Shown here: positions 1 through 64,000 of the stretch, piece after piece
How positions within the stretch are numbered: position 1 is the stretch's first letter
Layout of the letters: every line of letters begins with the position of its first letter
Source of the DNA: Verrucomicrobiota bacterium JB023
Lineage (GTDB): Bacteria > Verrucomicrobiota > Verrucomicrobiia > Verrucomicrobiales > Akkermansiaceae
Reading direction: 5' to 3'
DNA length: 64,000 nt
Assembly (NCBI GenBank): GCA_030673895.1
Contig: JAUTCR010000005.1
Coordinates: 1-64,000, forward strand
The notes under the pieces: generated by a model
Database searches by the model: none
What the model was told of the DNA's origin: nothing
Seen by the model: only the letters and a program-made list of their open reading frames with translations
Translations under genes and position numbers: made by a program

Positions 1-239
1 CTCAAATTCTCCCGCAACCAAGGCTCAAGCTTCTTTGAATAGGACCAAAATTTTTGAGAGGGCCCCAGTGCGGTGATGCGAAATGGATCATCGCCAAGAT
101 ACCCCGCCTCAGGGTTATCCACGCAAACAACTTCGACCGACCCAAGGCTCTTCTGCAGAGAAGGAGTCAAATTTCTGATCCCTTGCGGAGGCCCTCCGGT
201 CTTGGGATCCATTGAAGCGATGACGCGTAAGACTTTCAC
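1..239 (-). CDS. Glycosyltransferase, family 4-like (N-terminal part; runs off the window)
   Basis: Partial gene with about 79 codons visible from a GTG start at 239-237; the rest lies beyond position 1. The start GTG overlaps the TGA stop of the upstream glycosyltransferase (GTGA, 236-239), the usual sign of translational coupling. The first residues (MKVLRVIASMDPKTGGPPQG, first codon read as Met) have the beta strand and the 'GGPPQGIRNL' pattern of the N-terminal Rossmann domain of GT4 enzymes, which transfer sugars from nucleotide donors onto a growing lipid-linked glycan at the cytoplasmic membrane face. Donor and acceptor cannot be told. It belongs to the exopolysaccharide operon above it. 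Confidence 0.7.
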   Translation of the reverse strand, partial: MKVLRVIASMDPKTGGPPQGIRNLTPSLQKSLGSVEVVCVDNPEAGYLGDDPFRITALGPSQKFWSYSKKLEPWLRENL

Positions 240-1450
240 TGCGTTTCTCTCTCGAAGACTTCCCGATAGATGGATTCGTATCGGTCGATGATTTTGTCTG
301 CATTGAAGCGTCCCGCTTGCGCCAACCGGTTTTGACGCTCTGGCTCGCTGTTTTTGAGTGTTATCAAGTCAAGTTGGGTAGCAGCCGTTTCCGCCCATCT
401 TTGCTTGGCTTGAGCGTCCGCTGAACTCGGCATTCTCGGGATATAATCGACCGCGTCTCCGCCGACTTCCGTCATTGGCGCTTTCTCGGTCATGAGGACA
501 GGGGTGCCACAGGCCAAGGCCTCAAGAGGAGGCCAACCGAAACCTTCTTCCAAACTCGGAAAGACAAATACCTTTGCCAGATTATAGGCTGCTCGAAGTT
601 GTTCGTTTGTGAGATTAGAAAGAAAAATTACTCTCCCCCCTAGCTCTGGAACATCTCCAGCGGCCTCGCGAAGAGCCTGCTTCGGCTCGGGACCGACCAT
701 CACCAGGGCGGGTGCTTCCTGAGTCTGGCTCGCAAGGATTCCCGCTCTCATCTGTTCGAGGTAAGACCGGTAAATCTCAATCACACCAAAGCGATTCTTA
801 TACCATTGATTTCCTCCTACATGGAAAAAGAAAGGCGGGATCTCCTCACTTATAAAATGCGGTTTCAGTGTTTTCCTAGCCTCATCAGCACCAATGGGAT
901 GGTAGTCAAAATTGAGTCCGTTGTAGACGACGGCACTTAGCTCCGGCTCCTTGGCGAGAAAGCGATGGAGATCCTGCTGGGTCGCCTCGGAAATGGAGAT
1001 GAAGTTCCGAAGCCTACGGAATCCGGAACGAATCAAGGATTGATAAATTTTCCCGGATCCCTTTGTCACGTTCTCGGGAAAATCTCCGCAAGCCGAACGT
1101 TGCGCCAGAAAATCATGGCAATGAACAACATGGGGCTCATCGGCAATGTGCCGGGCGATCATTCCCAAGGCATGGTCGCCCACCACAATCAAAGGCCTCT
1201 TTCCCTCCTTCTTCAGGGTTGCGATCCGCTTTTTAAGCTTCGGCGGTGCAAGTAGGTAATCATCGACATAACCCGCGTATTTTCTTAACGCTCCCCCCAC
1301 TCCCTTGAGGCCAGAGAGCACGTCTTTCGAGCGAAACAGCTCCACCTCATAGCCTCTCGCCGTCATCTCCCTGCAAATCATTTCGGCGAACCTCGGCATG
1401 CTCGCCGAACCGAGTCGGTGCGGATGGGTGACGACAATGAGATGCTTCAC
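236..1450 (-). CDS. Glycosyltransferase family 4
   Basis: About 404 residues, the usual size for a GT4 (GT-B fold) enzyme. The N-terminus (KHLIVVTHPHRLGSASMPRF) is the acceptor-binding Rossmann half. The C-terminal half carries the donor-sugar EX7E region around residue 300 (FPSLEEGFGWPPLEALACGT), with both glutamates present. It probably adds one sugar to the repeat unit of the exopolysaccharide; donor unknown. I chose the GTG at 1450; an in-frame TTG at 1459 has a better placed AGG and is equally possible. Its stop overlaps the GTG of the next glycosyltransferase. Family certain, specificity not inferable. Confidence 0.9.
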   Translation of the reverse strand: MKHLIVVTHPHRLGSASMPRFAEMICREMTARGYEVELFRSKDVLSGLKGVGGALRKYAGYVDDYLLAPPKLKKRIATLKKEGKRPLIVVGDHALGMIARHIADEPHVVHCHDFLAQRSACGDFPENVTKGSGKIYQSLIRSGFRRLRNFISISEATQQDLHRFLAKEPELSAVVYNGLNFDYHPIGADEARKTLKPHFISEEIPPFFFHVGGNQWYKNRFGVIEIYRSYLEQMRAGILASQTQEAPALVMVGPEPKQALREAAGDVPELGGRVIFLSNLTNEQLRAAYNLAKVFVFPSLEEGFGWPPLEALACGTPVLMTEKAPMTEVGGDAVDYIPRMPSSADAQAKQRWAETAATQLDLITLKNSEPERQNRLAQAGRFNADKIIDRYESIYREVFERETQ

Positions 1451-1525
1451 GTGAATCAATTGTACCTGAAAACTAGATGGATAGGACCTAGCCAGGATGG
1501 CGGGAGCTTGGAATCAGAAACAGCT

Positions 1526-2881
1526 TTAGCAGGACCGCACCCCGGCCTGCTTCAGCCAGGCAAGAACGAGTCCGGTGGTAATTGCAAAAGCGCCTAGCTG
1601 CGTCGCTTGCCCCCACAGTCCGTAAAGAATCATCGGGATGGCGGCGGCACCAAAGACCAGAGGAATCGACTGCCCCGCGAGCGAGGTCCTCAGACATTGG
1701 ACTCCGATGTTCCAAGCGAGAACAAAGCGGAGAATCATCATTGCGAGACCCAAAACCGGTCCCAATTCACTCATTACCCGCGGAAATTCTTCCTCTCCAA
1801 GCTCGAAGCTCCGGGCGCCACTCGCATAGATGGCCCCCACTTGGGTTCCAAGGCCGATGCCATGCCCAAAGATCGGAATCTCAAACCCCTTGGCAAGCGG
1901 CTTGGTCACCGTGTCCAAGACCCGACCGACCAAGGCTCGCTGAACACCCCCCCGTTCAGAAGTAGAATTATTCCAACGGGAACCAAAAGCCTCGGAAGCT
2001 TCTCGGAATTCCGGATGAAGGGTAGAAAGTCCGATGATCAGCATGAAGATGGCCGCTCCACCAATGATGCGCCCAGGGTTCACCATGCCGCTTCTGAGAA
2101 GGCCGACAAAGCCAGCAAGAACGACCAGCACAACTCCAACCACGAGAAACCGACTAATGGAGACGGGGCAAGCGAGAAAAATCGCCATACCCGAGAGAGC
2201 AAGGAGAGGTAGTGAAGCTTTTTGGAGAAAATAAAGGGAAAACCACATCGCCGTCACCATGGGATACAAGCAAGCTGTTCCTGAGATGAAGCTGAACGTT
2301 CCCGGAGGCCGGTGCTTCCCCATTGCCCCGGCGAAAACCGAAGTCCCCTCACCACCTGGACCGATATTAACAAGCGCTGAAGCTGGCGATTTGTATTGAA
2401 CGATAAGCAGAAGAGTCATTGGTACTGATAGCCACATCCCCCACCTCGAAACCGTTACCAAATCCTTTCTGCTCAGGACGTCCCTGATCACGAACACCAA
2501 GGGGAAATGGAGTAAAAAAGTACGCACGCCGAATCCGGCAACAAACAAATTTCCATGACCGAAAGTGAGTGCAAAAAAACAGCCCAATGAAGAGATCAAA
2601 AAACAAGCGACAATGTACCCATTATTCGGAAAACGTCCCTGATATAACCTGATAAAGTAGATAAGCAGGACGACAGGATCCCTCACAATGAGGAGTGGAG
2701 TAGCGAGTTGCGGAATGAACCACTTCCTCAAGGCTCCTTCAAAGATCCAAAGCAGAAAATAGATGAAAATAAGCCATTTGACACCCTGCTCAAGATTCAG
2801 CTGAAACCCGTCTCGCTTTGTCTTCGGCGAACGCGGAGGCGATTTTGAGTCTGGTCCCAGTTGATAGCTGACCTCGTTCAT
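1526..2881 (-). CDS. O-antigen polymerase/ligase-like membrane protein (Wzy/WaaL type)
   Basis: 451 residues, mostly hydrophobic, with roughly ten to twelve likely membrane segments and a cytoplasmic Lys/Arg/Pro-rich N-terminus of about 30 residues. Near residues 47-56 it has the EGALRKWFIP motif seen in exopolysaccharide polymerase-like proteins, and a long polar loop in the C-terminal half, as Wzy and WaaL proteins have. Expected role: joining repeat units, or moving the finished chain, at the periplasmic side of the inner membrane. The ATG at 2881 is preceded by AAGGAAG at a suitable distance. It sits between GT4 genes. Membrane polymerase is well supported by context; polymerase versus ligase is open. 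Confidence 0.8.
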   Translation of the reverse strand: MNEVSYQLGPDSKSPPRSPKTKRDGFQLNLEQGVKWLIFIYFLLWIFEGALRKWFIPQLATPLLIVRDPVVLLIYFIRLYQGRFPNNGYIVACFLISSLGCFFALTFGHGNLFVAGFGVRTFLLHFPLVFVIRDVLSRKDLVTVSRWGMWLSVPMTLLLIVQYKSPASALVNIGPGGEGTSVFAGAMGKHRPPGTFSFISGTACLYPMVTAMWFSLYFLQKASLPLLALSGMAIFLACPVSISRFLVVGVVLVVLAGFVGLLRSGMVNPGRIIGGAAIFMLIIGLSTLHPEFREASEAFGSRWNNSTSERGGVQRALVGRVLDTVTKPLAKGFEIPIFGHGIGLGTQVGAIYASGARSFELGEEEFPRVMSELGPVLGLAMMILRFVLAWNIGVQCLRTSLAGQSIPLVFGAAAIPMILYGLWGQATQLGAFAITTGLVLAWLKQAGVRSC

Positions 2882-2940
2882 ATTCCCAATCTTCCTTGGA
2901 GGTAAGGATTAAGGCAGCCTACGAAAGATCCACGCGAGAC

Positions 2941-4185
2941 TCACCTGATGGCGTAAGGACCGATCGCTTTGACTAGATCTTGACGATATTTCTCCCAAGT
3001 CAACCGGGTCGCCTTATTCTTTGCCTTTTCACTCATTTCCTTCAGCAAGTCGCGGTCCGAATTGAGCAACTCCAATTTCTCTGCGATTGCTTGGGAATCA
3101 CGAATTGGGACTACAAATCCATCCTCACCTTCTGTTAAGATATCCGGTCCACAGGTGTGGGCTGTCGTGATTACAGGCAAACCCATCGTCAAAGCTTCCG
3201 TGACAACTAGACCAAATCCCTCGAAAAGAGACGGAAAAACGAGAACATCATGCTGGCTCATCTCTTCGAGAATCCCTTCGTGAGGCAGAGACTGCACCCA
3301 GCGATGCTCGTTCAGAGCATTCTCCAAGGGCGGACAGGTCTCTGCCGGCGTTCTGCCAATGATCGTCAGCTCAACGGATTTGCCCAATGATTCCACGGCA
3401 TCAAGAAGGTAGGAGACGCCCTTTCGCTGAGATAAACCTCCGACAAATAGAACCTTCAACCGACCATTACCGTTTGCATTAGAGCTCGCAGTAGGCCAGA
3501 GAGTTCGCTCGGGAGTCCCGTAAGGAACGACATGGACATCCTCCACATCAAACGGAGCTTCGCGGATCGTGGAAGCAGTAAACTGACTGGCAACTACAAT
3601 ACTATCAGCATTAGCCAACTCCTCGTCCTTGCGACGGAGCTTATTTTCACTATCCCCTAGAGCACTCATCGTCATCGCCCATTCAGGATTAATTTCAGCC
3701 TCCTCAGCCTGGATTCGTCGGGCCGCTCTCCAATAACCAATCGGCAAATCGTAGATACAGTTAATGCCCGCTTTCTTAGCAAATTCAAAAGTCTCCCTCG
3801 CGCCGTCCTCGTAAGCATAAACAGCGGAAGGATGAAAATCACCATCCTTGAGAGCACGGGCTACTTTCAGATCGAGTTCATGATAAACCCGATCAATGCA
3901 GAACGAGCCTTTCTCTGACCGAGTCACTTCTCTCAAATTGAGTTTGAAGGAGATTAATCGAAGCAACTCCCTAAGGGGTTGTTGGGTGGTAAGAGATGCA
4001 AGGTCACCTCGGTAACGACGACGTTCAAATTCCGGAGCTAGACGGATCTTGGAAAGAACGTCGAAAATCTGACCGTCGAAAGTCGCTACTGTCGTAAAAA
4101 ATTGCTCAAGTAGACCTTCGTCATAGAAAGCGTCCAATGCGGAACGAACAAAAGAGTTTCCTGTTGGATGCGACAACAAAATCAT
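2941..4185 (-). CDS. Glycosyltransferase family 4
   Basis: 414 residues with a GT-B fold pattern. A C-terminal GT1-type domain starts near residue 240 (LKVLFVGGLSQRKGVSYLLD), and the EX7E donor site lies near residue 318 (FPSLFEGFGLVVTEALTMGL). The N-terminal part begins MILLSHPTGNSFVRSALDAF, the style of GT4 enzymes that act on a lipid-linked acceptor. Starts with ATG at 4185; no clear Shine-Dalgarno is visible. It follows the first of two related GT2 genes by 37 bases, so it is probably in the same transcript. Base composition is lower in GC than the housekeeping genes of the window. Confidence 0.9.
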   Translation of the reverse strand: MILLSHPTGNSFVRSALDAFYDEGLLEQFFTTVATFDGQIFDVLSKIRLAPEFERRRYRGDLASLTTQQPLRELLRLISFKLNLREVTRSEKGSFCIDRVYHELDLKVARALKDGDFHPSAVYAYEDGARETFEFAKKAGINCIYDLPIGYWRAARRIQAEEAEINPEWAMTMSALGDSENKLRRKDEELANADSIVVASQFTASTIREAPFDVEDVHVVPYGTPERTLWPTASSNANGNGRLKVLFVGGLSQRKGVSYLLDAVESLGKSVELTIIGRTPAETCPPLENALNEHRWVQSLPHEGILEEMSQHDVLVFPSLFEGFGLVVTEALTMGLPVITTAHTCGPDILTEGEDGFVVPIRDSQAIAEKLELLNSDRDLLKEMSEKAKNKATRLTWEKYRQDLVKAIGPYAIR

Positions 4186-4222
4186 ATAGTTATTATCAGT
4201 GACATCAAAATCAAAAAGACGT

Positions 4223-5221
4223 TCAAAACATCTTTCCTAAACACCCTACCAGCTTGGCCTCCATCTTTCTCCCCCGTCTTTCAAGGCCCGAGGACCAACC
4301 TTGGACTGCAGAACGTTGCATTTTCTTCCAATCCGGAAGTTTGTATTTTTTCTTAAACAAAAAAGGGATCACCAAGAATCCTGGATGTCGACTACCACCG
4401 ACTAGGGAAGTCCGAAGAAACGCCAACCACAACCGGTGCCGGGGCCCATAGCGACTGACAGTAAAATACTGATTGTGACGAACTTGACTATCATAATGGA
4501 GATTGTGATCTCGCTCATCACCTTTTTCCCTTTTGCCACAGTTGTGCAGAACCGAAATATTTTTGCTGAAATAATTCCTGAACTTCTGTGCTTTAACGTA
4601 ATACCCAATCAGCATTTCAGTTCCGAGAACCGTCCCTTCGCCTGCCATCCCTTCCGAAATATCAAGGCCTGAAATGAGTTCCCTCCTCCAGGCCATATTT
4701 ACCCCTTTGGGATAGTGGATCTCGGTCAATTCGTTCACCGGAGGACAGTGATGATTTCCGTGAAACTTACCAAAGAGATCCAACTTACCAAAAACGCTCT
4801 TTGATTCCGATCGATCCTTATAATCAAGCCCAGTGACCAATCGGTCTCTCCCTCCCACTCCGCCGGCTTCAGGATGCTTCTGGAAGAAAGCATGAATCTC
4901 CTCGATCCAGTTTTCATCCGGGATTGCATCGTCGTCAGTGAAAGCAACAATGTCAGATTTTGCGTGATTGAGACCGCGAGTCATCGCGCAAGCCAGCCCC
5001 GGCTCAGTCACTGCTACGGGACGAAGATTCGCTACCGAGTCACGGACTTCTTGAATAACTCGGAAATTTTCCTGATCAGTGTCTCGATAAACCACCACGA
5101 TCTCATTGGGGCTTAAAGTCTGCCTGGTAAACGCCTTGAGACAAGTCCTTAAGTCTTCCGGCCTTTTGTAACTAGGCAAAATGACTCCAACCGAAAACTT
5201 CTCGGATTTCATATTTTTCAT
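4223..5221 (-). CDS. Glycosyltransferase family 2 (paralogue of the next gene upstream)
   Basis: 332 residues with a GT-A fold. N-terminus VGVILPSYKRPEDLRTCLKA, metal/nucleotide site AFTDDDAIPDENW near residue 94, then conserved blocks HPEAGGVGGRDR and HYPKGVNMAWRRELI. The ATG at 5221 follows GAGG at 7 bases, one of the best ribosome sites of the locus. It is clearly homologous along its full length to the product of 5290-6297: shared GNHHCP, PKGVNMAWR, SEGM.GEG and GGSRHPG blocks. It is likely to add a sugar to the repeat unit; the donor is unknown. The pair looks like a tandem duplication followed by divergence. Confidence 0.9.
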   Translation of the reverse strand: MKNMKSEKFSVGVILPSYKRPEDLRTCLKAFTRQTLSPNEIVVVYRDTDQENFRVIQEVRDSVANLRPVAVTEPGLACAMTRGLNHAKSDIVAFTDDDAIPDENWIEEIHAFFQKHPEAGGVGGRDRLVTGLDYKDRSESKSVFGKLDLFGKFHGNHHCPPVNELTEIHYPKGVNMAWRRELISGLDISEGMAGEGTVLGTEMLIGYYVKAQKFRNYFSKNISVLHNCGKREKGDERDHNLHYDSQVRHNQYFTVSRYGPRHRLWLAFLRTSLVGGSRHPGFLVIPFLFKKKYKLPDWKKMQRSAVQGWSSGLERRGRKMEAKLVGCLGKMF

Positions 5222-5289
5222 CTACTTACCTCGCTTGCACGAGATGGATTCCTGCCGAAGCAGCAGCTGTTAAAAAACACCTAAAGGAT

Positions 5290-6297
5290 CTATTTCAATA
5301 ACCGGCTCAAAATATAGCCGACAACTGATACCGCATCGGCCTGAGCGAAACAATTCCTTTTCTTAAGACCTGCCTCCCAACCAACACATGCACAGCTCAG
5401 GATCTGCCAAAGCTCCTCGATTGAATAGTTTTGTCGGCCAAAAAATGGCAAAGCCAGAAGTCCAGGATGGCGACTACCCCCGATTAGGGCACATCGCAAA
5501 AAGGCGGGCCAAAGCCTCTCTTTAGGACCATAGTGGCTAACCACGTAGAACTTATTGTGAAGAACTTGCTTGGAAAAGGGAAGATTATCCTCCCTTTCAT
5601 CTCCTTCACTCCTTTCAGAGACATTATGTTTAACTGAAATTTTGTCAGACAAATATACCTGAAAGCCTTTTGCCTTAACCACGTATCCCAGAACCATCTC
5701 GGTGCAAGGAACCGCTCCCTCACCCCACATGCCTTCGGAGACATCGATATCTTGGATCAACGAACTTCTCCACGCCATGTTCACTCCCTTGGGGTAGTCT
5801 ACTTCGACCAAATCAGCACCGATGGGACAATGATGATTCCCGTGAAAACGTCCCCAACGATCCAAACAACCGAACGTGCTGGCCTTTGGCGGAGAGTCCT
5901 TCTCCGGAAGACCGGAGGCAAATCGGTCTCGACCGCCCACCCCCCCAGCTTCGGGATTTTTCTCAAAAAACGAAATGATTTCTTTCACCCAATCTTCATC
6001 AGGCTCTGCATCATCGTCTGTGAATGCGATAATCTCTCCCCCTGATGATTCCACTCCCTTGTTAATCGCATGAGCCAAGCCCGGACTGTGAACCTCGATT
6101 CGTCGCAGAGTCGTGTGGGAAAGTCGCGCGGAATCAAGAAACGTTCTCGTTTCCAAGTCCTCTTCTCGATAAACAATGATGACCTCGTCAGGCGCGACGA
6201 GCTGCCTCTCTAATGAACGAAGACAGACTTTCAAGTCTTCCGTTCTTTTGTAACTGGGAACAATGACGCTTACCGAGGTCTTTTGCACAGCACTCAA
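5290..6297 (-). CDS. Glycosyltransferase family 2 (paralogue of the next gene downstream)
   Basis: 335 residues, GT-A fold: SVSVIVPSYKRTEDLKVCLR at the N-terminus and the aspartate motif AFTDDDAEPDEDWVKEI near residue 95. It aligns without large gaps to the neighbouring GT2 (4223-5221), sharing GGVGGRDRF, FHGNHHCP, YPKGVNMAWR, GEGA and GGSRHPG. The first codon is TTG at 6297; a GTG three codons on is an alternative. It starts 14 bases after the stop of the GT4 gene 6312-7472, so the two are surely co-transcribed. Substrate unknown; the two paralogues may add the same or successive sugars. Confidence 0.9.
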   Translation of the reverse strand: MSAVQKTSVSVIVPSYKRTEDLKVCLRSLERQLVAPDEVIIVYREEDLETRTFLDSARLSHTTLRRIEVHSPGLAHAINKGVESSGGEIIAFTDDDAEPDEDWVKEIISFFEKNPEAGGVGGRDRFASGLPEKDSPPKASTFGCLDRWGRFHGNHHCPIGADLVEVDYPKGVNMAWRSSLIQDIDVSEGMWGEGAVPCTEMVLGYVVKAKGFQVYLSDKISVKHNVSERSEGDEREDNLPFSKQVLHNKFYVVSHYGPKERLWPAFLRCALIGGSRHPGLLALPFFGRQNYSIEELWQILSCACVGWEAGLKKRNCFAQADAVSVVGYILSRLLK

Positions 6298-6311
6298 AGG
6301 GTTTCACCGAT

Positions 6312-7472
6312 TTACTCACCCATTCCAAGGGACTTGAGGAAGAGATTGCAACTTTTCTCCCAAGTCATCCCGGATGCTACTTTTCGAGAGCGTTGAGATA
6401 GCTCAGTCAGCTTTTTTCTATCTAACACCAGATTACTCGTTACAGAAACAAGTTCGTCGATTGATTGTGAGCGTATGATGAGCTCGCATGAGACCTTTTC
6501 CAGCAAATCCGTCGTCCCAGGTGCCGCGTATCCAACAACGGGGATCCCTGCTTGCATTAGCTCTATCACTCCAAGGGGCATACCCTCCATGAAACTAGGG
6601 AACCAGGATGCGTGGCAACCATTCAATAGACCGGGCAACTGATCGGGCTCGAAAGACTCCACAACTTCAATTGAATCCCGGTTTTCAGGAAAGAAATCCC
6701 GCAGCACTTCTTCGCTTTTAATACCTGAACCCAGTATCTTCAGTCTCGTATTTGGAATTGCTTCTTGAAGCTTCTGAAAAGCTTTTCCCATGATAGCCCC
6801 CCCTTTACGGGGACCCCATCCACCGACAAAAACTAGTTTGATTTCGTCACTATTATCCGAGCGAGTTACAGAGGAAAGTTCGGCAGCTCGTTCCCTGGAA
6901 AGGCCGTTCTCGATGACTGTTGTTTTGTCTGCAAATCCAAGGACTTCTCCGACATAACGCCCTTCCAGATTTGTCAGCATATGGATGGCGTCGGCTTCCC
7001 GAAAACCATGTTCTACGACTTTCAGCGGTAATCCAGCAAGCCGCCGGCCAGCTTCTGCAGCCAAGTAGGCAACCCGAAATTTACCACTTAACGATTGTGC
7101 CCGGACGCGTGACACAGAACGTTTTTGATAAGCGCTGAAAAAATGAATCAATCCATTCGATTTGGCAATAATCTGGCCATCAAATCCATAACGTTCCCTG
7201 GGGAACCGTAATAAGCGGTGCTCCATTTGCACCACATCATATTTGTGACCGTCACGCCGAATCTTGTCGAGAACGGCTTTTTGAAAGGTATAAGTTTGGA
7301 AATACTTCCCTACTCTCCCCTTCGGGACGCCCACATCGTCGTAACTGAAGCTCTCAACTCGATGTCCCCGTCGCGCGAGCTCCTTCGAAAGCTCGATCGA
7401 CACTCGGGCCGTGCCATCACGGCTAGTCCAAGGACGGTCAACGCAAAATAAAAAACTTGCAGGCTTCATCAT
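6312..7472 (-). CDS. Glycosyltransferase family 4
   Basis: 386 residues. N-terminal domain begins FLFCVDRPWTSRDGTARVSI; the donor half starts near residue 206 (IKLVFVGGWGPRKGG), and the EX7E-like site lies near residue 290 (WFPSFMEGMPLGVIELMQAG). Start ATG at 7472 overlaps the TGA of the upstream GT4 (ATGA, 7469-7472), which suggests coupled translation. GT-B retaining transferase of the exopolysaccharide pathway at the inner membrane; sugar specificity cannot be read from the sequence. Confidence 0.9.
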   Translation of the reverse strand: MMKPASFLFCVDRPWTSRDGTARVSIELSKELARRGHRVESFSYDDVGVPKGRVGKYFQTYTFQKAVLDKIRRDGHKYDVVQMEHRLLRFPRERYGFDGQIIAKSNGLIHFFSAYQKRSVSRVRAQSLSGKFRVAYLAAEAGRRLAGLPLKVVEHGFREADAIHMLTNLEGRYVGEVLGFADKTTVIENGLSRERAAELSSVTRSDNSDEIKLVFVGGWGPRKGGAIMGKAFQKLQEAIPNTRLKILGSGIKSEEVLRDFFPENRDSIEVVESFEPDQLPGLLNGCHASWFPSFMEGMPLGVIELMQAGIPVVGYAAPGTTDLLEKVSCELIIRSQSIDELVSVTSNLVLDRKKLTELSQRSRKVASGMTWEKSCNLFLKSLGMGE

Positions 7473-8611
7473 CTAAGCTGGCTCGTCATCAGAGAAAGCA
7501 CGTGGGAGGTTGACCGGTCGAGACCTCGTAGTTGACAAAATCGTCCAAATGCCGATTCCCCCAAGCTTTCGAGCCTTTGCTGATTGTCCCAGAGTTTTTC
7601 CAACCCATCGAGAAGAAGCTGAACAGTTGGAGCGGGCACCACAAAACCGCTTTCGCCTTCCTTCACGCAATCCGCATTCCCTCCGACATCCGTGACCACT
7701 GCAGGTCGTCCTGCCGCCATCGATTCCAAGAGCACGATAGGTGTGCCCTCCATCCGCGAAGGAAGAAGGCATACGTGACATTTTTCCCAAATTTCTTCTG
7801 CTTTAGACACATGACCATGAAAGAGGCATCTTGCATCAAGACCGTAGAAAGTTGCCATCGTTTTCAAATATTCCTCATCGGCACCATCTCCATAAAGATT
7901 TAACGTCCACTTTCTTTCCCTCCAGGCCGGAGAGCCCAAGGCTTCCATCAAGATGTCGTGACCTTTATGCGGACAAGACAGTCGCCCAACAATTGCGAAA
8001 TGAAGACCCTCATCTTCAGAAGGCCAGTCGAGCACCTTCTTCGGCGGAGAAAATCCGATTGGATTATCAACGACTGATCCCGAACCATCGAAGAGGAGTG
8101 TCTTCCGGATCACTTCTTCGTTGCGCTGACTGACGAAAAGATTCTCTTTTGCCTTATGGAGAATCTCGGCCAAGCACTTCCTGCGGTGATTCGAGAGATC
8201 GAGAAATTCAGGAACAAGTTGGAAAAGAGTTAAATAAGGAATACCGGACGTTAACAGGAAATCACGAAAGCCATGCATTCGAGGATCTTGGACCAAGTCA
8301 GTCGGATTCGCCTGGCTCACCAGGATAACATCGGGAGAACTTTTTTTAAGCGCGAGGACGGGATCCTTGATGCGACGCTGTATTTTGAGCATCTTGGAAT
8401 TGAGCGAACCCAGGAAATTCTGGGGACGCAGATGAAGCTTGGCTCCCTTCTTTGCCAGTTCGTCCAACTTCGGGGAAATCTTCTGCCATCCGGTAGCGAA
8501 AATCGAAACCTGATGCCCCTCTTGCAAAGCTTTTGCGGCCACATCCGACCACAGCTCTTCGCTCCCTCCCCAAGGAGTCGCCGCCAAGGTTGTGATAAAT
8601 CCTAAGTGCAT
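7469..8611 (-). CDS. Glycosyltransferase family 4
   Basis: About 380 residues from the ATG at 8611 (MHLGFITTLAATPWGGSEEL); a TTG four codons earlier is possible but would overlap the previous gene more. The 'TPWGGSEE' N-terminal motif is typical of GT4 enzymes. The donor-binding half has FAIVGRLSCPHKGHDILMEA and the EX7E site CLLPSRMEGTPIVLLESMAA. It overlaps the upstream gene by 10 bases and the downstream gene by 4, so it lies inside one operon. One of the series of sugar transferases for the exported polysaccharide; donor unknown. Confidence 0.9.
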   Translation of the reverse strand: MHLGFITTLAATPWGGSEELWSDVAAKALQEGHQVSIFATGWQKISPKLDELAKKGAKLHLRPQNFLGSLNSKMLKIQRRIKDPVLALKKSSPDVILVSQANPTDLVQDPRMHGFRDFLLTSGIPYLTLFQLVPEFLDLSNHRRKCLAEILHKAKENLFVSQRNEEVIRKTLLFDGSGSVVDNPIGFSPPKKVLDWPSEDEGLHFAIVGRLSCPHKGHDILMEALGSPAWRERKWTLNLYGDGADEEYLKTMATFYGLDARCLFHGHVSKAEEIWEKCHVCLLPSRMEGTPIVLLESMAAGRPAVVTDVGGNADCVKEGESGFVVPAPTVQLLLDGLEKLWDNQQRLESLGESAFGRFCQLRGLDRSTSHVLSLMTSQLR

Positions 8612-9873
8612 TCGAGCTGACAAATTTGTGAGATTCTGCTGTGGCTGTGTGCTTCCTGCCTTTTCAGGGTTTCGAAAGCAGCCTCACAGTCAGCAGCTCG
8701 TAGACCGGGGTTTTGCAAATATGAGATTATTTGCTCTGCCATGGTTTCATCATACGATGCCGCCTTGTAAGGAAAGCCATCGAGACTTGAGAGACCAGAG
8801 AAGGCAGCAGTAGTGCCAACTACCGGTATCCCGTGAAAAACTGCCTCGATTGTTTTCAACTTAAGTCCGGTGCCCCCCGGCATTGGATTGACCGAAACGC
8901 CGACTTTTTGATAGAACTGAACGACCTGATCAACAAAACCTATCACCCGTAATCCGGGGAATTCGTCGTCACTGAAGGTCTTACTTGCCCCACCGGCGAG
9001 AACAAATATTGCATTGGGAAGTTTTTCTCGAACAAGTGGCCAGACTTGGTCAAAAAACAGCCTGAGGCCACGGAGATTTGTAGGATCCGCCGCGCCCAAG
9101 TAGCCTACAGCACACGGTTGGGCGTCGCTTTCGTTTACGAAATTTTTTTCAGCTTCAAGAATATCGGCTAAGACGACTTTGGTCGTATCATCACGTCCGA
9201 GTAGCTCCTCCATCCATTGACATTCCTCTTCCTGAATCGCGAGAACATAATCAGCCCGTCGGAGAGCTCTTCGTTCTTGTTGTCTCGTCAAGCTGATCCA
9301 TCGGAAGTCCGGGACAGTTTCCCTCATCCGACGGTTCCTGCCCGTATAAATATCATGAGTGTCGATGACCGTGACCGCCTTGGTTTGCAGGTTCTTCAAG
9401 AACGACGAGCAGATGGCCATCTCAACGAAGATTAGGTCCGGATTGATCTCTTCAATCTCTTTTTGAATCGACCGTTGCAAGGTAGCAGGCATCTCAAAAT
9501 CCAAGAACCGCCAGTCTGTCAAAAACTCGGGGACCGGCAACTTGAACCTTAGAACCCTCGCTTTCAATCGCTCCCAAAGGCAAGGAACCAGTCCAATCTG
9601 ATGAACGTGTTCTCCGCCTGGACACCAGTCGACCTCGAAACTACGATAGCGGCCATCGAAAAGTCTCGCCATCTCCTCTTCGTCGATAGCCAAGTTTTGG
9701 AGTGAGGGAATCCTAAGAAAGAGAAACCAGATTTCAAATCCTTGGTGTTCGAGGACTTTTGCAATCTGCTTTACCCGCAGAGCGTTACCCGATCGGCAAG
9801 GGGCTACCGCTATCGGAGAGACCAAAGCCACGCGCTTTCTTTCCATTGTATCGGAAGGTGAGGAAATTGTCAT
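8602..9873 (-). CDS. Glycosyltransferase, GT4-like
   Basis: 423 residues. Its C-terminal half has the pattern CAVGYLGAADPTNLRGLRLF, then FVLAGGASKTF, then GGTGLKLKTIEAVFHGIPVV near residue 343. This is the 'G-KLK-EA-G-PVV' donor site found in GT4/GT1-like transferases of sugar-PEP-CTERM and capsule clusters. The N-terminus (KRVALVSPIAVAPCRSGNAL) is the acceptor domain. ATG at 9873 used; a second ATG nine codons in also fits. It lies 76 bases after a GT2 gene. Likely a cytoplasmic, membrane-associated sugar transferase. Confidence 0.85.
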   Translation of the reverse strand: MTISSPSDTMERKRVALVSPIAVAPCRSGNALRVKQIAKVLEHQGFEIWFLFLRIPSLQNLAIDEEEMARLFDGRYRSFEVDWCPGGEHVHQIGLVPCLWERLKARVLRFKLPVPEFLTDWRFLDFEMPATLQRSIQKEIEEINPDLIFVEMAICSSFLKNLQTKAVTVIDTHDIYTGRNRRMRETVPDFRWISLTRQQERRALRRADYVLAIQEEECQWMEELLGRDDTTKVVLADILEAEKNFVNESDAQPCAVGYLGAADPTNLRGLRLFFDQVWPLVREKLPNAIFVLAGGASKTFSDDEFPGLRVIGFVDQVVQFYQKVGVSVNPMPGGTGLKLKTIEAVFHGIPVVGTTAAFSGLSSLDGFPYKAASYDETMAEQIISYLQNPGLRAADCEAAFETLKRQEAHSHSRISQICQLECT

Positions 9874-9949
9874 TGGTATGAGCGCGAGCCTCTAAGCTGC
9901 CTTTTGTTCTCCCTCGCCATCCGGTCAACCGACAATCGCGAGGTAGGGT

Positions 9950-10909
9950 TCAATATTCGAGATACGCTTCTGAGAGCATTTCATCGAAATTGCTTTCTGG
10001 ATCCGGACATTGCCCAAGGACTCTTCGAAGCTTGGCAAGGTTACTCGCAATCGGTCCGGCTCCGTTCTTCCCGAGAATCGCTGATTCCATCTCCCACTTC
10101 TTCTGCGAATCCGCGATGAGCGCCTTGCCGAGTTCATAGTGCTCCTGACTCAGGTCGGGACGGCAAAGCTCAAGAGTCTCTGTGGACATCCGCAGATGCT
10201 TCTTCCTCAATTCCGGGTCCCATAAATCGAAATTGGTGAGCTGCGTTCCGTGGATTCGCCAAGTTGCGGTCGCGTCTTCCACATACACCACATCATGCGT
10301 CAGGCCGACACGGGCATCCCAAGCGTAGTCGCCGATGGCGCCGTACTCCTCAGGAAACCAAAACTCCTTCTCGAAATAGATTTCGCGCACCGCAAGCACT
10401 TGCGTCAGCGAGGTCCAGACGGTGGACAGTGCTGAATTGAAGTGAAGCAAGCCTGCCAGTGGCTTTTTCAGCACGGTGGGTCTTTCCTTTTCAAAGAGTC
10501 GATTGAGAAGGCAACCCTGCCAGCCGGGAAGGATCTCCTTTTCCTCTTCGTCCACAAATTGCAGATTGCTGAAAAGAAAGGGAGCCCCAGTCTCTTCATG
10601 ACGGCGAACCATCTTTTCTAGAAAGTCATGGTCCATGGTATCGTCAGAGGTCGCGATATAGATGAGTTCTCCCTTTGCTTCCCTCACTCCGCTATTGAAG
10701 GCATTCAGGGAGCCTTTCGGCTCACATCTGAAGAGCCGGTAACGCGAGTCCCCGGCCGCAACTTCCTCCATTTTCTCCCAAGTTCCATCTTTTGAAAAAC
10801 TATCGACGACGACGACCTCGTAGTCCGTGTAGGTTTGCTTGAAAATTGATTCCAGACGGGGAGTCAGAAACTCCATTGAATTATAAGTGGGAAGTATTAT
10901 TGATATCAT
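9950..10909 (-). CDS. Glycosyltransferase family 2
   Basis: 319 residues, GT-A fold: MISIILPTYNSMEFLTPRLE at the start, the first aspartate in YEVVVVDSFSKDGTWEKM, and the DXD-like TSDDTMDHDFLEKM near residue 90. The architecture is that of WcaA-type inverting transferases. A C-terminal helical part of about 100 residues has no recognised motif. ATG at 10909. It lies between two GT4 genes in the same direction with 60-76-base gaps. Probably adds a sugar to the repeat unit. Confidence 0.9.
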   Translation of the reverse strand: MISIILPTYNSMEFLTPRLESIFKQTYTDYEVVVVDSFSKDGTWEKMEEVAAGDSRYRLFRCEPKGSLNAFNSGVREAKGELIYIATSDDTMDHDFLEKMVRRHEETGAPFLFSNLQFVDEEEKEILPGWQGCLLNRLFEKERPTVLKKPLAGLLHFNSALSTVWTSLTQVLAVREIYFEKEFWFPEEYGAIGDYAWDARVGLTHDVVYVEDATATWRIHGTQLTNFDLWDPELRKKHLRMSTETLELCRPDLSQEHYELGKALIADSQKKWEMESAILGKNGAGPIASNLAKLRRVLGQCPDPESNFDEMLSEAYLEY

Positions 10910-10969
10910 GAAACTAGATTAGATAATTGCCCGGCCTCGATTTGCAGGGATGAAATGATCAAAGGAGTC

Positions 10970-12217
10970 TCAATTGGGGAATTCGCTTTTGAAAACTTGG
11001 AGATACCCCGAAGACAGCACCTCTTCGGAATATTCTGATAAGGCGACTTTCCGGCAATTTTCACTGAGGCGTCCCAACTCACCCGGATCCTTGATTGCGG
11101 TCAGGAGCATTTCCATGAGTGCTCCGCTTTCCGGCATTCCGGCCAACCAACCGGTCTCCCCCGGCCTCACCATGTCAGAGAGTCCTCCGATGTCGAAAGC
11201 GGCGACAGGAGTTCCGCAAGCAAACGATTCGAGAACGACATTAGGCAAGTTATCGACAGGCGCCGGATGAACCAGGAGATCGGCAGCACTGTAGGCTAGT
11301 GCCTTCGTCACATCATCGTGGAGGTAACCGAGGGAAATCGTTTCGACGCGCGGGTTGGAGACCTCTGGAGAAGCCCCTCCGAGAAAGACCACCACAATTT
11401 TTTGAGCCTTCCAACGCTCCAAGCATTCGCCCAGCGTCAATCCCCCTTTCCGCCGTTCCGAAAAGTTGGCTGCTGACGAGAGAAAAACGGGGCGGCCATC
11501 ATCGGGAATCCTCAGCGCTTGGCGAGCGATTGAGGGGACGGTGGGGCGGAAGCAATCGGTATCGAGCCCATTGGCAACAACCTCGACCTGCTGGCTTTTC
11601 CATAGCCCGAGCTCGGCTTCCCTAGCCAGCCAACGGGAAGGGCAAATTGCCGTGAGTCGGCGTTTTGATTCGAAGAACTGCCTTCGAAGTTCGATTGCTG
11701 GAGCAATCAGCGGCGGAGCAAGCGAGGGATACTCCTGAGAGGTCGGACAAGTCGAATCGCAGGAAGTATCGATAAATTTTCGGCAGTTGAAAGAATAGGC
11801 ACATCTTCCGGTGAAGCTCCACATATCATGGAGGGTCCAAAAAACCGGAATTTCCAGGGGAAGCACTTGCAGAAGGTTCAGGGCCAGATTGCTGGCATGC
11901 AAATTGTGCAAATTGATCCCATCGGGCTTCTCCCTTTCAACCAACTTCCTGACCTGTTTACTGAGGTCCTTTCGATTGACCCAGAGGGCTGGGCCAACAC
12001 CGAGGAATCTCTCCGAAACCTTTGATAGATCCCGCGCCGCCCCGCCAAAGAGGGAGAGAGGGCGGTAGTTCTCATGCTTGATAGAAGGTGCCGGCGAGGG
12101 CTCAAGGGAGGCATGCACAATCCCAACTCCCTGCTTGAGCAACGCCCGAATCAACCGGTGACAGGCCACATTGGCCCCGCCGGGATGATGGTTATCAGTT
12201 ATGATCGCGATTTTCAT
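10970..12217 (-). CDS. Glycosyltransferase family 4 (WcaC-like, with Cys-rich segment)
   Basis: About 415 residues from the ATG at 12217 (MKIAIITDNHHPGGANVACH); an upstream TTG is less likely. Near residues 133-155 the protein has HDMWSFTGRCAYSFNC followed by a short Cys-rich stretch and CPTSQ, a signature of WcaC-type GT4 enzymes of colanic-acid-like clusters. The EX7E region is VHPAPVDNLPNVVLESFACG near residue 340. The four closely spaced cysteines suggest a structural metal site, which is inference. Role: cytoplasmic sugar transfer to the lipid-linked intermediate. Confidence 0.9.
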   Translation of the reverse strand: MKIAIITDNHHPGGANVACHRLIRALLKQGVGIVHASLEPSPAPSIKHENYRPLSLFGGAARDLSKVSERFLGVGPALWVNRKDLSKQVRKLVEREKPDGINLHNLHASNLALNLLQVLPLEIPVFWTLHDMWSFTGRCAYSFNCRKFIDTSCDSTCPTSQEYPSLAPPLIAPAIELRRQFFESKRRLTAICPSRWLAREAELGLWKSQQVEVVANGLDTDCFRPTVPSIARQALRIPDDGRPVFLSSAANFSERRKGGLTLGECLERWKAQKIVVVFLGGASPEVSNPRVETISLGYLHDDVTKALAYSAADLLVHPAPVDNLPNVVLESFACGTPVAAFDIGGLSDMVRPGETGWLAGMPESGALMEMLLTAIKDPGELGRLSENCRKVALSEYSEEVLSSGYLQVFKSEFPN

Positions 12218-12285
12218 CAAGGGCTCAGCCAGACAGTGTCCCAAGGGGAATTGTGGTTACGTGAGTCCCCTCTCCTGGGAAATTC

Positions 12286-13251
12286 TCAGATGATTTTGGC
12301 AATTTTTCCGGTGAGCCGTCGGGGAGGAATCTTTCTAAGTCGTTCTTTCGCCTTCTCCCTAACTTGATCGAGCCGGACCCCGGCCTTTTTCATCCTTTGG
12401 TCCGAGCGGGGAATCGCGAATTTCACGTCCGCCAGCTCGTCATCGGCCTGGTAATTGCGGCGGACCGAGGGGGGATGCTTGAGGGGGAACTCAGCGGGCA
12501 CGAGTGCGCGGTTCCCCTCATCATTCACATCCACCATCGTATGGGTGGCCCGCTCATCGAACCCGATATTCGTCACCAAATTTCGGGAAGAAACGGCACA
12601 GAGCCCCCCGTTCTTGAGCTGGGTCAGCAGCCAACGGAAGCCCCAGGAATCGACTTTTCCAGAGATTGACCAATCAAAAAGCATCTCCCAATAGGAGGCA
12701 ATTTCTTCCGAGCCGAAATGAGCGGACAACCATTGATGGTCCAACTCGATCTCAATTTCGTCACGAGAGTCATAGTAGGTCCAAGCTCTCTTCCAGGTTG
12801 CCCATCCCCAGATGAAAGGATAGGTGCTGAAGTAGTAGGATTCATCCTCGGGTCGCTCGATGGGATTATTCCCGCCAACACAGAAAACGCGGTCGTCATC
12901 CCGGTAGTGGGCAAGCATCTCTTGGCAAAATGGAAAGAAGGTCTTATCAGGCTCACAATCATCCTCCAGGATGATTCCCTCCTCGACGTGCTCGAAGAAC
13001 CACGTGATAGCCCCACTGACCGCCCTCCGGCAGCCCAAATTCTCTTCCCGGAAGAGCTTGTGAACCTCGCAGTCCCAGTCAACGCCATCGATGATAGCTC
13101 GCGTCTGAGCGCACAATTCCGCCTCACCCTCCTTGCTAGCCCTCGGGCCGTCGGCGGCCACGAACAGCCGCTGGGGCCGCGCCTTCCGAATGCGCTCGAA
13201 CACCTTGGCTGCGGTATCGGGACGATTAAAAACGAGAAAAAGAATATTCAT
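12286..13251 (-). CDS. GT-A family nucleotide-diphospho-sugar transferase (HlpA-like)
   Basis: About 321 residues. The ATG at 13251 (MNILFLVFNRPDTAAKVFER) is preceded by GGAAG and is preferred over an in-frame start 22 codons earlier. The sequence holds the GT2-like 'FNRP' N-terminus, an acidic EEGIILEDDCEPDKTFF motif (DDC in place of DXD) near residue 92, and YPFIWGWATWKRAW near residue 140. The last is a conserved block of a family often labelled hemolytic protein HlpA-like but predicted to be a sugar transferase. It lies inside the glycosyltransferase operon, which supports the transferase reading. Confidence 0.75.
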   Translation of the reverse strand: MNILFLVFNRPDTAAKVFERIRKARPQRLFVAADGPRASKEGEAELCAQTRAIIDGVDWDCEVHKLFREENLGCRRAVSGAITWFFEHVEEGIILEDDCEPDKTFFPFCQEMLAHYRDDDRVFCVGGNNPIERPEDESYYFSTYPFIWGWATWKRAWTYYDSRDEIEIELDHQWLSAHFGSEEIASYWEMLFDWSISGKVDSWGFRWLLTQLKNGGLCAVSSRNLVTNIGFDERATHTMVDVNDEGNRALVPAEFPLKHPPSVRRNYQADDELADVKFAIPRSDQRMKKAGVRLDQVREKAKERLRKIPPRRLTGKIAKII

Positions 13252-13271
13252 GAACTTCCGGAGAAGAAAAA

Positions 13272-14588
13272 TCAGCCCTGCTTGCGAACGAGGCTCTTGC
13301 AGTAATTGATGGCCCATCGCTTGGGCGAATCAAACATCACAGCAGGGGCATCCTTTTTAATCAGACCGTATTGCTTGCCCACGCGGATCATCTCCCGCAT
13401 CCACTTGCCACGATAGCGCCAGTTTCCTTTGACCGGAACTGGCGACAGCTTGCGATTCCCAGCCATGGCTTCAAAAAGTTGCGCCCACTCGCGGCAGACT
13501 TTCTCGAAATTGAAGGCTTGTCGGACGTAGCTGCGGCAATTGCGGCTCAGCTCCAATCTCTTCGCCTCGTCATTCAGCAAGAGCGCGATTCCTTGCGCCA
13601 TCTCCTCGTCAGTCTCGCAAAGAAGTCCGGAAACTTTGTTTTTGACCGTGTCCAGCAGTCCCCACTCTTTCGCCGATACCACCGGGACTCCCACGGCCTG
13701 GAACTCGATGGCCGATCCGGGACAAACCTCGGTTTCGCCCGTCGGATTGACCACCCCGACCTTGGCCGCGCTCATCAAGTCGAAGCGCTCGCTTCCCATC
13801 TTGCCATGAAACGTTACCGACGAACGAATCTCTCCATTCGGGAGGGTGAGCGGTCTCATGAATTCCTCCTCGTAATCGGGCATGGAGAGCCCGAAACGTC
13901 CCATCTTCTCGCCTGAGTTGTAGAGTTGACCGGAGCCAATGACATCCAGGTGGGCATCGGGAACCAGCTCTTCCACCCTCGGCCAGATTCTAGCCAGACG
14001 GTGAAACCCTTTCGCAGGAACCAGACTCCCCACATAGACCACCCGGTTGACATCATTCTTCTCCTCGGCCTGCTCATCCTTGTTCCAAGCGGAAACACTC
14101 TCATGAGGGAAGCCATTATGGATGACGCTCAGCTTCTCGGAAATGCGGTGATCGCGGATGAAATCGGCCGCTTCCTGCCCCACCATGACCACTCGCGCCA
14201 CCTCCCCGTTGTCCGCGATGGCGTCCAGCTCCGGACGGTCCAGGATGAGATTGTGGGACCAGAGAATCCCCTTGGTCCCGCTGTCCTTGAGGGCGTCGGA
14301 GACAATCGAGATATCATCACGGAAGACAAAAAAATCCGCTCCCCAATCCACTGCCGCCGCCGCCGCGCTTGCCAGATCCCCTGCCTGCCGGGTCTCCAGC
14401 GAAGGAGGCAAACGATCAACCGAGGACGCAATCAACAGCGGCTCGATAGAGGGCTCGTTGAGCTTGAGGAAATAAGGTAAGGCCGCGAAGAGATACTGCG
14501 TCCCGCCACAACCGGGATTCCCCGCCGCAGGCTCACTCAAATCGACTCCCGCAATCTTGGAGTTATTGAGATAGAAGGCAACTTTCAT
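13272..14588 (-). CDS. Glycosyltransferase family 4
   Basis: About 438 residues from the ATG at 14588 (MKVAFYLNNSKIAGVDLSEP). This ATG overlaps the TGA of the sulfotransferase gene (ATGA, 14585-14588), so the start is well supported over an upstream alternative. Donor half begins NRVVYVGSLVPAKGFHRLAR near residue 195; the EX7E-equivalent is VGVVNPTGETEVCPGSAIEF near residue 315, somewhat divergent from the standard motif. 'GNPGCGGTQYLF' near the N-terminus is the usual glycine-rich acceptor loop. Translationally coupled to the sulfotransferase, which suggests that the two modify the same part of the glycan. Confidence 0.85.
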   Translation of the reverse strand: MKVAFYLNNSKIAGVDLSEPAAGNPGCGGTQYLFAALPYFLKLNEPSIEPLLIASSVDRLPPSLETRQAGDLASAAAAAVDWGADFFVFRDDISIVSDALKDSGTKGILWSHNLILDRPELDAIADNGEVARVVMVGQEAADFIRDHRISEKLSVIHNGFPHESVSAWNKDEQAEEKNDVNRVVYVGSLVPAKGFHRLARIWPRVEELVPDAHLDVIGSGQLYNSGEKMGRFGLSMPDYEEEFMRPLTLPNGEIRSSVTFHGKMGSERFDLMSAAKVGVVNPTGETEVCPGSAIEFQAVGVPVVSAKEWGLLDTVKNKVSGLLCETDEEMAQGIALLLNDEAKRLELSRNCRSYVRQAFNFEKVCREWAQLFEAMAGNRKLSPVPVKGNWRYRGKWMREMIRVGKQYGLIKKDAPAVMFDSPKRWAINYCKSLVRKQG

Positions 14589-15526
14589 AGGTAGCCCATC
14601 CCCGCAAGGTCCCATCCTATGATTTCGCTCAGGCGCCGATTGCTCTCTCCAAAGCGATCCTTCAGGCGCTCCATTCCAGACGAGGGAAAATCATAATTGG
14701 CTGTTTGCCCCTGGTCCAAAAAGCGGTTGTAGCTCTTGGCCAATGGCGAGCGATTGAGAACATTATTGACCCGGGAGGCCATGCGATGGTTCCGCGTCAA
14801 TTTGCGCACGTAATTGCGCTTCGCGGTGACTCCGAGGTTTTGCGACGGCTTGTCGAGAAGCCGCTCAATGGTCTCACTGTCCTGACCAAGACATTGTCCT
14901 AATTCGCGGGAAAACTTCTGCTTATCCTTCCGAATTCCTTCCAGCGGCAACATGGTGACCCTGCCCTTGAACGTCGTCTCAAGAAACTCCCAGAGATGAT
15001 GGAAATCGAGAGATTCCAGGTAACCGATTTCACCGTCTTTCGCAAAAAGCTGATCCAGCCAGGTGGCAGGATTCACCGCCTTGCCACTCAAACCCACACT
15101 CGGCTCGAAAGGCTGGTCCCGGTATTGCGAAATCAACTGCCGATGCTGAGCCCGAATGACGACCAGAATAGCACACTCATCGACGACTCTCTGCAGACGC
15201 AGGATTTTCTCCTGAACCGTCAGAGGACTGAAGAAAGTGGAAGTGGCTCTCTCGTTGCTCCAAATGCAGGTCTCCGCTGGAAGGTTTGAGAAGAAAGAAC
15301 GGACCTCGCTGGCCTCGGCTTCCCCGAAGGACTCACCAAGAAGCATTTCGTGCACAGCACGGAGTTCTTCGGTGAACTCGAAATCTGTCGGATCCGTGAA
15401 GTCCCGGCCCACGTTTCCACTCGGGTAAGTTCCCAGATAAGTCACCCCTTCGAGGAAGGTAAACACGCCCTTTTGAAGAGTCGTGCTCCCCGACTTGGGG
15501 TATCCGATATGGAAGATCGTCTTCAA
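14585..15526 (-). CDS. Sulfotransferase family protein (PAPS-dependent)
   Basis: 313 residues. The N-terminus FHIGYPKSGSTTLQ matches the 5'-phosphosulfate loop of PAPS sulfotransferases (PKSGST, residues 10-15). VVIRAQHRQLISQYRD near residue 130 matches the 3'-phosphate site (Arg ... Ser ... Tyr). Expected reaction: transfer of sulfate from PAPS to a hydroxyl of the polysaccharide or its precursor in the cytoplasm. The start codon is TTG at 15526 with GAG about 8 bases upstream. Its end overlaps the following GT4 gene by four bases, tying it to glycan assembly. No PAPS-synthesis genes are in the window. Substrate is inferred only from context. Confidence 0.8.
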   Translation of the reverse strand: MKTIFHIGYPKSGSTTLQKGVFTFLEGVTYLGTYPSGNVGRDFTDPTDFEFTEELRAVHEMLLGESFGEAEASEVRSFFSNLPAETCIWSNERATSTFFSPLTVQEKILRLQRVVDECAILVVIRAQHRQLISQYRDQPFEPSVGLSGKAVNPATWLDQLFAKDGEIGYLESLDFHHLWEFLETTFKGRVTMLPLEGIRKDKQKFSRELGQCLGQDSETIERLLDKPSQNLGVTAKRNYVRKLTRNHRMASRVNNVLNRSPLAKSYNRFLDQGQTANYDFPSSGMERLKDRFGESNRRLSEIIGWDLAGMGYL

Positions 15527-15577
15527 AACTTATCTCAGCAATTTCCAGCCTTTAGAACGGCTTAACCAAATAACCAA

Positions 15578-16801
15578 TTAGGAGGCAGACTTTTCGAAAT
15601 CCACCTCATACTTCACGTCGAGAACGGTGTCGTCAGAAAGGCTTCTCCGACCGGTCCCATGAAGATCATCCTCTTCAATCCTGAAATACGAACAGGATTC
15701 GATAAGGTCATAAATCTCACCCGAATCTTGCAGACAGACCTTTAAAGAGTATTCCCCCGAACGCAGAGGAAGCCCAGGTATCTTGAACTTAAATCGCTTC
15801 TCGGCTCCTCCAGCCACCTGGCTTTGCTCTCCTTTGTTTTGGGTATTCACTTGAACCAAACGCACTCCGTTTTTGTCCAAGATTGAGACACCAACATCCA
15901 GTTTGAGAGGATCACCTGTTTCATTTTTAGTCACCATGTCGATGTGCAGATCCGAATAGGGCTCAACCTTCTCGCCACCCTCTCCTGAAACCGAGATATC
16001 CAAAAGCTTGATCTTGCCATTACCACGGCGGTCCCAAACCAAAGCCTTTCGGTTGGCCTGATTATAGAGCTTAATGATCTCGGGGCTATCGTCATAGGCT
16101 TTCACTTGGCCTTTCTCCAAGAGAAGCGACTTAGGGCAGAGGTTCTGCACCGCCGCCATGTTATGGCTCACAAAGAGAACAGTCCGACCCAGGCCGGCGA
16201 CGTCCTGCATCTTCCCGATACACTTCTTCTGGAATTCGGCGTCACCTACTGCCAGGACTTCATCCACGATGAGAATCTCAGGCTCCAAGTGCGCTGCAAC
16301 GGCGAAACCGAGACGAACATTCATCCCCGATGAATAACGCTTCACCGGAGTATTGATATGCTTCGTGATTCCAGCAAACTCGATGATTTCGTCGAACTTG
16401 GAATCAATCTCCCTTTTCTTCATCCCGAGAATGGTCCCGTTCAGATAGATATTTTCCTTTCCCGTCAGTTCCGGGTGCATTCCGGTGCCGACCTCGAGAA
16501 GGGCAGCCACCCGGCCCCGCAGGCAAATTCGACCTTTGGTCGGCTCGGTAATGCGGCTGAGAATTTTCAACAGAGTGGATTTTCCGGCCCCGTTTTTTCC
16601 AATGATTCCAATCACCTCTCCTTGATTGACTGAGAAGGAAACGCCATTCAGCGCCCAAAATTCGCCTTGCTGCTGTTCCGGCTCCAGTCCGCGCAACTTG
16701 CGCCAAGTTCGATTCGCTTCTTCCCGGAGAGATGTGGCTCCGAACTGGCCCAATCGATAAACCTTGGAGATGTCCTCGACTTCGATGATTGGTTTATTCA
16801 C
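15578..16801 (-). CDS. wzt: ABC transporter ATP-binding protein with C-terminal sugar-binding domain (Wzt)
   Basis: 407 residues. Walker A GKNGAGKST at about 68-76, signature YSSGM at 156-160, Walker B with catalytic Glu EILIVDEVLAVGDAEFQKK at 175-190. The extra region from about 250 to 400 fits the Wzt C-terminal beta-sandwich that reads the modified end of an O-polysaccharide chain. It powers export of lipid-linked glycan across the inner membrane together with the permease encoded just upstream (16913-17779). Start codon is GTG at 16801. The two genes are separated by 111 bases without a recognised signal. Confidence 0.93.
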   Translation of the reverse strand: MNKPIIEVEDISKVYRLGQFGATSLREEANRTWRKLRGLEPEQQQGEFWALNGVSFSVNQGEVIGIIGKNGAGKSTLLKILSRITEPTKGRICLRGRVAALLEVGTGMHPELTGKENIYLNGTILGMKKREIDSKFDEIIEFAGITKHINTPVKRYSSGMNVRLGFAVAAHLEPEILIVDEVLAVGDAEFQKKCIGKMQDVAGLGRTVLFVSHNMAAVQNLCPKSLLLEKGQVKAYDDSPEIIKLYNQANRKALVWDRRGNGKIKLLDISVSGEGGEKVEPYSDLHIDMVTKNETGDPLKLDVGVSILDKNGVRLVQVNTQNKGEQSQVAGGAEKRFKFKIPGLPLRSGEYSLKVCLQDSGEIYDLIESCSYFRIEEDDLHGTGRRSLSDDTVLDVKYEVDFEKSAS

Positions 16802-16912
16802 GTGCGTTTTGATTCTATTGGTTGGAAATGGATGCGGCAGTCATTCTTCAGCGACTCATCAGCTAGCTGGGCAATCCCCTTGGGAAGCTCCCAGAATTTG
16901 CCGGAGAAGGAA

Positions 16913-17779
16913 TCAGGAGTAATCAACGAAGGTTCTCTGCACGCGGTTAAAGAGTGCCAGACCACTCAAGGCGACAACGATGGTAATCCCGACCGACATC
17001 CCGACGAGCCCCGAAGTGAGGGAGGATGTTCCCAGAAACATATGTCGGAAGGACTCAACTACCGAAGTCATGGGATTAAGGGAGACGACCCAGCGCCAAT
17101 TCTCGGGCACCTCGGAAAGCGGGTAAATGACCGGAGTGACATACATCCAGCCTTGGATGAGGAAACTCGCGGCATGGGTCAGATCGCGGTATTTCGCGGT
17201 GAGGGCCGACATCCAGAGACCGACGCCGAGTGCGATTCCTGCCACCTGCAGGATCAATAGAGGCAAAAGAACGATGGTCGCGCTCATCCCGAAGAGGTCC
17301 CCCTTGTCGGTGAAGAACTTGAAGTAGGTCCAGAAACAAAGGAACGTCACCAGCTGAATCGTAAACGCCAGCAAGTTGGAGACGACGACCGACAAAGGCA
17401 CGACCACCCTGGGAAAGTAGACCTTCCCGAAAAGATTCGCATTGGCGATGAAGGTCGTGCTGGTCGTGCTGAAGCACTGCGCGAAGTAGGTCCAGCCCAA
17501 CTGCCCGGAGAGATAGAAGAGCACTCCCGGCAAGCCATCCGTGGACAATCCCGCGACCTTACCGAAGATGACCGTGAAAATCAGGGTCATGAAGAGAGGC
17601 TGGATAATGAACCAAAGAGGGCCGAGAATCGTCTGCTTGTATTTCGCGACGAAATCCCGATAGACGAGGAAGAAGAGCATATCCCGGTATTGGACAATGC
17701 CCTGCCAATCGATGTCGAACCACGAAGGGTTGGATTCAATAATGACTTCGAAGTCTTCCTGAAGTTCTGTGTCTGGCAT
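16913..17779 (-). CDS. wzm: ABC-2 type polysaccharide export permease (Wzm)
   Basis: 288 residues with about six hydrophobic segments. Conserved features of the ABC-2 O-antigen/teichoic-acid permeases: YRDMLFFLVYRDFVAKYKQT at the N-terminus, the TILGPLWFIIQPLFMTLIFT stretch at about residues 50-70, and NPMTSVVESFRHMFLG near residue 235. It forms the membrane channel with the Wzt ATPase. ATG at 17779. The presence of an ABC exporter beside a Wzy-like polymerase and a Wza/Wzc pair is unusual and is discussed in the findings. Confidence 0.93.
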   Translation of the reverse strand: MPDTELQEDFEVIIESNPSWFDIDWQGIVQYRDMLFFLVYRDFVAKYKQTILGPLWFIIQPLFMTLIFTVIFGKVAGLSTDGLPGVLFYLSGQLGWTYFAQCFSTTSTTFIANANLFGKVYFPRVVVPLSVVVSNLLAFTIQLVTFLCFWTYFKFFTDKGDLFGMSATIVLLPLLILQVAGIALGVGLWMSALTAKYRDLTHAASFLIQGWMYVTPVIYPLSEVPENWRWVVSLNPMTSVVESFRHMFLGTSSLTSGLVGMSVGITIVVALSGLALFNRVQRTFVDYS

Positions 17780-17836
17780 GATCTTAAAGGGGTCTGGAAA
17801 AAGTGTCTCTCAGGCGTTCACCTGTCAGTGTGACGA

Positions 17837-18763
17837 TTATCTTTCGACTAATCCATCTTGGAGAAAGCATTGGTAAGCGTGGCGAATACCACCTTCCAAA
17901 TCGTAGGCCGGGCTCCATCCGAAGGAGCGCATGATAGATGAGTCCATCAGTTTGCGGGGCGTCCCATCAGGCTTGGACAGGTCATGAGTGATTTCTCCTT
18001 CGAAGCCCACGACCGTCGCCACCAGATGAGCGAGATCCTTGATGGTGATCTCGGTTCCACTCCCCAGATTGACCAAGTCGGGTGGATTCTCGAGGGAAAG
18101 AAGATGAAGGATTCCGGCCGCGCAATCATCGGCATGAAGGAATTCGCGCAGAGGCGAACCGGTCCCCCACATGACCACTTCCTTCTTGCCTTCTTCCTTT
18201 GCCTCATGGAAGCGGCGGATCAGGGCGGGCAGAACGTGGGAATTCTCAGGGTGGTAGTTGTCACCCGGACCGTAGAGATTGGTCGGCATCACCGAGTGAT
18301 AGGTCATGCCATATTGCTTGCGATAGTATTCGCAAGTCTTGAGGCCGGCGATCTTGGCGACTGCATAAGCCTCGTTGGTCGGCTCCAGCGGACCAGTTAA
18401 GAGGGCGTCCTCCCTCATCGGCTGCTCCGCCAACTTGGGATAGATGCAGGAAGAGCCAAGGAAAACCAGACGCTCCACCCCCGCGAGGTAGCTACCATGA
18501 ATCAGGTTGTCTTGAATGGTGAGATTATCGTGAATGAATTCGGCCGGGAAGGTATTGTTGGCATGAATTCCTCCCACCTTCGCCGCCGCGATGATAACTG
18601 CGTCCGGCTTTGTCTCAGCCAGAAACCGGTAGGTGGCCTCCTGATTGCGCAGGTCGAGCTCGGCTGAGGTTTGAGCGAGCACCTGCTCACATCCCTTTTG
18701 CTTCAGCCCCCGCACCAAGGCGGAACCAATCATCCCTCGATGACCGGCAACATAAACTTTCAT
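17837..18763 (-). CDS. fcl: GDP-L-fucose synthase
   Basis: About 308 residues, typical for the family. The NADP-binding motif [14 protein letters not shown] lies at residues 4-17, the catalytic Tyr-x3-Lys is YAVAK near residue 135, and [20 protein letters not shown] follows near residue 165. It turns GDP-4-keto-6-deoxymannose into GDP-L-fucose (epimerisation, then NADPH reduction). I chose the ATG at 18763 ([11 protein letters not shown]), preceded by GGAATGAG; another ATG lies five codons upstream. Gmd, the preceding enzyme, is encoded immediately upstream. Together they supply GDP-L-fucose to the glycosyltransferases. Confidence 0.95.
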
Positions 18764-18871
18764 CTCATTCCACCCCATGTTTAGTCGAAGTTTGGACGGT
18801 TGTTATTGCCTTCTTCCTTTCTGGACTACCCGGAACCATCAGTCGGCACCGAGTAAGTTTTTTTGCAGGGT

Positions 18872-19927
18872 TCAGCTCGATCCGACAACCCCTTTGCCGA
18901 TTTCCTCGAGGTCCGCTTCCACCATGATGCGGCAGAGTTCCTCGACTTGGGTCTTGGGTTCCCACCCCAGTTTCTCCCGGGCTTTGGCAGGATCTCCAAT
19001 CAGCAAATCCACCTCAGCCGGCCGGAAATAGCGGGGGTTGATTTCCATCACGACCTTTCCGGTCGCGGTATCATAGGCCTTTTCTTCAACATCCTCGCCA
19101 CGGAACTCGACTTCCATCCCGATATTCTTGAAAGCCATAGAGATAAAGTCGCGCACGGTAGTCGTTCGGTTAGTGGCCAGCACATAGTCGTCAGGCTCAT
19201 CCTGCTGCAAGATGCGCCACATTCCTTCGGTGTATTCCGGGGCAAAACCCCAGTCCCTCTTGGCATCAATGTTCCCCATCACGAGCTTATCTTGAAGACC
19301 GAGTTTGATTCGTGCGACGGCTTGCGTAATCTTGCGGGTGACGAAGGTGCCGCCGCGTCGGGGCGACTCGTGGTTGAAGAGAATTCCGTTGGAGGCATGA
19401 AGCCCGTAAGACTCCCGATAGTTGACGACGATCCAATAAGCATAGAGCTTGGCCGCCGCGTAGGGTGAGCGGGGATAAAAAGGAGTTTTCTCTGTCTGAG
19501 GAACTTCCTGAACCTTGCCGTAAAGCTCGGAGGTCGACGCCTGATAGAAGCGGGTATGATCCTTGAGGCCCGCTTCCTTGATGGCATCCACGAAGCGGAG
19601 TGTTCCTACAGCATCCACCTCGGCGGTGTATTCAGGAACCTGGAAGGAAACCTGGACATGACTCTGCGCCCCGAGGTTATAGATTTCATTCGGCCCAATC
19701 TTTTCCAACAAGCGGTTCAAGTTGGATGAATCCGTCAAATCGCTGTAGTGGAGAAACAACTTCTTCCCCCCTACCTCAGGGTCATCGTGTAGATGGTCGA
19801 TCCTCGCGGTATTAAATGAGGACGCTCGACGAATCATCCCGTGAACCTCGTATCCCTTATCTAGAAGTTGTTCTGCCAGATATGAACCGTCCTGTCCTGT
19901 AATACCGCTAATTAGGGCCTTCTTCAT
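18872..19927 (-). CDS. gmd: GDP-mannose 4,6-dehydratase
   Basis: 351 residues. NADP-binding [19 protein letters not shown] at the N-terminus, [20 protein letters not shown] with the catalytic Thr/Ser-Glu region near residue 125, the Tyr-x3-Lys [10 protein letters not shown] near residue 150, and the [12 protein letters not shown] block near residue 185. It converts GDP-D-mannose to GDP-4-keto-6-deoxy-D-mannose, the first step to GDP-L-fucose. Starts with ATG at 19927. About 236 AT-rich bases separate it from the Wzc-like gene upstream, which may hold a second promoter. Confidence 0.96.
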
Positions 19928-20163
19928 ACTCAGTTATCTTGGTAATTCGCTTAAATTCTTCAATCATTGGGGCCGGTTAATGCCACCTTCTCTCACGCAT
20001 CCGCCATTGGTTGAAACGAACAACCAAATCAATATTTCGAAGACTTCCTCCTAGCTCGCGAGCCAAGAGGCTTATCGATGTTAGATATTTACTGAAGGGG
20101 ACTTCAATAAAAAAATTATAAATAAACTACAAAAATATTTACGACCAATTGCGGGCAATTTCG
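19928..20163 (-). promoter_or_regulatory. AT-rich spacer between wzc and gmd; possible internal promoter
   Basis: The spacer is much richer in A and T than its neighbours. On the minus strand it contains a perfect TATAAT (within TTTATAATTT) and, further on, TTGAAG with TAACAT 18 bases later. Either could be a sigma-70-type promoter for the gmd-fcl-wzm-wzt part of the locus, but no -35/-10 pair is convincing. A 6-bp inverted repeat (AATTGC/GCAATT, two-base gap) lies directly after the wzc stop. Evidence is composition and motif only. Confidence 0.35.
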
Positions 20164-22269
20164 TCAATCTTCACTATCGTCTCCGTAGACAGTGCCATAG
20201 CTCGAACCATATCCATACCCTCCGTAGCCATAGCCCTTTTTGAACTTGGCCTTTAGGAATGACGAATCACGGTAGGAGTTGAGCACCGTCCCTGAAACTG
20301 ACGCACCGGCAGCCTCAACGAGTCGACAGGCTCCTTTGATCAGTCTGCGAGAAGTTGAATTAGCCTTTACCACTAGCACAAAATTTTGACAAAACGGGGC
20401 TAGATTTCTCGTGTCCGGAACTGCGAGAAGAGGAGCAGAATCCACGATGACTCGATCATACTTTTGGAAGACTTCGTTGAATAAGGCAGCTAGTCGGGAA
20501 GACTCGAAGAGCTCTCCGGGGTTAGGCGCTTTTGCACCAGAAAACATCACTGAAAGGTTCGTCTCGTCAAGATAAGAGGAAGTTGCTTGATCAACGGAGG
20601 CCCGCTTCAAGAGTACGTCCAATAGACCAATTTGATCATTCCGCTTTCTTCCAAAAAGCTTATGAATCGAGGGCTTTCTCAAATCGAAATCGATCAAAAG
20701 TGTCCGTAACCCTTGTTGCGCGAAGGAAAGAGCAAGGTTGGAAGCAACAAATGATTTTCCTTCCGACGGCACTGCAGAAGAGACCACCGTGATTTTCTTA
20801 GAATCCGCCGGCCCTAATAAACCAAGGGAGGTGCGCATGACCCTGAACATTTCGAGAAACGGTGACGAGGACGCCTCGTTCCGAAAAATGAGGTGGCGCG
20901 CCCATGACTCGTGGCTCAAAACGCGAGTTTGGTTACTTTCTGTGTCGGAAGAATGAATTTGGGAGAGCGACTTTTCGTCCAGCTCTGCAACTACAGCTAG
21001 GACCGGGGCATCGAGCAGGTTTTCAAGCTCATCGGGCTCGTGGATCTTGTTGTCAAAGAACTGCAAAACCAACGCGAGGAAAGCGCCTCCGAATAGACCT
21101 GCGAATGTTGCAGAAAACAGAAGCTTTTGTTTGTCGGGTGCCACTTGACCTCCATGCCTCGCCGGCTCTTCCAAAGTCACCTCCGCTTCGGTATTTCCAG
21201 TCTTAAAGCTGAGATTCTTAATGCGAGCTAGCAGACTGGTGTAGAGAGCGCTTATCGTATTAATCTCGTCTGCCAATACCGAGTTGCGCGCGATGAGCAT
21301 ATCCCTCGCTTGATTCAGCTCCTCAATAGAAGATAAGGCCGCCTCTTTGAGGCCACGCTCTTCCCAATACTCAACGTCCACGGGGTTGTGGATGCTTCTG
21401 AGAAGGACGGAGCGAAATCTCTCCTGTGCATCCCTCACCCTCTCCTCAGCCTCGATCATCTTGGGATGCATCTTCCCATAACGCAAACCTAAGCGAGAAA
21501 GATCGGCTTCCGCCGCAGCCAAGGCTTTTTCTGCAGAAAGTGGTGATGCGTATCCAGCCAGTACATTGCGTGCCTCTTGAAGCTCCTGCTGAACAACACG
21601 AGCCTCGGCCTGGACAACTTCGAGAGTGTCTTTCTGTTCCCCTGTTCGGCTCTTCGTCCTCGTTTCGATGTACTGCTCGACAATCTGATTGGCGATCACT
21701 TTAGCGACATTCGGATCCTCGTGCGTCACCGACACATCAATCAACCGTGTTTCAGGCCGAATCGATACAGCTAACCACCCCCGGATCAACCCAGCCAAAT
21801 GGTCGGGAGGAGGCACCTCGGTAATGATGCTCTTTTCTGCTGGATCCTCGAGAAAGGGTAATTTTTTAGGCCCTTTCGGCATAAGCCCCTCAAGTGAGCG
21901 CACCTTAGGTAAGGAAGCAACCCGCTCACAAAGGTTCAACGACGTCAATCCATTGGAAATTGTCGCCATCGCTTGATTATTCCGGACATCGAATTCTACG
22001 GCATCAATCTGTCCCAAAACGTCGGTGCTACGATCTCTCACGAGGACCACACTGGTCGATTTGAAAAGAGGCACTGATTTCCAAACCTGATAGAAGCCAA
22101 AAGCCATACCGATCAAAAGGCCCAGTAACACCCAAGGCCAACGAGCCACAAGGCGTGGGAGCAATTCTGCCATGTTGAGAAAGCCTTCTCCCCCTCCAGA
22201 AGAGGACAGAGATTGTACAGAACTACCGTCCGACTCGTGGGCGGAGGATGTTGGCTTAGTTTTTAGCAT
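20164..22269 (-). CDS. wzc: Chain-length determinant / autokinase of exopolysaccharide export (Wzc-like BY-kinase)
   Basis: 701 residues joining a Wzz-type membrane module and a cytoplasmic tyrosine kinase. A first membrane segment lies at about 43-62; a long periplasmic helical part follows and a second membrane segment lies near 390. The kinase has Walker A VPSEGKSF at about 501-507, Walker A' LLIDFDLRKP near 525 and Walker B RVIVDSAP near 606-613. The last 20 residues hold six tyrosines in a Gly-rich tail, the usual autophosphorylation cluster. It is expected to control polymer length and export with the Wza-like protein. ATG at 22269; an 8-bp inverted repeat stands about 25 bases upstream. 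Confidence 0.93.
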   Translation of the reverse strand: MLKTKPTSSAHESDGSSVQSLSSSGGGEGFLNMAELLPRLVARWPWVLLGLLIGMAFGFYQVWKSVPLFKSTSVVLVRDRSTDVLGQIDAVEFDVRNNQAMATISNGLTSLNLCERVASLPKVRSLEGLMPKGPKKLPFLEDPAEKSIITEVPPPDHLAGLIRGWLAVSIRPETRLIDVSVTHEDPNVAKVIANQIVEQYIETRTKSRTGEQKDTLEVVQAEARVVQQELQEARNVLAGYASPLSAEKALAAAEADLSRLGLRYGKMHPKMIEAEERVRDAQERFRSVLLRSIHNPVDVEYWEERGLKEAALSSIEELNQARDMLIARNSVLADEINTISALYTSLLARIKNLSFKTGNTEAEVTLEEPARHGGQVAPDKQKLLFSATFAGLFGGAFLALVLQFFDNKIHEPDELENLLDAPVLAVVAELDEKSLSQIHSSDTESNQTRVLSHESWARHLIFRNEASSSPFLEMFRVMRTSLGLLGPADSKKITVVSSAVPSEGKSFVASNLALSFAQQGLRTLLIDFDLRKPSIHKLFGRKRNDQIGLLDVLLKRASVDQATSSYLDETNLSVMFSGAKAPNPGELFESSRLAALFNEVFQKYDRVIVDSAPLLAVPDTRNLAPFCQNFVLVVKANSTSRRLIKGACRLVEAAGASVSGTVLNSYRDSSFLKAKFKKGYGYGGYGYGSSYGTVYGDDSED

Positions 22270-22293
22270 CTGTGATTTTATGCGATTTCAAAT

Positions 22294-22320
22294 ATTTCGG
22301 GATACGATCTCTCCCGAAAT
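22294..22320 (-). repeat. Intercistronic hairpin between wza-like gene and wzc
   Basis: Perfect 8-bp inverted repeat (ATTTCGGG at 22294-22301, CCCGAAAT at 22313-22320) with an 11-base loop, about 25 bases before the wzc start. No T-run follows on the minus strand, so it is not a standard terminator. It could be an RNA-processing or stability element that sets the ratio of the two products. Confidence 0.5.
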
Positions 22321-22349
22321 GGAAGATTGAAGGCAGGAGATACGGATGG

Positions 22350-23405
22350 TTAGAATCTCCTTACAGGCACACTGACCGTATCGTCAGGTTGCAGGTAAAG
22401 AAGTGGGATACGCCCTCTTTCCAAATCTCCCAAGTCGATCACCCTTGTTGCCATCTTTCCATCGATCGTGCGACTCACGGTCACTTTAGCCTTATTGCCC
22501 AACCGATCGACCCCGCCCGCCATCGCAATGGCCGTGAGCAAGTCGAGCTTTCCATCCATAGGAAAGGAAATCCTACCAGGGCGGCCAACTTCTCCAACGA
22601 TCGTCACCGTCTCACCGACAAAGCGGCTTTGCGGAACAGTGACTATGTCACCCGGATAAATTCGAATCTTTCGGTTGTCGTTCAAAGCGACCTTGTAATC
22701 TTTCCCATCACGCCGAATCTTGATCGCGTTGCTATCGGCCTCTAGGGTGAGATCTCTGGCCATTCCAATGAGTGTTTTCAAATCAAGTTCCCCTGTTTGA
22801 GGGAAAGACAATTGCCCGGGAGCATTCACCTCCCCAAGAATGGTCACCATCTTGTTGGCGTAGGGGTTTGTCCGAACATTGATAATGTCGCCATGCTTGA
22901 GAATGACAGGCGGTTCTCCTTTTTTCCCAAGACGCTCCATCGTGAAATGCATGATGGAATCACCTCGCTTCAGCTCGATTCGGTCGGGTTCAGCGTGAGG
23001 AGCCAACCCTCCCGATGAGCTGATCGCACTGACCAAATCCAATTGGGTATCAGGCTCGATATGTACTTGACCCGGATTTCGCACCGCTCCCATGACGGTA
23101 ACCCTTTCATTAGCCGCTTTCGCGAGATTGATACTAATCTGAGGCGAAATAAGATAATCCGGCTGATAAAGGCCAAGAACCAGCTCTTCAGCCTCTTTGA
23201 GTGTCAAGCTACCCAGCTCCACGGACCCAATGAGAGGCAAGGAAGCCTCTCCTGAGACGGTTAGTCGGACCTGTTTGCTCAATTCGGGCTCACCGAAGAC
23301 GCTCAATTGAATCTCATCATTACCTTTCAGCCGATATTCAGCAGAAAGAGGCATGAGCAGAAGAAGAGACAACCAGCACAGCGTTCTGATTAGAAATTTG
23401 TTCAC
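22350..23405 (-). CDS. Polysaccharide export protein with SLBB domains (Wza-like)
   Basis: 351 residues with an N-terminal signal peptide (about residues 1-22, ending PLSA). It starts with a polysaccharide-export domain (YRLKGNDEIQLSVFGEPELS, about 24-110). Three SLBB-type repeats follow, each opening with a 'V-V-G-V--PG' strand (VTVMGAVRNPGQ, VTILGEVNAPGQ, VTIVGEVGRPGR). Proteins of this family form the periplasmic/outer-membrane channel for capsule or exopolysaccharide. Unlike E. coli Wza there is no lipobox cysteine at the cleavage site. The start codon is GTG at 23405. The outer-membrane barrel protein encoded upstream may be its partner. Confidence 0.92.
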   Translation of the reverse strand: MNKFLIRTLCWLSLLLLMPLSAEYRLKGNDEIQLSVFGEPELSKQVRLTVSGEASLPLIGSVELGSLTLKEAEELVLGLYQPDYLISPQISINLAKAANERVTVMGAVRNPGQVHIEPDTQLDLVSAISSSGGLAPHAEPDRIELKRGDSIMHFTMERLGKKGEPPVILKHGDIINVRTNPYANKMVTILGEVNAPGQLSFPQTGELDLKTLIGMARDLTLEADSNAIKIRRDGKDYKVALNDNRKIRIYPGDIVTVPQSRFVGETVTIVGEVGRPGRISFPMDGKLDLLTAIAMAGGVDRLGNKAKVTVSRTIDGKMATRVIDLGDLERGRIPLLYLQPDDTVSVPVRRF

Positions 23406-23433
23406 AATTGAGGGGAAGAGTTGGAACGGTTGA

Positions 23434-25008
23434 TTAGAACGAATAAGACAGTTCAGAAGAAAACTGGAACCTCTCGTAGTCGTAACTCCCTGATGAGGAA
23501 TTATACCGGAGTAAGTTCGAAAACTTTATTCGATTGTCGAGCAGAGGCATTTCGTAGCCTAGATAGAGAACACTGTTCTCCACATCATCGGGCGTCGGCG
23601 TGCCGGACGTGAGCGAGTCGTAGCTGGAAGTATTCCATTGGACTCCAATTCTCAACAGGGAGTTCCCAAAATCATGGGAACATCCCAGAGCGAGTCTCAA
23701 ACGGTCGACGGTTGCCTGAACCCCTTCTGGTGAAGGGACGGTCGAATAGACTACACTACCAGAAAGTGTTGTCATTTCCGTTAACCAGTAGATTCCTTCA
23801 ACTCGACCTGTCAGACGAGCCTCCCCGCTATTCCCTACTGAATTGCGATTGCGACCCGAGTGGACTGATTCATAACGGACTTCGGCTCGAGCCAGCCAAG
23901 GAAGGTCAGGCGCTTCGTATAGCACCGCAATCCCACTGGTGAACCCCATCCCGACATCCGCGTTGCTATCACTGCTTCGATCTTCGATCCCTCCGAAAGC
24001 TTCAATTGTGGTAAGCCCAGAAACCTCATACTCACCCCGAACCAAAAATGCTAACGAGTCACTAGTGCCGAAATTGTCGGAGTGACTTTGCGCATAACGA
24101 AGCGACGGTCCGACCCGAACTAATGGTGTCAGCTGCCAGTATGCCGTTCCGGCCAAGGCATACGACGAATTTTCGTCAAGACCGGTGGATCCGTCAGAAT
24201 GAAGACTGCCGTCGAAAGTCCCCTCAAAGCTAAGCTTGTCTGAATAAGTGTAATCGGCTGAAAAGCGTGTGGTGAAACGAGTGATGTCCCGCCGCCCCGC
24301 TACGAGAAAATCGGTGGTGGAAATCTTGCTCAGTTTCACCTCCGCATCGAATTCGAAAACCGAGGAATCGTAAGCCACGTCGAACGAGCCCAAATGGTCT
24401 AAGGAATTGAACTCACTCGAATCCAAGTAGGCCCTCATAATCGGCGCGTAATCCGCTTTGATTATCCACTCGGCAGCTCCCGGAGGGGCCGAGCGATAGC
24501 TCATCACCGGGGAAAAGACGGCAGATAAATCAGATTGCTCGTTGGTTTCTGTTTGGGCCAAGTTCGAATCGTAGATGATCGAGAACGATGTATCGAAAAG
24601 GAGACCTTCTCCTTCTCGGGCGGAAGCGAGCCCTATTGGGAGGAGTTCCGAAGAGGCGTCTGTTCCCAAAGTTGAAGCGAATCCTTCGACTGTTGAATTC
24701 GTAGCTAAATTACCTTCAGCTTCAAAGACATCGACACCGTCGATCGGCATTTCCTCTAGTTCAGCCCCCCCCTCTTCCAAGCCGTCTCCGGTATTCGAGA
24801 AAGCCTGAACAAGCCCCCCCTCTGCCTCACTAATACCCGATCCGGGTGCCGGAAGCGAGCTTCCAGTAGTGTTCGGGAAAGTTGCGATAGGAGCTAATGT
24901 ACTAGAGGATGCTGTTCCAGATTCCTGGGCACCAACGTGCGCGACAAGAAGTCCAAATCCACTGAGGACAGGTAGATATCTCCTTCTACCCAAGGTTGTA
25001 TGATTCAT
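23434..25008 (-). CDS. Outer-membrane beta-barrel protein of the exopolysaccharide locus
   Basis: About 524 residues from the ATG at 25008 (MNHTTLGRRRYLPVLSGFGL), giving a signal peptide ending HVGA-Q. Residues about 30-150 are Ser/Thr/Glu-rich and low in complexity. From about 150 the sequence alternates polar and hydrophobic residues with many aromatic turns, and it ends in FQFSSELSYSF, a terminal-Phe strand typical of the outer-membrane insertion signal. It resembles the BBP2-type barrel proteins often found beside Wza/Wzc genes. Longer starts (ATG 25020, TTG 25089) are possible. Predicted role: part of the outer-membrane secretion step. It is the first gene of the exopolysaccharide locus. 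Confidence 0.75.
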   Translation of the reverse strand: MNHTTLGRRRYLPVLSGFGLLVAHVGAQESGTASSSTLAPIATFPNTTGSSLPAPGSGISEAEGGLVQAFSNTGDGLEEGGAELEEMPIDGVDVFEAEGNLATNSTVEGFASTLGTDASSELLPIGLASAREGEGLLFDTSFSIIYDSNLAQTETNEQSDLSAVFSPVMSYRSAPPGAAEWIIKADYAPIMRAYLDSSEFNSLDHLGSFDVAYDSSVFEFDAEVKLSKISTTDFLVAGRRDITRFTTRFSADYTYSDKLSFEGTFDGSLHSDGSTGLDENSSYALAGTAYWQLTPLVRVGPSLRYAQSHSDNFGTSDSLAFLVRGEYEVSGLTTIEAFGGIEDRSSDSNADVGMGFTSGIAVLYEAPDLPWLARAEVRYESVHSGRNRNSVGNSGEARLTGRVEGIYWLTEMTTLSGSVVYSTVPSPEGVQATVDRLRLALGCSHDFGNSLLRIGVQWNTSSYDSLTSGTPTPDDVENSVLYLGYEMPLLDNRIKFSNLLRYNSSSGSYDYERFQFSSELSYSF

Positions 25009-25758
25009 GGTGACCACCATGTGATAAGTGCGTTGTGTTGTGTTGTTGCGTTGCGCGGCCTCGGTATCATGCTTCGACCACGGCCCCAAGGGAAAAAAGC
25101 ATATTGCGATCCAAGTCGCGTTCTCTCCTTGAGATTGCGAAAGGATTTAGGATCTCGTAGCGACCATGATCATTAATAACTTTTAACCATTTACGCAGAG
25201 GCAAGGCATCCCGGTGACGATGAATCAATCATGAGATAGTCAACCGAACCATGAGCCCGAATCTACATTAACCCACTGACTATCAGCAGTTAGCCTCTCG
25301 ACTCGAATATTGATTAGGTCGAGGTTAAGTCTGAGCCTACAACCTGCCATTATTTAATACGGGAGCGCCCTTTATCGCCCAATCAACTCTCAATTCGGCC
25401 GTTGAAGGGCGAGGGCTCATATTTCGAGAGACCGAATAGCACCGCAAAGCGAATTCTCTCTCCCCTCCTATCATCGCGACTCCGACCCCGAACCCATGGG
25501 ATTGGCGGATAATCTTTGCCACTTTCTCACATCTCCAACCGCGAAAAACCACTTGTCAACCGAGCCACAACCGGAACCGTAGCAGGCAACCTCTCTCGAA
25601 CAGCCCCCCCTGATAACTAGTTCACTATCAACGCCAAGAACAAATCGGTGGCTTGGCTCAACTCAGGAAAGAATGACCGGCTGTAAAGGGGAGCCAATGA
25701 AGCTGTGGAAACTTCTTCCCTTTTTAAACGAAGCTTCGGATCCGCTCCATTGGACCTC
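25009..25758. other. Long intergenic region upstream of the exopolysaccharide locus
   Basis: About 750 bases between the barrel-protein start and the acpS stop, both genes on the minus strand. It is the natural place for the main promoter of the exopolysaccharide locus. On the minus strand the last 50 bases before the gene are a C/A-rich leader with repeated CAACA/CAACG units. Further upstream are AT-rich patches (25170-25190, 25350-25360) and short inverted repeats (CTCGAC/GTCGAG near 25297-25323). No convincing promoter, terminator, tRNA or protein-coding frame was found; short open frames here have no coding character. Confidence 0.5.
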
Positions 25759-26145
25759 TCACTCCTTCGCCAGAACGACGGCATTGGCTGCAGCGTAGTG
25801 TTCGGCATGGGTCAGGCTGACCTTGATCTCACTCAAGCCATTGCGCTCGAAAAAGGCTGCGGCTCGACCGGTGAGCTCAACACCCGGTTCCCCGCTCGGC
25901 TTGCGAACCACTTCCAGATCCAACCAGCCGACATCCTTGCCGATGCCTGTGCCGAAAGCCTTGGAGATCGCCTCCTTCGCTGCGAAGCGGGCCGCGAGAT
26001 GAAGATGGGGGCGCTTCTGACGCAAGCAATAGCTCTGCTCGCGTGAGGTGAAGATGCGATTAAGAAACTTGTCCCCAAATTCCTCCAGGGACGACTCAAT
26101 CCTCGCTACCTCGACGACATCGATACCAATTCCGAACAACTGCAT
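25759..26145 (-). CDS. acpS: Holo-[acyl-carrier-protein] synthase
   Basis: 128 residues, standard size. MQLFGIGIDVVEVARIESSL with the metal-binding Asp9, and FAAKEAISKAFGTGIG with the second metal Glu near residue 57 are both present. It moves 4'-phosphopantetheine from CoA to apo-ACP. Its ATG shares one base with the stop of pdxJ (TGATG at 26143-26147); the pdxJ-acpS order is also found in enterobacteria. It is the last gene of the scpA-nadD-TPR-pdxJ-acpS operon. Confidence 0.95.
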   Translation of the reverse strand: MQLFGIGIDVVEVARIESSLEEFGDKFLNRIFTSREQSYCLRQKRPHLHLAARFAAKEAISKAFGTGIGKDVGWLDLEVVRKPSGEPGVELTGRAAAFFERNGLSEIKVSLTHAEHYAAANAVVLAKE

Positions 26146-26894
26146 CAGCTAGCGCGGTAGGCAGCCATTGCCGCCTTCATCTCGGAGACGGCACGGCTCA
26201 TCCCGACTCGCATGGCTCTGGCCACGATGCTGTGGCCGATATTCAGCTCGGTAAGGTGCTTAATTTGCAGCACCTCTCCGATATTTTCGTAATTAATACC
26301 ATGCCCCGCATTAACCTGTAGCCCGGCGTCATGCGCCTCGATGGCAGAGGACTGGAGGCGCGTTTTCTCCAATCCCCGCTCGTCTCCGCTCGCGTTGGCG
26401 AAGGCCCCCGTGTGCAGCTCAATCATCTCCGCACCCGAGTCTTTGGCAGCAACAACCTGCTCGGCCTCAGGATCGATGAAGAGGCTGATTCGGACGCCGG
26501 CGTTCTGTAGCTTGGCAATTGTTTCCCTAAGCGAGACAAGGTTTCCAACCACATCCAAGCCGCCTTCCGTTGTGATTTCCTCCCTTGTTTCTGGCACGAG
26601 GCAAACAAAGTCGGGCTTTAGCCTCAGAGCCATCTCGAGCATCTCGTCCGTGTTGCCCATTTCCAAGTTGAGAGGGAGCCCACACTTCTCCCGAATCTCG
26701 AAAGCGTCTCTCTCTTGCATGTGGCGCCGATCACCCCGGACGTGGACGGTGATCGAATCCGCCCCGCCCTCTTGCGCATCAAAGGCTCCCTGAAGCGGGC
26801 TCGGCTCGGCCTGAGGTGAATCCGGAAGCCGCGCATAGCGCGCTTGCCGCAAGGTTGCGATGTGGTCGACGTTGACTCCAAGTAGCAGACTCAT
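26145..26894 (-). CDS. pdxJ: Pyridoxine 5'-phosphate synthase
   Basis: 249 residues. LLGVNVDHIATLRQARYARL at the N-terminus, ITVHVRGDRRHMQERD near residue 47, and NAGHGINYENI near residue 195 are signatures of PdxJ, a TIM-barrel enzyme that condenses 3-amino-2-oxopropyl phosphate with deoxyxylulose 5-phosphate to give pyridoxine phosphate. ATG at 26894 overlaps the stop of the TPR gene (ATGA). Followed directly by acpS. Confidence 0.97.
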   Translation of the reverse strand: MSLLLGVNVDHIATLRQARYARLPDSPQAEPSPLQGAFDAQEGGADSITVHVRGDRRHMQERDAFEIREKCGLPLNLEMGNTDEMLEMALRLKPDFVCLVPETREEITTEGGLDVVGNLVSLRETIAKLQNAGVRISLFIDPEAEQVVAAKDSGAEMIELHTGAFANASGDERGLEKTRLQSSAIEAHDAGLQVNAGHGINYENIGEVLQIKHLTELNIGHSIVARAMRVGMSRAVSEMKAAMAAYRAS

Positions 26895-27706
26895 TCGCTT
26901 TCGAGTTCGATGTCTTGCGTCTCGGCCTCGCCTCCGTAGAAGCTTTTGACATAGCCCACTTCAATCAAGGTATCCTGCCAATTGGAGAGCGGCTGCAATC
27001 CGCCAAAGACGCGCAGTGCTGAACGCAGCCAACCATTTGCCTCCTCTTCCTCTCCGTTATGGTAGTGGATGGCGGCCTTGCTATAGTAGGTCATCGGCGT
27101 GTTGTCGAATTCCGTGTATTCGTCTGCGATCGCTTTGGCTTCCTCCTCCCGACCGAGCTTGAGAAGAGCGAGTAGACGCTTGAATTGAGCAAGACGATGG
27201 AGCTCGAGCGCACCGGCCTCGAGTTCTCCCCCGCGAGTGTCGTCTTCGACCTTCTTGGCAAAGGCTTCGAATTGCTTCTCAGCCTCTTCCCAATTCTTGG
27301 TGACGAAGTCCATCTCGGCGATATTGAACATGATGCCGGTATTGTTCGGCTGAAGCGCGAGAGCCTTCTGGAAGGCTTCCCTCGCCTTCTTGAAAGAACG
27401 GAACTCGACGTGGCAGGATCCTTTGAGGTTCCACAGCGCGGGATCTTGCTTGAATATCTCACTGGCGTGGAAGATTTCATCCAAGGATTCGAAGATGCGC
27501 TTCTGACGGAAGAACTGTTCTGCGCGGAGCTTGTGCTCGAAATAGGCACGGCGGGACTCCTCGGGCAGGTTATCGAAAGCGAGCTTGAAAGCCGGCACGT
27601 CCTCGATCTTCCGCTCACCTCCCGCAGCCTGGCCGGGAGCGAAAGAGCTAGTGAGAATCAGGCACGAAACGAGATACAGGACTTTCATTTTCACGCGGAT
27701 ATTCAT
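26891..27706 (-). CDS. Secreted TPR-repeat protein of unknown function
   Basis: About 271 residues from the ATG at 27706; a second ATG six codons on is also possible. The open frame extends upstream into nadD but that part has no coding character. Residues 7-28 form a signal peptide ending APGQAA. Two to three tetratricopeptide-like repeats follow: YFEHKLRAEQFFRQKRIFES, KKAREAFQKALALQPNNTGI, KNWEEAEKQFEAFAKK. The rest is helical, with the Glu-rich segment HNGEEEEANGWLR. Likely a periplasmic scaffold. It sits between nadD (28-base gap) and pdxJ (4-base overlap), so it is co-expressed with vitamin cofactor genes, but no functional link is evident. Confidence 0.8.
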   Translation of the reverse strand: MNIRVKMKVLYLVSCLILTSSFAPGQAAGGERKIEDVPAFKLAFDNLPEESRRAYFEHKLRAEQFFRQKRIFESLDEIFHASEIFKQDPALWNLKGSCHVEFRSFKKAREAFQKALALQPNNTGIMFNIAEMDFVTKNWEEAEKQFEAFAKKVEDDTRGGELEAGALELHRLAQFKRLLALLKLGREEEAKAIADEYTEFDNTPMTYYSKAAIHYHNGEEEEANGWLRSALRVFGGLQPLSNWQDTLIEVGYVKSFYGGEAETQDIELESE

Positions 27707-27734
27707 GCGTTCCGATGGCTGCTCTGGCAAGTCC

Positions 27735-28316
27735 TCATTCGCTTCGATAGAGCCCCTTTTGCCTGAGGTAAGTCTCCACCTGCGGAGCGAGCCAACCGGC
27801 GGGAATCTTTCGCCCTTTGGCGATGGCTTGCCGAATTTCGGTCGCTGAGGCCGGGTGTTCACCTGCAACGAAATGAGCCGCATATTGTCCCTCTTTTGCT
27901 GAACCCTCCCGGTCATGGACAATGAACTCAACAAGACGGGCCAGGTAGTCGGCCCGATTCCAAGTTTCGAACACCTGCCACTGGTCCCGACCCATGAGCC
28001 AATAGAGAGCCGCCTCAGGATATCGCTGCTTGAAGACCTCTGCCGTCCGCCAGGAATAGGAGATGCCCGGCTCCTGCAGCTCCCAGTCGTCCACCCGAGC
28101 CCAAGGATGGTCACGAATCGCCAACTTGATCATCTCCAGGCGCTGCATGCCGCTGGCTCCAGCCGAGTCCTCCTTGTGGGGCGATTGCCGACAGGGCAAG
28201 AAGATGACTTGGTCGAGAGCCAAATGGTCGACGGCCCGGCGGGCAACCTCAACATGGCCCTCATGAATTGGATCAAAGGTGCCGCCAAACAGGGCAATTT
28301 TCTCAATTGCCGGCAC
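27735..28316 (-). CDS. nadD: Nicotinate-nucleotide adenylyltransferase
   Basis: About 193 residues from the GTG at 28316; a TTG three codons upstream is an alternative. The nucleotidyl-transferase motif GGTFDPIHEGH lies near residues 9-19, LPCRQSPHKE near 40 and YSWRTAEVFKQRYPEA near 90. The ISSTxxR-type site appears as SATEIRQAIAKG near the end. It makes deamido-NAD from NaMN and ATP. The start lies within the 3' end of scpA, so translation is probably coupled. Confidence 0.94.
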   Translation of the reverse strand: MPAIEKIALFGGTFDPIHEGHVEVARRAVDHLALDQVIFLPCRQSPHKEDSAGASGMQRLEMIKLAIRDHPWARVDDWELQEPGISYSWRTAEVFKQRYPEAALYWLMGRDQWQVFETWNRADYLARLVEFIVHDREGSAKEGQYAAHFVAGEHPASATEIRQAIAKGRKIPAGWLAPQVETYLRQKGLYRSE

Positions 28317-29037
28317 GTCGCTCAATATCGATATCGCCCAAGAGCCGGTCTTGCCGAACCTTGAACTGGTTCATCTTCATCAACTCGAGAACGGCCAAGA
28401 AGGTCACGATGACCTCGATTTTGGTCGAGGCGGTCTCAAAGAGGCTCTCGAAGCGCCGGACCTGCCCGGGCTGCAACTCGATGAGCAGATACTCGACTTT
28501 ATCAGAGACGGTGAAACGGTCGTCGACGATCTGTCCGAAGTCGTGCTCCGTTTCGAAGCGCTTGAGCACCTTCTGGAAAGCCTGAATGAGGTCGAAGATG
28601 GACAACTCGCCGACAGGATTGATGTCGACGGGCGGCAGTTCGGGCTTTTCCGGATTATGCGGGAAATACCCCTCCTGCTCGACCTCGCGTTGCGCCAAGT
28701 AGCCTGCCGCATCTTTGAACTTCTTGTACTCAATGAGTTGCCGAATCAGGTCCCAGCGCGGATCGTCGTCCTCGGCATCATCCTCGGGAGGTTGCTCCTG
28801 CTTGGGGAGGAGCGTTCTACTCTTCATGTAGATGAGGTTGGCCGCCATGACGACGAACTCGGAAGCGAGGTCAATATTGAGCATGCGGAAGGTCTCGATG
28901 TACTCGAGGTAGGAGTGGGTAATCTTCTCCAATGAAACCTCGGTGATATCAAGCTCCTCACGCCTAATCAGATACAACAAAAGGTCCAACGGACCCTCGA
29001 AGATGTCCAATCTGACCTTGTATTCCTGCTCTTCCAC
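28303..29037 (-). CDS. scpA: Segregation and condensation protein A
   Basis: 244 residues from a GTG at 29037. YKVRLDIFEGPLDLLLYLIR and ELDITEVSLEKITHSYLEYI are the conserved N-terminal helices that bind the SMC neck; LASEFVVMAANLIYMKSRTL is the family hallmark near residue 57. A short acidic stretch (EDDAEDDDPRW) and a winged-helix end follow. ScpA bridges the SMC heads with ScpB in chromosome segregation; scpB is not in the window. First gene of the operon ending with acpS. Confidence 0.95.
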   Translation of the reverse strand: MEEQEYKVRLDIFEGPLDLLLYLIRREELDITEVSLEKITHSYLEYIETFRMLNIDLASEFVVMAANLIYMKSRTLLPKQEQPPEDDAEDDDPRWDLIRQLIEYKKFKDAAGYLAQREVEQEGYFPHNPEKPELPPVDINPVGELSIFDLIQAFQKVLKRFETEHDFGQIVDDRFTVSDKVEYLLIELQPGQVRRFESLFETASTKIEVIVTFLAVLELMKMNQFKVRQDRLLGDIDIERRAGN

Positions 29038-29121
29038 AGCCGTTTGGTAGGATAGCTCAGCCTCGGGGGCGAGGCAAAAGCCTGCTTTTGAAACACATTA
29101 GAGTGTTGGCTTTTTCCTCCG

Positions 29122-29142
29122 GGGGCAGTACCCGTGCCCCCG
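29122..29142 (+). repeat. Hairpin just upstream of the AsmA-like gene
   Basis: Perfect 7-bp inverted repeat GGGGGCA/TGCCCCC with a 7-base loop, ending seven bases before the ATG at 29150. No Shine-Dalgarno is visible there, so the stem would sit where a ribosome site is expected and may limit translation. It lies in the divergent gap between scpA and the next gene. Confidence 0.45.
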
Positions 29143-29149
29143 CACTCAC

Positions 29150-30823
29150 ATGAATCTCCCAGAAGAAAAGATTACGGACTTTAATGAGCGGATGAACGAG
29201 TGGATTGCCGGACAAGGGCTCCTCTTTCAATTGACTCATGGAGGGACCGGTTTGGGAGAGCGACCGTCGATCGTGGCTCAGATGATGCGGATGCTTCTGA
29301 CTCTCCTCGCTCTCGTCGTTGTCGCGGCTCTGGCCTATGGCGGCTATCTAGTCTGGCGAGTCAACGGAAGTGGCTTTGCCAAGGAACTCTCCGCTGGGAT
29401 CGGCGAGCAATTGGGTGCAGAGGACATCACAGCTCGAGGATTCAATCGCAAAGGCAAAAAAGGCACTTACTATCAGGTCCTTGCTGAAGGAAACGAGGAC
29501 ACTTTCTATGAGCATCTGGAGGCCCGGCGTGTCGAGTTCAAGATGTCCTACTTCGATGGTCTCTTTGGCGAATGGGACGGTCAAACTTTGCGCGTGGCCT
29601 CACTTTTCGCTCACCTGAAATCGGGAGGAATCGACGACGAGCACGCCCGCACCGCTTGGCAGTCACTGTTTTCAGAGAGCGACACCTTCAAGTTCAACCG
29701 CTTCGAAGTAGGCAGTGCCAACTTCAGCTGGGGTTATAATTCACCGGCCACCTGGGGCAGCATCATCGATGCTTCTCTATTGGGGACAAGGGAGGACGAT
29801 GGCTGGCGCCTGATCTTGAAGGGCGGAAAATTCTCGCAGGGCATCTTCGATCATCTCGACATCGTCAGATTGGAAGCTCGGCTTCATCCTGAGCAGGGTC
29901 TCTCTATCGAAGAGGCCGAGCTTGAGATGAACGGTGGCCAGATCAAGTGGCAGGCCAGCGTGGTTGAGGGTATCGCCAATCCCCGCTTTGAAGGCTCCGG
30001 CACCTTGACCGAGGTTCCGATCAACCGCTTTCTCCCCCTCGCCCTACGGGATCGCTTTGATGGCACGGTGTCTGGCACAATGACCCTGGGCGGTTACTCC
30101 AACTCCTCGCAGGGCATCCATTACGAGCTTGAGTTGAGCCCGGGAGCGAAGGGAATCGGACTCACCCACGAGATCCCGCTGCTGAGATTGCTCACCGCGC
30201 TCGATAAGGAGAACACCTATCGCAAGGTGGTCTTCAACGAAGGAGGCTTTCTCGTCTCGACCGAAGGAGAAGGTCTGACAATCAGCGAGATCGACCTCAA
30301 GGTGGTCAACCAAGAGACAGAACTTGTTCTCAACGAGCTGAAGGGGTCACTACAGAGCCGCCCGGGAAGGCTCGATGAAATTAATCTCAACGAAACTGTT
30401 CTGCAGCAAGCGGATCAAGCTGGCTTGACTGCAGCTTCAATCAACGACAGCTCCAACGAGTTCGTGGCAGATTCCGTGCGGCTGATTTACGCCAATCACC
30501 AGCCTGAAACCCCGCCCACCCGACTGGAACTCAAGGCTGAGACGGTGGACGAAAATGGCGTCACGCAAGAGGTCGATTTTCCCTTTCTGGAGCCGCGCGC
30601 CCGGGATTTTCTTCGCACGCCGCACATCTTGTCCGGCGACTTGACCTTCAGCCTCCTCTCCAACGCCATGGACGAATTTGGTTCCCTGCCCCAGCTCAAG
30701 GCGGTGGAGGGTTCTCCCGAGAAGAAGGTGATCAGCCTCTCCCTCTCGGAGATGGACTTCCAGGCGACAACCACTTTGAGCGAAAAGTGGGAGAGCGCTC
30801 TCCAGACGCGCTCTCGCCGCTAA
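29150..30823 (+). CDS. Membrane-anchored hypothetical protein, AsmA/TamB-like architecture
   Basis: 557 residues. About 45 polar residues precede one membrane helix (MLLTLLALVVVAALAYGGYL, about 47-66). A long periplasmic part follows, rich in beta strands, with repeated 'G-Y/F-L-L-GG' turns and blocks such as RLEARLHPEQGLSIEEAELE and VSGTMTLGGYSNSSQGIHYE. This is the general look of AsmA-like envelope proteins, which may act in lipid or outer-membrane biogenesis, but I see no diagnostic motif. Conserved-family assignment is tentative. The ATG at 29150 is preceded by a hairpin. It lies divergent from scpA and convergent with metF. Confidence 0.75.
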   Translation: MNLPEEKITDFNERMNEWIAGQGLLFQLTHGGTGLGERPSIVAQMMRMLLTLLALVVVAALAYGGYLVWRVNGSGFAKELSAGIGEQLGAEDITARGFNRKGKKGTYYQVLAEGNEDTFYEHLEARRVEFKMSYFDGLFGEWDGQTLRVASLFAHLKSGGIDDEHARTAWQSLFSESDTFKFNRFEVGSANFSWGYNSPATWGSIIDASLLGTREDDGWRLILKGGKFSQGIFDHLDIVRLEARLHPEQGLSIEEAELEMNGGQIKWQASVVEGIANPRFEGSGTLTEVPINRFLPLALRDRFDGTVSGTMTLGGYSNSSQGIHYELELSPGAKGIGLTHEIPLLRLLTALDKENTYRKVVFNEGGFLVSTEGEGLTISEIDLKVVNQETELVLNELKGSLQSRPGRLDEINLNETVLQQADQAGLTAASINDSSNEFVADSVRLIYANHQPETPPTRLELKAETVDENGVTQEVDFPFLEPRARDFLRTPHILSGDLTFSLLSNAMDEFGSLPQLKAVEGSPEKKVISLSLSEMDFQATTTLSEKWESALQTRSRR

Positions 30824-30897
30824 TCGAGGGGCTGGCGCTCAATTGGAACGCCTAGTGTCTCTGAGCGGCGTCTCCACCGCCCACTTCGAGTAGTTCC

Positions 30898-31779
30898 CTA
30901 GCTACGGAGACGCTTCACCACCTCCAGGGTCGCCCGGCTTTTGTTCAGGGTATAGAAGTGGATTCCCGGAATGCCTTCCTTGAGCAGCTCCTCACACTGC
31001 TTGTGAGCATAGTCGATCCCTAGCGGAGTGATGTCGTCCGTATCCGCAGGCACCTCGTTGATGAGCCTTTGCAATTTAGCAGGGAAGCGCGCCCCGGCAG
31101 CCAAATCGGCCATCCGGATCATGCCCTTCCTCGATGTGACCGGCATGATGCCAGCGATGATGGGAACCCTGATTCCTGCCATCTCGCAGCGGTCGCGGAA
31201 ATCAAGTAAATCGTGATTATCGAAGAAGAGCTGCGTACAGATGTAATCAGCGCCCTGATCGACCTTCGCCTTGAGATGATCCATCTCGTGCAAGCGATTG
31301 GGGGTCTCCGGATGACCTTCCGGGAAGCCCGCAACTCCGATGCCAAAGCCTTGGCCCGACTGACTTCCAAAGTCCTTGATGAAGGAGACCAGGTCGCTCG
31401 CGTAGGGAAAGTCCTCTTTTGACTGATCGTAATCGGGCTGATTTCTCGGAGGATCTCCACGCAGCGCGAGAATATTTGAAACGCCCGCCTTCTGATATTG
31501 ACCGAGCAGCTCGGCCAACTCGGCACGATTTTGCTGCACGCAGGTCAGGTGGGGCGTCGCCGGAATCGATGTTTCCTGAAGGATCCGGAGCACCAAATCA
31601 TGGGTCAGCTCCCGGGTACTCCCTCCCGCCCCGTAGGTCACGCTGACGAAAGAAGGCTCAAGGCTCGCCAGGTCCTTGATCACGTCGAAAAGAGCCTCGG
31701 AGGCCGAGGGTGTTTTGGGCGGGAAAAACTCGAATGAAATTGATGGGCGGTGCTGTTCAAGAAGCGTTTGGATATGCAT
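30898..31779 (-). CDS. metF: 5,10-Methylenetetrahydrofolate reductase
   Basis: About 293 residues from the ATG at 31779 (MHIQTLLEQHRPSISFEFFP); a TTG at 31821 would add 14 residues. Motifs: ISFEFFPPKT with catalytic Glu, SVTYGAGGSTR near residue 47, THLTCV-type PHLTCVQQNRAELAELLGQY, ILALRGDPP near 100 and ADYICTQLFFDN near 175. A flavoprotein that makes 5-methyl-THF for methionine synthesis. No MetJ- or SAM-type control element is seen upstream. Monocistronic as far as visible. Confidence 0.95.
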   Translation of the reverse strand: MHIQTLLEQHRPSISFEFFPPKTPSASEALFDVIKDLASLEPSFVSVTYGAGGSTRELTHDLVLRILQETSIPATPHLTCVQQNRAELAELLGQYQKAGVSNILALRGDPPRNQPDYDQSKEDFPYASDLVSFIKDFGSQSGQGFGIGVAGFPEGHPETPNRLHEMDHLKAKVDQGADYICTQLFFDNHDLLDFRDRCEMAGIRVPIIAGIMPVTSRKGMIRMADLAAGARFPAKLQRLINEVPADTDDITPLGIDYAHKQCEELLKEGIPGIHFYTLNKSRATLEVVKRLRS

Positions 31780-31868
31780 TCCGCGCGGGAGTTTGACCAA
31801 TGCCTGCTGACTGACAACCAAGAATAAAAAAGGAGCGACTTTTCCCGGAAGCGGGAGTTTAATCCGAC

Positions 31869-32558
31869 ATGAGATTCACCCTGCTGGCCCTTCTTTGCAC
31901 TGCCCTACCGCTTGTCGCCGAGGACAAGGAGCGGCCCGACAAGGAACGACGATCCCACGAATTTGCAGAGAAAATCTTCGCCCGCTTGGACAAAGACCAG
32001 AGTGGCAGCATCTCCCTCACCGAGTTCCGAGCGAATCCCCGCCTTGAGCGAGCGACGGAGGAGCAGATCAAGCAGCTCTTTGCGCGCCTCGATAAGGATC
32101 GCAATCGCGTCCTCACGCCTGAGGAACTCCGCCGGCCCCCTCGTCGCCACCAAAAGTGGCAGGACAAAGGACCGGTGGATTTTGCCGCCTTCTCGGAGCA
32201 GCCCCGGGTCCGGGAGATGCCGGAGGAGGACCGCAGGCAGCTCTTTCAGCGCTTGGATCGCAATGGCGACGGCCTCATCAGCCGGGAAGATTTCCCGAAA
32301 CGCCGCCGAGGTGAAGATGACCATGCGCCGGTCTCAATCGCTCCTTACGACATCGACCGCGACGGCAAAATCTCCTTCGACGAATTCCGCAAGATCCCTC
32401 ATCACCGCCGATTGAACGAGGACGAGGCCGAAGACCGCTTCGAACGTCTGGACCGGAATGATGACGGCTATCTCACTCCGGACGAAGGCCCGGAACCAGG
32501 CGGCCCGGAGGAAAAAAAAGGACGCCGGGGTCAGCAACGACCCGAGCGTCCAGAATAA
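31869..32558 (+). CDS. Secreted EF-hand protein
   Basis: 229 residues with a signal peptide (about 1-17, ending LPLVA). It has five EF-hand-like loops: DKDQSGSISLTE, DKDRNRVLTPEE, DRNGDGLISRED, DIDRDGKISFDE and DRNDDGYLTPDE. Loops 1, 3, 4 and 5 keep the acidic calcium ligands and the central Gly; loop 2 has Arg instead of Gly and may not bind. The C-terminus is Pro/Glu/Arg-rich. GGGAG stands 12 bases before the ATG. Likely a periplasmic or extracellular calcium-binding protein of unknown partner. It ends 10 bases from the pgi stop (convergent). Confidence 0.85.
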   Translation: MRFTLLALLCTALPLVAEDKERPDKERRSHEFAEKIFARLDKDQSGSISLTEFRANPRLERATEEQIKQLFARLDKDRNRVLTPEELRRPPRRHQKWQDKGPVDFAAFSEQPRVREMPEEDRRQLFQRLDRNGDGLISREDFPKRRRGEDDHAPVSIAPYDIDRDGKISFDEFRKIPHHRRLNEDEAEDRFERLDRNDDGYLTPDEGPEPGGPEEKKGRRGQQRPERPE

Positions 32559-32568
32559 TGTTGAAGAG

Positions 32569-34116
32569 TCAGGCTGCCGCGAATTGGTCGGCAGCCGCGC
32601 TTTCACCCATTTCCAGGGTGGCCTGCCCACTCCCGGCGAGGTGCGTCAGGCAGTGATAGACAGCTTCTGCATCAGCATTCAAGGAAGCCGCAATCTCTTC
32701 CGCAGTCTGAGCCTCATCACCCAGAGCAGCGCGAACTTGCTTCAGTAGCTCAAGGAAGACCCCCGCCGCTTTCTTGCCTGCCTCCACGCCAGGCTGGTGG
32801 TAGGCATTAATATTCACGAGCGAAGCGTAGAAGGTGACCGCCCGCTCATAGAGGGCAATGAGCTGACCAACGGTGTGCGGGGTCACCTCCGGGATGGAGA
32901 TGGTCAGGGACTTTCTCCCCTTCTCATAGAGCGCTGTCCGTGTCCCGCGCAGGAAGCCTTGCAGGAAGTCGCCACTGGTGACGCCCTCTTCCACCTCGAT
33001 ACTCTCCCCATCCCGAGGCTTGCGCACCTCGATGAAGGTCGCAAAGAAATTATGCACCCCGTCGCGCAACTGCTGCACGTAGGCATGCTGATCCGTCGAG
33101 CCTTTGTTCCCGTAAACCGCCAAGCCTTGGTTGACGACCTTACCGTCAAGATCATGCTCCTTCCCGAGTGACTCCATGACCAGCTGCTGGAGGTACTTGG
33201 ACATGAGCATGAGAGAGTCCTTGTAAGGCAGGACGACCATATCCTTCTCCCCTTTGCCATTGCCTTCATGATACCAAGCCAAGGCCATCTCCATCGCCGC
33301 ATTGTCCGTCTCCTGACGGGTCTTCTCATCCATCGCGGCAGCTCCCTCGAGGATTTCATCGAGATCAATGCCTTGCAACGCCATCGGAACGAGCCCGACG
33401 GTGGACATCACAGAGGTGCGTCCGCCGACCCAGTCTTCCATGGGGAAAATGGTGAGGAAGCCCTCGCTCTTGGCAAAGTTGTCGAGCTTGGAGCCATCAC
33501 CCGTGATGGCGGCAGCATGCTCGGCGAATTTAAGCCCCTGCGCCTCATAAGCTGCTTTTGCCTCAAGCATGCCATTGCGAGTCTCCGGCGTCCCCCCTGA
33601 TTTTGAAATCACCACCGCCAAGGTGCGATCAAGCTCGCTCCCAATCTCCTCCAAGACACGGTCCATGCCTGCTGGATCGGTGTTGTCGAAGAACCAAGTC
33701 TTCAATGGCGACGCACTGCCCAGGGCATCATAGATCAACTGGGGGCCCAGGGCGGATCCCCCGATGCCGATGACCAGCAGATTCTGGAAATGCGAGCCCC
33801 CGGGAGACTTGATCTCCCCGGAATGAATCTTGGCGGCAAATTCCTTCACTGCCGCCAAGGGCGCGGTGATTTGCTCACGCAGCTCATCGCTAGGTGCAAG
33901 CTCGGGGCGACGAAGCCAATAATGACCGACCATGCGTCCCTCATCGGGATTCGCAATCTCACCCGCCTCAAGCTTCTTCAGATCCGAGAAGGCTTTCTCC
34001 ACCTTGCCGGACATCTCTCCACGAAAGCTTGCCGGTATATCCATGCGCGACAAATCCAAGCTGAATCCAAGCTCCGGATAGCGCACCAACTGTTTGCTGT
34101 AATTCTCAAACGACAT
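32569..34116 (-). CDS. pgi: Glucose-6-phosphate isomerase
   Basis: 515 residues. [51 protein letters not shown] and [20 protein letters not shown] are the sugar-phosphate and catalytic regions of the family. This variant resembles the shorter bacterial type with 'KGSTDQHAY' rather than the E. coli type. It interconverts glucose 6-phosphate and fructose 6-phosphate. The apt gene ends 14 bases upstream in the same direction, so the pair may share a transcript. Fructose 6-phosphate also feeds GDP-mannose/GDP-fucose supply. Confidence 0.96.
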
Positions 34117-34129
34117 GTTAGAAGATCTT

Positions 34130-34654
34130 CTAGTATTTTAATAAGGAATGAATCGGCAGCTCGCCGAGTTTCTCCCGTCCTTTCAGGAACTCGAGTTCAA
34201 TCAAAAAGCTGGCGGCCACGACGTCCGCGTCCAGCGCACGAAGCAGGCGCACCGCCGCAGCGGCAGTTCCCCCCGTCGCGAGCAAGTCGTCGACGAGCAA
34301 CACCTTCTCACCAGGCAGCACGGCATCCTCATGAATTTCGACGACATTTTCGCCATATTCGAGCGTGTAAGCCATCTTGCGGGTGGTCCAAGGGAGCTTC
34401 CCTTCCTTCCGCACCGGCACGAAGCCTGCCTGCAAATTCTGCGCCACTCCGGCTGCGAAGATGAAGCCCCGGGCATCAATCCCGACCACCTTGTCAATCT
34501 TCTGTCCACCCGCAGTTTCACCCAACAATTCGAGCGACTTCGCGAAGAGGTCGGCATCACCCAATACCGGAGTGATGTCCTTGAAAATAATTCCCGGTTT
34601 GGGGAAGTCCTCAACATCCCTCACCGCCGCCGCTAACTCGTCAATCCCTGACAC
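34130..34654 (-). CDS. apt: Adenine phosphoribosyltransferase
   Basis: 174 residues from a GTG at 34654, with GAGGG directly upstream. [17 protein letters not shown] near residue 17, [16 protein letters not shown] near 56, and the PRPP-binding [17 protein letters not shown] near 122 are diagnostic. It salvages adenine to AMP. Transcribed toward pgi with a 14-base gap; a 200-base divergent region separates it from the carbonic anhydrase. Confidence 0.96.
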
Positions 34655-34855
34655 GCCCTCAATTCATCACAGCACCCCGCGAGCGAAAAGCCGGAAGTCT
34701 GGGTTCCAGTTTACATTGGTGATGAATCACACTCATACCTATGGCCTTGGAAAGAATCAGATGAGAGCAATTCTTCAGCGACTTGCCGTCTCTGCCAACA
34801 CACAACAAACTCGATTCTCACTTTCCAATTGCCTGAAAGGGGGCATGATTCTGCC

Positions 34856-35482
34856 ATGGTGAACGCCGAAGATGCGCTTGCGAGACTGATTGAAGGAAAC
34901 CGCCGCTTCAAAAGTGGCGAAGTCGAACCGATTGCCCACAATGCCGAAGCTCGGCGGAGCGAACTCTTGGAGAGCCAAGAGCCCTTCGCGATCATTCTCG
35001 GTTGTTCCGACTCCCGTGTGCCCGTCGAGCTCGTCTTCGACCAACATCTCGGGGATCTCTTCGTGATTCGGGTGGCGGGCAATGTCGTTGCCCCGTCTCA
35101 AATCGGCTCGGTTGAATTTGCAGCCGCTCAATTCGGCACCCGGCTGGTTGTCGTTATGGGTCATTCCGAATGCGGCGCAGTGAAGGCCACCTTGCAGGAG
35201 CTCAGTCAACCGTCCGGCGAGCGTTCTCCCAATCTGCGGAGCATTGTGGATCGCGTCAGACCCGCCGTGCAGCCTCTACTGGAGACGCGTGAAGATCACG
35301 ATTCATGCTCTTTCGTCGAACAGGCCGTGCGCGCCAATATCCGCGCCTCCGCCAATCACCTGCGCCACGGTTCGGCTATTCTGGAAGACTTGATCGCCAA
35401 TGACGGTCTCCTCATCGTCGGAGCGGAATATTCATTGAAGACCGGTCACGTCGAATTCTTCGACGGCCTGCCGACCAAATAA
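34856..35482 (+). CDS. Beta-class carbonic anhydrase
   Basis: About 208 residues from the ATG at 34856, preceded by AAAGGGGG; an earlier in-frame TTG is unlikely. Zinc ligands and the catalytic dyad are present: C50-S-D52-S-R54 (CSDSRVPVE) and H103-S-E-C106 (MGHSECGAV). It hydrates CO2 to bicarbonate in the cytoplasm. There is no signal peptide. It stands alone between apt and a conserved hypothetical gene. Confidence 0.94.
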   Translation: MVNAEDALARLIEGNRRFKSGEVEPIAHNAEARRSELLESQEPFAIILGCSDSRVPVELVFDQHLGDLFVIRVAGNVVAPSQIGSVEFAAAQFGTRLVVVMGHSECGAVKATLQELSQPSGERSPNLRSIVDRVRPAVQPLLETREDHDSCSFVEQAVRANIRASANHLRHGSAILEDLIANDGLLIVGAEYSLKTGHVEFFDGLPTK

Positions 35483-35551
35483 GGGTTCCAAAAAAGCAAC
35501 GGCTGGCCGCCGACCAGCAATCGGCGGGCGGCTCCTCGCCAAGCTCGATAC

Positions 35552-36481
35552 GTGACCGCCGCCTCTAACAAAAAGTTGATCACCTCGGAGGAGTGGTGCG
35601 CGCGGGCCGAAGATCACCGGGCGACGCTCGAGCCCTACTGCACGGCTTGGAGAAGTCGGCGCTCGTCCGGGGACGTCCACCCCATCCACGACTTCCTCTT
35701 CACCTATTACCCCTTCAAGCCGGGCCGCCTCTTGCAATGGCATCCCTCCTTCGAGGAATGCTTGGAAGAAGGCCGCACGGCTTCCCTGCCTTCCTTCTAC
35801 AAGGCAAAGCCCTATCTGCGGAAGGCGGGCGTCGTCTTCCAAGACACCACTGTCTTACGGCCGAAAGACTCCGAGAGGCTTCGCTTCTCCCACAACTTGC
35901 TCCAGCTCACCGAGAGCCGTTCCCCTCATTTCAGCTGCTACGGATTGCACGAATGGGCCATGGTCTATCGGTGCGCAAATCCTCGCCACGCGGAGAGAGC
36001 CCCCTTCCGGCTGAGCAGCGATGAGATAGCTTCCTTTGTGGAAAGCCAGCGCCTGGCTTGCAGTCACTTCGATGCCACCCGCTTTTTCACCCCAGCAGCT
36101 CTCCCCCTCAATCGGCTTTCCCCCAGCCTCATGACCCGCGATCAACACGAGCAACCGGGCTGCATCCATGCCAATATGGATCTCTACAAATGGGCCTTCA
36201 AGGCCATGCCTTGGATTGGCTCTGATCTCCTTCGCAAGACCTTCCTCTTGGCATTGGAATTGCGAGAGCTGGATATGAAAGCTTCTCCCTATGACCTGAG
36301 AGCGTTCGGCTATGAGCCGGTGAAAATTGAGACGCCTGAAGGCCGGACCGAATATGTTCGCCAGCAGACCTTTCTTTCGAAGAAAGCCTCCGCATTGCGC
36401 GTCGAACTCATCGCCAAGCTCGCAGGCCTGCTTGCAATGGCAGAAGTCCGACCTTCCTCATCACTCTCACCCACCTCATGA
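35552..36481 (+). CDS. Conserved protein of unproven function (often labelled 3-methyladenine DNA glycosylase)
   Basis: 309 residues from a GTG at 35552. I recognise a widespread family by these blocks: HPIHDFLFTYYPFKPGRLLQ (about 43-62), SPHFSCYGLHEWAMVYRC (about 126-143), ACSHFDATRFFTP (about 169-181), EQPGCIHANMDLYKWAFKAM (about 203-222), ELDMKASPYDL (about 240-250) and IETPEGRTEYVRQQ (about 259-272). Many actinobacterial members carry the glycosylase label, but no helix-hairpin-helix glycosylase motif is visible, so I do not accept it. The many conserved His, Cys, Asp and Glu suggest a metal-dependent enzyme. The stop overlaps the next gene by ATGA. Confidence 0.85.
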   Translation: MTAASNKKLITSEEWCARAEDHRATLEPYCTAWRSRRSSGDVHPIHDFLFTYYPFKPGRLLQWHPSFEECLEEGRTASLPSFYKAKPYLRKAGVVFQDTTVLRPKDSERLRFSHNLLQLTESRSPHFSCYGLHEWAMVYRCANPRHAERAPFRLSSDEIASFVESQRLACSHFDATRFFTPAALPLNRLSPSLMTRDQHEQPGCIHANMDLYKWAFKAMPWIGSDLLRKTFLLALELRELDMKASPYDLRAFGYEPVKIETPEGRTEYVRQQTFLSKKASALRVELIAKLAGLLAMAEVRPSSSLSPTS

Positions 36482-36972
36482 TTCGCATTCTGTCCCCCGT
36501 ATTCCCATTCCTTCTTTTGATTCTCGTCCCTGTCCTCACCTCCTGCGGCGGCAGCGATGAGATGCCGCCACCGGAACCTGGCTCAGCCCGGTTGTTCGAT
36601 GTCTCGCTCGATTCCGACAATAGCTCACTCTTCTTCGCCGGCACGGCAACGAGCAATGGCCTATTCAATGCCGAGGGTGGTTATTCGCTTTGGTTCACCT
36701 TGCAGTCCCAGCCCGGCGCAGCAGCCAATGATGTCTCCATGCGGTTGGTCGATAATCACGGATTCACCATCACCCAACGCGCCCGCTACCTATCCGATGA
36801 TGGGGAAAAGGGTGAAATCTCACTGTTGAAGGGTCGGCTCATCCTCCGCGGAGAAGCCAGCCGCAGTGGCCACGAGCTGGAGGGATCCTGGTACTTTGAC
36901 GGTGAACCCGGCGGCACTTTTTGGATTGCGCCGCGGGGCTCGATCTTCCCGTCTCGCATGGTGCCAAACTAA
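36478..36972 (+). CDS. Small lipoprotein of unknown function
   Basis: 164 residues. A hydrophobic signal is followed by the lipobox LTSC (Cys at about residue 22) and then GGSDEMPPPEP, so it should be lipidated and anchored in the envelope. The rest is a beta-rich domain of about 130 residues ending GEPGGTFWIAPRGSIFPSRM, not assigned to any family. Its ATG overlaps the stop of the previous gene, so the two are coupled, although one is cytoplasmic and the other is exported. Confidence 0.8.
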   Translation: MIRILSPVFPFLLLILVPVLTSCGGSDEMPPPEPGSARLFDVSLDSDNSSLFFAGTATSNGLFNAEGGYSLWFTLQSQPGAAANDVSMRLVDNHGFTITQRARYLSDDGEKGEISLLKGRLILRGEASRSGHELEGSWYFDGEPGGTFWIAPRGSIFPSRMVPN

Positions 36973-37024
36973 TCGTTTTTGTTTTTGCCGATTCTGGCCA
37001 AGATTGCGCGGCCCCCTCCCTCAC

Positions 37025-38887
37025 ATGACTCCGCTCACCTATCTCGCCGCCGTTCTCGCTCTGGGAATTCTCGCTCAATGGCTCGCCTGGCGTTTCAAGC
37101 TCCCCTCCATTCTTCTTCTCCTCGCCTTTGGCTTCACCCTCTCTGCCGCGACGAATACCCGCATCGACCAATTCATGGAGGAGGAGACTCTTCTCGCCAT
37201 CACGGGTCTCTTCGTCGCTATCATCCTCTTCGAGGGCGGTCTGACGCTGAAATTTGGTGAACTCAAGGAGGCCGGCACCCCGGTCCTCCGCCTCTGCACG
37301 CTCGGGCCCCTCATTGCGGGCGTCCTTACCGCCTTCGCCGCCAAGTGGGTCTTTCATTGGGACTGGCGAGTTGCGGCCATGGCTGGAGCCATCCTTGTGG
37401 TGACGGGTCCTACCGTGGTCGGTCCCCTGCTCCGCTTAATTAAACCGACTCGCAAGATAGCCTCCATTGTGAAGTGGGAGGGGATCGTCGTCGACCCGAT
37501 TGGAGCCATCGCCGCGGTCCTCGTCTTCCAAATTGCTCTCTCCAGCAGCTTGCAAGAGGCAGCAAGTGACCTTCTCAAGGCCATCATGTTGAGCCTGATT
37601 GTCGGCTTCGTCCTCGCTGGCATCCTCGCCAAAGGCATCGAGTGGCTTCTGCGCAACCACCTCGTCCCCGATTTCCTGGAATCGGTCTTCCTGCTCGCCG
37701 TGGTCGGCTCGGCCTTTGCCATCTCCAATGTGATTCAAAAGGAATCCGGCCTCCTTACCGTCACGGTCCTCGGCGTCGCCCTGGCCAATCAAAAGAGCGT
37801 CTCGGTCAAGAATATCCTGGAATTCAAGGAGCACTTGCGGGTGCTGATCATCTCTCTTCTCTTCATCCTCCTGTCCGGCCGTATCGAGCTTGACTCCCTG
37901 AAAACCGTCCTCGTCCCCGGCCTCATCTTCCTCGCCATTCTTCTGGTCATCGTCCGTCCCGCCTCCGTTCTCTTGTCGAACCTTGGCTCTCAGACCGCCA
38001 CCTTCAAGGAGAAGCTCTTCCTCTCCGCCCTGGCTCCCCGGGGTATCGTAGCCGCCGCAGTGGCTTCAATCTTCGCTCTCGAGTTCTCCCATGCCGCGCA
38101 TGAAGGCCAGTTGCCTGAGAACATCGTCGACCAAGCCAACCAGCTCGTGCCCGTCATCTTCCTCACCATCATCGGCACGGTCCTCGTCTATGGTCTGATG
38201 GCAGTCCCTCTGGCGCGCGCGCTGGGCGTGGCGGCAAAGACGACCTCCGGCGTACTCTTCGCCGGAGCCGATGCCTGGACTCGCTTGCTCGCAAAAGCTC
38301 TTCATGAGGACGGCCACACCGTCCTCCTTCTTGATACCAAGTATGAAAAAATCTCGTCTGCCAAGATGGCGGGAATTCCCGCTATCCGCGCCAATATTCT
38401 ATCGGAATTTGCCGAAGAGCATCTCGAACTAACCGGCGTTGGCCAACTGGTCGCCGCCACGCCAAATGATGAGATCAACACCATGGCAGCGCACGAGTTC
38501 GCCCACCTCTTCGGGCGGGCCAATTGCTGGCAGGTCGCGCCCAAGGACGTGGGCGGCCCAAAACACAAATCCGTTGATCCTCTCCAGCGAGCCCGCATCT
38601 GCTTCCATGGCAGCCCGACTTTCGAAGAATTGGAGTCGGTCGCCCTCCGAGGAGCACAGATTAAGAAGACCCAGATTACCGACGTCTTCACCTTCGAGGA
38701 CTTTGTTTCAACCCACGGTGACGACGCCCTTGTCCTCTTCATGAATCACCCTGAGAAGGGCTTGGCTCCCGTCACTTCGGATATCACCAACCTCCCTCCC
38801 GGCACTCATCTCTACAGCCTCTTGCCCGAAGAGGAGCCCAGCACCATGATGAGCCCGGAAGCCGAATCCCAACCAATGGGCCTCTAA
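37025..38887 (+). CDS. Cation/proton antiporter (Na+/H+ exchanger) with TrkA-like domain
   Basis: About 620 residues from the ATG at 37025 (MTPLTYLAAVLALGILAQWL). Residues 1-400 hold twelve or so membrane segments with ITGLFVAIILFEGGLTLKF near 60 and the VTGPTVVGPLLRL motif near 126, as in CPA1/NhaP-type antiporters. From about 408 there is a nucleotide-binding-like fold (VLFAGADAWTRLLAKALHED, with TVLLLDTKYEK near 437) resembling a TrkA-N/RCK domain that could gate transport. Role: sodium or potassium efflux coupled to proton entry at the inner membrane. Ion specificity is not known. Confidence 0.9.
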   Translation: MTPLTYLAAVLALGILAQWLAWRFKLPSILLLLAFGFTLSAATNTRIDQFMEEETLLAITGLFVAIILFEGGLTLKFGELKEAGTPVLRLCTLGPLIAGVLTAFAAKWVFHWDWRVAAMAGAILVVTGPTVVGPLLRLIKPTRKIASIVKWEGIVVDPIGAIAAVLVFQIALSSSLQEAASDLLKAIMLSLIVGFVLAGILAKGIEWLLRNHLVPDFLESVFLLAVVGSAFAISNVIQKESGLLTVTVLGVALANQKSVSVKNILEFKEHLRVLIISLLFILLSGRIELDSLKTVLVPGLIFLAILLVIVRPASVLLSNLGSQTATFKEKLFLSALAPRGIVAAAVASIFALEFSHAAHEGQLPENIVDQANQLVPVIFLTIIGTVLVYGLMAVPLARALGVAAKTTSGVLFAGADAWTRLLAKALHEDGHTVLLLDTKYEKISSAKMAGIPAIRANILSEFAEEHLELTGVGQLVAATPNDEINTMAAHEFAHLFGRANCWQVAPKDVGGPKHKSVDPLQRARICFHGSPTFEELESVALRGAQIKKTQITDVFTFEDFVSTHGDDALVLFMNHPEKGLAPVTSDITNLPPGTHLYSLLPEEEPSTMMSPEAESQPMGL

Positions 38888-38905
38888 CCTTTTCTAACCA
38901 ATACG

Positions 38906-39253
38906 ATGAACGCACTAATCGCCAACGCCGACTACGAGGAGAACGACCGCAACCCCATCCATCTTAAGGTTGGGCAAGAAGTCACCACCGGCCCCCAGGA
39001 TTCCGACTGGCCGGGCTGGATCTGGGTCGAGACGAACAATGAGCAGAGCGGCTACGTTCCCGAGGCCTATCTCGAGCCCGTCGGACCTTCCCGTTTCTCC
39101 GTTCTGCAAGCCTTCGACGGCAAGGTGCTGAAGGTGAAAAAAGGTGAGATGGTCCACTCTGAGATCGAGATCGAGGGATGGCATTGGTGCCGCAATGGTG
39201 AGGACGAGGCAGGATGGCTCCCCGCCTATTTGCTCAAGGAGCAGCAGCCTTGA
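38906..39253 (+). CDS. Small protein with two SH3-like domains
   Basis: 115 residues made of two SH3-like units of about 55 residues. The first starts ALIANADYEENDRNPIHLKV and ends ETNNEQSGYVPEAYLEPV; the second starts SVLQAFDGKVLKVKKGEMV and ends WHWCRNGEDEAGWLPAYLLK. Both show the ALYDY-like opening, the Trp pair and the G-(Y/W)-(V/L)-P end that bind proline-rich peptides. There is no signal peptide, so it is cytoplasmic. It lies 18 bases after the antiporter gene and may be co-transcribed. Partner unknown. Confidence 0.85.
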   Translation: MNALIANADYEENDRNPIHLKVGQEVTTGPQDSDWPGWIWVETNNEQSGYVPEAYLEPVGPSRFSVLQAFDGKVLKVKKGEMVHSEIEIEGWHWCRNGEDEAGWLPAYLLKEQQP

Positions 39254-39332
39254 AGGGGCCTCCGCCCAAGTCGCTCAATCTGTCTCGAGCGGGCTTCCCT
39301 TTCCTCTCCCAGCCCGCTACGTTCTTCCTCCC

Positions 39333-40580
39333 ATGCGCCCGCCACGGAAGTTCAAGGACACCCCCTTCCCCTATCATCACGAGCTCACGCTCGAAATCAC
39401 CTCCCTCACGAATCTTGGTGTGGGGTTAGGTCGAGTGACCCTGGAGAGCACCTCCGAGGAAGACACCGATGGCGGCTGGGTCGTCTTCGTCCCCTTCACC
39501 CTTCCGGGTGAAAAAGTCCGCGCGCGGATCCATCGGAATGATTCCAATTGCTCGCACGCCGATCTATTGGAAGTGCTCGTTCCATCCCCGGACCGGGTGG
39601 AGGCATCGTGCCCGCTCTTCGGTCAATGCGGCGGCTGCCAATACCAGCACCTTTCCTATGACAAGCAGCTGGAGTGGAAGCGCCAGCAGGTGGCCGAACT
39701 CGCCCGCCATTTGGCCGGGCTTGAGATGACGGTCCTCCCCCCCGTCCCCTCGCCGATGGAGTGGAACTACCGCTCCAAGCTGACCCCTCACTTCGCCAAG
39801 CCTCGCAACGGGGAGATCGGTCCCATCGGCTTTCTCGCCAATGGCACCCGGAGTCGCCTCATCGATGTTCCGCAGTGCCCCATCGCAGTCGAATCGATCA
39901 ATGAAGCATTGCCCGGGGTCCGCAAGGAGGTGCGAGACCGCGCCAAGTCCTACAAGAAAGGCGCCACCCTGCTTCTCCGGGCCCATGAGGACGGCGTCGA
40001 GACCAACCATCGCGCTGTGGTTTCGGAAAAGGTTCATGACCTCACCTTCCACTTCCTCGCCGGCGATTTCTTCCAGAACAATCCCTTTATCCTACCATCC
40101 TTCGTCGACTACGTCGCGGAGGAGGCTTCAAAGGATGGCTGCTCCCACCTCGTCGACGCCTACTGTGGTTCGGGCCTGTTCGCCTTGTCTCTCGCGCGAC
40201 GATTCGAACAAGTCGCCGGAGTCGAAGTGTCCGAAACTTCCGCCGACTTCGCCCGCCGCAATGCGGAACTCAACGGTCTCGGCAACGTCTCGATCCTGGC
40301 TGCCAGTGCGGAAGAGATTTTCAAGGACATCACCTTCCCACCCGGAGAAACAGCCATGGTGATCGACCCGCCGAGAAAAGGCTGTAACGAAGACTTCCTC
40401 AATCAGCTTCACCATTTCCGCCCCAAGCGCCTGGTCTATGTCTCCTGCAATCCCGCGACCCAGATGCGAGACTTTCAATCCCTCACCAAGAGTGGCTATC
40501 GGGTGGAGAAAATCCAACCTTTCGACCTCTTCCCCCAGACCCGGCACCTTGAGTGCGTTGCGACCCTGAGCCTGGCCTGA
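39333..40580 (+). CDS. RNA (uracil-5-)-methyltransferase with TRAM domain (RlmD/RlmCD-like)
   Basis: About 415 residues from the ATG at 39333. An N-terminal TRAM-like beta-barrel (about 15-85) is followed by iron-sulfur cysteines C93, C99, C102 (CPLFGQCGGCQYQH) and C182 (PQCPIAV). SAM-binding motifs are VDAYCGSGLFALSLA near 275 and MVIDPPRKGC near 342-351; the catalytic cysteine is C372 in VSCNPATQMRD. It makes m5U in 23S rRNA or tRNA; which site cannot be told. The frame is open well upstream, but that part lies inside the SH3 gene and is not coding. Confidence 0.9.
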   Translation: MRPPRKFKDTPFPYHHELTLEITSLTNLGVGLGRVTLESTSEEDTDGGWVVFVPFTLPGEKVRARIHRNDSNCSHADLLEVLVPSPDRVEASCPLFGQCGGCQYQHLSYDKQLEWKRQQVAELARHLAGLEMTVLPPVPSPMEWNYRSKLTPHFAKPRNGEIGPIGFLANGTRSRLIDVPQCPIAVESINEALPGVRKEVRDRAKSYKKGATLLLRAHEDGVETNHRAVVSEKVHDLTFHFLAGDFFQNNPFILPSFVDYVAEEASKDGCSHLVDAYCGSGLFALSLARRFEQVAGVEVSETSADFARRNAELNGLGNVSILAASAEEIFKDITFPPGETAMVIDPPRKGCNEDFLNQLHHFRPKRLVYVSCNPATQMRDFQSLTKSGYRVEKIQPFDLFPQTRHLECVATLSLA

Positions 40581-40590
40581 ATTACTCAGT

Positions 40591-40733
40591 CCTCCGCCCC
40601 AGCCGGAGAGCTAGACTCGACGCACTCTCCAGCAAGCGCTGGCGCCAGTCGAAACGAGCTTCTCGTAAACAAACCACCCGGAGCTGCCAATTACCAATCG
40701 CCAATCGTAGCGTGACAATCGCAGCGCCGGGTG
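40591..40733. repeat. Cluster of hairpins between convergent genes
   Basis: Within about 145 bases lie four possible stems: CTCCG/CGGAG (40591-40607); CCAGC/GCTGG overlapping the palindrome CTGGCGCCAG (about 40629-40648); ACGAG/CTCGT (about 40654-40666); and a 13-bp stem with one mismatch (40675-40687 with 40721-40733). The loop of the last holds three near-repeats of CCAATYR. No long T-run follows. It lies between the ends of the methyltransferase gene (+) and the TIM-barrel gene (-), so a two-way termination or RNA-stability region is plausible; a non-coding RNA is possible. Confidence 0.45.
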
Positions 40734-40765
40734 ATCCGGAAACGAAATTTTAAACGGAGGCGGTC

Positions 40766-41818
40766 CTATTGATTCTCCTTATCGAAGGCGGAATCGAAGA
40801 TGACGTTGCTCGGCGGGAAATCGAGCGCCCGCGTGAATTCACAACTCTCGGTGGCTCCGTGGAAGCGGTCCATGCGTCCATCCTCCCACTCGACCGAAAG
40901 CGGGCCTTGATACCCGATGTCGTTGAGAGCGACGATGATTTCCTCAAAGTCAATATCCCCCCGGCCAACGCTGCGGAAATCCCAATAGCGACGGGCGTCC
41001 ATGAAGTCCGTGTGACCGCCGAAAACACCCACCGTGCCATCGCCGTGGCCCCACCACGCGTCCTTCATGTGCGCGTGATAGATGCGGTCGGAGAACTCGC
41101 GGATGAAGCGAACGTAGTCCACACCTTGATAGCCGAGATGGCTCGGATCGTAGTTGAAACCAAATCGCCGGTGCCCCTTGACGGCCTCAAGCGCCCGGGC
41201 GGCCGAAGCCAAGTCAAAGGCGATCTCGGTTGGATGCACCTCAAGCGCGAAGTCGACATTCACCTCCTCATAAGCATCAAGAATCGGTGTCCACCGGGCC
41301 GCGAAATCATCAAAGCCTTTCTGGAGATAATCCTGACTCGTCGGAGGGAAGGCATACAGAGCGTGCCAGATGCTGGAACCCGTGAAGCCGTTGACAACCG
41401 CACGTCCGCTTCCCGCTGGCAGCTCCGCCATGTAGTCAGCACCCGCGTCGATGAACTTGCGGCAAGCCTTTCCGGTATCAATCATCTCCTGCGCCGCCCG
41501 CTGGCGGACGCCTTCCGGATCACCGTCGCCCCAAATATGAGGAGGAAGGATAGCCTTGTGACGCTCGTCGATGTTGTCACAAACCGCCTGTCCGGCGAGG
41601 TGATTGGATACCGCGTAGCAAGCCAGCTCATTTTTCTTCAGCAGCTCCCAGAGACCTTCCACATAGCCGTCTTCATTCAGAGCCTTCTGCACATCGAAGT
41701 GGTCTCCCCAGCAGGCCAGCTCGACGCCATCATAGCCCATATCGCGGACTTTCGGCAGGAGTTCGGCAATTGGCAGATCGGCCCACTGGCCGGTGAACAA
41801 GGTAACGGGTCTTGGCAT
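40766..41818 (-). CDS. Sugar phosphate isomerase/epimerase-like TIM-barrel protein
   Basis: 350 residues. N-terminus [20 protein letters not shown], then [16 protein letters not shown]. The four metal-binding positions of the xylose-isomerase-like TIM barrel family are visible: Glu in [10 protein letters not shown], Asp in [11 protein letters not shown], His in [11 protein letters not shown] and Glu in [14 protein letters not shown]. Expected reaction: isomerisation or epimerisation of a sugar or cyclitol, or dehydration. It lies 18 bases after xylB and is surely co-transcribed with it, so its substrate may be a pentose or ketopentose. Also possible: inositol-type or tagatose-epimerase-type activity. 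Confidence 0.85.
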
Positions 41819-41836
41819 AATGGTGTTGTTTTAGGT

Positions 41837-43396
41837 TTAGCTAATGTTGAAGCGGTCACTGAGGGCCTCGGCAAACGTTTTTTCCAAGTCTTGATAGATT
41901 GAGACGTGTTCCGATACCGGGGCGAGGTCGCGCCCATCGGCGGGCGCGGATAATTTGTCTTCAAGAAAGGCGAGATCGGCGCCCGTGGCCACGGCGGCTC
42001 GAATGGCTGCCCCCAAGCCGGCCGAGCCAGAGACCGCTAGCCGCCGGACCGGCTTGCCAAAGACATCGGCCACCACTTGGGCAATGCCATCATTCTCGGA
42101 AGCTCCTCCAGTGAGGAGGATCTCCCCCTCACTATCCAATCCCAACCAACGGGAATGGAGTTTCATGTTGAGAAACTGGCCTTCCACGATGCCCCTGGCC
42201 CATTCCTCAGCAGTCGGCTTCCATCCGGGAGCCTGAGCCGAAGTCGAGTCAACCCGCGGAGTGATCTCATTCCCAACGAAGGGGATGATCACCCGACCGT
42301 CATTCCCCACCGGCGTGCGCGATAGCCCGTCGACTCCAAAGTCATTCCAGCTCAGGCCATACTCATCCTTGATCGCCTCACGAGCAAGAGAGCCATTGCG
42401 GAAACAGATGAGACTCATGAAGCCACCCATCGGATTACCAAAGGCATGGCCGAAGCCGCGCGGGTCAGTGAGCGGCTCATCCATGGCCGCGAACAAGGTA
42501 TCGCTGGTTCCCAGGCTGATCACCATCTTGCCAGCCCTCGAGGCACCCATCCCTACCAAGCTGCACGGATTGTCGCCCGACCACAGGAGGCTCTGACATT
42601 TCGGGGAAAACCCATAGCGCTTAACGAAATACGGTGAGATATCGCCGGCCACGCTCGCAGAAGGCTCCACCTCAGGCAGCTTCGCCCGCAGGTCGGGGGC
42701 CGTGGCAGTTAGGAGAGCGTCATCCCACTCCCCCGCAGCCAGGTTCATCAAGTTCATCCCCGCACCGTCGCCATAATCAATGGCAGCCGGACGACCGCTG
42801 AGGACACTGGCGAGGAAGGAGCTGACCAGATGGATGGAAGCCGTCTCCGCGTAAGCTTTTGGCTGAGTCTTATAAAATCGACGAATCTGCGGCCCCGTGA
42901 AGCGCTCAATCGCCTCCGAACCCGAGCGCTTCCGCACCTCGTCCGCACCTCCCAACGCATCCGTGATTTCGCGGCACTCCGGCCCGGTTGACGTATCCAT
43001 CCAGATCGGCGAGGTCTCGCGAGTGAGACAAGCACCGATCTGCCCTGCCAATGGCGCAGTCTCGTCGAGAGAAGATAAGACCTGCCCGAAATCACCCGAA
43101 AGATAAACGCTGCCATGCTGCTGACCAGAGCCGGAGACAGAGGCGATTGAGGAGAAATCGACGCCCTCCTCCTTCATGCGGTCGAGAAGGAGATTGAGAG
43201 CATCCAACCAAAGGAGGGGGTTGGCATGAACCTCCCCCGCTTCTCCTCCCGGGAGAAATCCCGAGGGGTGATTGTATCGAGGGAGGTCGGCACCGAAGTT
43301 GACCGACCAGCTTCCTAACACCTCTCCATCAGTCCAATCGACCAAGACAGCCGAGAGGCTTTGGGTCGAGGCATCCAAACCTAGCGAATTTTTCAT
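41837..43396 (-). CDS. xylB: Xylulokinase (FGGY-family carbohydrate kinase)
   Basis: 519 residues. N-terminal phosphate loop SLGLDASTQSLSAVLVDW, the substrate motif ASVSGSGQQHGSVYL near residue 85, MVISLGTSDTLFA near 292, and the ADP site ILLTGGASENDGIAQVVADV near 427 with GSAGLGAAIRAAV near 463. It phosphorylates D-xylulose to D-xylulose 5-phosphate. Located downstream of xylA, with 324 bases between them that contain the proposed antisense small RNA and a palindrome. ATG at 43396 has only a weak ribosome site. Confidence 0.93.
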   Translation of the reverse strand: MKNSLGLDASTQSLSAVLVDWTDGEVLGSWSVNFGADLPRYNHPSGFLPGGEAGEVHANPLLWLDALNLLLDRMKEEGVDFSSIASVSGSGQQHGSVYLSGDFGQVLSSLDETAPLAGQIGACLTRETSPIWMDTSTGPECREITDALGGADEVRKRSGSEAIERFTGPQIRRFYKTQPKAYAETASIHLVSSFLASVLSGRPAAIDYGDGAGMNLMNLAAGEWDDALLTATAPDLRAKLPEVEPSASVAGDISPYFVKRYGFSPKCQSLLWSGDNPCSLVGMGASRAGKMVISLGTSDTLFAAMDEPLTDPRGFGHAFGNPMGGFMSLICFRNGSLAREAIKDEYGLSWNDFGVDGLSRTPVGNDGRVIIPFVGNEITPRVDSTSAQAPGWKPTAEEWARGIVEGQFLNMKLHSRWLGLDSEGEILLTGGASENDGIAQVVADVFGKPVRRLAVSGSAGLGAAIRAAVATGADLAFLEDKLSAPADGRDLAPVSEHVSIYQDLEKTFAEALSDRFNIS

Positions 43397-43448
43397 TTTT
43401 CTTAGGGTTATAAATCGTTATCTATCAGCACATTAGGAAGAGACTTTC

Positions 43449-43472
43449 TTTCCGATGACTTTTTATCGGAAA
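43449..43472. promoter_or_regulatory. Palindrome upstream of the sigma-54 promoter
   Basis: Perfect 8-bp arms TTTCCGAT (43449-43456) and ATCGGAAA (43465-43472) around an 8-base spacer. Its centre is about 62 bases before the predicted start of the small RNA and about 65 bases before the xylB start on the other strand. It may bind a dimeric regulator, either an enhancer-binding protein for the sigma-54 promoter or a regulator of xylB. It could also form an RNA stem in the xylB leader. Confidence 0.45.
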
Positions 43473-43496
43473 AATACGGCGCTCGCTTCGTTTAAT

Positions 43497-43512
43497 TGGC
43501 ACGGGCAATGCT
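43497..43512 (+). promoter_or_regulatory. Sigma-54 (RpoN) promoter
   Basis: TGGCACGGGCAATGCT matches the sigma-54 consensus TGGCACGrNNNTTGCW at every defined position but one (A for the first T of TTGC), with the obligatory ten bases between GG and GC. The -12 C is at 43511, which puts the start of transcription at about 43523, on the plus strand. That is exactly where the folded RNA begins. Confidence 0.75.
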
Positions 43513-43521
43513 CTATCCTAG

Positions 43522-43625
43522 ATGCCGTGTTGCTTGATAAGGCGCGAGAGCTGGAAGTGGTTTCATGGGTTTTTCCACCAAAGCTCTCGCGCCCCTTCTT
43601 TTGAAGTGCACGGCATTTTTATTTT
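43522..43625 (+). ncRNA. Proposed sigma-54-dependent small RNA, antisense to the xylA-xylB spacer
   Basis: Predicted 5' end about 43522 from the sigma-54 promoter. The outer stem pairs 43522-43529 (ATGCCGTG) with 43609-43616 (CACGGCAT). A 12-bp perfect inner stem pairs 43541-43552 (GGCGCGAGAGCT) with 43582-43593, capped by an alternative GTGG/CCAC or GGAA/TTCC apical stem. A small CTTC-TTTT-GAAG hairpin lies on the 3' side. The outer stem runs straight into TTTTTATTTT, which fits an intrinsic terminator for the plus strand. A reading frame starting at 43522 has no coding character. No known family was recognised. Confidence 0.6.
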
Positions 43626-43684
43626 CTCGGTTCCTGCGCCATGCCGCGAGCAGCATTTCGACCTTAAGCGAACCAATTCAATGA

Positions 43685-43701
43685 GGGAGGATCGCCCTCC
43701 C
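43685..43701 (-). repeat. Hairpin just after xylA
   Basis: GGGAGG and CCTCCC pair around a 5-base loop, about 20 bases after the xylA stop on the minus strand. No T-run follows in that direction, so it is more likely an mRNA-stabilising or processing stem at the xylA 3' end than a terminator. Confidence 0.45.
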
Positions 43702-43720
43702 TTCACCGGTATCTTAGCCT

Positions 43721-45031
43721 TTAAAGATAGCTGTTGAGGAGATTCTCAAGATACTCCTGACGTCCACTCCGCAAGCTTGGAGCCTCGATCGACAGAGCAT
43801 GCGCATCGAGCGAGTCGAGGCTGACTTCGCCGGTCTCCACTTGCGCTCCAATTCCTGAGTCGAAGCTCGCGTAGCGTTCCTTGATGAAGGAAGCGAACTT
43901 TCCGTCTTCAATGATTTTGGCCGCAATCTTAAGCCCTCTCGCGAAAGCGTCCATTCCGCCGATGTGAGCATGGAACAAATCTTCCGGCTCGTGGGATTCC
44001 CGGCGACGCTTGGCATCGAAATTGAGACCACCTTTGGTGAATCCGCCCATCCGGAGCACCTCAATCATCACCGAGGTCGTCTCGTAGATATTGGTCGGGA
44101 ACTGATCCGTATCCCAGCCCAGCAACTCGTCACCCCGGTTGGCATCGATGGAACCAAGCGCGCCGGCCGCAATCGCGGTTTGCAGCTCATGCTGCATGGT
44201 ATGGCCAGCCAAGGTCGCGTGATTGGTCTCAATGTTCAGCTGGAAATGGTCGAGCAGATCATATTGACGGAGGAAATTGAGGCAAGCGGCGGCATCGCTA
44301 TCGTATTGATGGGTTGTCGGTTCGCGCGGCTTGGGCTCGATAAAGAATTGCCCTTCGAACCCGATCTTCTTGGCGTGATCGACCGCCAGATGGAGGAACC
44401 GGGCCAGATGATCCAGCTCCCGCTTCATGTCGGTGTTGATGAGTGCGCCGTAGCCTTCACGTCCCCCCCAGAAGACGTAGCCCGTGCCGCCCAAGCGATG
44501 GGTGGCTTCCAAGGCATGCTTCACCTGACTCGCCGCGTAGGCATAGACGTCAGCGCTGGGCGAGGTCGCAGCCCCGTGAGCATAGCGAGGGTGGCCGAAG
44601 AGGCAGGCTGTGCCCCAAAGCAAGCCCTTGCCGGTTTCCTTTTGGAATTTCTCAAATTCTTCAACGACCCGACCGAACATCTCATGGGTCTCCCCCAAGC
44701 TTTTACCTTCCGGCGAGATGTCCCGGTCGTGGAAGCAGTAGAGGTCGATATCAATCTTCTCGAGGAACTCGAAGAAAACGGGAACGCGGGCAAGCGCATT
44801 GTCCAATGAGTCGGACCCATCATCCCATGGCGTGAGTGCGGTTCCTTCGCCAAAGGGATCGCCGAGAGGGTTCCTCATGACATGCCAATAGGGCGCGGCA
44901 AAGCGGAGATGATCGCGCATGCTTTTACCGGCCACAACTTCATCCGGATTGTAGTGCTTGAAGGCAAAAGGATTGTCAGAATCGGGGCCTTCGTATTTAA
45001 TTTTGGGAATATTCGGGAAGAAATCGCTCAT
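43721..45031 (-). CDS. xylA: Xylose isomerase
   Basis: 436 residues, the class II size. [20 protein letters not shown] near residue 48, [15 protein letters not shown] with the catalytic His near 99, [10 protein letters not shown] near 184, [16 protein letters not shown] near 230 with metal Glu, and [18 protein letters not shown] near 295 are the full set of active-site blocks. It converts D-xylose to D-xylulose with divalent metal. It is divergent from the PAS-AraC regulator (173-base gap) and upstream of xylB. Substrate range may include glucose in vitro, as for the family. Confidence 0.97.
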
Positions 45032-45204
45032 AAGTTTCTCTAAATACGGGATGGAGTCGCTAGCACCTGTGTGTCTGCGAGAAAAGAATTTAGACCAAAG
45101 TCAGCAAGAATCGGTTAAAACCGGAAGGGATTTGGCAAAATACGACAATTCCCACGTAGTTATTCCCGAAAAGATTCCACCGCCACAAAATCAAACGAAA
45201 AACC
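45032..45204. promoter_or_regulatory. Divergent promoter region of xylA and its regulator
   Basis: 173 bases between two divergent starts. It contains CGGTT-AA-AACCG (about 45112-45123), a short inverted repeat that could be part of an operator, and several A-rich patches near the regulator gene. AraC-type proteins usually bind direct repeats here, but I could not identify a clear pair. Confidence 0.4.
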
Positions 45205-45996
45205 ATGAATTCAATCGCCACTGCGGCATCGGCAGCAAACAGCCGCGAAATAAGCAAACGGGATGATTTTGTCAGTCAGCTGGCACCCGGCCAGGTCGCG
45301 CTGGAACTGTTTGATCATTTGCCGGATGTCCTATTTTGGCTCAAAGACCACGAATCCAAATTCATTTACGTCAACAAGACCTACGAGAACGTGATTGGCT
45401 TGGGTCTCGACGAGCTACAAGGCCGGACGGACCTTGACTACTTTGCCCGGGAATTGGCTTCCATCTATATTGAAGACGACCGCCGGGTGGTCAGCTCGGG
45501 CAAGTCCTTGCCGAAGAAAATGGAACTCGTCACCCGCTGCTCGGGTAATGTCGAGTGGCGTGCTACGTCCAAGATTCCCCTGACTGCTGACAATGGCATG
45601 ATCATCGGCACCGCAGGCATTTGTCGTCCCCTCCACCGTGAAGAGGGCCAACCACTGCCCTTCCATCAGCGTGAGACAACGCAGCTCGTCGATTACATCT
45701 ACGACAATATCGAGAAGCAGTTGGGCGTCGAGGACTTGGCTAGCCGCGCCAGAATGTCCGTCTCGACCTTGGAGAGACGCTTCCGCAAGCAATTCGGCGT
45801 CACGCCAAAACGGTTTGTGCTGCAAGCCAAAGTCGCCGCCGCGTGCGAACAACTTATTGCCACCGACAAGACGATTCGGGAGATCTCCGACACACTCGGG
45901 TTTGCCGAGCACTCGTCGTTCACCCGCGCCTTCACCGCCATCATGAGCATTTCCCCGCTGAAATACCGGAAACACTACAAACAGAGGGTCCTCTGA
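45205..45996 (+). CDS. AraC-family regulator with N-terminal PAS domain (putative xylose-operon regulator)
   Basis: 263 residues. A PAS domain lies at about 32-145 (LFDHLPDVLFWLKDHESKFI, YVNKTYENVIGLGLDELQGR, WRATSKIPL). An AraC-type double helix-turn-helix fills about 165-263 (LGVEDLASRARMSVSTLERR, IREISDTLGFAEHSSFTRAF, PLKYRKHYK). E. coli XylR uses a periplasmic-binding-type sugar domain instead, so the signal sensed here may differ. Divergent from xylA, which suggests it controls the xylose genes. The stop lies one base from that of the class IV aminotransferase (convergent). Confidence 0.9.
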   Translation: MNSIATAASAANSREISKRDDFVSQLAPGQVALELFDHLPDVLFWLKDHESKFIYVNKTYENVIGLGLDELQGRTDLDYFARELASIYIEDDRRVVSSGKSLPKKMELVTRCSGNVEWRATSKIPLTADNGMIIGTAGICRPLHREEGQPLPFHQRETTQLVDYIYDNIEKQLGVEDLASRARMSVSTLERRFRKQFGVTPKRFVLQAKVAAACEQLIATDKTIREISDTLGFAEHSSFTRAFTAIMSISPLKYRKHYKQRVL

Positions 45997-45997
45997 G

Positions 45998-46792
45998 TCA
46001 GTCGACTCCTTGTCTCTCCAGCCGTTGCAACTCCACGGCTAGCATTTGGGTGAGGGGCCCGGTTGGAAACAGCGTTTCATCGAATCGACCAACCGGGACC
46101 ACCCCGCGCAGGCTGCTCGTTAAAAAAATCTCGTCGACTGCCTGGAGCCAAGCAGGCTCCTTTTCTTCCTCGCACGTCTCCACCCCCTGGTCTCGGGCGA
46201 GATCTATGACGAGGCTCCGCGTCACGCCGGGCAGACATCCACTGCCCAAGGGTGGAGTGAAGACCCGCCCCTCCTTCACTGCGAAAATATTGCTCCAAGA
46301 CCCTTCGCACCAATGCCCTCGGGTGTTTGCAAAGAGGACCTCGTGAGCACCTTGGCTCCGACCCCAGCGAAGAGCCAGGCTGTTTTCCGCGTAAGAGATC
46401 GCTTTCAGCCCGACCAACGCACTCCGCTCATTGCGGACATAGGGGGCCGTAGCAAGCGTGAGAGGCTCCCAATGAATCACCTCCGGCACCGCACTGATAA
46501 GGACATGGCCCTCGCTGACCGTGACCCGCACCCTCACTCTCTCATCCGGCAAGAAGCGGTTCCGCTCAAGAACCTCCTCACTGAGACACTTGAATGATTG
46601 CTCATCGATACCCTCCAGCCCGAAACACTCGAGCCCTCGCGCCAAGCGCTCCCAATGAGCCTGCTTGGCAAAGACCCGCCCCTGCAGGCCGAGCATCGTC
46701 TCGAAAACGCCCTCTCCCCGCAGAAACCCGCCATCGATACGGAGACACGCCTCGTCTTCCTCCTTCCATTCACCGTTGTGCCAGACAATCAT
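45998..46792 (-). CDS. Class IV aminotransferase (4-amino-4-deoxychorismate lyase / branched-chain type)
   Basis: 264 residues. IVWHNGEWKEEDEACLRIDG and RGEGVFETM at the start, the PLP lysine in LVGLKAISYAENSLALRWG near residue 130, and HEVLFANTRGHWCEGSWSNI near 150 with the phosphate-binding GCLPGVTRSLVIDLAR near 185. The family includes PabC (folate) and IlvE/Dat; the short size and the sequence favour a PabC-like lyase, but the activity is not certain. Divergent from acpH with a 50-base gap. Confidence 0.85.
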   Translation of the reverse strand: MIVWHNGEWKEEDEACLRIDGGFLRGEGVFETMLGLQGRVFAKQAHWERLARGLECFGLEGIDEQSFKCLSEEVLERNRFLPDERVRVRVTVSEGHVLISAVPEVIHWEPLTLATAPYVRNERSALVGLKAISYAENSLALRWGRSQGAHEVLFANTRGHWCEGSWSNIFAVKEGRVFTPPLGSGCLPGVTRSLVIDLARDQGVETCEEEKEPAWLQAVDEIFLTSSLRGVVPVGRFDETLFPTGPLTQMLAVELQRLERQGVD

Positions 46793-46842
46793 TGCTCCCC
46801 CAGCCTAAGCGCAAAGCGACGGGGCTGACTCAAAAAAAAACG

Positions 46843-47469
46843 ATGAACTTTCTCGCCCACCTCGCCCTCGCTGGTCCCGAGGACGCTTCCCGGATCGGTA
46901 ACCTGCTGGGCGACTTCGAGAAGGGAACCGCCGCCCACCTCGCCCTTCGCTTCCCCCCGGAGGTCGTCAAGGGCATCATCATGCACCGGCACCTCGATGC
47001 CTTCACCGATAGCCATCCGGCTTTCGTCGCAGCCCGCCAACTGCTCAAGCCGGAACGGCGCCGTTTTGGCGGCATCCTCGTCGACATCTTTTTCGACCAC
47101 TTTCTCGCCCTTCACTGGGCAAAGTTCCACCCCGGCACAGTCCCTGCCTTCATCGAGGAAATCCACGAGGTCTTCGACCGTCATCCCAATTGGCTTGGCG
47201 ACCACTTGGGCCCCCTGATGCCCCGCTTCAAGGGCGAAAATTGGCTCGCCTCCTACGCCACTCCTGAAGGATTGGAAAAAACCTTGGAGAGGGTCTCTTA
47301 TCGTTCCCCCCGGCTGGCTCCCCTAGCCTTTGCCGTGCCGGACCTCCTCGCCTCGTTCGATGAGTTCCGGCGGCTCTTCATGGAATTCTATCCTGATGCC
47401 CGCTGCAGGGCCCGTCAGCTTCTCGAAGAGGACGGGATGAATTCCCCCACCGGGCCCGGATTCCCTTGA
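46843..47469 (+). CDS. acpH: Acyl carrier protein phosphodiesterase
   Basis: About 208 residues from the ATG at 46843. MNFLAHLALAGPEDASRIGN-LLGDF, the metal-site block GIIMHRHLDAFTDSHPAF near residue 45, VDIFFDHFLALHWAKF near 82 and MEFYPDARCRARQL near the end match E. coli AcpH. It removes 4'-phosphopantetheine from holo-ACP, the reverse of AcpS, also encoded in this window. The frame is open upstream, but that part overlaps the aminotransferase and is not coding. Confidence 0.92.
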   Translation: MNFLAHLALAGPEDASRIGNLLGDFEKGTAAHLALRFPPEVVKGIIMHRHLDAFTDSHPAFVAARQLLKPERRRFGGILVDIFFDHFLALHWAKFHPGTVPAFIEEIHEVFDRHPNWLGDHLGPLMPRFKGENWLASYATPEGLEKTLERVSYRSPRLAPLAFAVPDLLASFDEFRRLFMEFYPDARCRARQLLEEDGMNSPTGPGFP

Positions 47470-47516
47470 AAAACCGCCGTTCTTGTGATCTTTAGAAAAG
47501 CATTTTGCGAAACAGA

Positions 47517-48608
47517 ATGATGAAAACACTCCCCTCCCTTGTCGCCCTCGTTGGCCTGAGCTTCGGCACCCTCCAGGCCCATCCTCATCCTGATGCCCCC
47601 CTCACCCAGCTCGAGCACCTGCTCCGTGCTGCCGACCACTTGGAAGAAGGTGGTGCCAAACGGCAGGCAGAATCACTCCGCCGCCACGTCACCGCCATGA
47701 TGGAGGACGAGGAAAAAGACCAGAGACAAGCCGAGAAACCAGCTCCAGATAAGGAGAAACTGGCAAAGAAACCCACCGCGGCTTCCAAGCCTGTCCAAGT
47801 TCGCACTGGCGAAGCCAAGCCCGCTAAAAAAGCGATTGCCAAAGCGCCTGCCAGTAAACCTCCTAAAAGGTCGGAAGAGTCAGCTCAGAAAACAGCCCAA
47901 ACGGGAGCTGCTGTTGGAGCGGCCGTCGGGGCAATGCTTTCGGAAAAAAAGACAAGCCAAACCAAGGAACAACCGCTTGCGGCGCGCCAAAAAACAGAAT
48001 CAAAACCCAAGGCGGACAAGACGGATCAAAAGGCTAAGAAGCCCAAGGTGAAAAGCCAGCCCGCTCCAAAGAAAGCGCCAAAGGAGGCAAAAAAGCCGAG
48101 CCAAGATCAATCCGAAGAAAAGCAGAAGCCTGCTGAACCCAAGCCAAAGAAGGCCCAGAAAAAGGACGAGAAAGCGAAAGCCAAGAATGACGCGCCGAAG
48201 GCCACTCCCACCAAAGCAAAAGGCACAGCCAACGAGAAGAAGTCCAACGAGAAGACGGCCGGCATGGCTGAATCCGTCAAGAGCACGAAAGCCGCAGTCG
48301 CTCCCTGCTGCCTCGATGGTGCGGCATCCTCACGCTTCGCCGCTCTCGGTGGGGCCAAAACGGCCGCAAGCGAAGCCAATCCGCCTCAGGAAAAAGAATC
48401 GCCAGACTCTTGCACCTGTGAGTCTTGCTCTGAGATGACAACCGAAACCTGCTGCGTCAAAGAAGGCTCGAAGTGTGCCGATGGTGAATGCAGCTGCAAG
48501 ACCACCAAGGCAAAATCGGTTACTGACTGCGAGGAATGCGAAGAGGTCATGGAGCGACTTGAAAAAATCGAAGCCACCCTCGAGCAACTTCTTGAGCAAA
48601 AGTCCTGA
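47517..48608 (+). CDS. Secreted Lys/Ala/Pro-rich protein with Cys-rich C-terminus
   Basis: About 363 residues from the ATG at 47517; a second ATG follows directly. Signal peptide to about residue 17 (SFGTLQA), then a helical region (APLTQLEHLLRAADHLEEGG). Next come about 200 residues of Lys/Ala/Pro/Glu-rich, probably disordered sequence, interrupted by a Gly/Ala patch (GAAVGAAVGAML). The C-terminal 100 residues have a cysteine cluster: PCCLDG, SCTCESCSEM, TCCVKEGSKC, GECSCKTTK, DCEECEE. A terminal coiled coil follows (VMERLEKIEATLEQLLEQ). The cysteine part resembles a metal-binding module, inferred from spacing only. Unknown family; an intrinsic terminator follows at 48639. Confidence 0.8.
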   Translation: MMKTLPSLVALVGLSFGTLQAHPHPDAPLTQLEHLLRAADHLEEGGAKRQAESLRRHVTAMMEDEEKDQRQAEKPAPDKEKLAKKPTAASKPVQVRTGEAKPAKKAIAKAPASKPPKRSEESAQKTAQTGAAVGAAVGAMLSEKKTSQTKEQPLAARQKTESKPKADKTDQKAKKPKVKSQPAPKKAPKEAKKPSQDQSEEKQKPAEPKPKKAQKKDEKAKAKNDAPKATPTKAKGTANEKKSNEKTAGMAESVKSTKAAVAPCCLDGAASSRFAALGGAKTAASEANPPQEKESPDSCTCESCSEMTTETCCVKEGSKCADGECSCKTTKAKSVTDCEECEEVMERLEKIEATLEQLLEQKS

Positions 48609-48638
48609 TTTCGCAGGAAATCACCCATCCTTCTAAGC

Positions 48639-48665
48639 GGGAGTTCCGGGCGGGACTCCCTTTTT
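48639..48665 (+). terminator. Intrinsic terminator after the Lys/Cys-rich protein gene
   Basis: Stem GGGAGTTCC/GGGACTCCC (nine pairs, one G-T) with loop GGGC, followed by five T. It lies 31 bases after the stop and separates this gene from fusA. Confidence 0.85.
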
Positions 48666-48752
48666 CATGTCCGCGCAGTCAAAAAAAACTGCCCTCAGTC
48701 CTCGACAAATGCCTTTTCCTCCGCCAAAGAGCCGCGCGAAACAAAAATAAAC

Positions 48753-50873
<2,121 letters not shown>

Positions 50874-50904
50874 GCTCGGTTCCAAGACAACCATTTGAAA
50901 GAAA

Positions 50905-50932
50905 CCAGCCCCTCACCGGGCTGGTTTTTTTT
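50905..50932 (+). terminator. Intrinsic terminator after fusA
   Basis: Seven-pair stem CCAGCCC/GGGCTGG (50905-50911, 50918-50924) with a 6-base loop and eight T directly after. It ends the fusA transcript about 30 bases after the stop. Confidence 0.95.
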
Positions 50933-51026
50933 GTGGTCCAAACCTTCGCCGACAAGTCCGCGACTCCTAAGCAATCGCAAAAATCTCATCGCCAGATTGA
51001 CGGTAAGAGCTTCTCATCACCTCAAC

Positions 51027-51797
51027 ATGAATGCCGCACTCTGGGAAAGACTCCAAAGCTTCCAGTTCGATGAGGACAACTCGCGACTCCGCTTCAGCCA
51101 TCGCTTGGCCCGCGAGAATAGCTGGGATCACCCTTTTGCTTGCCGGGTCGTTGAGGAATATCGTCGCTTCCTCTACCTCGCCTGTGCATCCGGCCACCCC
51201 GTCACCCCATCAGATGAGGTCGACCAAGCCTGGCATCTCCACCTCGTCTACACCCGCTCCTATTGGGACGAACTCTGCACCCAGACGCTCGGGCGACCGA
51301 TTCATCACGGCCCCACCAAGGGCGGCCGTGAGGAAAGCTCAAAATTCCATGACTGGTATGCGCGGACCTTGGATAGCTACCGCGAGCATTTTGGCGAGGA
51401 GCCTCCCGTGGACATCTGGCCTCCCGCATCCGTCCGATTCGAGCGAAAATACCGCCGGATTGATGAGTCCGAGAACTTTGTGATCAGAAAGCGGACGCTC
51501 TACCTCATGGGAGGAGCGACTGCGGCATCACTTGCTCTGGCCAGCTGCTCGGATGGGGCCGCCTTTGGTATATTCTTTGGCATTCTTATCATCCTCGCAT
51601 TGTCCATCTTCGCCCTCCTACCCAGCTCCTCAAGGCGATCGAAACGGTCGAACCGTTCACAGTCGGGCAACGGATGCGGAAGCGCCACGGGTCACGGAGG
51701 CTTCCTTTCATCAAGCGATGACGAAACCTCGTCATCGGATGGCGGTCACGACTCCGGCTGTGGTTCGGGTTGCGGTGGCGGATGTGGAGGAGATTGA
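51027..51797 (+). CDS. Glycine-rich-domain-like membrane protein with Cys-Gly tail
   Basis: About 256 residues from the ATG at 51027. The first 130 residues match the plant/bacterial glycine-rich-domain-like N-terminal family: SDEVDQAWHLHLVYTRSYWD near 64-83 and LGRPIHHGPTKGGREE near 90-105. Two hydrophobic segments follow (LYLMGGATAASLALASCS; GIFFGILIILALSIFALLP). The tail is Ser/Asp-rich and ends with repeated Cys-Gly units (CGSGCGGGCGGD). Function unknown. It begins after the fusA terminator, so it has its own promoter. Confidence 0.8.
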   Translation: MNAALWERLQSFQFDEDNSRLRFSHRLARENSWDHPFACRVVEEYRRFLYLACASGHPVTPSDEVDQAWHLHLVYTRSYWDELCTQTLGRPIHHGPTKGGREESSKFHDWYARTLDSYREHFGEEPPVDIWPPASVRFERKYRRIDESENFVIRKRTLYLMGGATAASLALASCSDGAAFGIFFGILIILALSIFALLPSSSRRSKRSNRSQSGNGCGSATGHGGFLSSSDDETSSSDGGHDSGCGSGCGGGCGGD

Positions 51798-51824
51798 GCG
51801 GACCAATCGCGCGATGACCTCCGG

Positions 51825-53357
51825 CTAGCCTGCGGGGACCGTGATCATGACATCGTCAAGATACCAGCCCGCCTCATTGCCCAGATGGTCACTCTTGAAT
51901 TGGAACTCGACTTTCACAGCTTCTCCCATCGCCTCCGGAGGGAACTCATAGGTTCGCTCCTCCCATTCGGTCCCTGTCCCATCCACCGCGGAGACCAGCT
52001 CGTCGCCAAGAGGCGTTCCGTCAGACGCCCGAAGGACGCGGATTGCCCCCCAATCCCATTCCTCTTCGATGTCTCTGAACTGCTGGAACACCAAGCTTGC
52101 CTCGGAAACCCCGGTGAGATCAATCTCGGGCGTTCGAAGCCAGATATCGGTGTGAAGCCCGTAATCTCCAGACAAGTTCGTCCCGATGCAATGACTGCCA
52201 CCGAAGGCGTCCTCCGGTCCGGTGACGATCGGTGAGCCGACTTCCCACGCCGTTGCCATCCCGTCACCCTCATTGGCTCCGGTAGTCCATCCCGAAGGCA
52301 GGCTCCCGTCGGCTCCCTCGAAGCCTTCTTCTAAAAGCACCACTGGCGGCATGGCATACTCCTCCACCACAAAAAACCGTGCCTCATCCGTCTCCGCAAT
52401 TGAGTAAGTGTTGAATCCGGTCTCCGCTGCGGCCAGATCCTCTTCCACAAGCGTCCACTCGGTGACTTCGCTGCTCAGGGCGGCAGAACTTCTCACCGCA
52501 TACAGCATCCCGGGCTGGCTTGGCCAGCTCAGCTGAAAACCCTCCCCCTCCGCAACGATGGAGAGCGGTAGAACCTCTTCCGTCACAATTGGCTCGAAAG
52601 TCAGGTTATCAAAGTGAACGATCTGCGCTTCAGGCTCTGTCGAACTCACCACATTCATCTGCCCCAGCAGACCAAACCAAGGCTCAACCAAAGGCTCTGG
52701 ATCGACCCGGGTTGAGGTGACGGTTGAAGTTCCATCCGTCGCCGCAGCCTCAATGGTGAGGGCTCCATTAACATCATAGGTTCCTGACAGGGTAAGCGTG
52801 TAAGTGGTCTCGGTATCAATCACCAAATTAGGCTCGGTATTGTAAAGGTTCGTGTCTTGAGTCCCGCTTCGGTCAAGGCGGATCCGACCACTATTGTGAC
52901 CAGCGATGAAGAAGCGCATATTATAAGAACTTCTCGCAATGGCGTTCATCCCCTCAGTATTCATCGCAAAGAGTCCGATGAACGCATTCAGTGACGCTTC
53001 CTCGATAACGCGCGCCTCGACTGAGATCTTAAAGTCATTGCCAGCCAAATTCGTGACCGGGAGCCGGACAAAATTCTGAATGGCCGCGTTGTTCGTTGTT
53101 CCCTCCGGACTCATGACCCAGTGGTCCAATTGATAGGCAAAACCTCCTTGCCCGTTATCGACCACCGACCACTCGGCTTCACCTGTAGCTTGCCCGTTGT
53201 TGAGCCCCCCGCCGACGACGAACTCGTCGGCTAGCTCGTCTTCAAAGTCCTCCACATAGGGAATCTCCACCGCAACCCCGGGTAACACGGACACCAACAG
53301 AAGACCAAGATAGTTTGGTAGGCCAAATAAGCCTAATTTTTCAGTTATTGCTCTCAT
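51825..53357 (-). CDS. Large secreted beta-rich protein (jellyroll / choice-of-anchor-like)
   Basis: 510 residues with a signal peptide (about 1-30, ending LPGVAVE). Residues about 35-260 look like a concanavalin-type jellyroll (FEDELADEFVVGGGLNNGQA, GQGGFAYQLDHWV, VHFDNLTFEP). A fibronectin-like middle follows (FQLSWPSQPGMLYAVRSSAA), and the C-terminus (LEEGFEGADGSLPSGW, GNEAGWYLDDVMI) is like a choice-of-anchor J / MAM-type domain. No sortase or PEP-CTERM signal ends it. Likely extracellular or surface, possibly binding polysaccharide. Transcribed alone. Confidence 0.85.
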   Translation of the reverse strand: MRAITEKLGLFGLPNYLGLLLVSVLPGVAVEIPYVEDFEDELADEFVVGGGLNNGQATGEAEWSVVDNGQGGFAYQLDHWVMSPEGTTNNAAIQNFVRLPVTNLAGNDFKISVEARVIEEASLNAFIGLFAMNTEGMNAIARSSYNMRFFIAGHNSGRIRLDRSGTQDTNLYNTEPNLVIDTETTYTLTLSGTYDVNGALTIEAAATDGTSTVTSTRVDPEPLVEPWFGLLGQMNVVSSTEPEAQIVHFDNLTFEPIVTEEVLPLSIVAEGEGFQLSWPSQPGMLYAVRSSAALSSEVTEWTLVEEDLAAAETGFNTYSIAETDEARFFVVEEYAMPPVVLLEEGFEGADGSLPSGWTTGANEGDGMATAWEVGSPIVTGPEDAFGGSHCIGTNLSGDYGLHTDIWLRTPEIDLTGVSEASLVFQQFRDIEEEWDWGAIRVLRASDGTPLGDELVSAVDGTGTEWEERTYEFPPEAMGEAVKVEFQFKSDHLGNEAGWYLDDVMITVPAG

Positions 53358-53814
53358 CCTAGTTCACAAGTTAAAAATGACAATTAGAGCAATCAATATG
53401 CCATAACAAGAAAAGATAATCCTCCTACATCATCTTCTCTCCGGAACAAGCTCTCCAACCGATAGACCTTGTTGGCCCCAAGTGATGCCATCCTCTCGAA
53501 GCGCCACCGATGGCCCCCTCCCTAGCCTTCTCATCAAGCGGCTCGCTCCGACGATTCCTAGTAAGCACACCTCAGATAGCGCCATCACATTATCTCAAAA
53601 CCGCCTTCTTTATACATCTCTGACAAAATGATTCCGTTTGACCTCAAACGAATCGACGAGGTTGATTTCGCCGCCTTTTCCGGCGATAGAAGTGCGCAAA
53701 GCAGTGGGGCCCAAGAGCACGAACGAAATTCTTGGCAGACTCCCTGCTGTCACCTAACTTGCCGAGCCCCCACCGGAAAATTTCTCCAAAAAACGTTAAA
53801 AAACCGACCCACAC
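53358..53814. other. Intergenic region upstream of gltB
   Basis: 457 bases between divergent starts. It holds a sigma-54-like site (53732-53747), a TCGCCG/CGGCGA hairpin (53668-53686) and an AACAAG/CTTGTT inverted repeat (about 53442-53471). Several T-rich stretches lie near the minus-strand gene. No coding frame with coding character and no riboswitch that I can recognise. Confidence 0.5.
53732..53747 (+). promoter_or_regulatory. Possible sigma-54 promoter of gltB
   Basis: TGGCAGACTCCCTGCT keeps the GG and GC dinucleotides with ten bases between them and reads TGGCA...TGCT, but differs from consensus at the next positions of the -24 box and at the first T of the -12 box. Predicted start about 53758, giving a leader of 57 bases before gltB. 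Nitrogen-linked sigma-54 control would suit glutamate synthase. Weaker evidence than the site at 43497. Confidence 0.4.
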
Positions 53815-56800
53815 ATGTCCTTTTATCATCCCGATTACACACCTGACACCACTGGAACGCTTCATTCCTTTGCCAATGAGAAGGATAATTGCGGCATGGG
53901 GGCCATCGTCAGGCTGACCGGAGAAAAGTCTTACGAGATCATCGACCATTCCATCGCCTCCGTATGCTGCATGACGCACCGGGGTGCGATCGACGCGGAC
54001 GGGAAGACCGGAGACGGTTCAGGCATTCTCACCCAGATCCCCCGCAAGCTGTTTGCTCGCGAGCTGCCCAAGCTAGGCCTTTCGTTGGCGAATATCGACG
54101 ACCTCGCGGTAGGAGTCTTTTTTCTTCCTTCCAACGATGCAGCCGGAGCCTCCCAAATCCAATCGGCTGCAGAATCCATCGCGACCCAACGTGGCATCAC
54201 CTTCCTCGGCTGGCGCGAAGTGCCCGTCAATCCTGACGAACTTGGCGAGCTTGCCCAAAAGACGCAGCCGATCATCCGCCACCTTCTCCTCGCCAAGCCC
54301 GAGGGCTGGGACGAGGACCACTTCGAGCGGCAGCTCTACCTCGTCCGCCGGACCATCGAGAAGCAGTTCAAGGAGGTCGCGAATTTCTACATCCCCACGC
54401 TTTCCTCGCGACTGATTTCCTACAAGGGCCTCGCCATGCCCGCCACCCTCCGGGCTTTTTACAATGACCTGCAGGATTCGGATTTTGAGGTCGCGCTCTC
54501 CCTTTTCCACCAGCGGTTCTCGACCAACACTTTCCCTGCCTGGCCCTTGGGACAACCCTTCCGGATGATGTGCCACAACGGCGAAATCAACACGGTGCGA
54601 GGCAATCGTAATTGGTGGGCCTCTCGTGAGGAGTTTTTCGAAAGCGAGCTTTGGGGAGATGATATCCACCTCCTCAAGGATGTGATGAGCGGTAAGGAGT
54701 CGGATTCCTCCTCGCTGGATCACGCTTTGGAGATCCTGGTGCTCTCCGGACGGTCGCTTGAGCACGCCATGTGCATGCTGGTTCCCCCAGCCTTCCGCCA
54801 TGATCAGGAAATCTCGGAGGAGGTGCGCAACTTCTTCCACTATCATCGCTCGTTCTCCGAGCCTTGGGATGGTCCCGCCGGCTTGGTTTACACCGACGGC
54901 ACCAAAGTCTGTGCTTCGCTCGACCGAAACGGCCTCCGCCCGTCGCGCTACACTCTCACCCATGATGGCCTGCTCATCATCGGCTCTGAATCCGGCACCA
55001 TCATCCTCCCCAACGAGCAAATCTCCCGTCGCGGTCGACTCGGTCCGGGACAGATGCTTTCTGCCAATACGAAGACTGGTGAACTCATCTCCGACCGCGA
55101 CATTAAAAATGAGCTCGCCTCGCGGCAGCCTTATGCAAAGTGGACAGATGAGAACCGCGTTGAGCTGAGAAAGTTCGTCTCCCACGAATCACAGCCGCCT
55201 TCACAGGAATTCGAGCCCATCGAGCTTTCCCAGTTGCAGGTGACCCATGGGGTCACCGCCGAAGACCTCGATATGGTCTTCCCTCCAATGATGAAGGGCG
55301 CCCAGGAAGCGGTCTTCTCAATGGGTGACGATATTCCTCTCGCGCCGCTGAGCCGTTATCCGCGCCTTCTCTTCACGTACTTCAAGCAACTCTTCGCCCA
55401 GGTCACAAATCCCCCCATCGACCCCATCCGGGAGTGGGCCGTCATGACCCTCGGTGCCGGCCTTGGAGCAGAGCGTAACCTCCTGAGCGAGAGCCCCGAG
55501 CACGCCCGCATCCTGCAACTGGGCTCTGCTATCATCTTTGAACAAGAAGTCGCCTACATCGCGGACCGAACCTCACACGGCTTCAAGTCCAAAGTTCTGG
55601 ATACCACCTTCCCAGCCGATGCTGGAGCCTTCACCCTGCGTAACGCTGTGGAGAACCTCATGCAGATGGCCGAGCAAGCGGTGGATGACGGGGTTGAAAT
55701 CCTGATTCTCTCCGACCGGAAGGTGGGTAAGGATCGCGCGCCGATCCCGTCCATGATGGCGACCGGCGCCATCCATCACCACCTGACTAAGACCCGCAAG
55801 CGACTCCGCACCTCGCTCGTCGTGGAGACCGGAGAAGCTCGTGACACTCACCAAATCGCCTGCCTCTTTGGCTATGGTGCCACTGCAGTCTGTCCCTACT
55901 TGGGCTACGCGACGGTGCGCGGCATCGCCAATGATCCCAAGTTAGCCAAGAAACACGGCTTCCCCGAGGACCTCACTCCGGAGAAGGCCATGGCAAACTA
56001 CCGGAAGGCGCTTGAGAAGGGTCTTCTGAAGATCATGTCGAAGATGGGAATCTCCGTCCTCAATTCCTACCAGGGAGCCCAAATCTTCGAAGCTCTCGGA
56101 GTCGGCGAGGAAGTCATCGATATCTGCTTCACCGGAACCGTTTCCCGCCTCGGCGGAGTGGGCTTCTCGGAGATTGCGCACGAGACCCTCACCCGGCATC
56201 GCGCGGCTTATGAGTCAGCTCCCGGCGACCCTCTCGACCTCGGCGACCCCGGCTACAACCGTTACCGGAAGACAGGTGAACGGCACGCGCTACCGACTGA
56301 GGTGGTCAAGAACCTCCATTCCTACGTCAAGACCGGCAAAGCCGAAGACTACGAGGACTACGTCAAGGCCACCCTCGACAACAATCCGATCACCATCAAG
56401 GATTTGCTCGAGTTCAATAAGGACGGAGCCAATCCGGTATCCCTTGAGGAAGTGGAGCCCGCCACGGAAATCGTCAAACGCTTCACCACGGCGGCGATGT
56501 CTCTGGGAGCACTTTCCCCGGAGGCTCACGAGACCCTCGCAATCGCCATGAACCGCTTGGGCGGCAAGTCGGACTCGGGAGAGGGCGGCGAAGACAAGCG
56601 TCGCTTCCAGCCTTACCCGAATGGCGACCTCGCACGCTCGGCGATCAAGCAGGTGGCCTCAGGCCGATTCGGCGTCAGCGCCCACTATCTCGTCAATGCA
56701 GACGAACTGGAGATCAAAATGGCCCAAGGAGCCAAGCCCGGTGAAGGCGGCCAGCTTCCGGGACACAAGGTCAATGCCCTCATTGCCCGTCTCCGCAATA

Positions 56801-58419
56801 CCCAGCCCGGCGTCCAGCTGATCTCGCCTCCTCCGCACCATGATATCTACAGTATTGAGGATTTGGCCCAGCTCATTCACGACCTCAAGGAGGTCAACCC
56901 ACGAGCCCGGGTCACCGTTAAGCTGGTAGCGGAAGCCGGTGTCGGCACCATTGCTGCGGGCGTTGCCAAGGCCTGCGCAGACAACATTCTCGTCTCAGGC
57001 CACGACGGCGGAACAGCCGCTTCTCCTCTCTCCTCAACCAAGCACGCCGGCCTCCCCTGGGAGCTCGGAGTTGCAGAGGCCCAGCAGGCGCTCGTGCTCA
57101 ATAATTTGCGCGAACGCGTTGTGCTCCGGACCGATGGTGGTCTGCGCAATGGCCGGGATGTCGTCATTGCCGCTCTTTTGGGAGCCGAGCAGTTCAACTT
57201 CGGCACCATTGCCATGATTGCGATGGGCTGCGTCTATGTCCGCAAGTGCCACTTGAACAATTGTCCGGTAGGAGTCGCGACCACCGATCCGAAGTGGCGG
57301 GCCAAGTTCAAGGGGAACCCCGACATGGTGGTCAACTTCATGATGGGCGTCGCCGAGGAAGCTCGGGAAATCATGGCGAGCCTCGGTATGACCAAGTTCG
57401 AGGATCTGGTCGGCAAGACCACCTTCCTACGTCAGCGCGAAGTACCGGATCACCCGAAGGCTGCCACCATCAACCTGTCCACCGTTCTCAAGGAAAGCGT
57501 GCCCACACAGGGCTCCCGCTTCTGCACCCATCCGAGCAACGACGGCTTCCACATCAAACCCGCGCTCGACCTCCAGATTCTCGACGATTTGCGGTCTCAC
57601 ACTGGTGCCGCCGAGGGAGAGAATCCCGCAGCCAAATTGATGGATGTGGCTCCTTACGAGCAAAGCTACAAGGTGGTGAACACCGACCGGAATATTGGCA
57701 CCCGACTTTCCGGCCGAGTGGCCGAGGTTCACGGTGACCACGGCCTGCCAAAGAATTCGATCAAACTGACCTTCAACGGGTCAGCCGGTCAATCGTTCGG
57801 CACCTTCCTGGCGGGAGGGATCACCCTCACCTTGATTGGAGAAGGGAATGACTATGTCGGCAAGGGAATGGCAGGAGGAACGATTGTCGTTCATCCGCCG
57901 GAAGAAATGTCCGAAGCCTTCGAGCCTTCAGCCAATTCGATCATCGGTAATACCGTTCTTTACGGAGCGACAGGTGGCGAGCTCTTCGCCAATGGCCGCG
58001 CCGGAGAACGCTTCTGCGTGCGGAACTCAGGCGCGACGGCGGTTTGCGAAGGCGTTGGTGACCACGGTTGCGAATACATGACCAACGGTCTGGTCCTCAT
58101 TCTCGGCCTCACCGGAAAGAACTTCGGTGCTGGTATGTCCGGGGGTGTCGCCTACGTCCTTGATATCGACGGCCAATTCCAATCACGCCTGAATCCTGAG
58201 ATGGTCGTCGCTCTTTCTCTCGAACGTGAGAAGGACATCGCTGAAGTGCGGGAACTGATCGAACAACACGCTGCCCTGACAGGCTCAGAGCGTGCCAACG
58301 AGCTACTCGGTGACTGGGCGGGAACTGTCCGCCGGATGCGCCGCGTCATTCCGAAGGACCGCTATACCCTTGAGCTGGAAGAGGCCAAGCACGAAGCGGC
58401 TGTTGCACCGAAGGCTTAA
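53815..58419 (+). CDS. gltB: Glutamate synthase, large subunit
   Basis: 1534 residues, full length for GltB. The glutaminase nucleophile is Cys26 in KDNCGMGAIV, so a propeptide of 25 residues is expected to be removed. FMN/2-oxoglutarate synthase blocks include GEGGEDKRRFQPYPNGD and SGHDGGTAASPLSSTKHAGL. The 3Fe-4S cysteines are C1139, C1145 and C1150 (CVYVRKCHLNNCPVGVA). The C-terminal beta-helix (MAGGTIVVHPP, ENFGAGMSGGVAYV type) is present. It makes two glutamates from glutamine and 2-oxoglutarate. No gltD follows, so the electron donor partner (GltD or ferredoxin) is elsewhere. Confidence 0.97.
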   Translation: MSFYHPDYTPDTTGTLHSFANEKDNCGMGAIVRLTGEKSYEIIDHSIASVCCMTHRGAIDADGKTGDGSGILTQIPRKLFARELPKLGLSLANIDDLAVGVFFLPSNDAAGASQIQSAAESIATQRGITFLGWREVPVNPDELGELAQKTQPIIRHLLLAKPEGWDEDHFERQLYLVRRTIEKQFKEVANFYIPTLSSRLISYKGLAMPATLRAFYNDLQDSDFEVALSLFHQRFSTNTFPAWPLGQPFRMMCHNGEINTVRGNRNWWASREEFFESELWGDDIHLLKDVMSGKESDSSSLDHALEILVLSGRSLEHAMCMLVPPAFRHDQEISEEVRNFFHYHRSFSEPWDGPAGLVYTDGTKVCASLDRNGLRPSRYTLTHDGLLIIGSESGTIILPNEQISRRGRLGPGQMLSANTKTGELISDRDIKNELASRQPYAKWTDENRVELRKFVSHESQPPSQEFEPIELSQLQVTHGVTAEDLDMVFPPMMKGAQEAVFSMGDDIPLAPLSRYPRLLFTYFKQLFAQVTNPPIDPIREWAVMTLGAGLGAERNLLSESPEHARILQLGSAIIFEQEVAYIADRTSHGFKSKVLDTTFPADAGAFTLRNAVENLMQMAEQAVDDGVEILILSDRKVGKDRAPIPSMMATGAIHHHLTKTRKRLRTSLVVETGEARDTHQIACLFGYGATAVCPYLGYATVRGIANDPKLAKKHGFPEDLTPEKAMANYRKALEKGLLKIMSKMGISVLNSYQGAQIFEALGVGEEVIDICFTGTVSRLGGVGFSEIAHETLTRHRAAYESAPGDPLDLGDPGYNRYRKTGERHALPTEVVKNLHSYVKTGKAEDYEDYVKATLDNNPITIKDLLEFNKDGANPVSLEEVEPATEIVKRFTTAAMSLGALSPEAHETLAIAMNRLGGKSDSGEGGEDKRRFQPYPNGDLARSAIKQVASGRFGVSAHYLVNADELEIKMAQGAKPGEGGQLPGHKVNALIARLRNTQPGVQLISPPPHHDIYSIEDLAQLIHDLKEVNPRARVTVKLVAEAGVGTIAAGVAKACADNILVSGHDGGTAASPLSSTKHAGLPWELGVAEAQQALVLNNLRERVVLRTDGGLRNGRDVVIAALLGAEQFNFGTIAMIAMGCVYVRKCHLNNCPVGVATTDPKWRAKFKGNPDMVVNFMMGVAEEAREIMASLGMTKFEDLVGKTTFLRQREVPDHPKAATINLSTVLKESVPTQGSRFCTHPSNDGFHIKPALDLQILDDLRSHTGAAEGENPAAKLMDVAPYEQSYKVVNTDRNIGTRLSGRVAEVHGDHGLPKNSIKLTFNGSAGQSFGTFLAGGITLTLIGEGNDYVGKGMAGGTIVVHPPEEMSEAFEPSANSIIGNTVLYGATGGELFANGRAGERFCVRNSGATAVCEGVGDHGCEYMTNGLVLILGLTGKNFGAGMSGGVAYVLDIDGQFQSRLNPEMVVALSLEREKDIAEVRELIEQHAALTGSERANELLGDWAGTVRRMRRVIPKDRYTLELEEAKHEAAVAPKA

Positions 58420-58455
58420 GGTGGGTTCTCGAGTTGCCTCAATTTTGCTGACTTT

Positions 58456-58501
58456 AACGACCGTCATCCTGTTCACTTGCGATTGGACAGGGACGGTCGT
58501 T
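58456..58501 (+). repeat. Long hairpin between gltB and dapF
   Basis: AACGACCGTC (58456-58465) pairs perfectly with GACGGTCGTT (58492-58501). Inside, CCTGTTCA (58468-58475) pairs with TGGACAGG (58484-58491, one G-T), leaving an 8-base loop and a 2-base bulge: 18 pairs in all. No T-run follows, and the dapF ATG is 17 bases on. It may weaken read-through, be cut by RNase III, or control dapF translation. Confidence 0.7.
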
Positions 58502-58518
58502 CCTACCAGATTCCCAGC

Positions 58519-59337
58519 ATGCAAATTCCTTTCACCAAGATGAACGGCGCGGGCAACGACTTCGTTGTCATCGACAATCGCGGACTCGAATACAACCTGA
58601 GTAAGGAGCAAATCGCCGCTCTTTGCGATCGGCATCGTGGCATCGGTGCCGACGGGCTGCTCGCGGTGGAGCCCTCCGAAGCAGAGGCTGATTTCAAGTT
58701 CCGCTACTACAATGCCGACGGAGGCGAGGCTGAAATGTGCGGCAATGGCGCCCGATGCTTCGGCAAATACACTGCCAGCCTGATGCCGGAGAAGCCGGAC
58801 GAAGTCACTTTTGAAACTATCGCCGGCATTCTCTCTGCGAAAATGGTAGGCGACGACGTTCGCATCGAAATGTCCGATCCGTTCGGCTTAGAAAATCCAC
58901 TACCATTTCTTATCGAGGGACTTGCAGGCAATATTTACGCATTGAACACAGGCGTCCCCCATACCGTCGCGTTCGCTGACAGCCCGGAGGAATTAGACAA
59001 GCTTGACGTGATCAAGTTCGGTGCGGCCATCCGCTACCATGAGCACTTTGCGCCCGCCGGCACCAATGCAAACTTCGGGGCGGTCCGCGAGCCCGGCCAC
59101 ATTGTCATCCGAACCTATGAACGAGGCGTGGAGGATGAGACTCTTGCCTGCGGAACGGGAATGGTCGCGAGTGCCATTTTCCACCACCTCCTCACTGGGG
59201 CTCCTAGCCCGGTCAAGGTCGATGTTAAAGGCGGCGAGACGCTGGAGATCGGCTTCGAGCGCGACGCCGATCGCTTTCATAACGTCACCCTGACGGGACC
59301 CGCCGAAGTCACCTTCAGCGGGGTGGTCGAACTTTAA
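58519..59337 (+). CDS. dapF: Diaminopimelate epimerase
   Basis: About 272 residues from the ATG at 58519 (MQIPFTKMNGAGNDFVVIDN). Both catalytic cysteines are present: C74 in AEMCGNGARC and C211 in LACGTGMVAS. It turns LL- into meso-diaminopimelate for lysine and cell-wall synthesis, in the cytoplasm. An earlier in-frame ATG lies inside the hairpin that precedes the gene and is unlikely. It follows gltB by 99 bases. Confidence 0.96.
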   Translation: MQIPFTKMNGAGNDFVVIDNRGLEYNLSKEQIAALCDRHRGIGADGLLAVEPSEAEADFKFRYYNADGGEAEMCGNGARCFGKYTASLMPEKPDEVTFETIAGILSAKMVGDDVRIEMSDPFGLENPLPFLIEGLAGNIYALNTGVPHTVAFADSPEELDKLDVIKFGAAIRYHEHFAPAGTNANFGAVREPGHIVIRTYERGVEDETLACGTGMVASAIFHHLLTGAPSPVKVDVKGGETLEIGFERDADRFHNVTLTGPAEVTFSGVVEL

Positions 59338-59341
59338 TCGA

Positions 59342-59361
59342 GCGCGGGCGAGACCCCGCGC
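59342..59361. terminator. Probable terminator between convergent dapF and HDAC-family genes
   Basis: Seven-pair stem GCGCGGG/CCCGCGC (59342-59348, 59355-59361) with a 6-base loop. TTTT follows nine bases later on the plus strand. It is a fair rather than strong intrinsic terminator and may act in both directions. Confidence 0.5.
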
Positions 59362-59370
59362 CGTCCCCTT

Positions 59371-60285
59371 TTACCTTCCGAGAAGATCGCGGGAAAGGCG
59401 TCGGGCCGTGGCCACAGTATTCCGGTGGATCTTCGCCGTGCCATCCGGGGTGCGATTGTAGCCACCTCCATAGAGAACGGTTACCGGAATCCGATTCTTG
59501 AGAAAAGCTTGGAGAAGAACCTCGTCGCGACGTTGCAAATCCTTGATGGATAACATCATCTGACCGAAGCGATCGTTCTGGTGATTGTCCGCACCCGCGA
59601 TCCAGATCACGAGATCGGGTGAGAAAACATCCAAGGCCGCAGCCAATGTTGTGAAGAGCTGTTTGAGATACATCTCCCCTTCCACATACCGGACTGTTTC
59701 CACGTCCATTGAGCTCTTCGTCTTCGCGGTGGGGTAGTTCTTCCCCACGTGGATGGAATAGGTGAACACCTTGGGGTCATCAGCGAGGATGGATGCGGTG
59801 CCGTTACCTTGATGAGCATCGGTATCCACCACCATCACCCGAATGCCGGGTCGCTTCAGCTGCAGATCCTTGATAGCAATCGCGACATCGTTGAAGACAC
59901 AATAGCCCTCGCCGTGATCCCGAAAGGCGTGATGGGTCCCGCCCGCCAAGCACACGGCGACACCTTCCTCCAAGGCTGCATGACAAGCTTGCCTCGTCGC
60001 TTCGACCTCGGTCGCGCTCCGCTCGAATAGGCGGGGATTGACTGGTAGCCCGAGCTTCAGCTGCTCTTTGCGATCGAGTTTACCCTGATAGATTTTGGCG
60101 AGGTAATCCTCATCGTGAACCCGCCGTAAAGCGAAGGCATCCGCAGGCCGGACCTCGATAATTTCTTCTCCCTTCAGGATTCCATTCTGCACCAGCATGT
60201 CCTTGGACATGCGGAATTTCTCCATGGGAAAGGGATGGCCTGCGGGCAAACTGAGCTCGAACCCCGGCGAGTAAAAACACCTCAT
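59371..60285 (-). CDS. Histone-deacetylase-family protein (AcuC/acetylpolyamine amidohydrolase type)
   Basis: 304 residues. The deacetylase active site is complete: GGTHHAFRDHGEGYCVFND with the His pair near residue 116, and the zinc ligands in VVDTDAHQGNGT near 150 (Asp, His) and the second Asp in VIWIAGADNHQNDRFG near 227. Bacterial members remove acetyl groups from polyamines or from acetyl-CoA synthetase. The N-terminus CFYSPGFELSLPAGHPFPME is the usual HDAC-like opening. Divergent from the DEAD-box gene. Substrate unknown. Confidence 0.9.
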   Translation of the reverse strand: MRCFYSPGFELSLPAGHPFPMEKFRMSKDMLVQNGILKGEEIIEVRPADAFALRRVHDEDYLAKIYQGKLDRKEQLKLGLPVNPRLFERSATEVEATRQACHAALEEGVAVCLAGGTHHAFRDHGEGYCVFNDVAIAIKDLQLKRPGIRVMVVDTDAHQGNGTASILADDPKVFTYSIHVGKNYPTAKTKSSMDVETVRYVEGEMYLKQLFTTLAAALDVFSPDLVIWIAGADNHQNDRFGQMMLSIKDLQRRDEVLLQAFLKNRIPVTVLYGGGYNRTPDGTAKIHRNTVATARRLSRDLLGR

Positions 60286-60402
60286 ACGACTAGGCAGAGA
60301 CTAACCCGCCTGCCGCAGCGGGGCAAACATGGAGCGTGACGACATGATACATCTCTTATCCAAGCCCCTTGACCATCAAGGCTGGTCCGCCTAGGACACG
60401 GC

Positions 60403-61653
60403 ATGAGTTTTGCCGAACTGGGGCTTTCCGAACCCGTCCTCCGAGCGATTAGCGAGAAGGGTTATGAGAACCCGACTCCGATTCAGGCCCAAGCAATCCC
60501 CTTGATTCTGCAAGGAAAAGACCTCACGGGAGCCTCCCAGACAGGGACCGGGAAGACCGCGGCCTTTGCTCTCCCCTCGCTCTGTCGACTGCAGAAAATG
60601 GGTAAACCCCAAATTCTGGTTCTAGAGCCAACCCGGGAACTGGCCCATCAGGTTGCGGAACAATTCACCGATTACGGAAAATACACCGGCCTGAAAACAG
60701 CTCTCCTCCATGGGGGCGTCGGATACGGCAAGCAGGATGAACAAATGAAGGATGCCGATGTCGTAGTAGCGACTCCCGGTCGACTCATTGACCATTTTTA
60801 CCGCACCACGATGCGCTTTGGAGAAGTGAAGATCCTTATTCTCGATGAGGTCGACCGCATGCTCGACATGGGCTTTCTTCCCATTGTCCGGAAAATCGTG
60901 AACCTCTGTCCATGGAAGATGCCGGCTGAGGAAGCGGATGAGCAGGCCAAGCGGAAGGCATCTGTCGCCACCGATCGGCAGACTCTTTTCTTCTCCGCGA
61001 CCATGCCGCCCGCGATTGAGCAGTTCGCCAAGTGGTGTCTCACCGACCCTGCCGAGGTCCAGATTGCCCGCCGGGAGGTGGCTTCCACCGTTTCCCACGC
61101 CTTCTATCCTGTCTCCATGGATCAGCGTGATGGCTTGCTGCTCGAATTGCTCAAGCGAACGGACTTTCAGTCGGTGATGATTTTCACCCGGACCCGCAAG
61201 GAGGCCGATAGCGTGACCGCTCTCTTGAAAGGAGCCGGCCACGACAAGGTCGCCGCGATGCACTCCGACATCAATCAGCGCGACCGCATGAAGGCCCTCG
61301 CTGGCTTCAAGGACGGTTCTTACGAGGTCCTCGTCGCTACTGATGTGGCCGCGCGAGGAATCGATGTCTCCGGCGTAACCCACGTGATCAATTACCGGGT
61401 GCCCGAAAACGCGGAAGACTACGTCCACCGCATCGGGAGAACGGGCCGAGCAGAAAAAGAAGGAGACGCCTTCACCATCCTCACAGCGGATGAGATCGAC
61501 TTTGCCAAATCAATCGAGAACTTCATCAAGCAGAAGATCGAGCGTAAGAAGCTGGAGAACTTCGACTACATCTACACGGCCCTTCTCGATGACTCTCCCC
61601 CGAAGCCCGTGCGCAAGAAACGCCCATCCGGGGGTGGCCGGAGACGGCGCTAA
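60403..61653 (+). CDS. DEAD-box RNA helicase (RhlE-like)
   Basis: 416 residues. Q motif FAELGLSEPVLRAISEKGYE, motif I ASQTGTGKTAAF near residue 46, motif Ib TPGR, motif II LDEVDRMLDMGF near 149 (DEVD instead of DEAD), motif III FSATMPP near 200, motif V ATDVAARGIDVSG near 308 and motif VI HRIGRTGRAEKEG near 344. A short basic tail (KKRPSGGGRRRR) likely binds RNA. Cytoplasmic, in RNA unwinding or ribosome assembly. A 6-bp hairpin (CCTTGA/TCAAGG) stands about 25 bases upstream. Followed by an intrinsic terminator. Confidence 0.94.
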   Translation: MSFAELGLSEPVLRAISEKGYENPTPIQAQAIPLILQGKDLTGASQTGTGKTAAFALPSLCRLQKMGKPQILVLEPTRELAHQVAEQFTDYGKYTGLKTALLHGGVGYGKQDEQMKDADVVVATPGRLIDHFYRTTMRFGEVKILILDEVDRMLDMGFLPIVRKIVNLCPWKMPAEEADEQAKRKASVATDRQTLFFSATMPPAIEQFAKWCLTDPAEVQIARREVASTVSHAFYPVSMDQRDGLLLELLKRTDFQSVMIFTRTRKEADSVTALLKGAGHDKVAAMHSDINQRDRMKALAGFKDGSYEVLVATDVAARGIDVSGVTHVINYRVPENAEDYVHRIGRTGRAEKEGDAFTILTADEIDFAKSIENFIKQKIERKKLENFDYIYTALLDDSPPKPVRKKRPSGGGRRRR

Positions 61654-61666
61654 CTGCTCGATTACC

Positions 61667-61693
61667 GCCCGGGCCAACTTCGCTCGGGCTTTT
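61667..61693 (+). terminator. Intrinsic terminator after the helicase gene
   Basis: Eight-pair stem GCCCGGGC/GCTCGGGC (one G-T) with a 7-base loop, followed by four T. It lies 14 bases after the stop. Confidence 0.8.
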
Positions 61694-61755
61694 CCCAATC
61701 GCTTTCTGTCGCGGCTTCAGTTCTGGTTACCAAGTCTCATGCCTTGGACCAAATC

Positions 61756-61784
61756 CTTGGCCTCACTCCTCGCTTGAGGCCAAG
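61756..61784. repeat. Perfect hairpin near the 3' end of tyrA
   Basis: CTTGGCCTCA (61756-61765) and TGAGGCCAAG (61775-61784) form ten perfect pairs around a 9-base loop, 28 bases after the tyrA stop on the minus strand. No T-run follows on either strand. Possibly a 3'-end stability or factor-dependent termination element of the tyrA mRNA. Confidence 0.5.
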
Positions 61785-61811
61785 TCCGGGGCAATGCCCT
61801 CGGCGCTGGCT

Positions 61812-62657
61812 TCACGAGTCCAGCTCCCGGCGACGCTCCTGACCCACCGCCAGCCACTGCTCGACATCGTCGGCCTCCTCTTGCTCCAATGCCGACACGA
61901 GCTGCCGCAAATCTTCGATCGACTCCTGTAACTCGGAGATCACCGCTTTGCGATTCTCGAGCAAGATGCCTCGCCACATCGCGGGATCGCCCCCGGCGAC
62001 CCGTGTGGTATCACGCAGTCCACCGCCACCAAAGCGGCTCTCGCCCTCACAGCGGAGGCCGACCCTCGCGCCGACTGCGGCCAGAACGTGTGGCAAATGG
62101 CTGACTCTCGCCACGATCTCATCATGACGTTGTGCGGTGGTCTCTTGCAGACAGCAACCCAGACTCGACCAAAACGCTCGTAGGCTGGCCAGCTGGTCGC
62201 CTCCCACCCCCTCATCATCAGTGAGGAAACAACAAGACCCTTCGAATAGCTCGCTTGAGGCATGGGCGAAGCCGGTCCGGTCTGATCCCGCCATCGGATG
62301 ACTCCCGATGAAAGCGATCCCCGCTCCCCCCAGCACATCCCCTACCGATTGATGGACAAAGCCTTTCACGCTTCCGACATCGGTCACGAGAAGACCTTTC
62401 TTCCCGTTTCCTGCCGCCAGGCGGAGGGCGAGATCGTGATAATAATCCACCGGTGTGGCCATGATGACCAGGTCAGCGTCACGGGTAGCGTCCTCGAGAT
62501 TGTCGCTGGCTTCGAATCCAGCCTCGCGGACGACGCCCAATCGTTTCTCCGAGCGCCCCCAGAATACCACCTCGCCCAACGACCGCTCTTTCACCGCCAG
62601 CCCCACCGAGCCGCCAAGTAGGCCAGGCCCCAAAACCACTATCCGCTCAAACGCCAT
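61812..62657 (-). CDS. tyrA: Prephenate dehydrogenase
   Basis: 281 residues. NAD(P)-binding IVVLGPGLLGGSVGLAVKER at residues 6-25, LVIMATPVDYYHDLALRL near 62, VTDVGSVKGFVHQ near 90, and the substrate His in GSHPMAGSDRTGF near 118. It oxidises prephenate or arogenate for tyrosine synthesis. No fused chorismate mutase or ACT domain is present. ATG at 62657; the Fe-S protein gene ends 44 bases upstream in the same direction, so they may be co-transcribed. Confidence 0.95.
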   Translation of the reverse strand: MAFERIVVLGPGLLGGSVGLAVKERSLGEVVFWGRSEKRLGVVREAGFEASDNLEDATRDADLVIMATPVDYYHDLALRLAAGNGKKGLLVTDVGSVKGFVHQSVGDVLGGAGIAFIGSHPMAGSDRTGFAHASSELFEGSCCFLTDDEGVGGDQLASLRAFWSSLGCCLQETTAQRHDEIVARVSHLPHVLAAVGARVGLRCEGESRFGGGGLRDTTRVAGGDPAMWRGILLENRKAVISELQESIEDLRQLVSALEQEEADDVEQWLAVGQERRRELDS

Positions 62658-62700
62658 GACCGTGAGTCAGTCCCGAAATCCCATTTGCCGCAATCCTCTT

Positions 62701-63093
62701 TCAAGCCGCAAAACTTTCCCCACAGCTGCAGGTCACCAAGGCATTGGGGTTCTTCACCTTAAAGCCTCCCTGCTGCAAATCGTCCGAGTAATCAAGCTCG
62801 CTACCACTGACGAACAGAGCGCTCTTCGGGTCGATCACGACCCTCACCCCATTGCTGGTCACCATGACATCGCGATCACGCGGCCCGTCGACCAAATCCA
62901 TTTGATACTGCAATCCGCTGCATCCGCCGCCCACGACCGCAATTTTCAGGGCACCTTGCTCGGCTCGACCCTGCTTCTCCAATAATCCGAGCAAATGAGA
63001 GGAGGCGCCATCAAGGACCTTGATGAGCTTCTCATTGCCAACGGTGTATTTCACCTCTGCCACAGAGCGAATCCTAGCCTGCCTGACAGGCAT
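62701..63093 (-). CDS. Iron-sulfur cluster carrier/insertion protein (IscA/ErpA family)
   Basis: 130 residues. The three conserved cysteines are C58 ([11 protein letters not shown]) and C122/C124 ([10 protein letters not shown]). They bind a 2Fe-2S or 4Fe-4S cluster, which is passed to target enzymes. ATG at 63093; in-frame GTG codons about 11-14 residues later could be the true start, since the family domain begins near [12 protein letters not shown]. Divergent from yebC. Confidence 0.92.
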
Positions 63094-63183
63094 TTCAACT
63101 CGGATACGCGCGGCATTTATCTGTCATTTGCCCATTCGCAAGGGTTGAGTTTCGGGCTGGGTCCATGCTATCTCCGCGTTCGC

Positions 63184-63891
63184 ATGGGTAGAGCATTCGA
63201 ATATCGACGGGCGGCCAAAGAGGCTCGCTGGGACAAGATGTCCAAAGTCTTTCCAAAGTTGGCGCGTGTCATCACGATGGCCGTCAAAGAGGGAGGCCCC
63301 GACCCCGACCTCAATCCCAAGCTCCGCAGCGCGATTGCGACCGCCAAGACGGAGAACATGCCCAAGGACAATATCGCCAAGGCGATCGACCGGGCTTCCG
63401 GCAAGGATGCCGCTGACTACCAGGAAGTGAACTACGAGGGCAAGGGTCCTCACGGTGTCCTGCTCTGGGTCGAGTGTGCCACCGATAATAACACCCGGAC
63501 CTTCTCCAATGTCCGGACCATCTTCAACAAGAACAATGGCCAGCTTCTCGAGTCAGGAGCGCTTGGCTTCATGTTCAATCGCAAGTCGGTATTCCAATTC
63601 CCTGCCGAAGGGCTTGAGCTGGACGAAGTCGAACTTGAGCTCATCGATGCTGGCCTCGAAGAAATGGAGGTCAATGACGGGACCGTTTACGTCTATGGGG
63701 AGTTCGAAAACTTCGGCTCTCTGGGCAAAAAGCTCGAAGAACTGGGGATTGAGGTCACCAAAGCGAATCTCCAGCGCATTCCTTCTTCGCCAGTCGAGTT
63801 CACTGAAGAGCAGATCGAGGAGATGGAAGTTCTCATTGATAAGCTGGAGGACGACGAGGACGTGCAATCAGTCTTCACCAATATTGCCTGA
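63184..63891 (+). CDS. yebC: YebC/PmpR-family protein
   Basis: About 235 residues from the ATG at 63184. [29 protein letters not shown]-type [20 protein letters not shown] near 55, [20 protein letters not shown] near 80 and [20 protein letters not shown] near 103 identify the family. Members are cytoplasmic; some act as DNA-binding regulators and a subset as translation factors that relieve proline stalls. The extra open frame upstream overlaps the IscA-type gene and is not coding. Confidence 0.94.
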
Positions 63892-63958
63892 TTGGCGCAA
63901 TACCGTTAGCAACGCGATGATCGTCTAGAGGGCGGTCCCGGCCCTTGCACCTGCCGTC

Positions 63959-64000
63959 ATGCTTAAGAGAATTGCCAAAGAACTTGAGCAAAGCGCGCAA
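63959..64000 (+). CDS. Start of an unidentified gene (truncated by the window end)
   Basis: Fourteen codons from an ATG at 63959 (MLKRIAKELEQSAQ). It reads as an amphipathic helix but is too short to identify. No clear Shine-Dalgarno is seen. It lies 67 bases after yebC in the same direction. Confidence 0.35.
   Translation, partial: MLKRIAKELEQSAQ

Follow-up and report, generated by a model that had tools for sequence, protein, structure and literature searches.

A candidate sigma-54-type small RNA gene opposite the xylA-xylB spacer of a Roseibacillus-like bacterium, with relatives across Verrucomicrobiales

The xylA-xylB spacer and its features

The window analysed here (a stretch of 64,000 nucleotides, part of contig C5) comes from a 4.03-Mb genome that belongs to the same genus as the genomes termed G001, G002 and G003. 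Its nearest xylB loci with a species or genus name are those of Roseibacillus persicicus, R. ishigakijimensis and a Roseibacillus MAG, and the genome is thus Roseibacillus-like (Verrucomicrobiota). Within the window, the genes for a xylose isomerase and a carbohydrate kinase, both on the minus strand, are separated by a spacer of 324 bp, for which a sequence-only reading had proposed a sigma-54-dependent small RNA on the strand opposite to both genes. That orientation is correct, and the features of the locus are as follows.

41837-43396, minus strand: xylB-like FGGY carbohydrate kinase (Pfam FGGY_N/FGGY_C)
43496-43512, plus strand: sigma-54-type promoter TTGGCACGGGCAATGCT (-24/-12), one mismatch; spacing unchanged in G001-G003 and in relatives belonging to three more genera
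43521-43540, plus strand: predicted start (from the distance to the -12 element) and 5' segment GAUGCCGUGUUGCUUGAUAA, which is exposed; most copies at xyl loci retain a CCGUGU motif
43541-43593, plus strand: conserved hairpin, supported by fold and covariation, with a 12-bp stem, an internal loop and a GUGG/CCAC apical stem
43561-43574, plus strand: apical loop UUUCAUGGGUUUUU with the family core UGGGUUUU, the most conserved segment of the RNA
43594-43602, plus strand: U-rich tail CCUUCUUUU after the hairpin, a probable intrinsic terminator, weak here (CUUUUUUU in G001)
43609-43625, plus strand: CACGGCAT and TTTTTATTTT, overlapping by one T, which provide the 3' arm of an outer stem of 8 bp and possibly a second terminator; not kept in the closest relatives
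43721-45031, minus strand: xylA-like xylose isomerase (Pfam xylose-isomerase-like TIM barrel); in related genomes the element lies next to the xylA ortholog

Several further observations concern the surroundings of these features. The gene for a PAS-AraC regulator (45205-45996), which likely controls the xyl genes, lies divergent from xylA and is found at the same position in four related genomes. An inverted repeat, TTTCCGATGACTTTTTATCGGAAA, occupies 43449-43472, some 48 bases before the sigma-54 site, and no counterpart of it was found in relatives. Roseibacillus persicicus (G001) possesses a second xylA (L016/L017, G001:C22:70239-72300) that is 86% identical to that of the window and has no sRNA detected downstream, while its sRNA-bearing xylA copy (C9) is 83% identical to that of the window.

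Promoter and fold in a single genome

The motif TGGCACGGGCAATGCT at 43497-43512 (plus strand) matches the sigma-54 consensus with correct GG-N10-GC spacing and, as had been reported from the sequence, with one mismatch (T to A at 43508). Counted from the -12 C at 43511, the predicted start falls at about 43521-43524 (plus strand) and the outer arm of the fold begins at 43522, in agreement with the earlier placement of the start near 43523, at the foot of the folded RNA. An rpoN gene was found in the same genome (E 3.7e-58) and in 130 of 141 genomes of the taxonomic family. The nitrogen, stress and surface signals that had been suggested for the RNA represent the general range of sigma-54; a search upstream of 33 copies found no shared dyad or enhancer-binding-protein site. 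The match to the consensus is the sole such site in the window, where 0.64 are expected by chance, and the pattern occurs 32 times genome-wide, versus 29 times for a reversed control pattern; as evidence standing alone, it was rejected because this frequency is at chance level in both the window and the genome.

Both of the perfect stems that had been described are present: an inner stem of 12 bp (arms 43541-43552 and 43582-43593) and an outer stem of 8 bp (arms 43522-43529 and 43609-43616), the latter closing onto TTTTTATTTT at 43616-43625. The minimum free energy of the fold is -44.7 kcal/mol versus -27.4 +/- 3.1 for shuffled sequences (z -5.5, with none of 200 shuffles as low). On the minus strand, the mirror-image hairpin is about as well folded (z -5.2), so that folding alone does not give the strand of the RNA. 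With a promoter motif at chance frequency and a hairpin available on both strands, a single sequence could not establish the claim, and the comparison with other genomes decides.

A simple terminator scan returned nothing at this locus, a blank that follows from its permitted loop size of at most 8 bases. A hairpin followed by a U tract is clear in G001, in one copy (copy a) of G028 and in most relatives away from xyl loci; the tract is weak in the present genome and absent in many copies of genus g16, which leaves the exact 3' end uncertain.

Conservation and covariation at xyl loci

A DNA search of 58 genomes recovered the block at about 43489-43603 in all three other Roseibacillus genomes (G001-G003, 77-83% identity) and, as a shorter match found twice, in G028, which belongs to another genus; each of these blocks lies between xylA and xylB, in antisense orientation. 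The conserved unit, which extends over the same interval, consists of the promoter, the 5' segment, the inner hairpin and the U-rich tail. In the alignment the promoter is nearly invariant and both the 5' segment GAUGCCGUGUUGCUUGA and the loop are kept, while the intervening stem varies. Comparison of 60 xylA-downstream regions from the taxonomic family extended the combination of a sigma-54 site with a related hairpin to genera g8, g9 and g16, including five g16 genomes with two tandem copies, each preceded by its own sigma-54 site (at most 2 mismatches). All convincing xyl-locus matches, across four genera, are found on the antisense strand, and the weak matches on the opposite strand coincide in position with these and mirror them. 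In two loci of genus g9 (L024 and L092) the promoter, 5' segment and stem are kept and the apical loop differs, lacking GGGUUUU. Protein coding was considered for the block and rejected, as a one-base length difference in the 5' segment, between this genome and G001/G002, breaks the frame.

The expectation that promoter and stems would be conserved together in close relatives was thus borne out for the promoter, its spacing and the inner hairpin; the outer stem and the T run that it closes onto, although present in this genome as described, are absent from the three closest relatives (G001-G003), and were rejected as a conserved terminator on that ground. The outer stem of this genome, of which some g16 copies show a partial counterpart, may be a lineage-private second terminator or a chance by-product of the conserved CCGUG motif.

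Compensatory changes, for which a search in both stems had been suggested as a check, are seen in the inner one. In a MAFFT alignment of 11 copies, which was not fitted to a structure, 12 of the 16 pairs of the inner hairpin have changed on both sides and 90% of cells are paired; the covariation score was reached by none of 500 shuffles, and slid controls scored much lower. A wider alignment gives 14 of 16 pairs changed on both sides and 94% paired, figures that lean toward structure because that alignment was fitted to the model. Plus-strand G.U pairs outnumber A.C combinations (the minus-strand counterpart of G.U) by 14:1 in the 11-copy alignment, an asymmetry that points to the plus strand as the probable RNA strand and is supporting rather than decisive, since the cells of an alignment are not independent.

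A wider family and its two promoter classes

Whether hairpin and promoter belong together can be judged from models that contain no promoter sequence. The first covariance model, built from the RNA part only, produced matches in 56 of the 260 genomes searched in the taxonomic family, and 23 of 42 aligned matches carry a sigma-54 site (at most 2 mismatches) within 45 bases upstream, versus about 1% of random stretches. Some of the seeds of that model had been chosen partly for their promoter, so that relatives away from the xyl locus offer the cleaner test. Among 49 such matches to a second, wider model, 16 have a sigma-54 site at the same offset, from -26 to -22 (background 0.10%). In a further 14 a TTGAC lies about 31-35 bases upstream (background 0.39%), a box that suggests a sigma-70-like promoter class. 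Among the 16, L231 runs a little way into a predicted ORF and is possibly spurious.

The second model finds the family in 140 of 387 genomes of Verrucomicrobiales, with up to 9 matches per genome. Genus g3 yields only two weak matches near the threshold. Matches are weak also in a second family of the order, where they occur in 29 of 75 genomes; the sequences there follow the same layout, with UUUUACGGGGGUUUUU among their loops, and a sigma-54 site (at most 2 mismatches) lies upstream in 8 of the 20 that were examined. The outer edge of the RNA family is less certain than its core, since these weak matches come from a model trained on earlier matches. Genes flanking the copies vary between loci: in other genera, relatives that share the loop, and in many cases the promoter, stand alone at unrelated sites, and the order of promoter and hairpin is kept. 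Several copies and tandem arrays per genome also occur in other genera; a multi-copy repeat in the genome of the window was considered and rejected, as a single copy was found. Four loci of genus g7 (L233, L234, L244 and L246) carry a copy with a TTGAC-type box that is divergent from, and 140-143 bases away from, a biotin-carboxylase-like gene (named by eye from its sequence, with no profile search), and at L232 (G069:C1:2242295-2242820) three copies are arranged in tandem within about 530 bases.

The earlier reading knew of no described RNA of this kind at a xylose locus. No Rfam family reached its gathering cut-off, and permissive thresholds applied to three short stretches also gave no match. 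Among the papers listed in a literature search, none linked sRNAs with Roseibacillus, and none was relevant to sRNAs of Verrucomicrobia or to antisense RNA at xylose loci. A review puts the number of distinct sRNAs annotated across the entire PVC group at only 8 (PMC9029176). The proposal of a sigma-54-type small RNA gene is well supported by conservation, covariation and the independent promoter test, the transcript itself being predicted, and a previously uncatalogued sRNA family across Verrucomicrobiales, within the known functional class of sigma-54-dependent sRNAs, is likewise well supported from sequence comparison.

Comparison with known small RNAs

The Qrr RNAs use Hfq, of which none was detected in the present genome, and they exist as several paralogues in some species, a likeness to the family described here. 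A second likeness lies in the promoter, since the Qrr genes of Vibrionaceae are sigma-54-dependent and have -24/-12 elements (PMC10162802) of the type predicted for the xyl-spacer RNA. CrcZ and CrcY of Pseudomonadaceae are RpoN-dependent sRNAs tied to carbon metabolism (PMC6292655), to be set beside a predicted sigma-54 RNA at a xylose locus; they differ in acting on the Hfq-Crc system, whereas the new RNA has a single loop and its genome no Hfq match. GlmY and GlmZ differ in size and fold from the xyl-spacer RNA, which is further distinguished from them, and from Qrr, by having no match in Rfam. Their promoters, however, are sigma-54, sigma-70 or both according to species, for what are homologous sRNAs (PMC4098024), and this variation resembles the two promoter classes (sigma-54 and TTGAC) of the new family. 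Cis-antisense RNAs inside bacterial operons share with it a position opposite an intercistronic spacer; in contrast to them, the new family also lies at many other loci, and its antisense position opposite xylAB looks incidental for that reason. As far as anatomy shows, the xyl-spacer RNA would act like the sigma-54-dependent sRNAs Qrr, CrcZ/CrcY and GlmY/GlmZ.

Mode of action and alternative explanations

The locus is probably a gene for a trans-acting sRNA, driven by sigma-54 and independent of Hfq, that pairs with mRNAs through its loop and 5' segment. Comparison supplies the conserved unit, the strand, the covariation, the promoter association and the family; transcription, rpoN dependence, action in trans and the existence of targets are what we infer from these. 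Sigma-54 RNA polymerase, switched on by an enhancer-binding protein, would begin transcription on the plus strand near 43521-43524. The product would be roughly 80 nt long, or as much as about 105 nt with termination at the second T run; its 5' segment would be exposed and followed by a long hairpin, whose open, G/U-rich loop contains the core UGGGUUUU. Loop and 5' segment would then pair with mRNAs in trans without Hfq, for which no match was found in the genome (97.5% complete, with positive controls detected; a divergent chaperone is possible). A promoter, a loop and (in the xyl group) a 5' segment that are shared, together with a stem that is free to change as long as it remains paired, are what would be expected if the loop and 5' end are the acting parts.

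That same pattern, a loop core kept on a freely varying stem, would also be seen if the loop bound and sequestered an RNA-binding protein in the manner of CrcZ or CsrB, with no base pairing. The several copies and tandem arrays in other genera agree with such titration; the single loop of each RNA and the single copy in this genome do not, and with no Hfq match and no candidate protein identified this explanation is unlikely.

A more local role had been put forward initially, in which the RNA uncouples isomerase from kinase expression: the plus-strand RNA, or its transcription, would act on the xylAB mRNA or operon and shift the isomerase:kinase ratio. In favour of it, the clear-scoring xyl-locus matches of four genera all lie on the antisense strand of this one spacer, promoter and xylB start overlap in G028, G159 and G281 (in G028, TTGGCATGATCGTTGCT overlaps the start codon), and complementarity to the spacer is perfect, although automatically so. 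However, the family is not confined to the xyl operon, the xyl spacers of many xylA-bearing genera are without the RNA, and the xylB start is a poor partner for its exposed parts. When loop and 5' segment were compared with 336 predicted translation starts in a 424-kb stretch of contig C5, using crude ORF calls and hence crude gene starts, the xylB start ranked 334 of 336 for the 5' segment and 115 of 336 for the loop (whose apparent preference for translation starts is confounded, its CAU matching AUG). Control of xylAB in cis is thus rather improbable as the main role, given the relatives at unrelated loci, and the antisense position is probably secondary. Action in trans, which the sequence-only reading had offered as its alternative, fits those relatives better, and may be accompanied by an additional cis effect on xylAB.

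It is highly improbable that the hairpin works instead on the sense strand, as a processing or stability element of the xylAB mRNA that sets differing levels of xylA and xylB: the minus-strand fold and the position between both genes would suit it, but the G.U asymmetry favours the plus strand, the U tract and the sigma-54 site lie at fixed spacing on that strand, and the order of promoter and hairpin persists in relatives outside xyl loci. A random sigma-54 match beside a random hairpin or terminator, for which the chance-level frequency of the motif alone might speak, is scarcely credible against the conservation, the covariation and the fixed promoter-hairpin offset.

Implications for riboregulation in Verrucomicrobiota

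Beyond the predicted trans-acting sRNA of this genome, a broader proposal can be offered tentatively, and with rather less than even confidence: that the family constitutes an order-wide set of Hfq-independent trans RNAs, each with a G3-5U3-5 loop that is conserved while the stem beneath it changes freely, and that individual copies have switched between sigma-54 promoters and promoters of a sigma-70-like type. If true, such switching would place a common set of targets under signals that differ from lineage to lineage. The family provides a concrete entry to riboregulation and to the use of sigma-54 in Verrucomicrobiota, apparently without Hfq, and since cultured Roseibacillus species carry the RNA gene, direct testing is possible.
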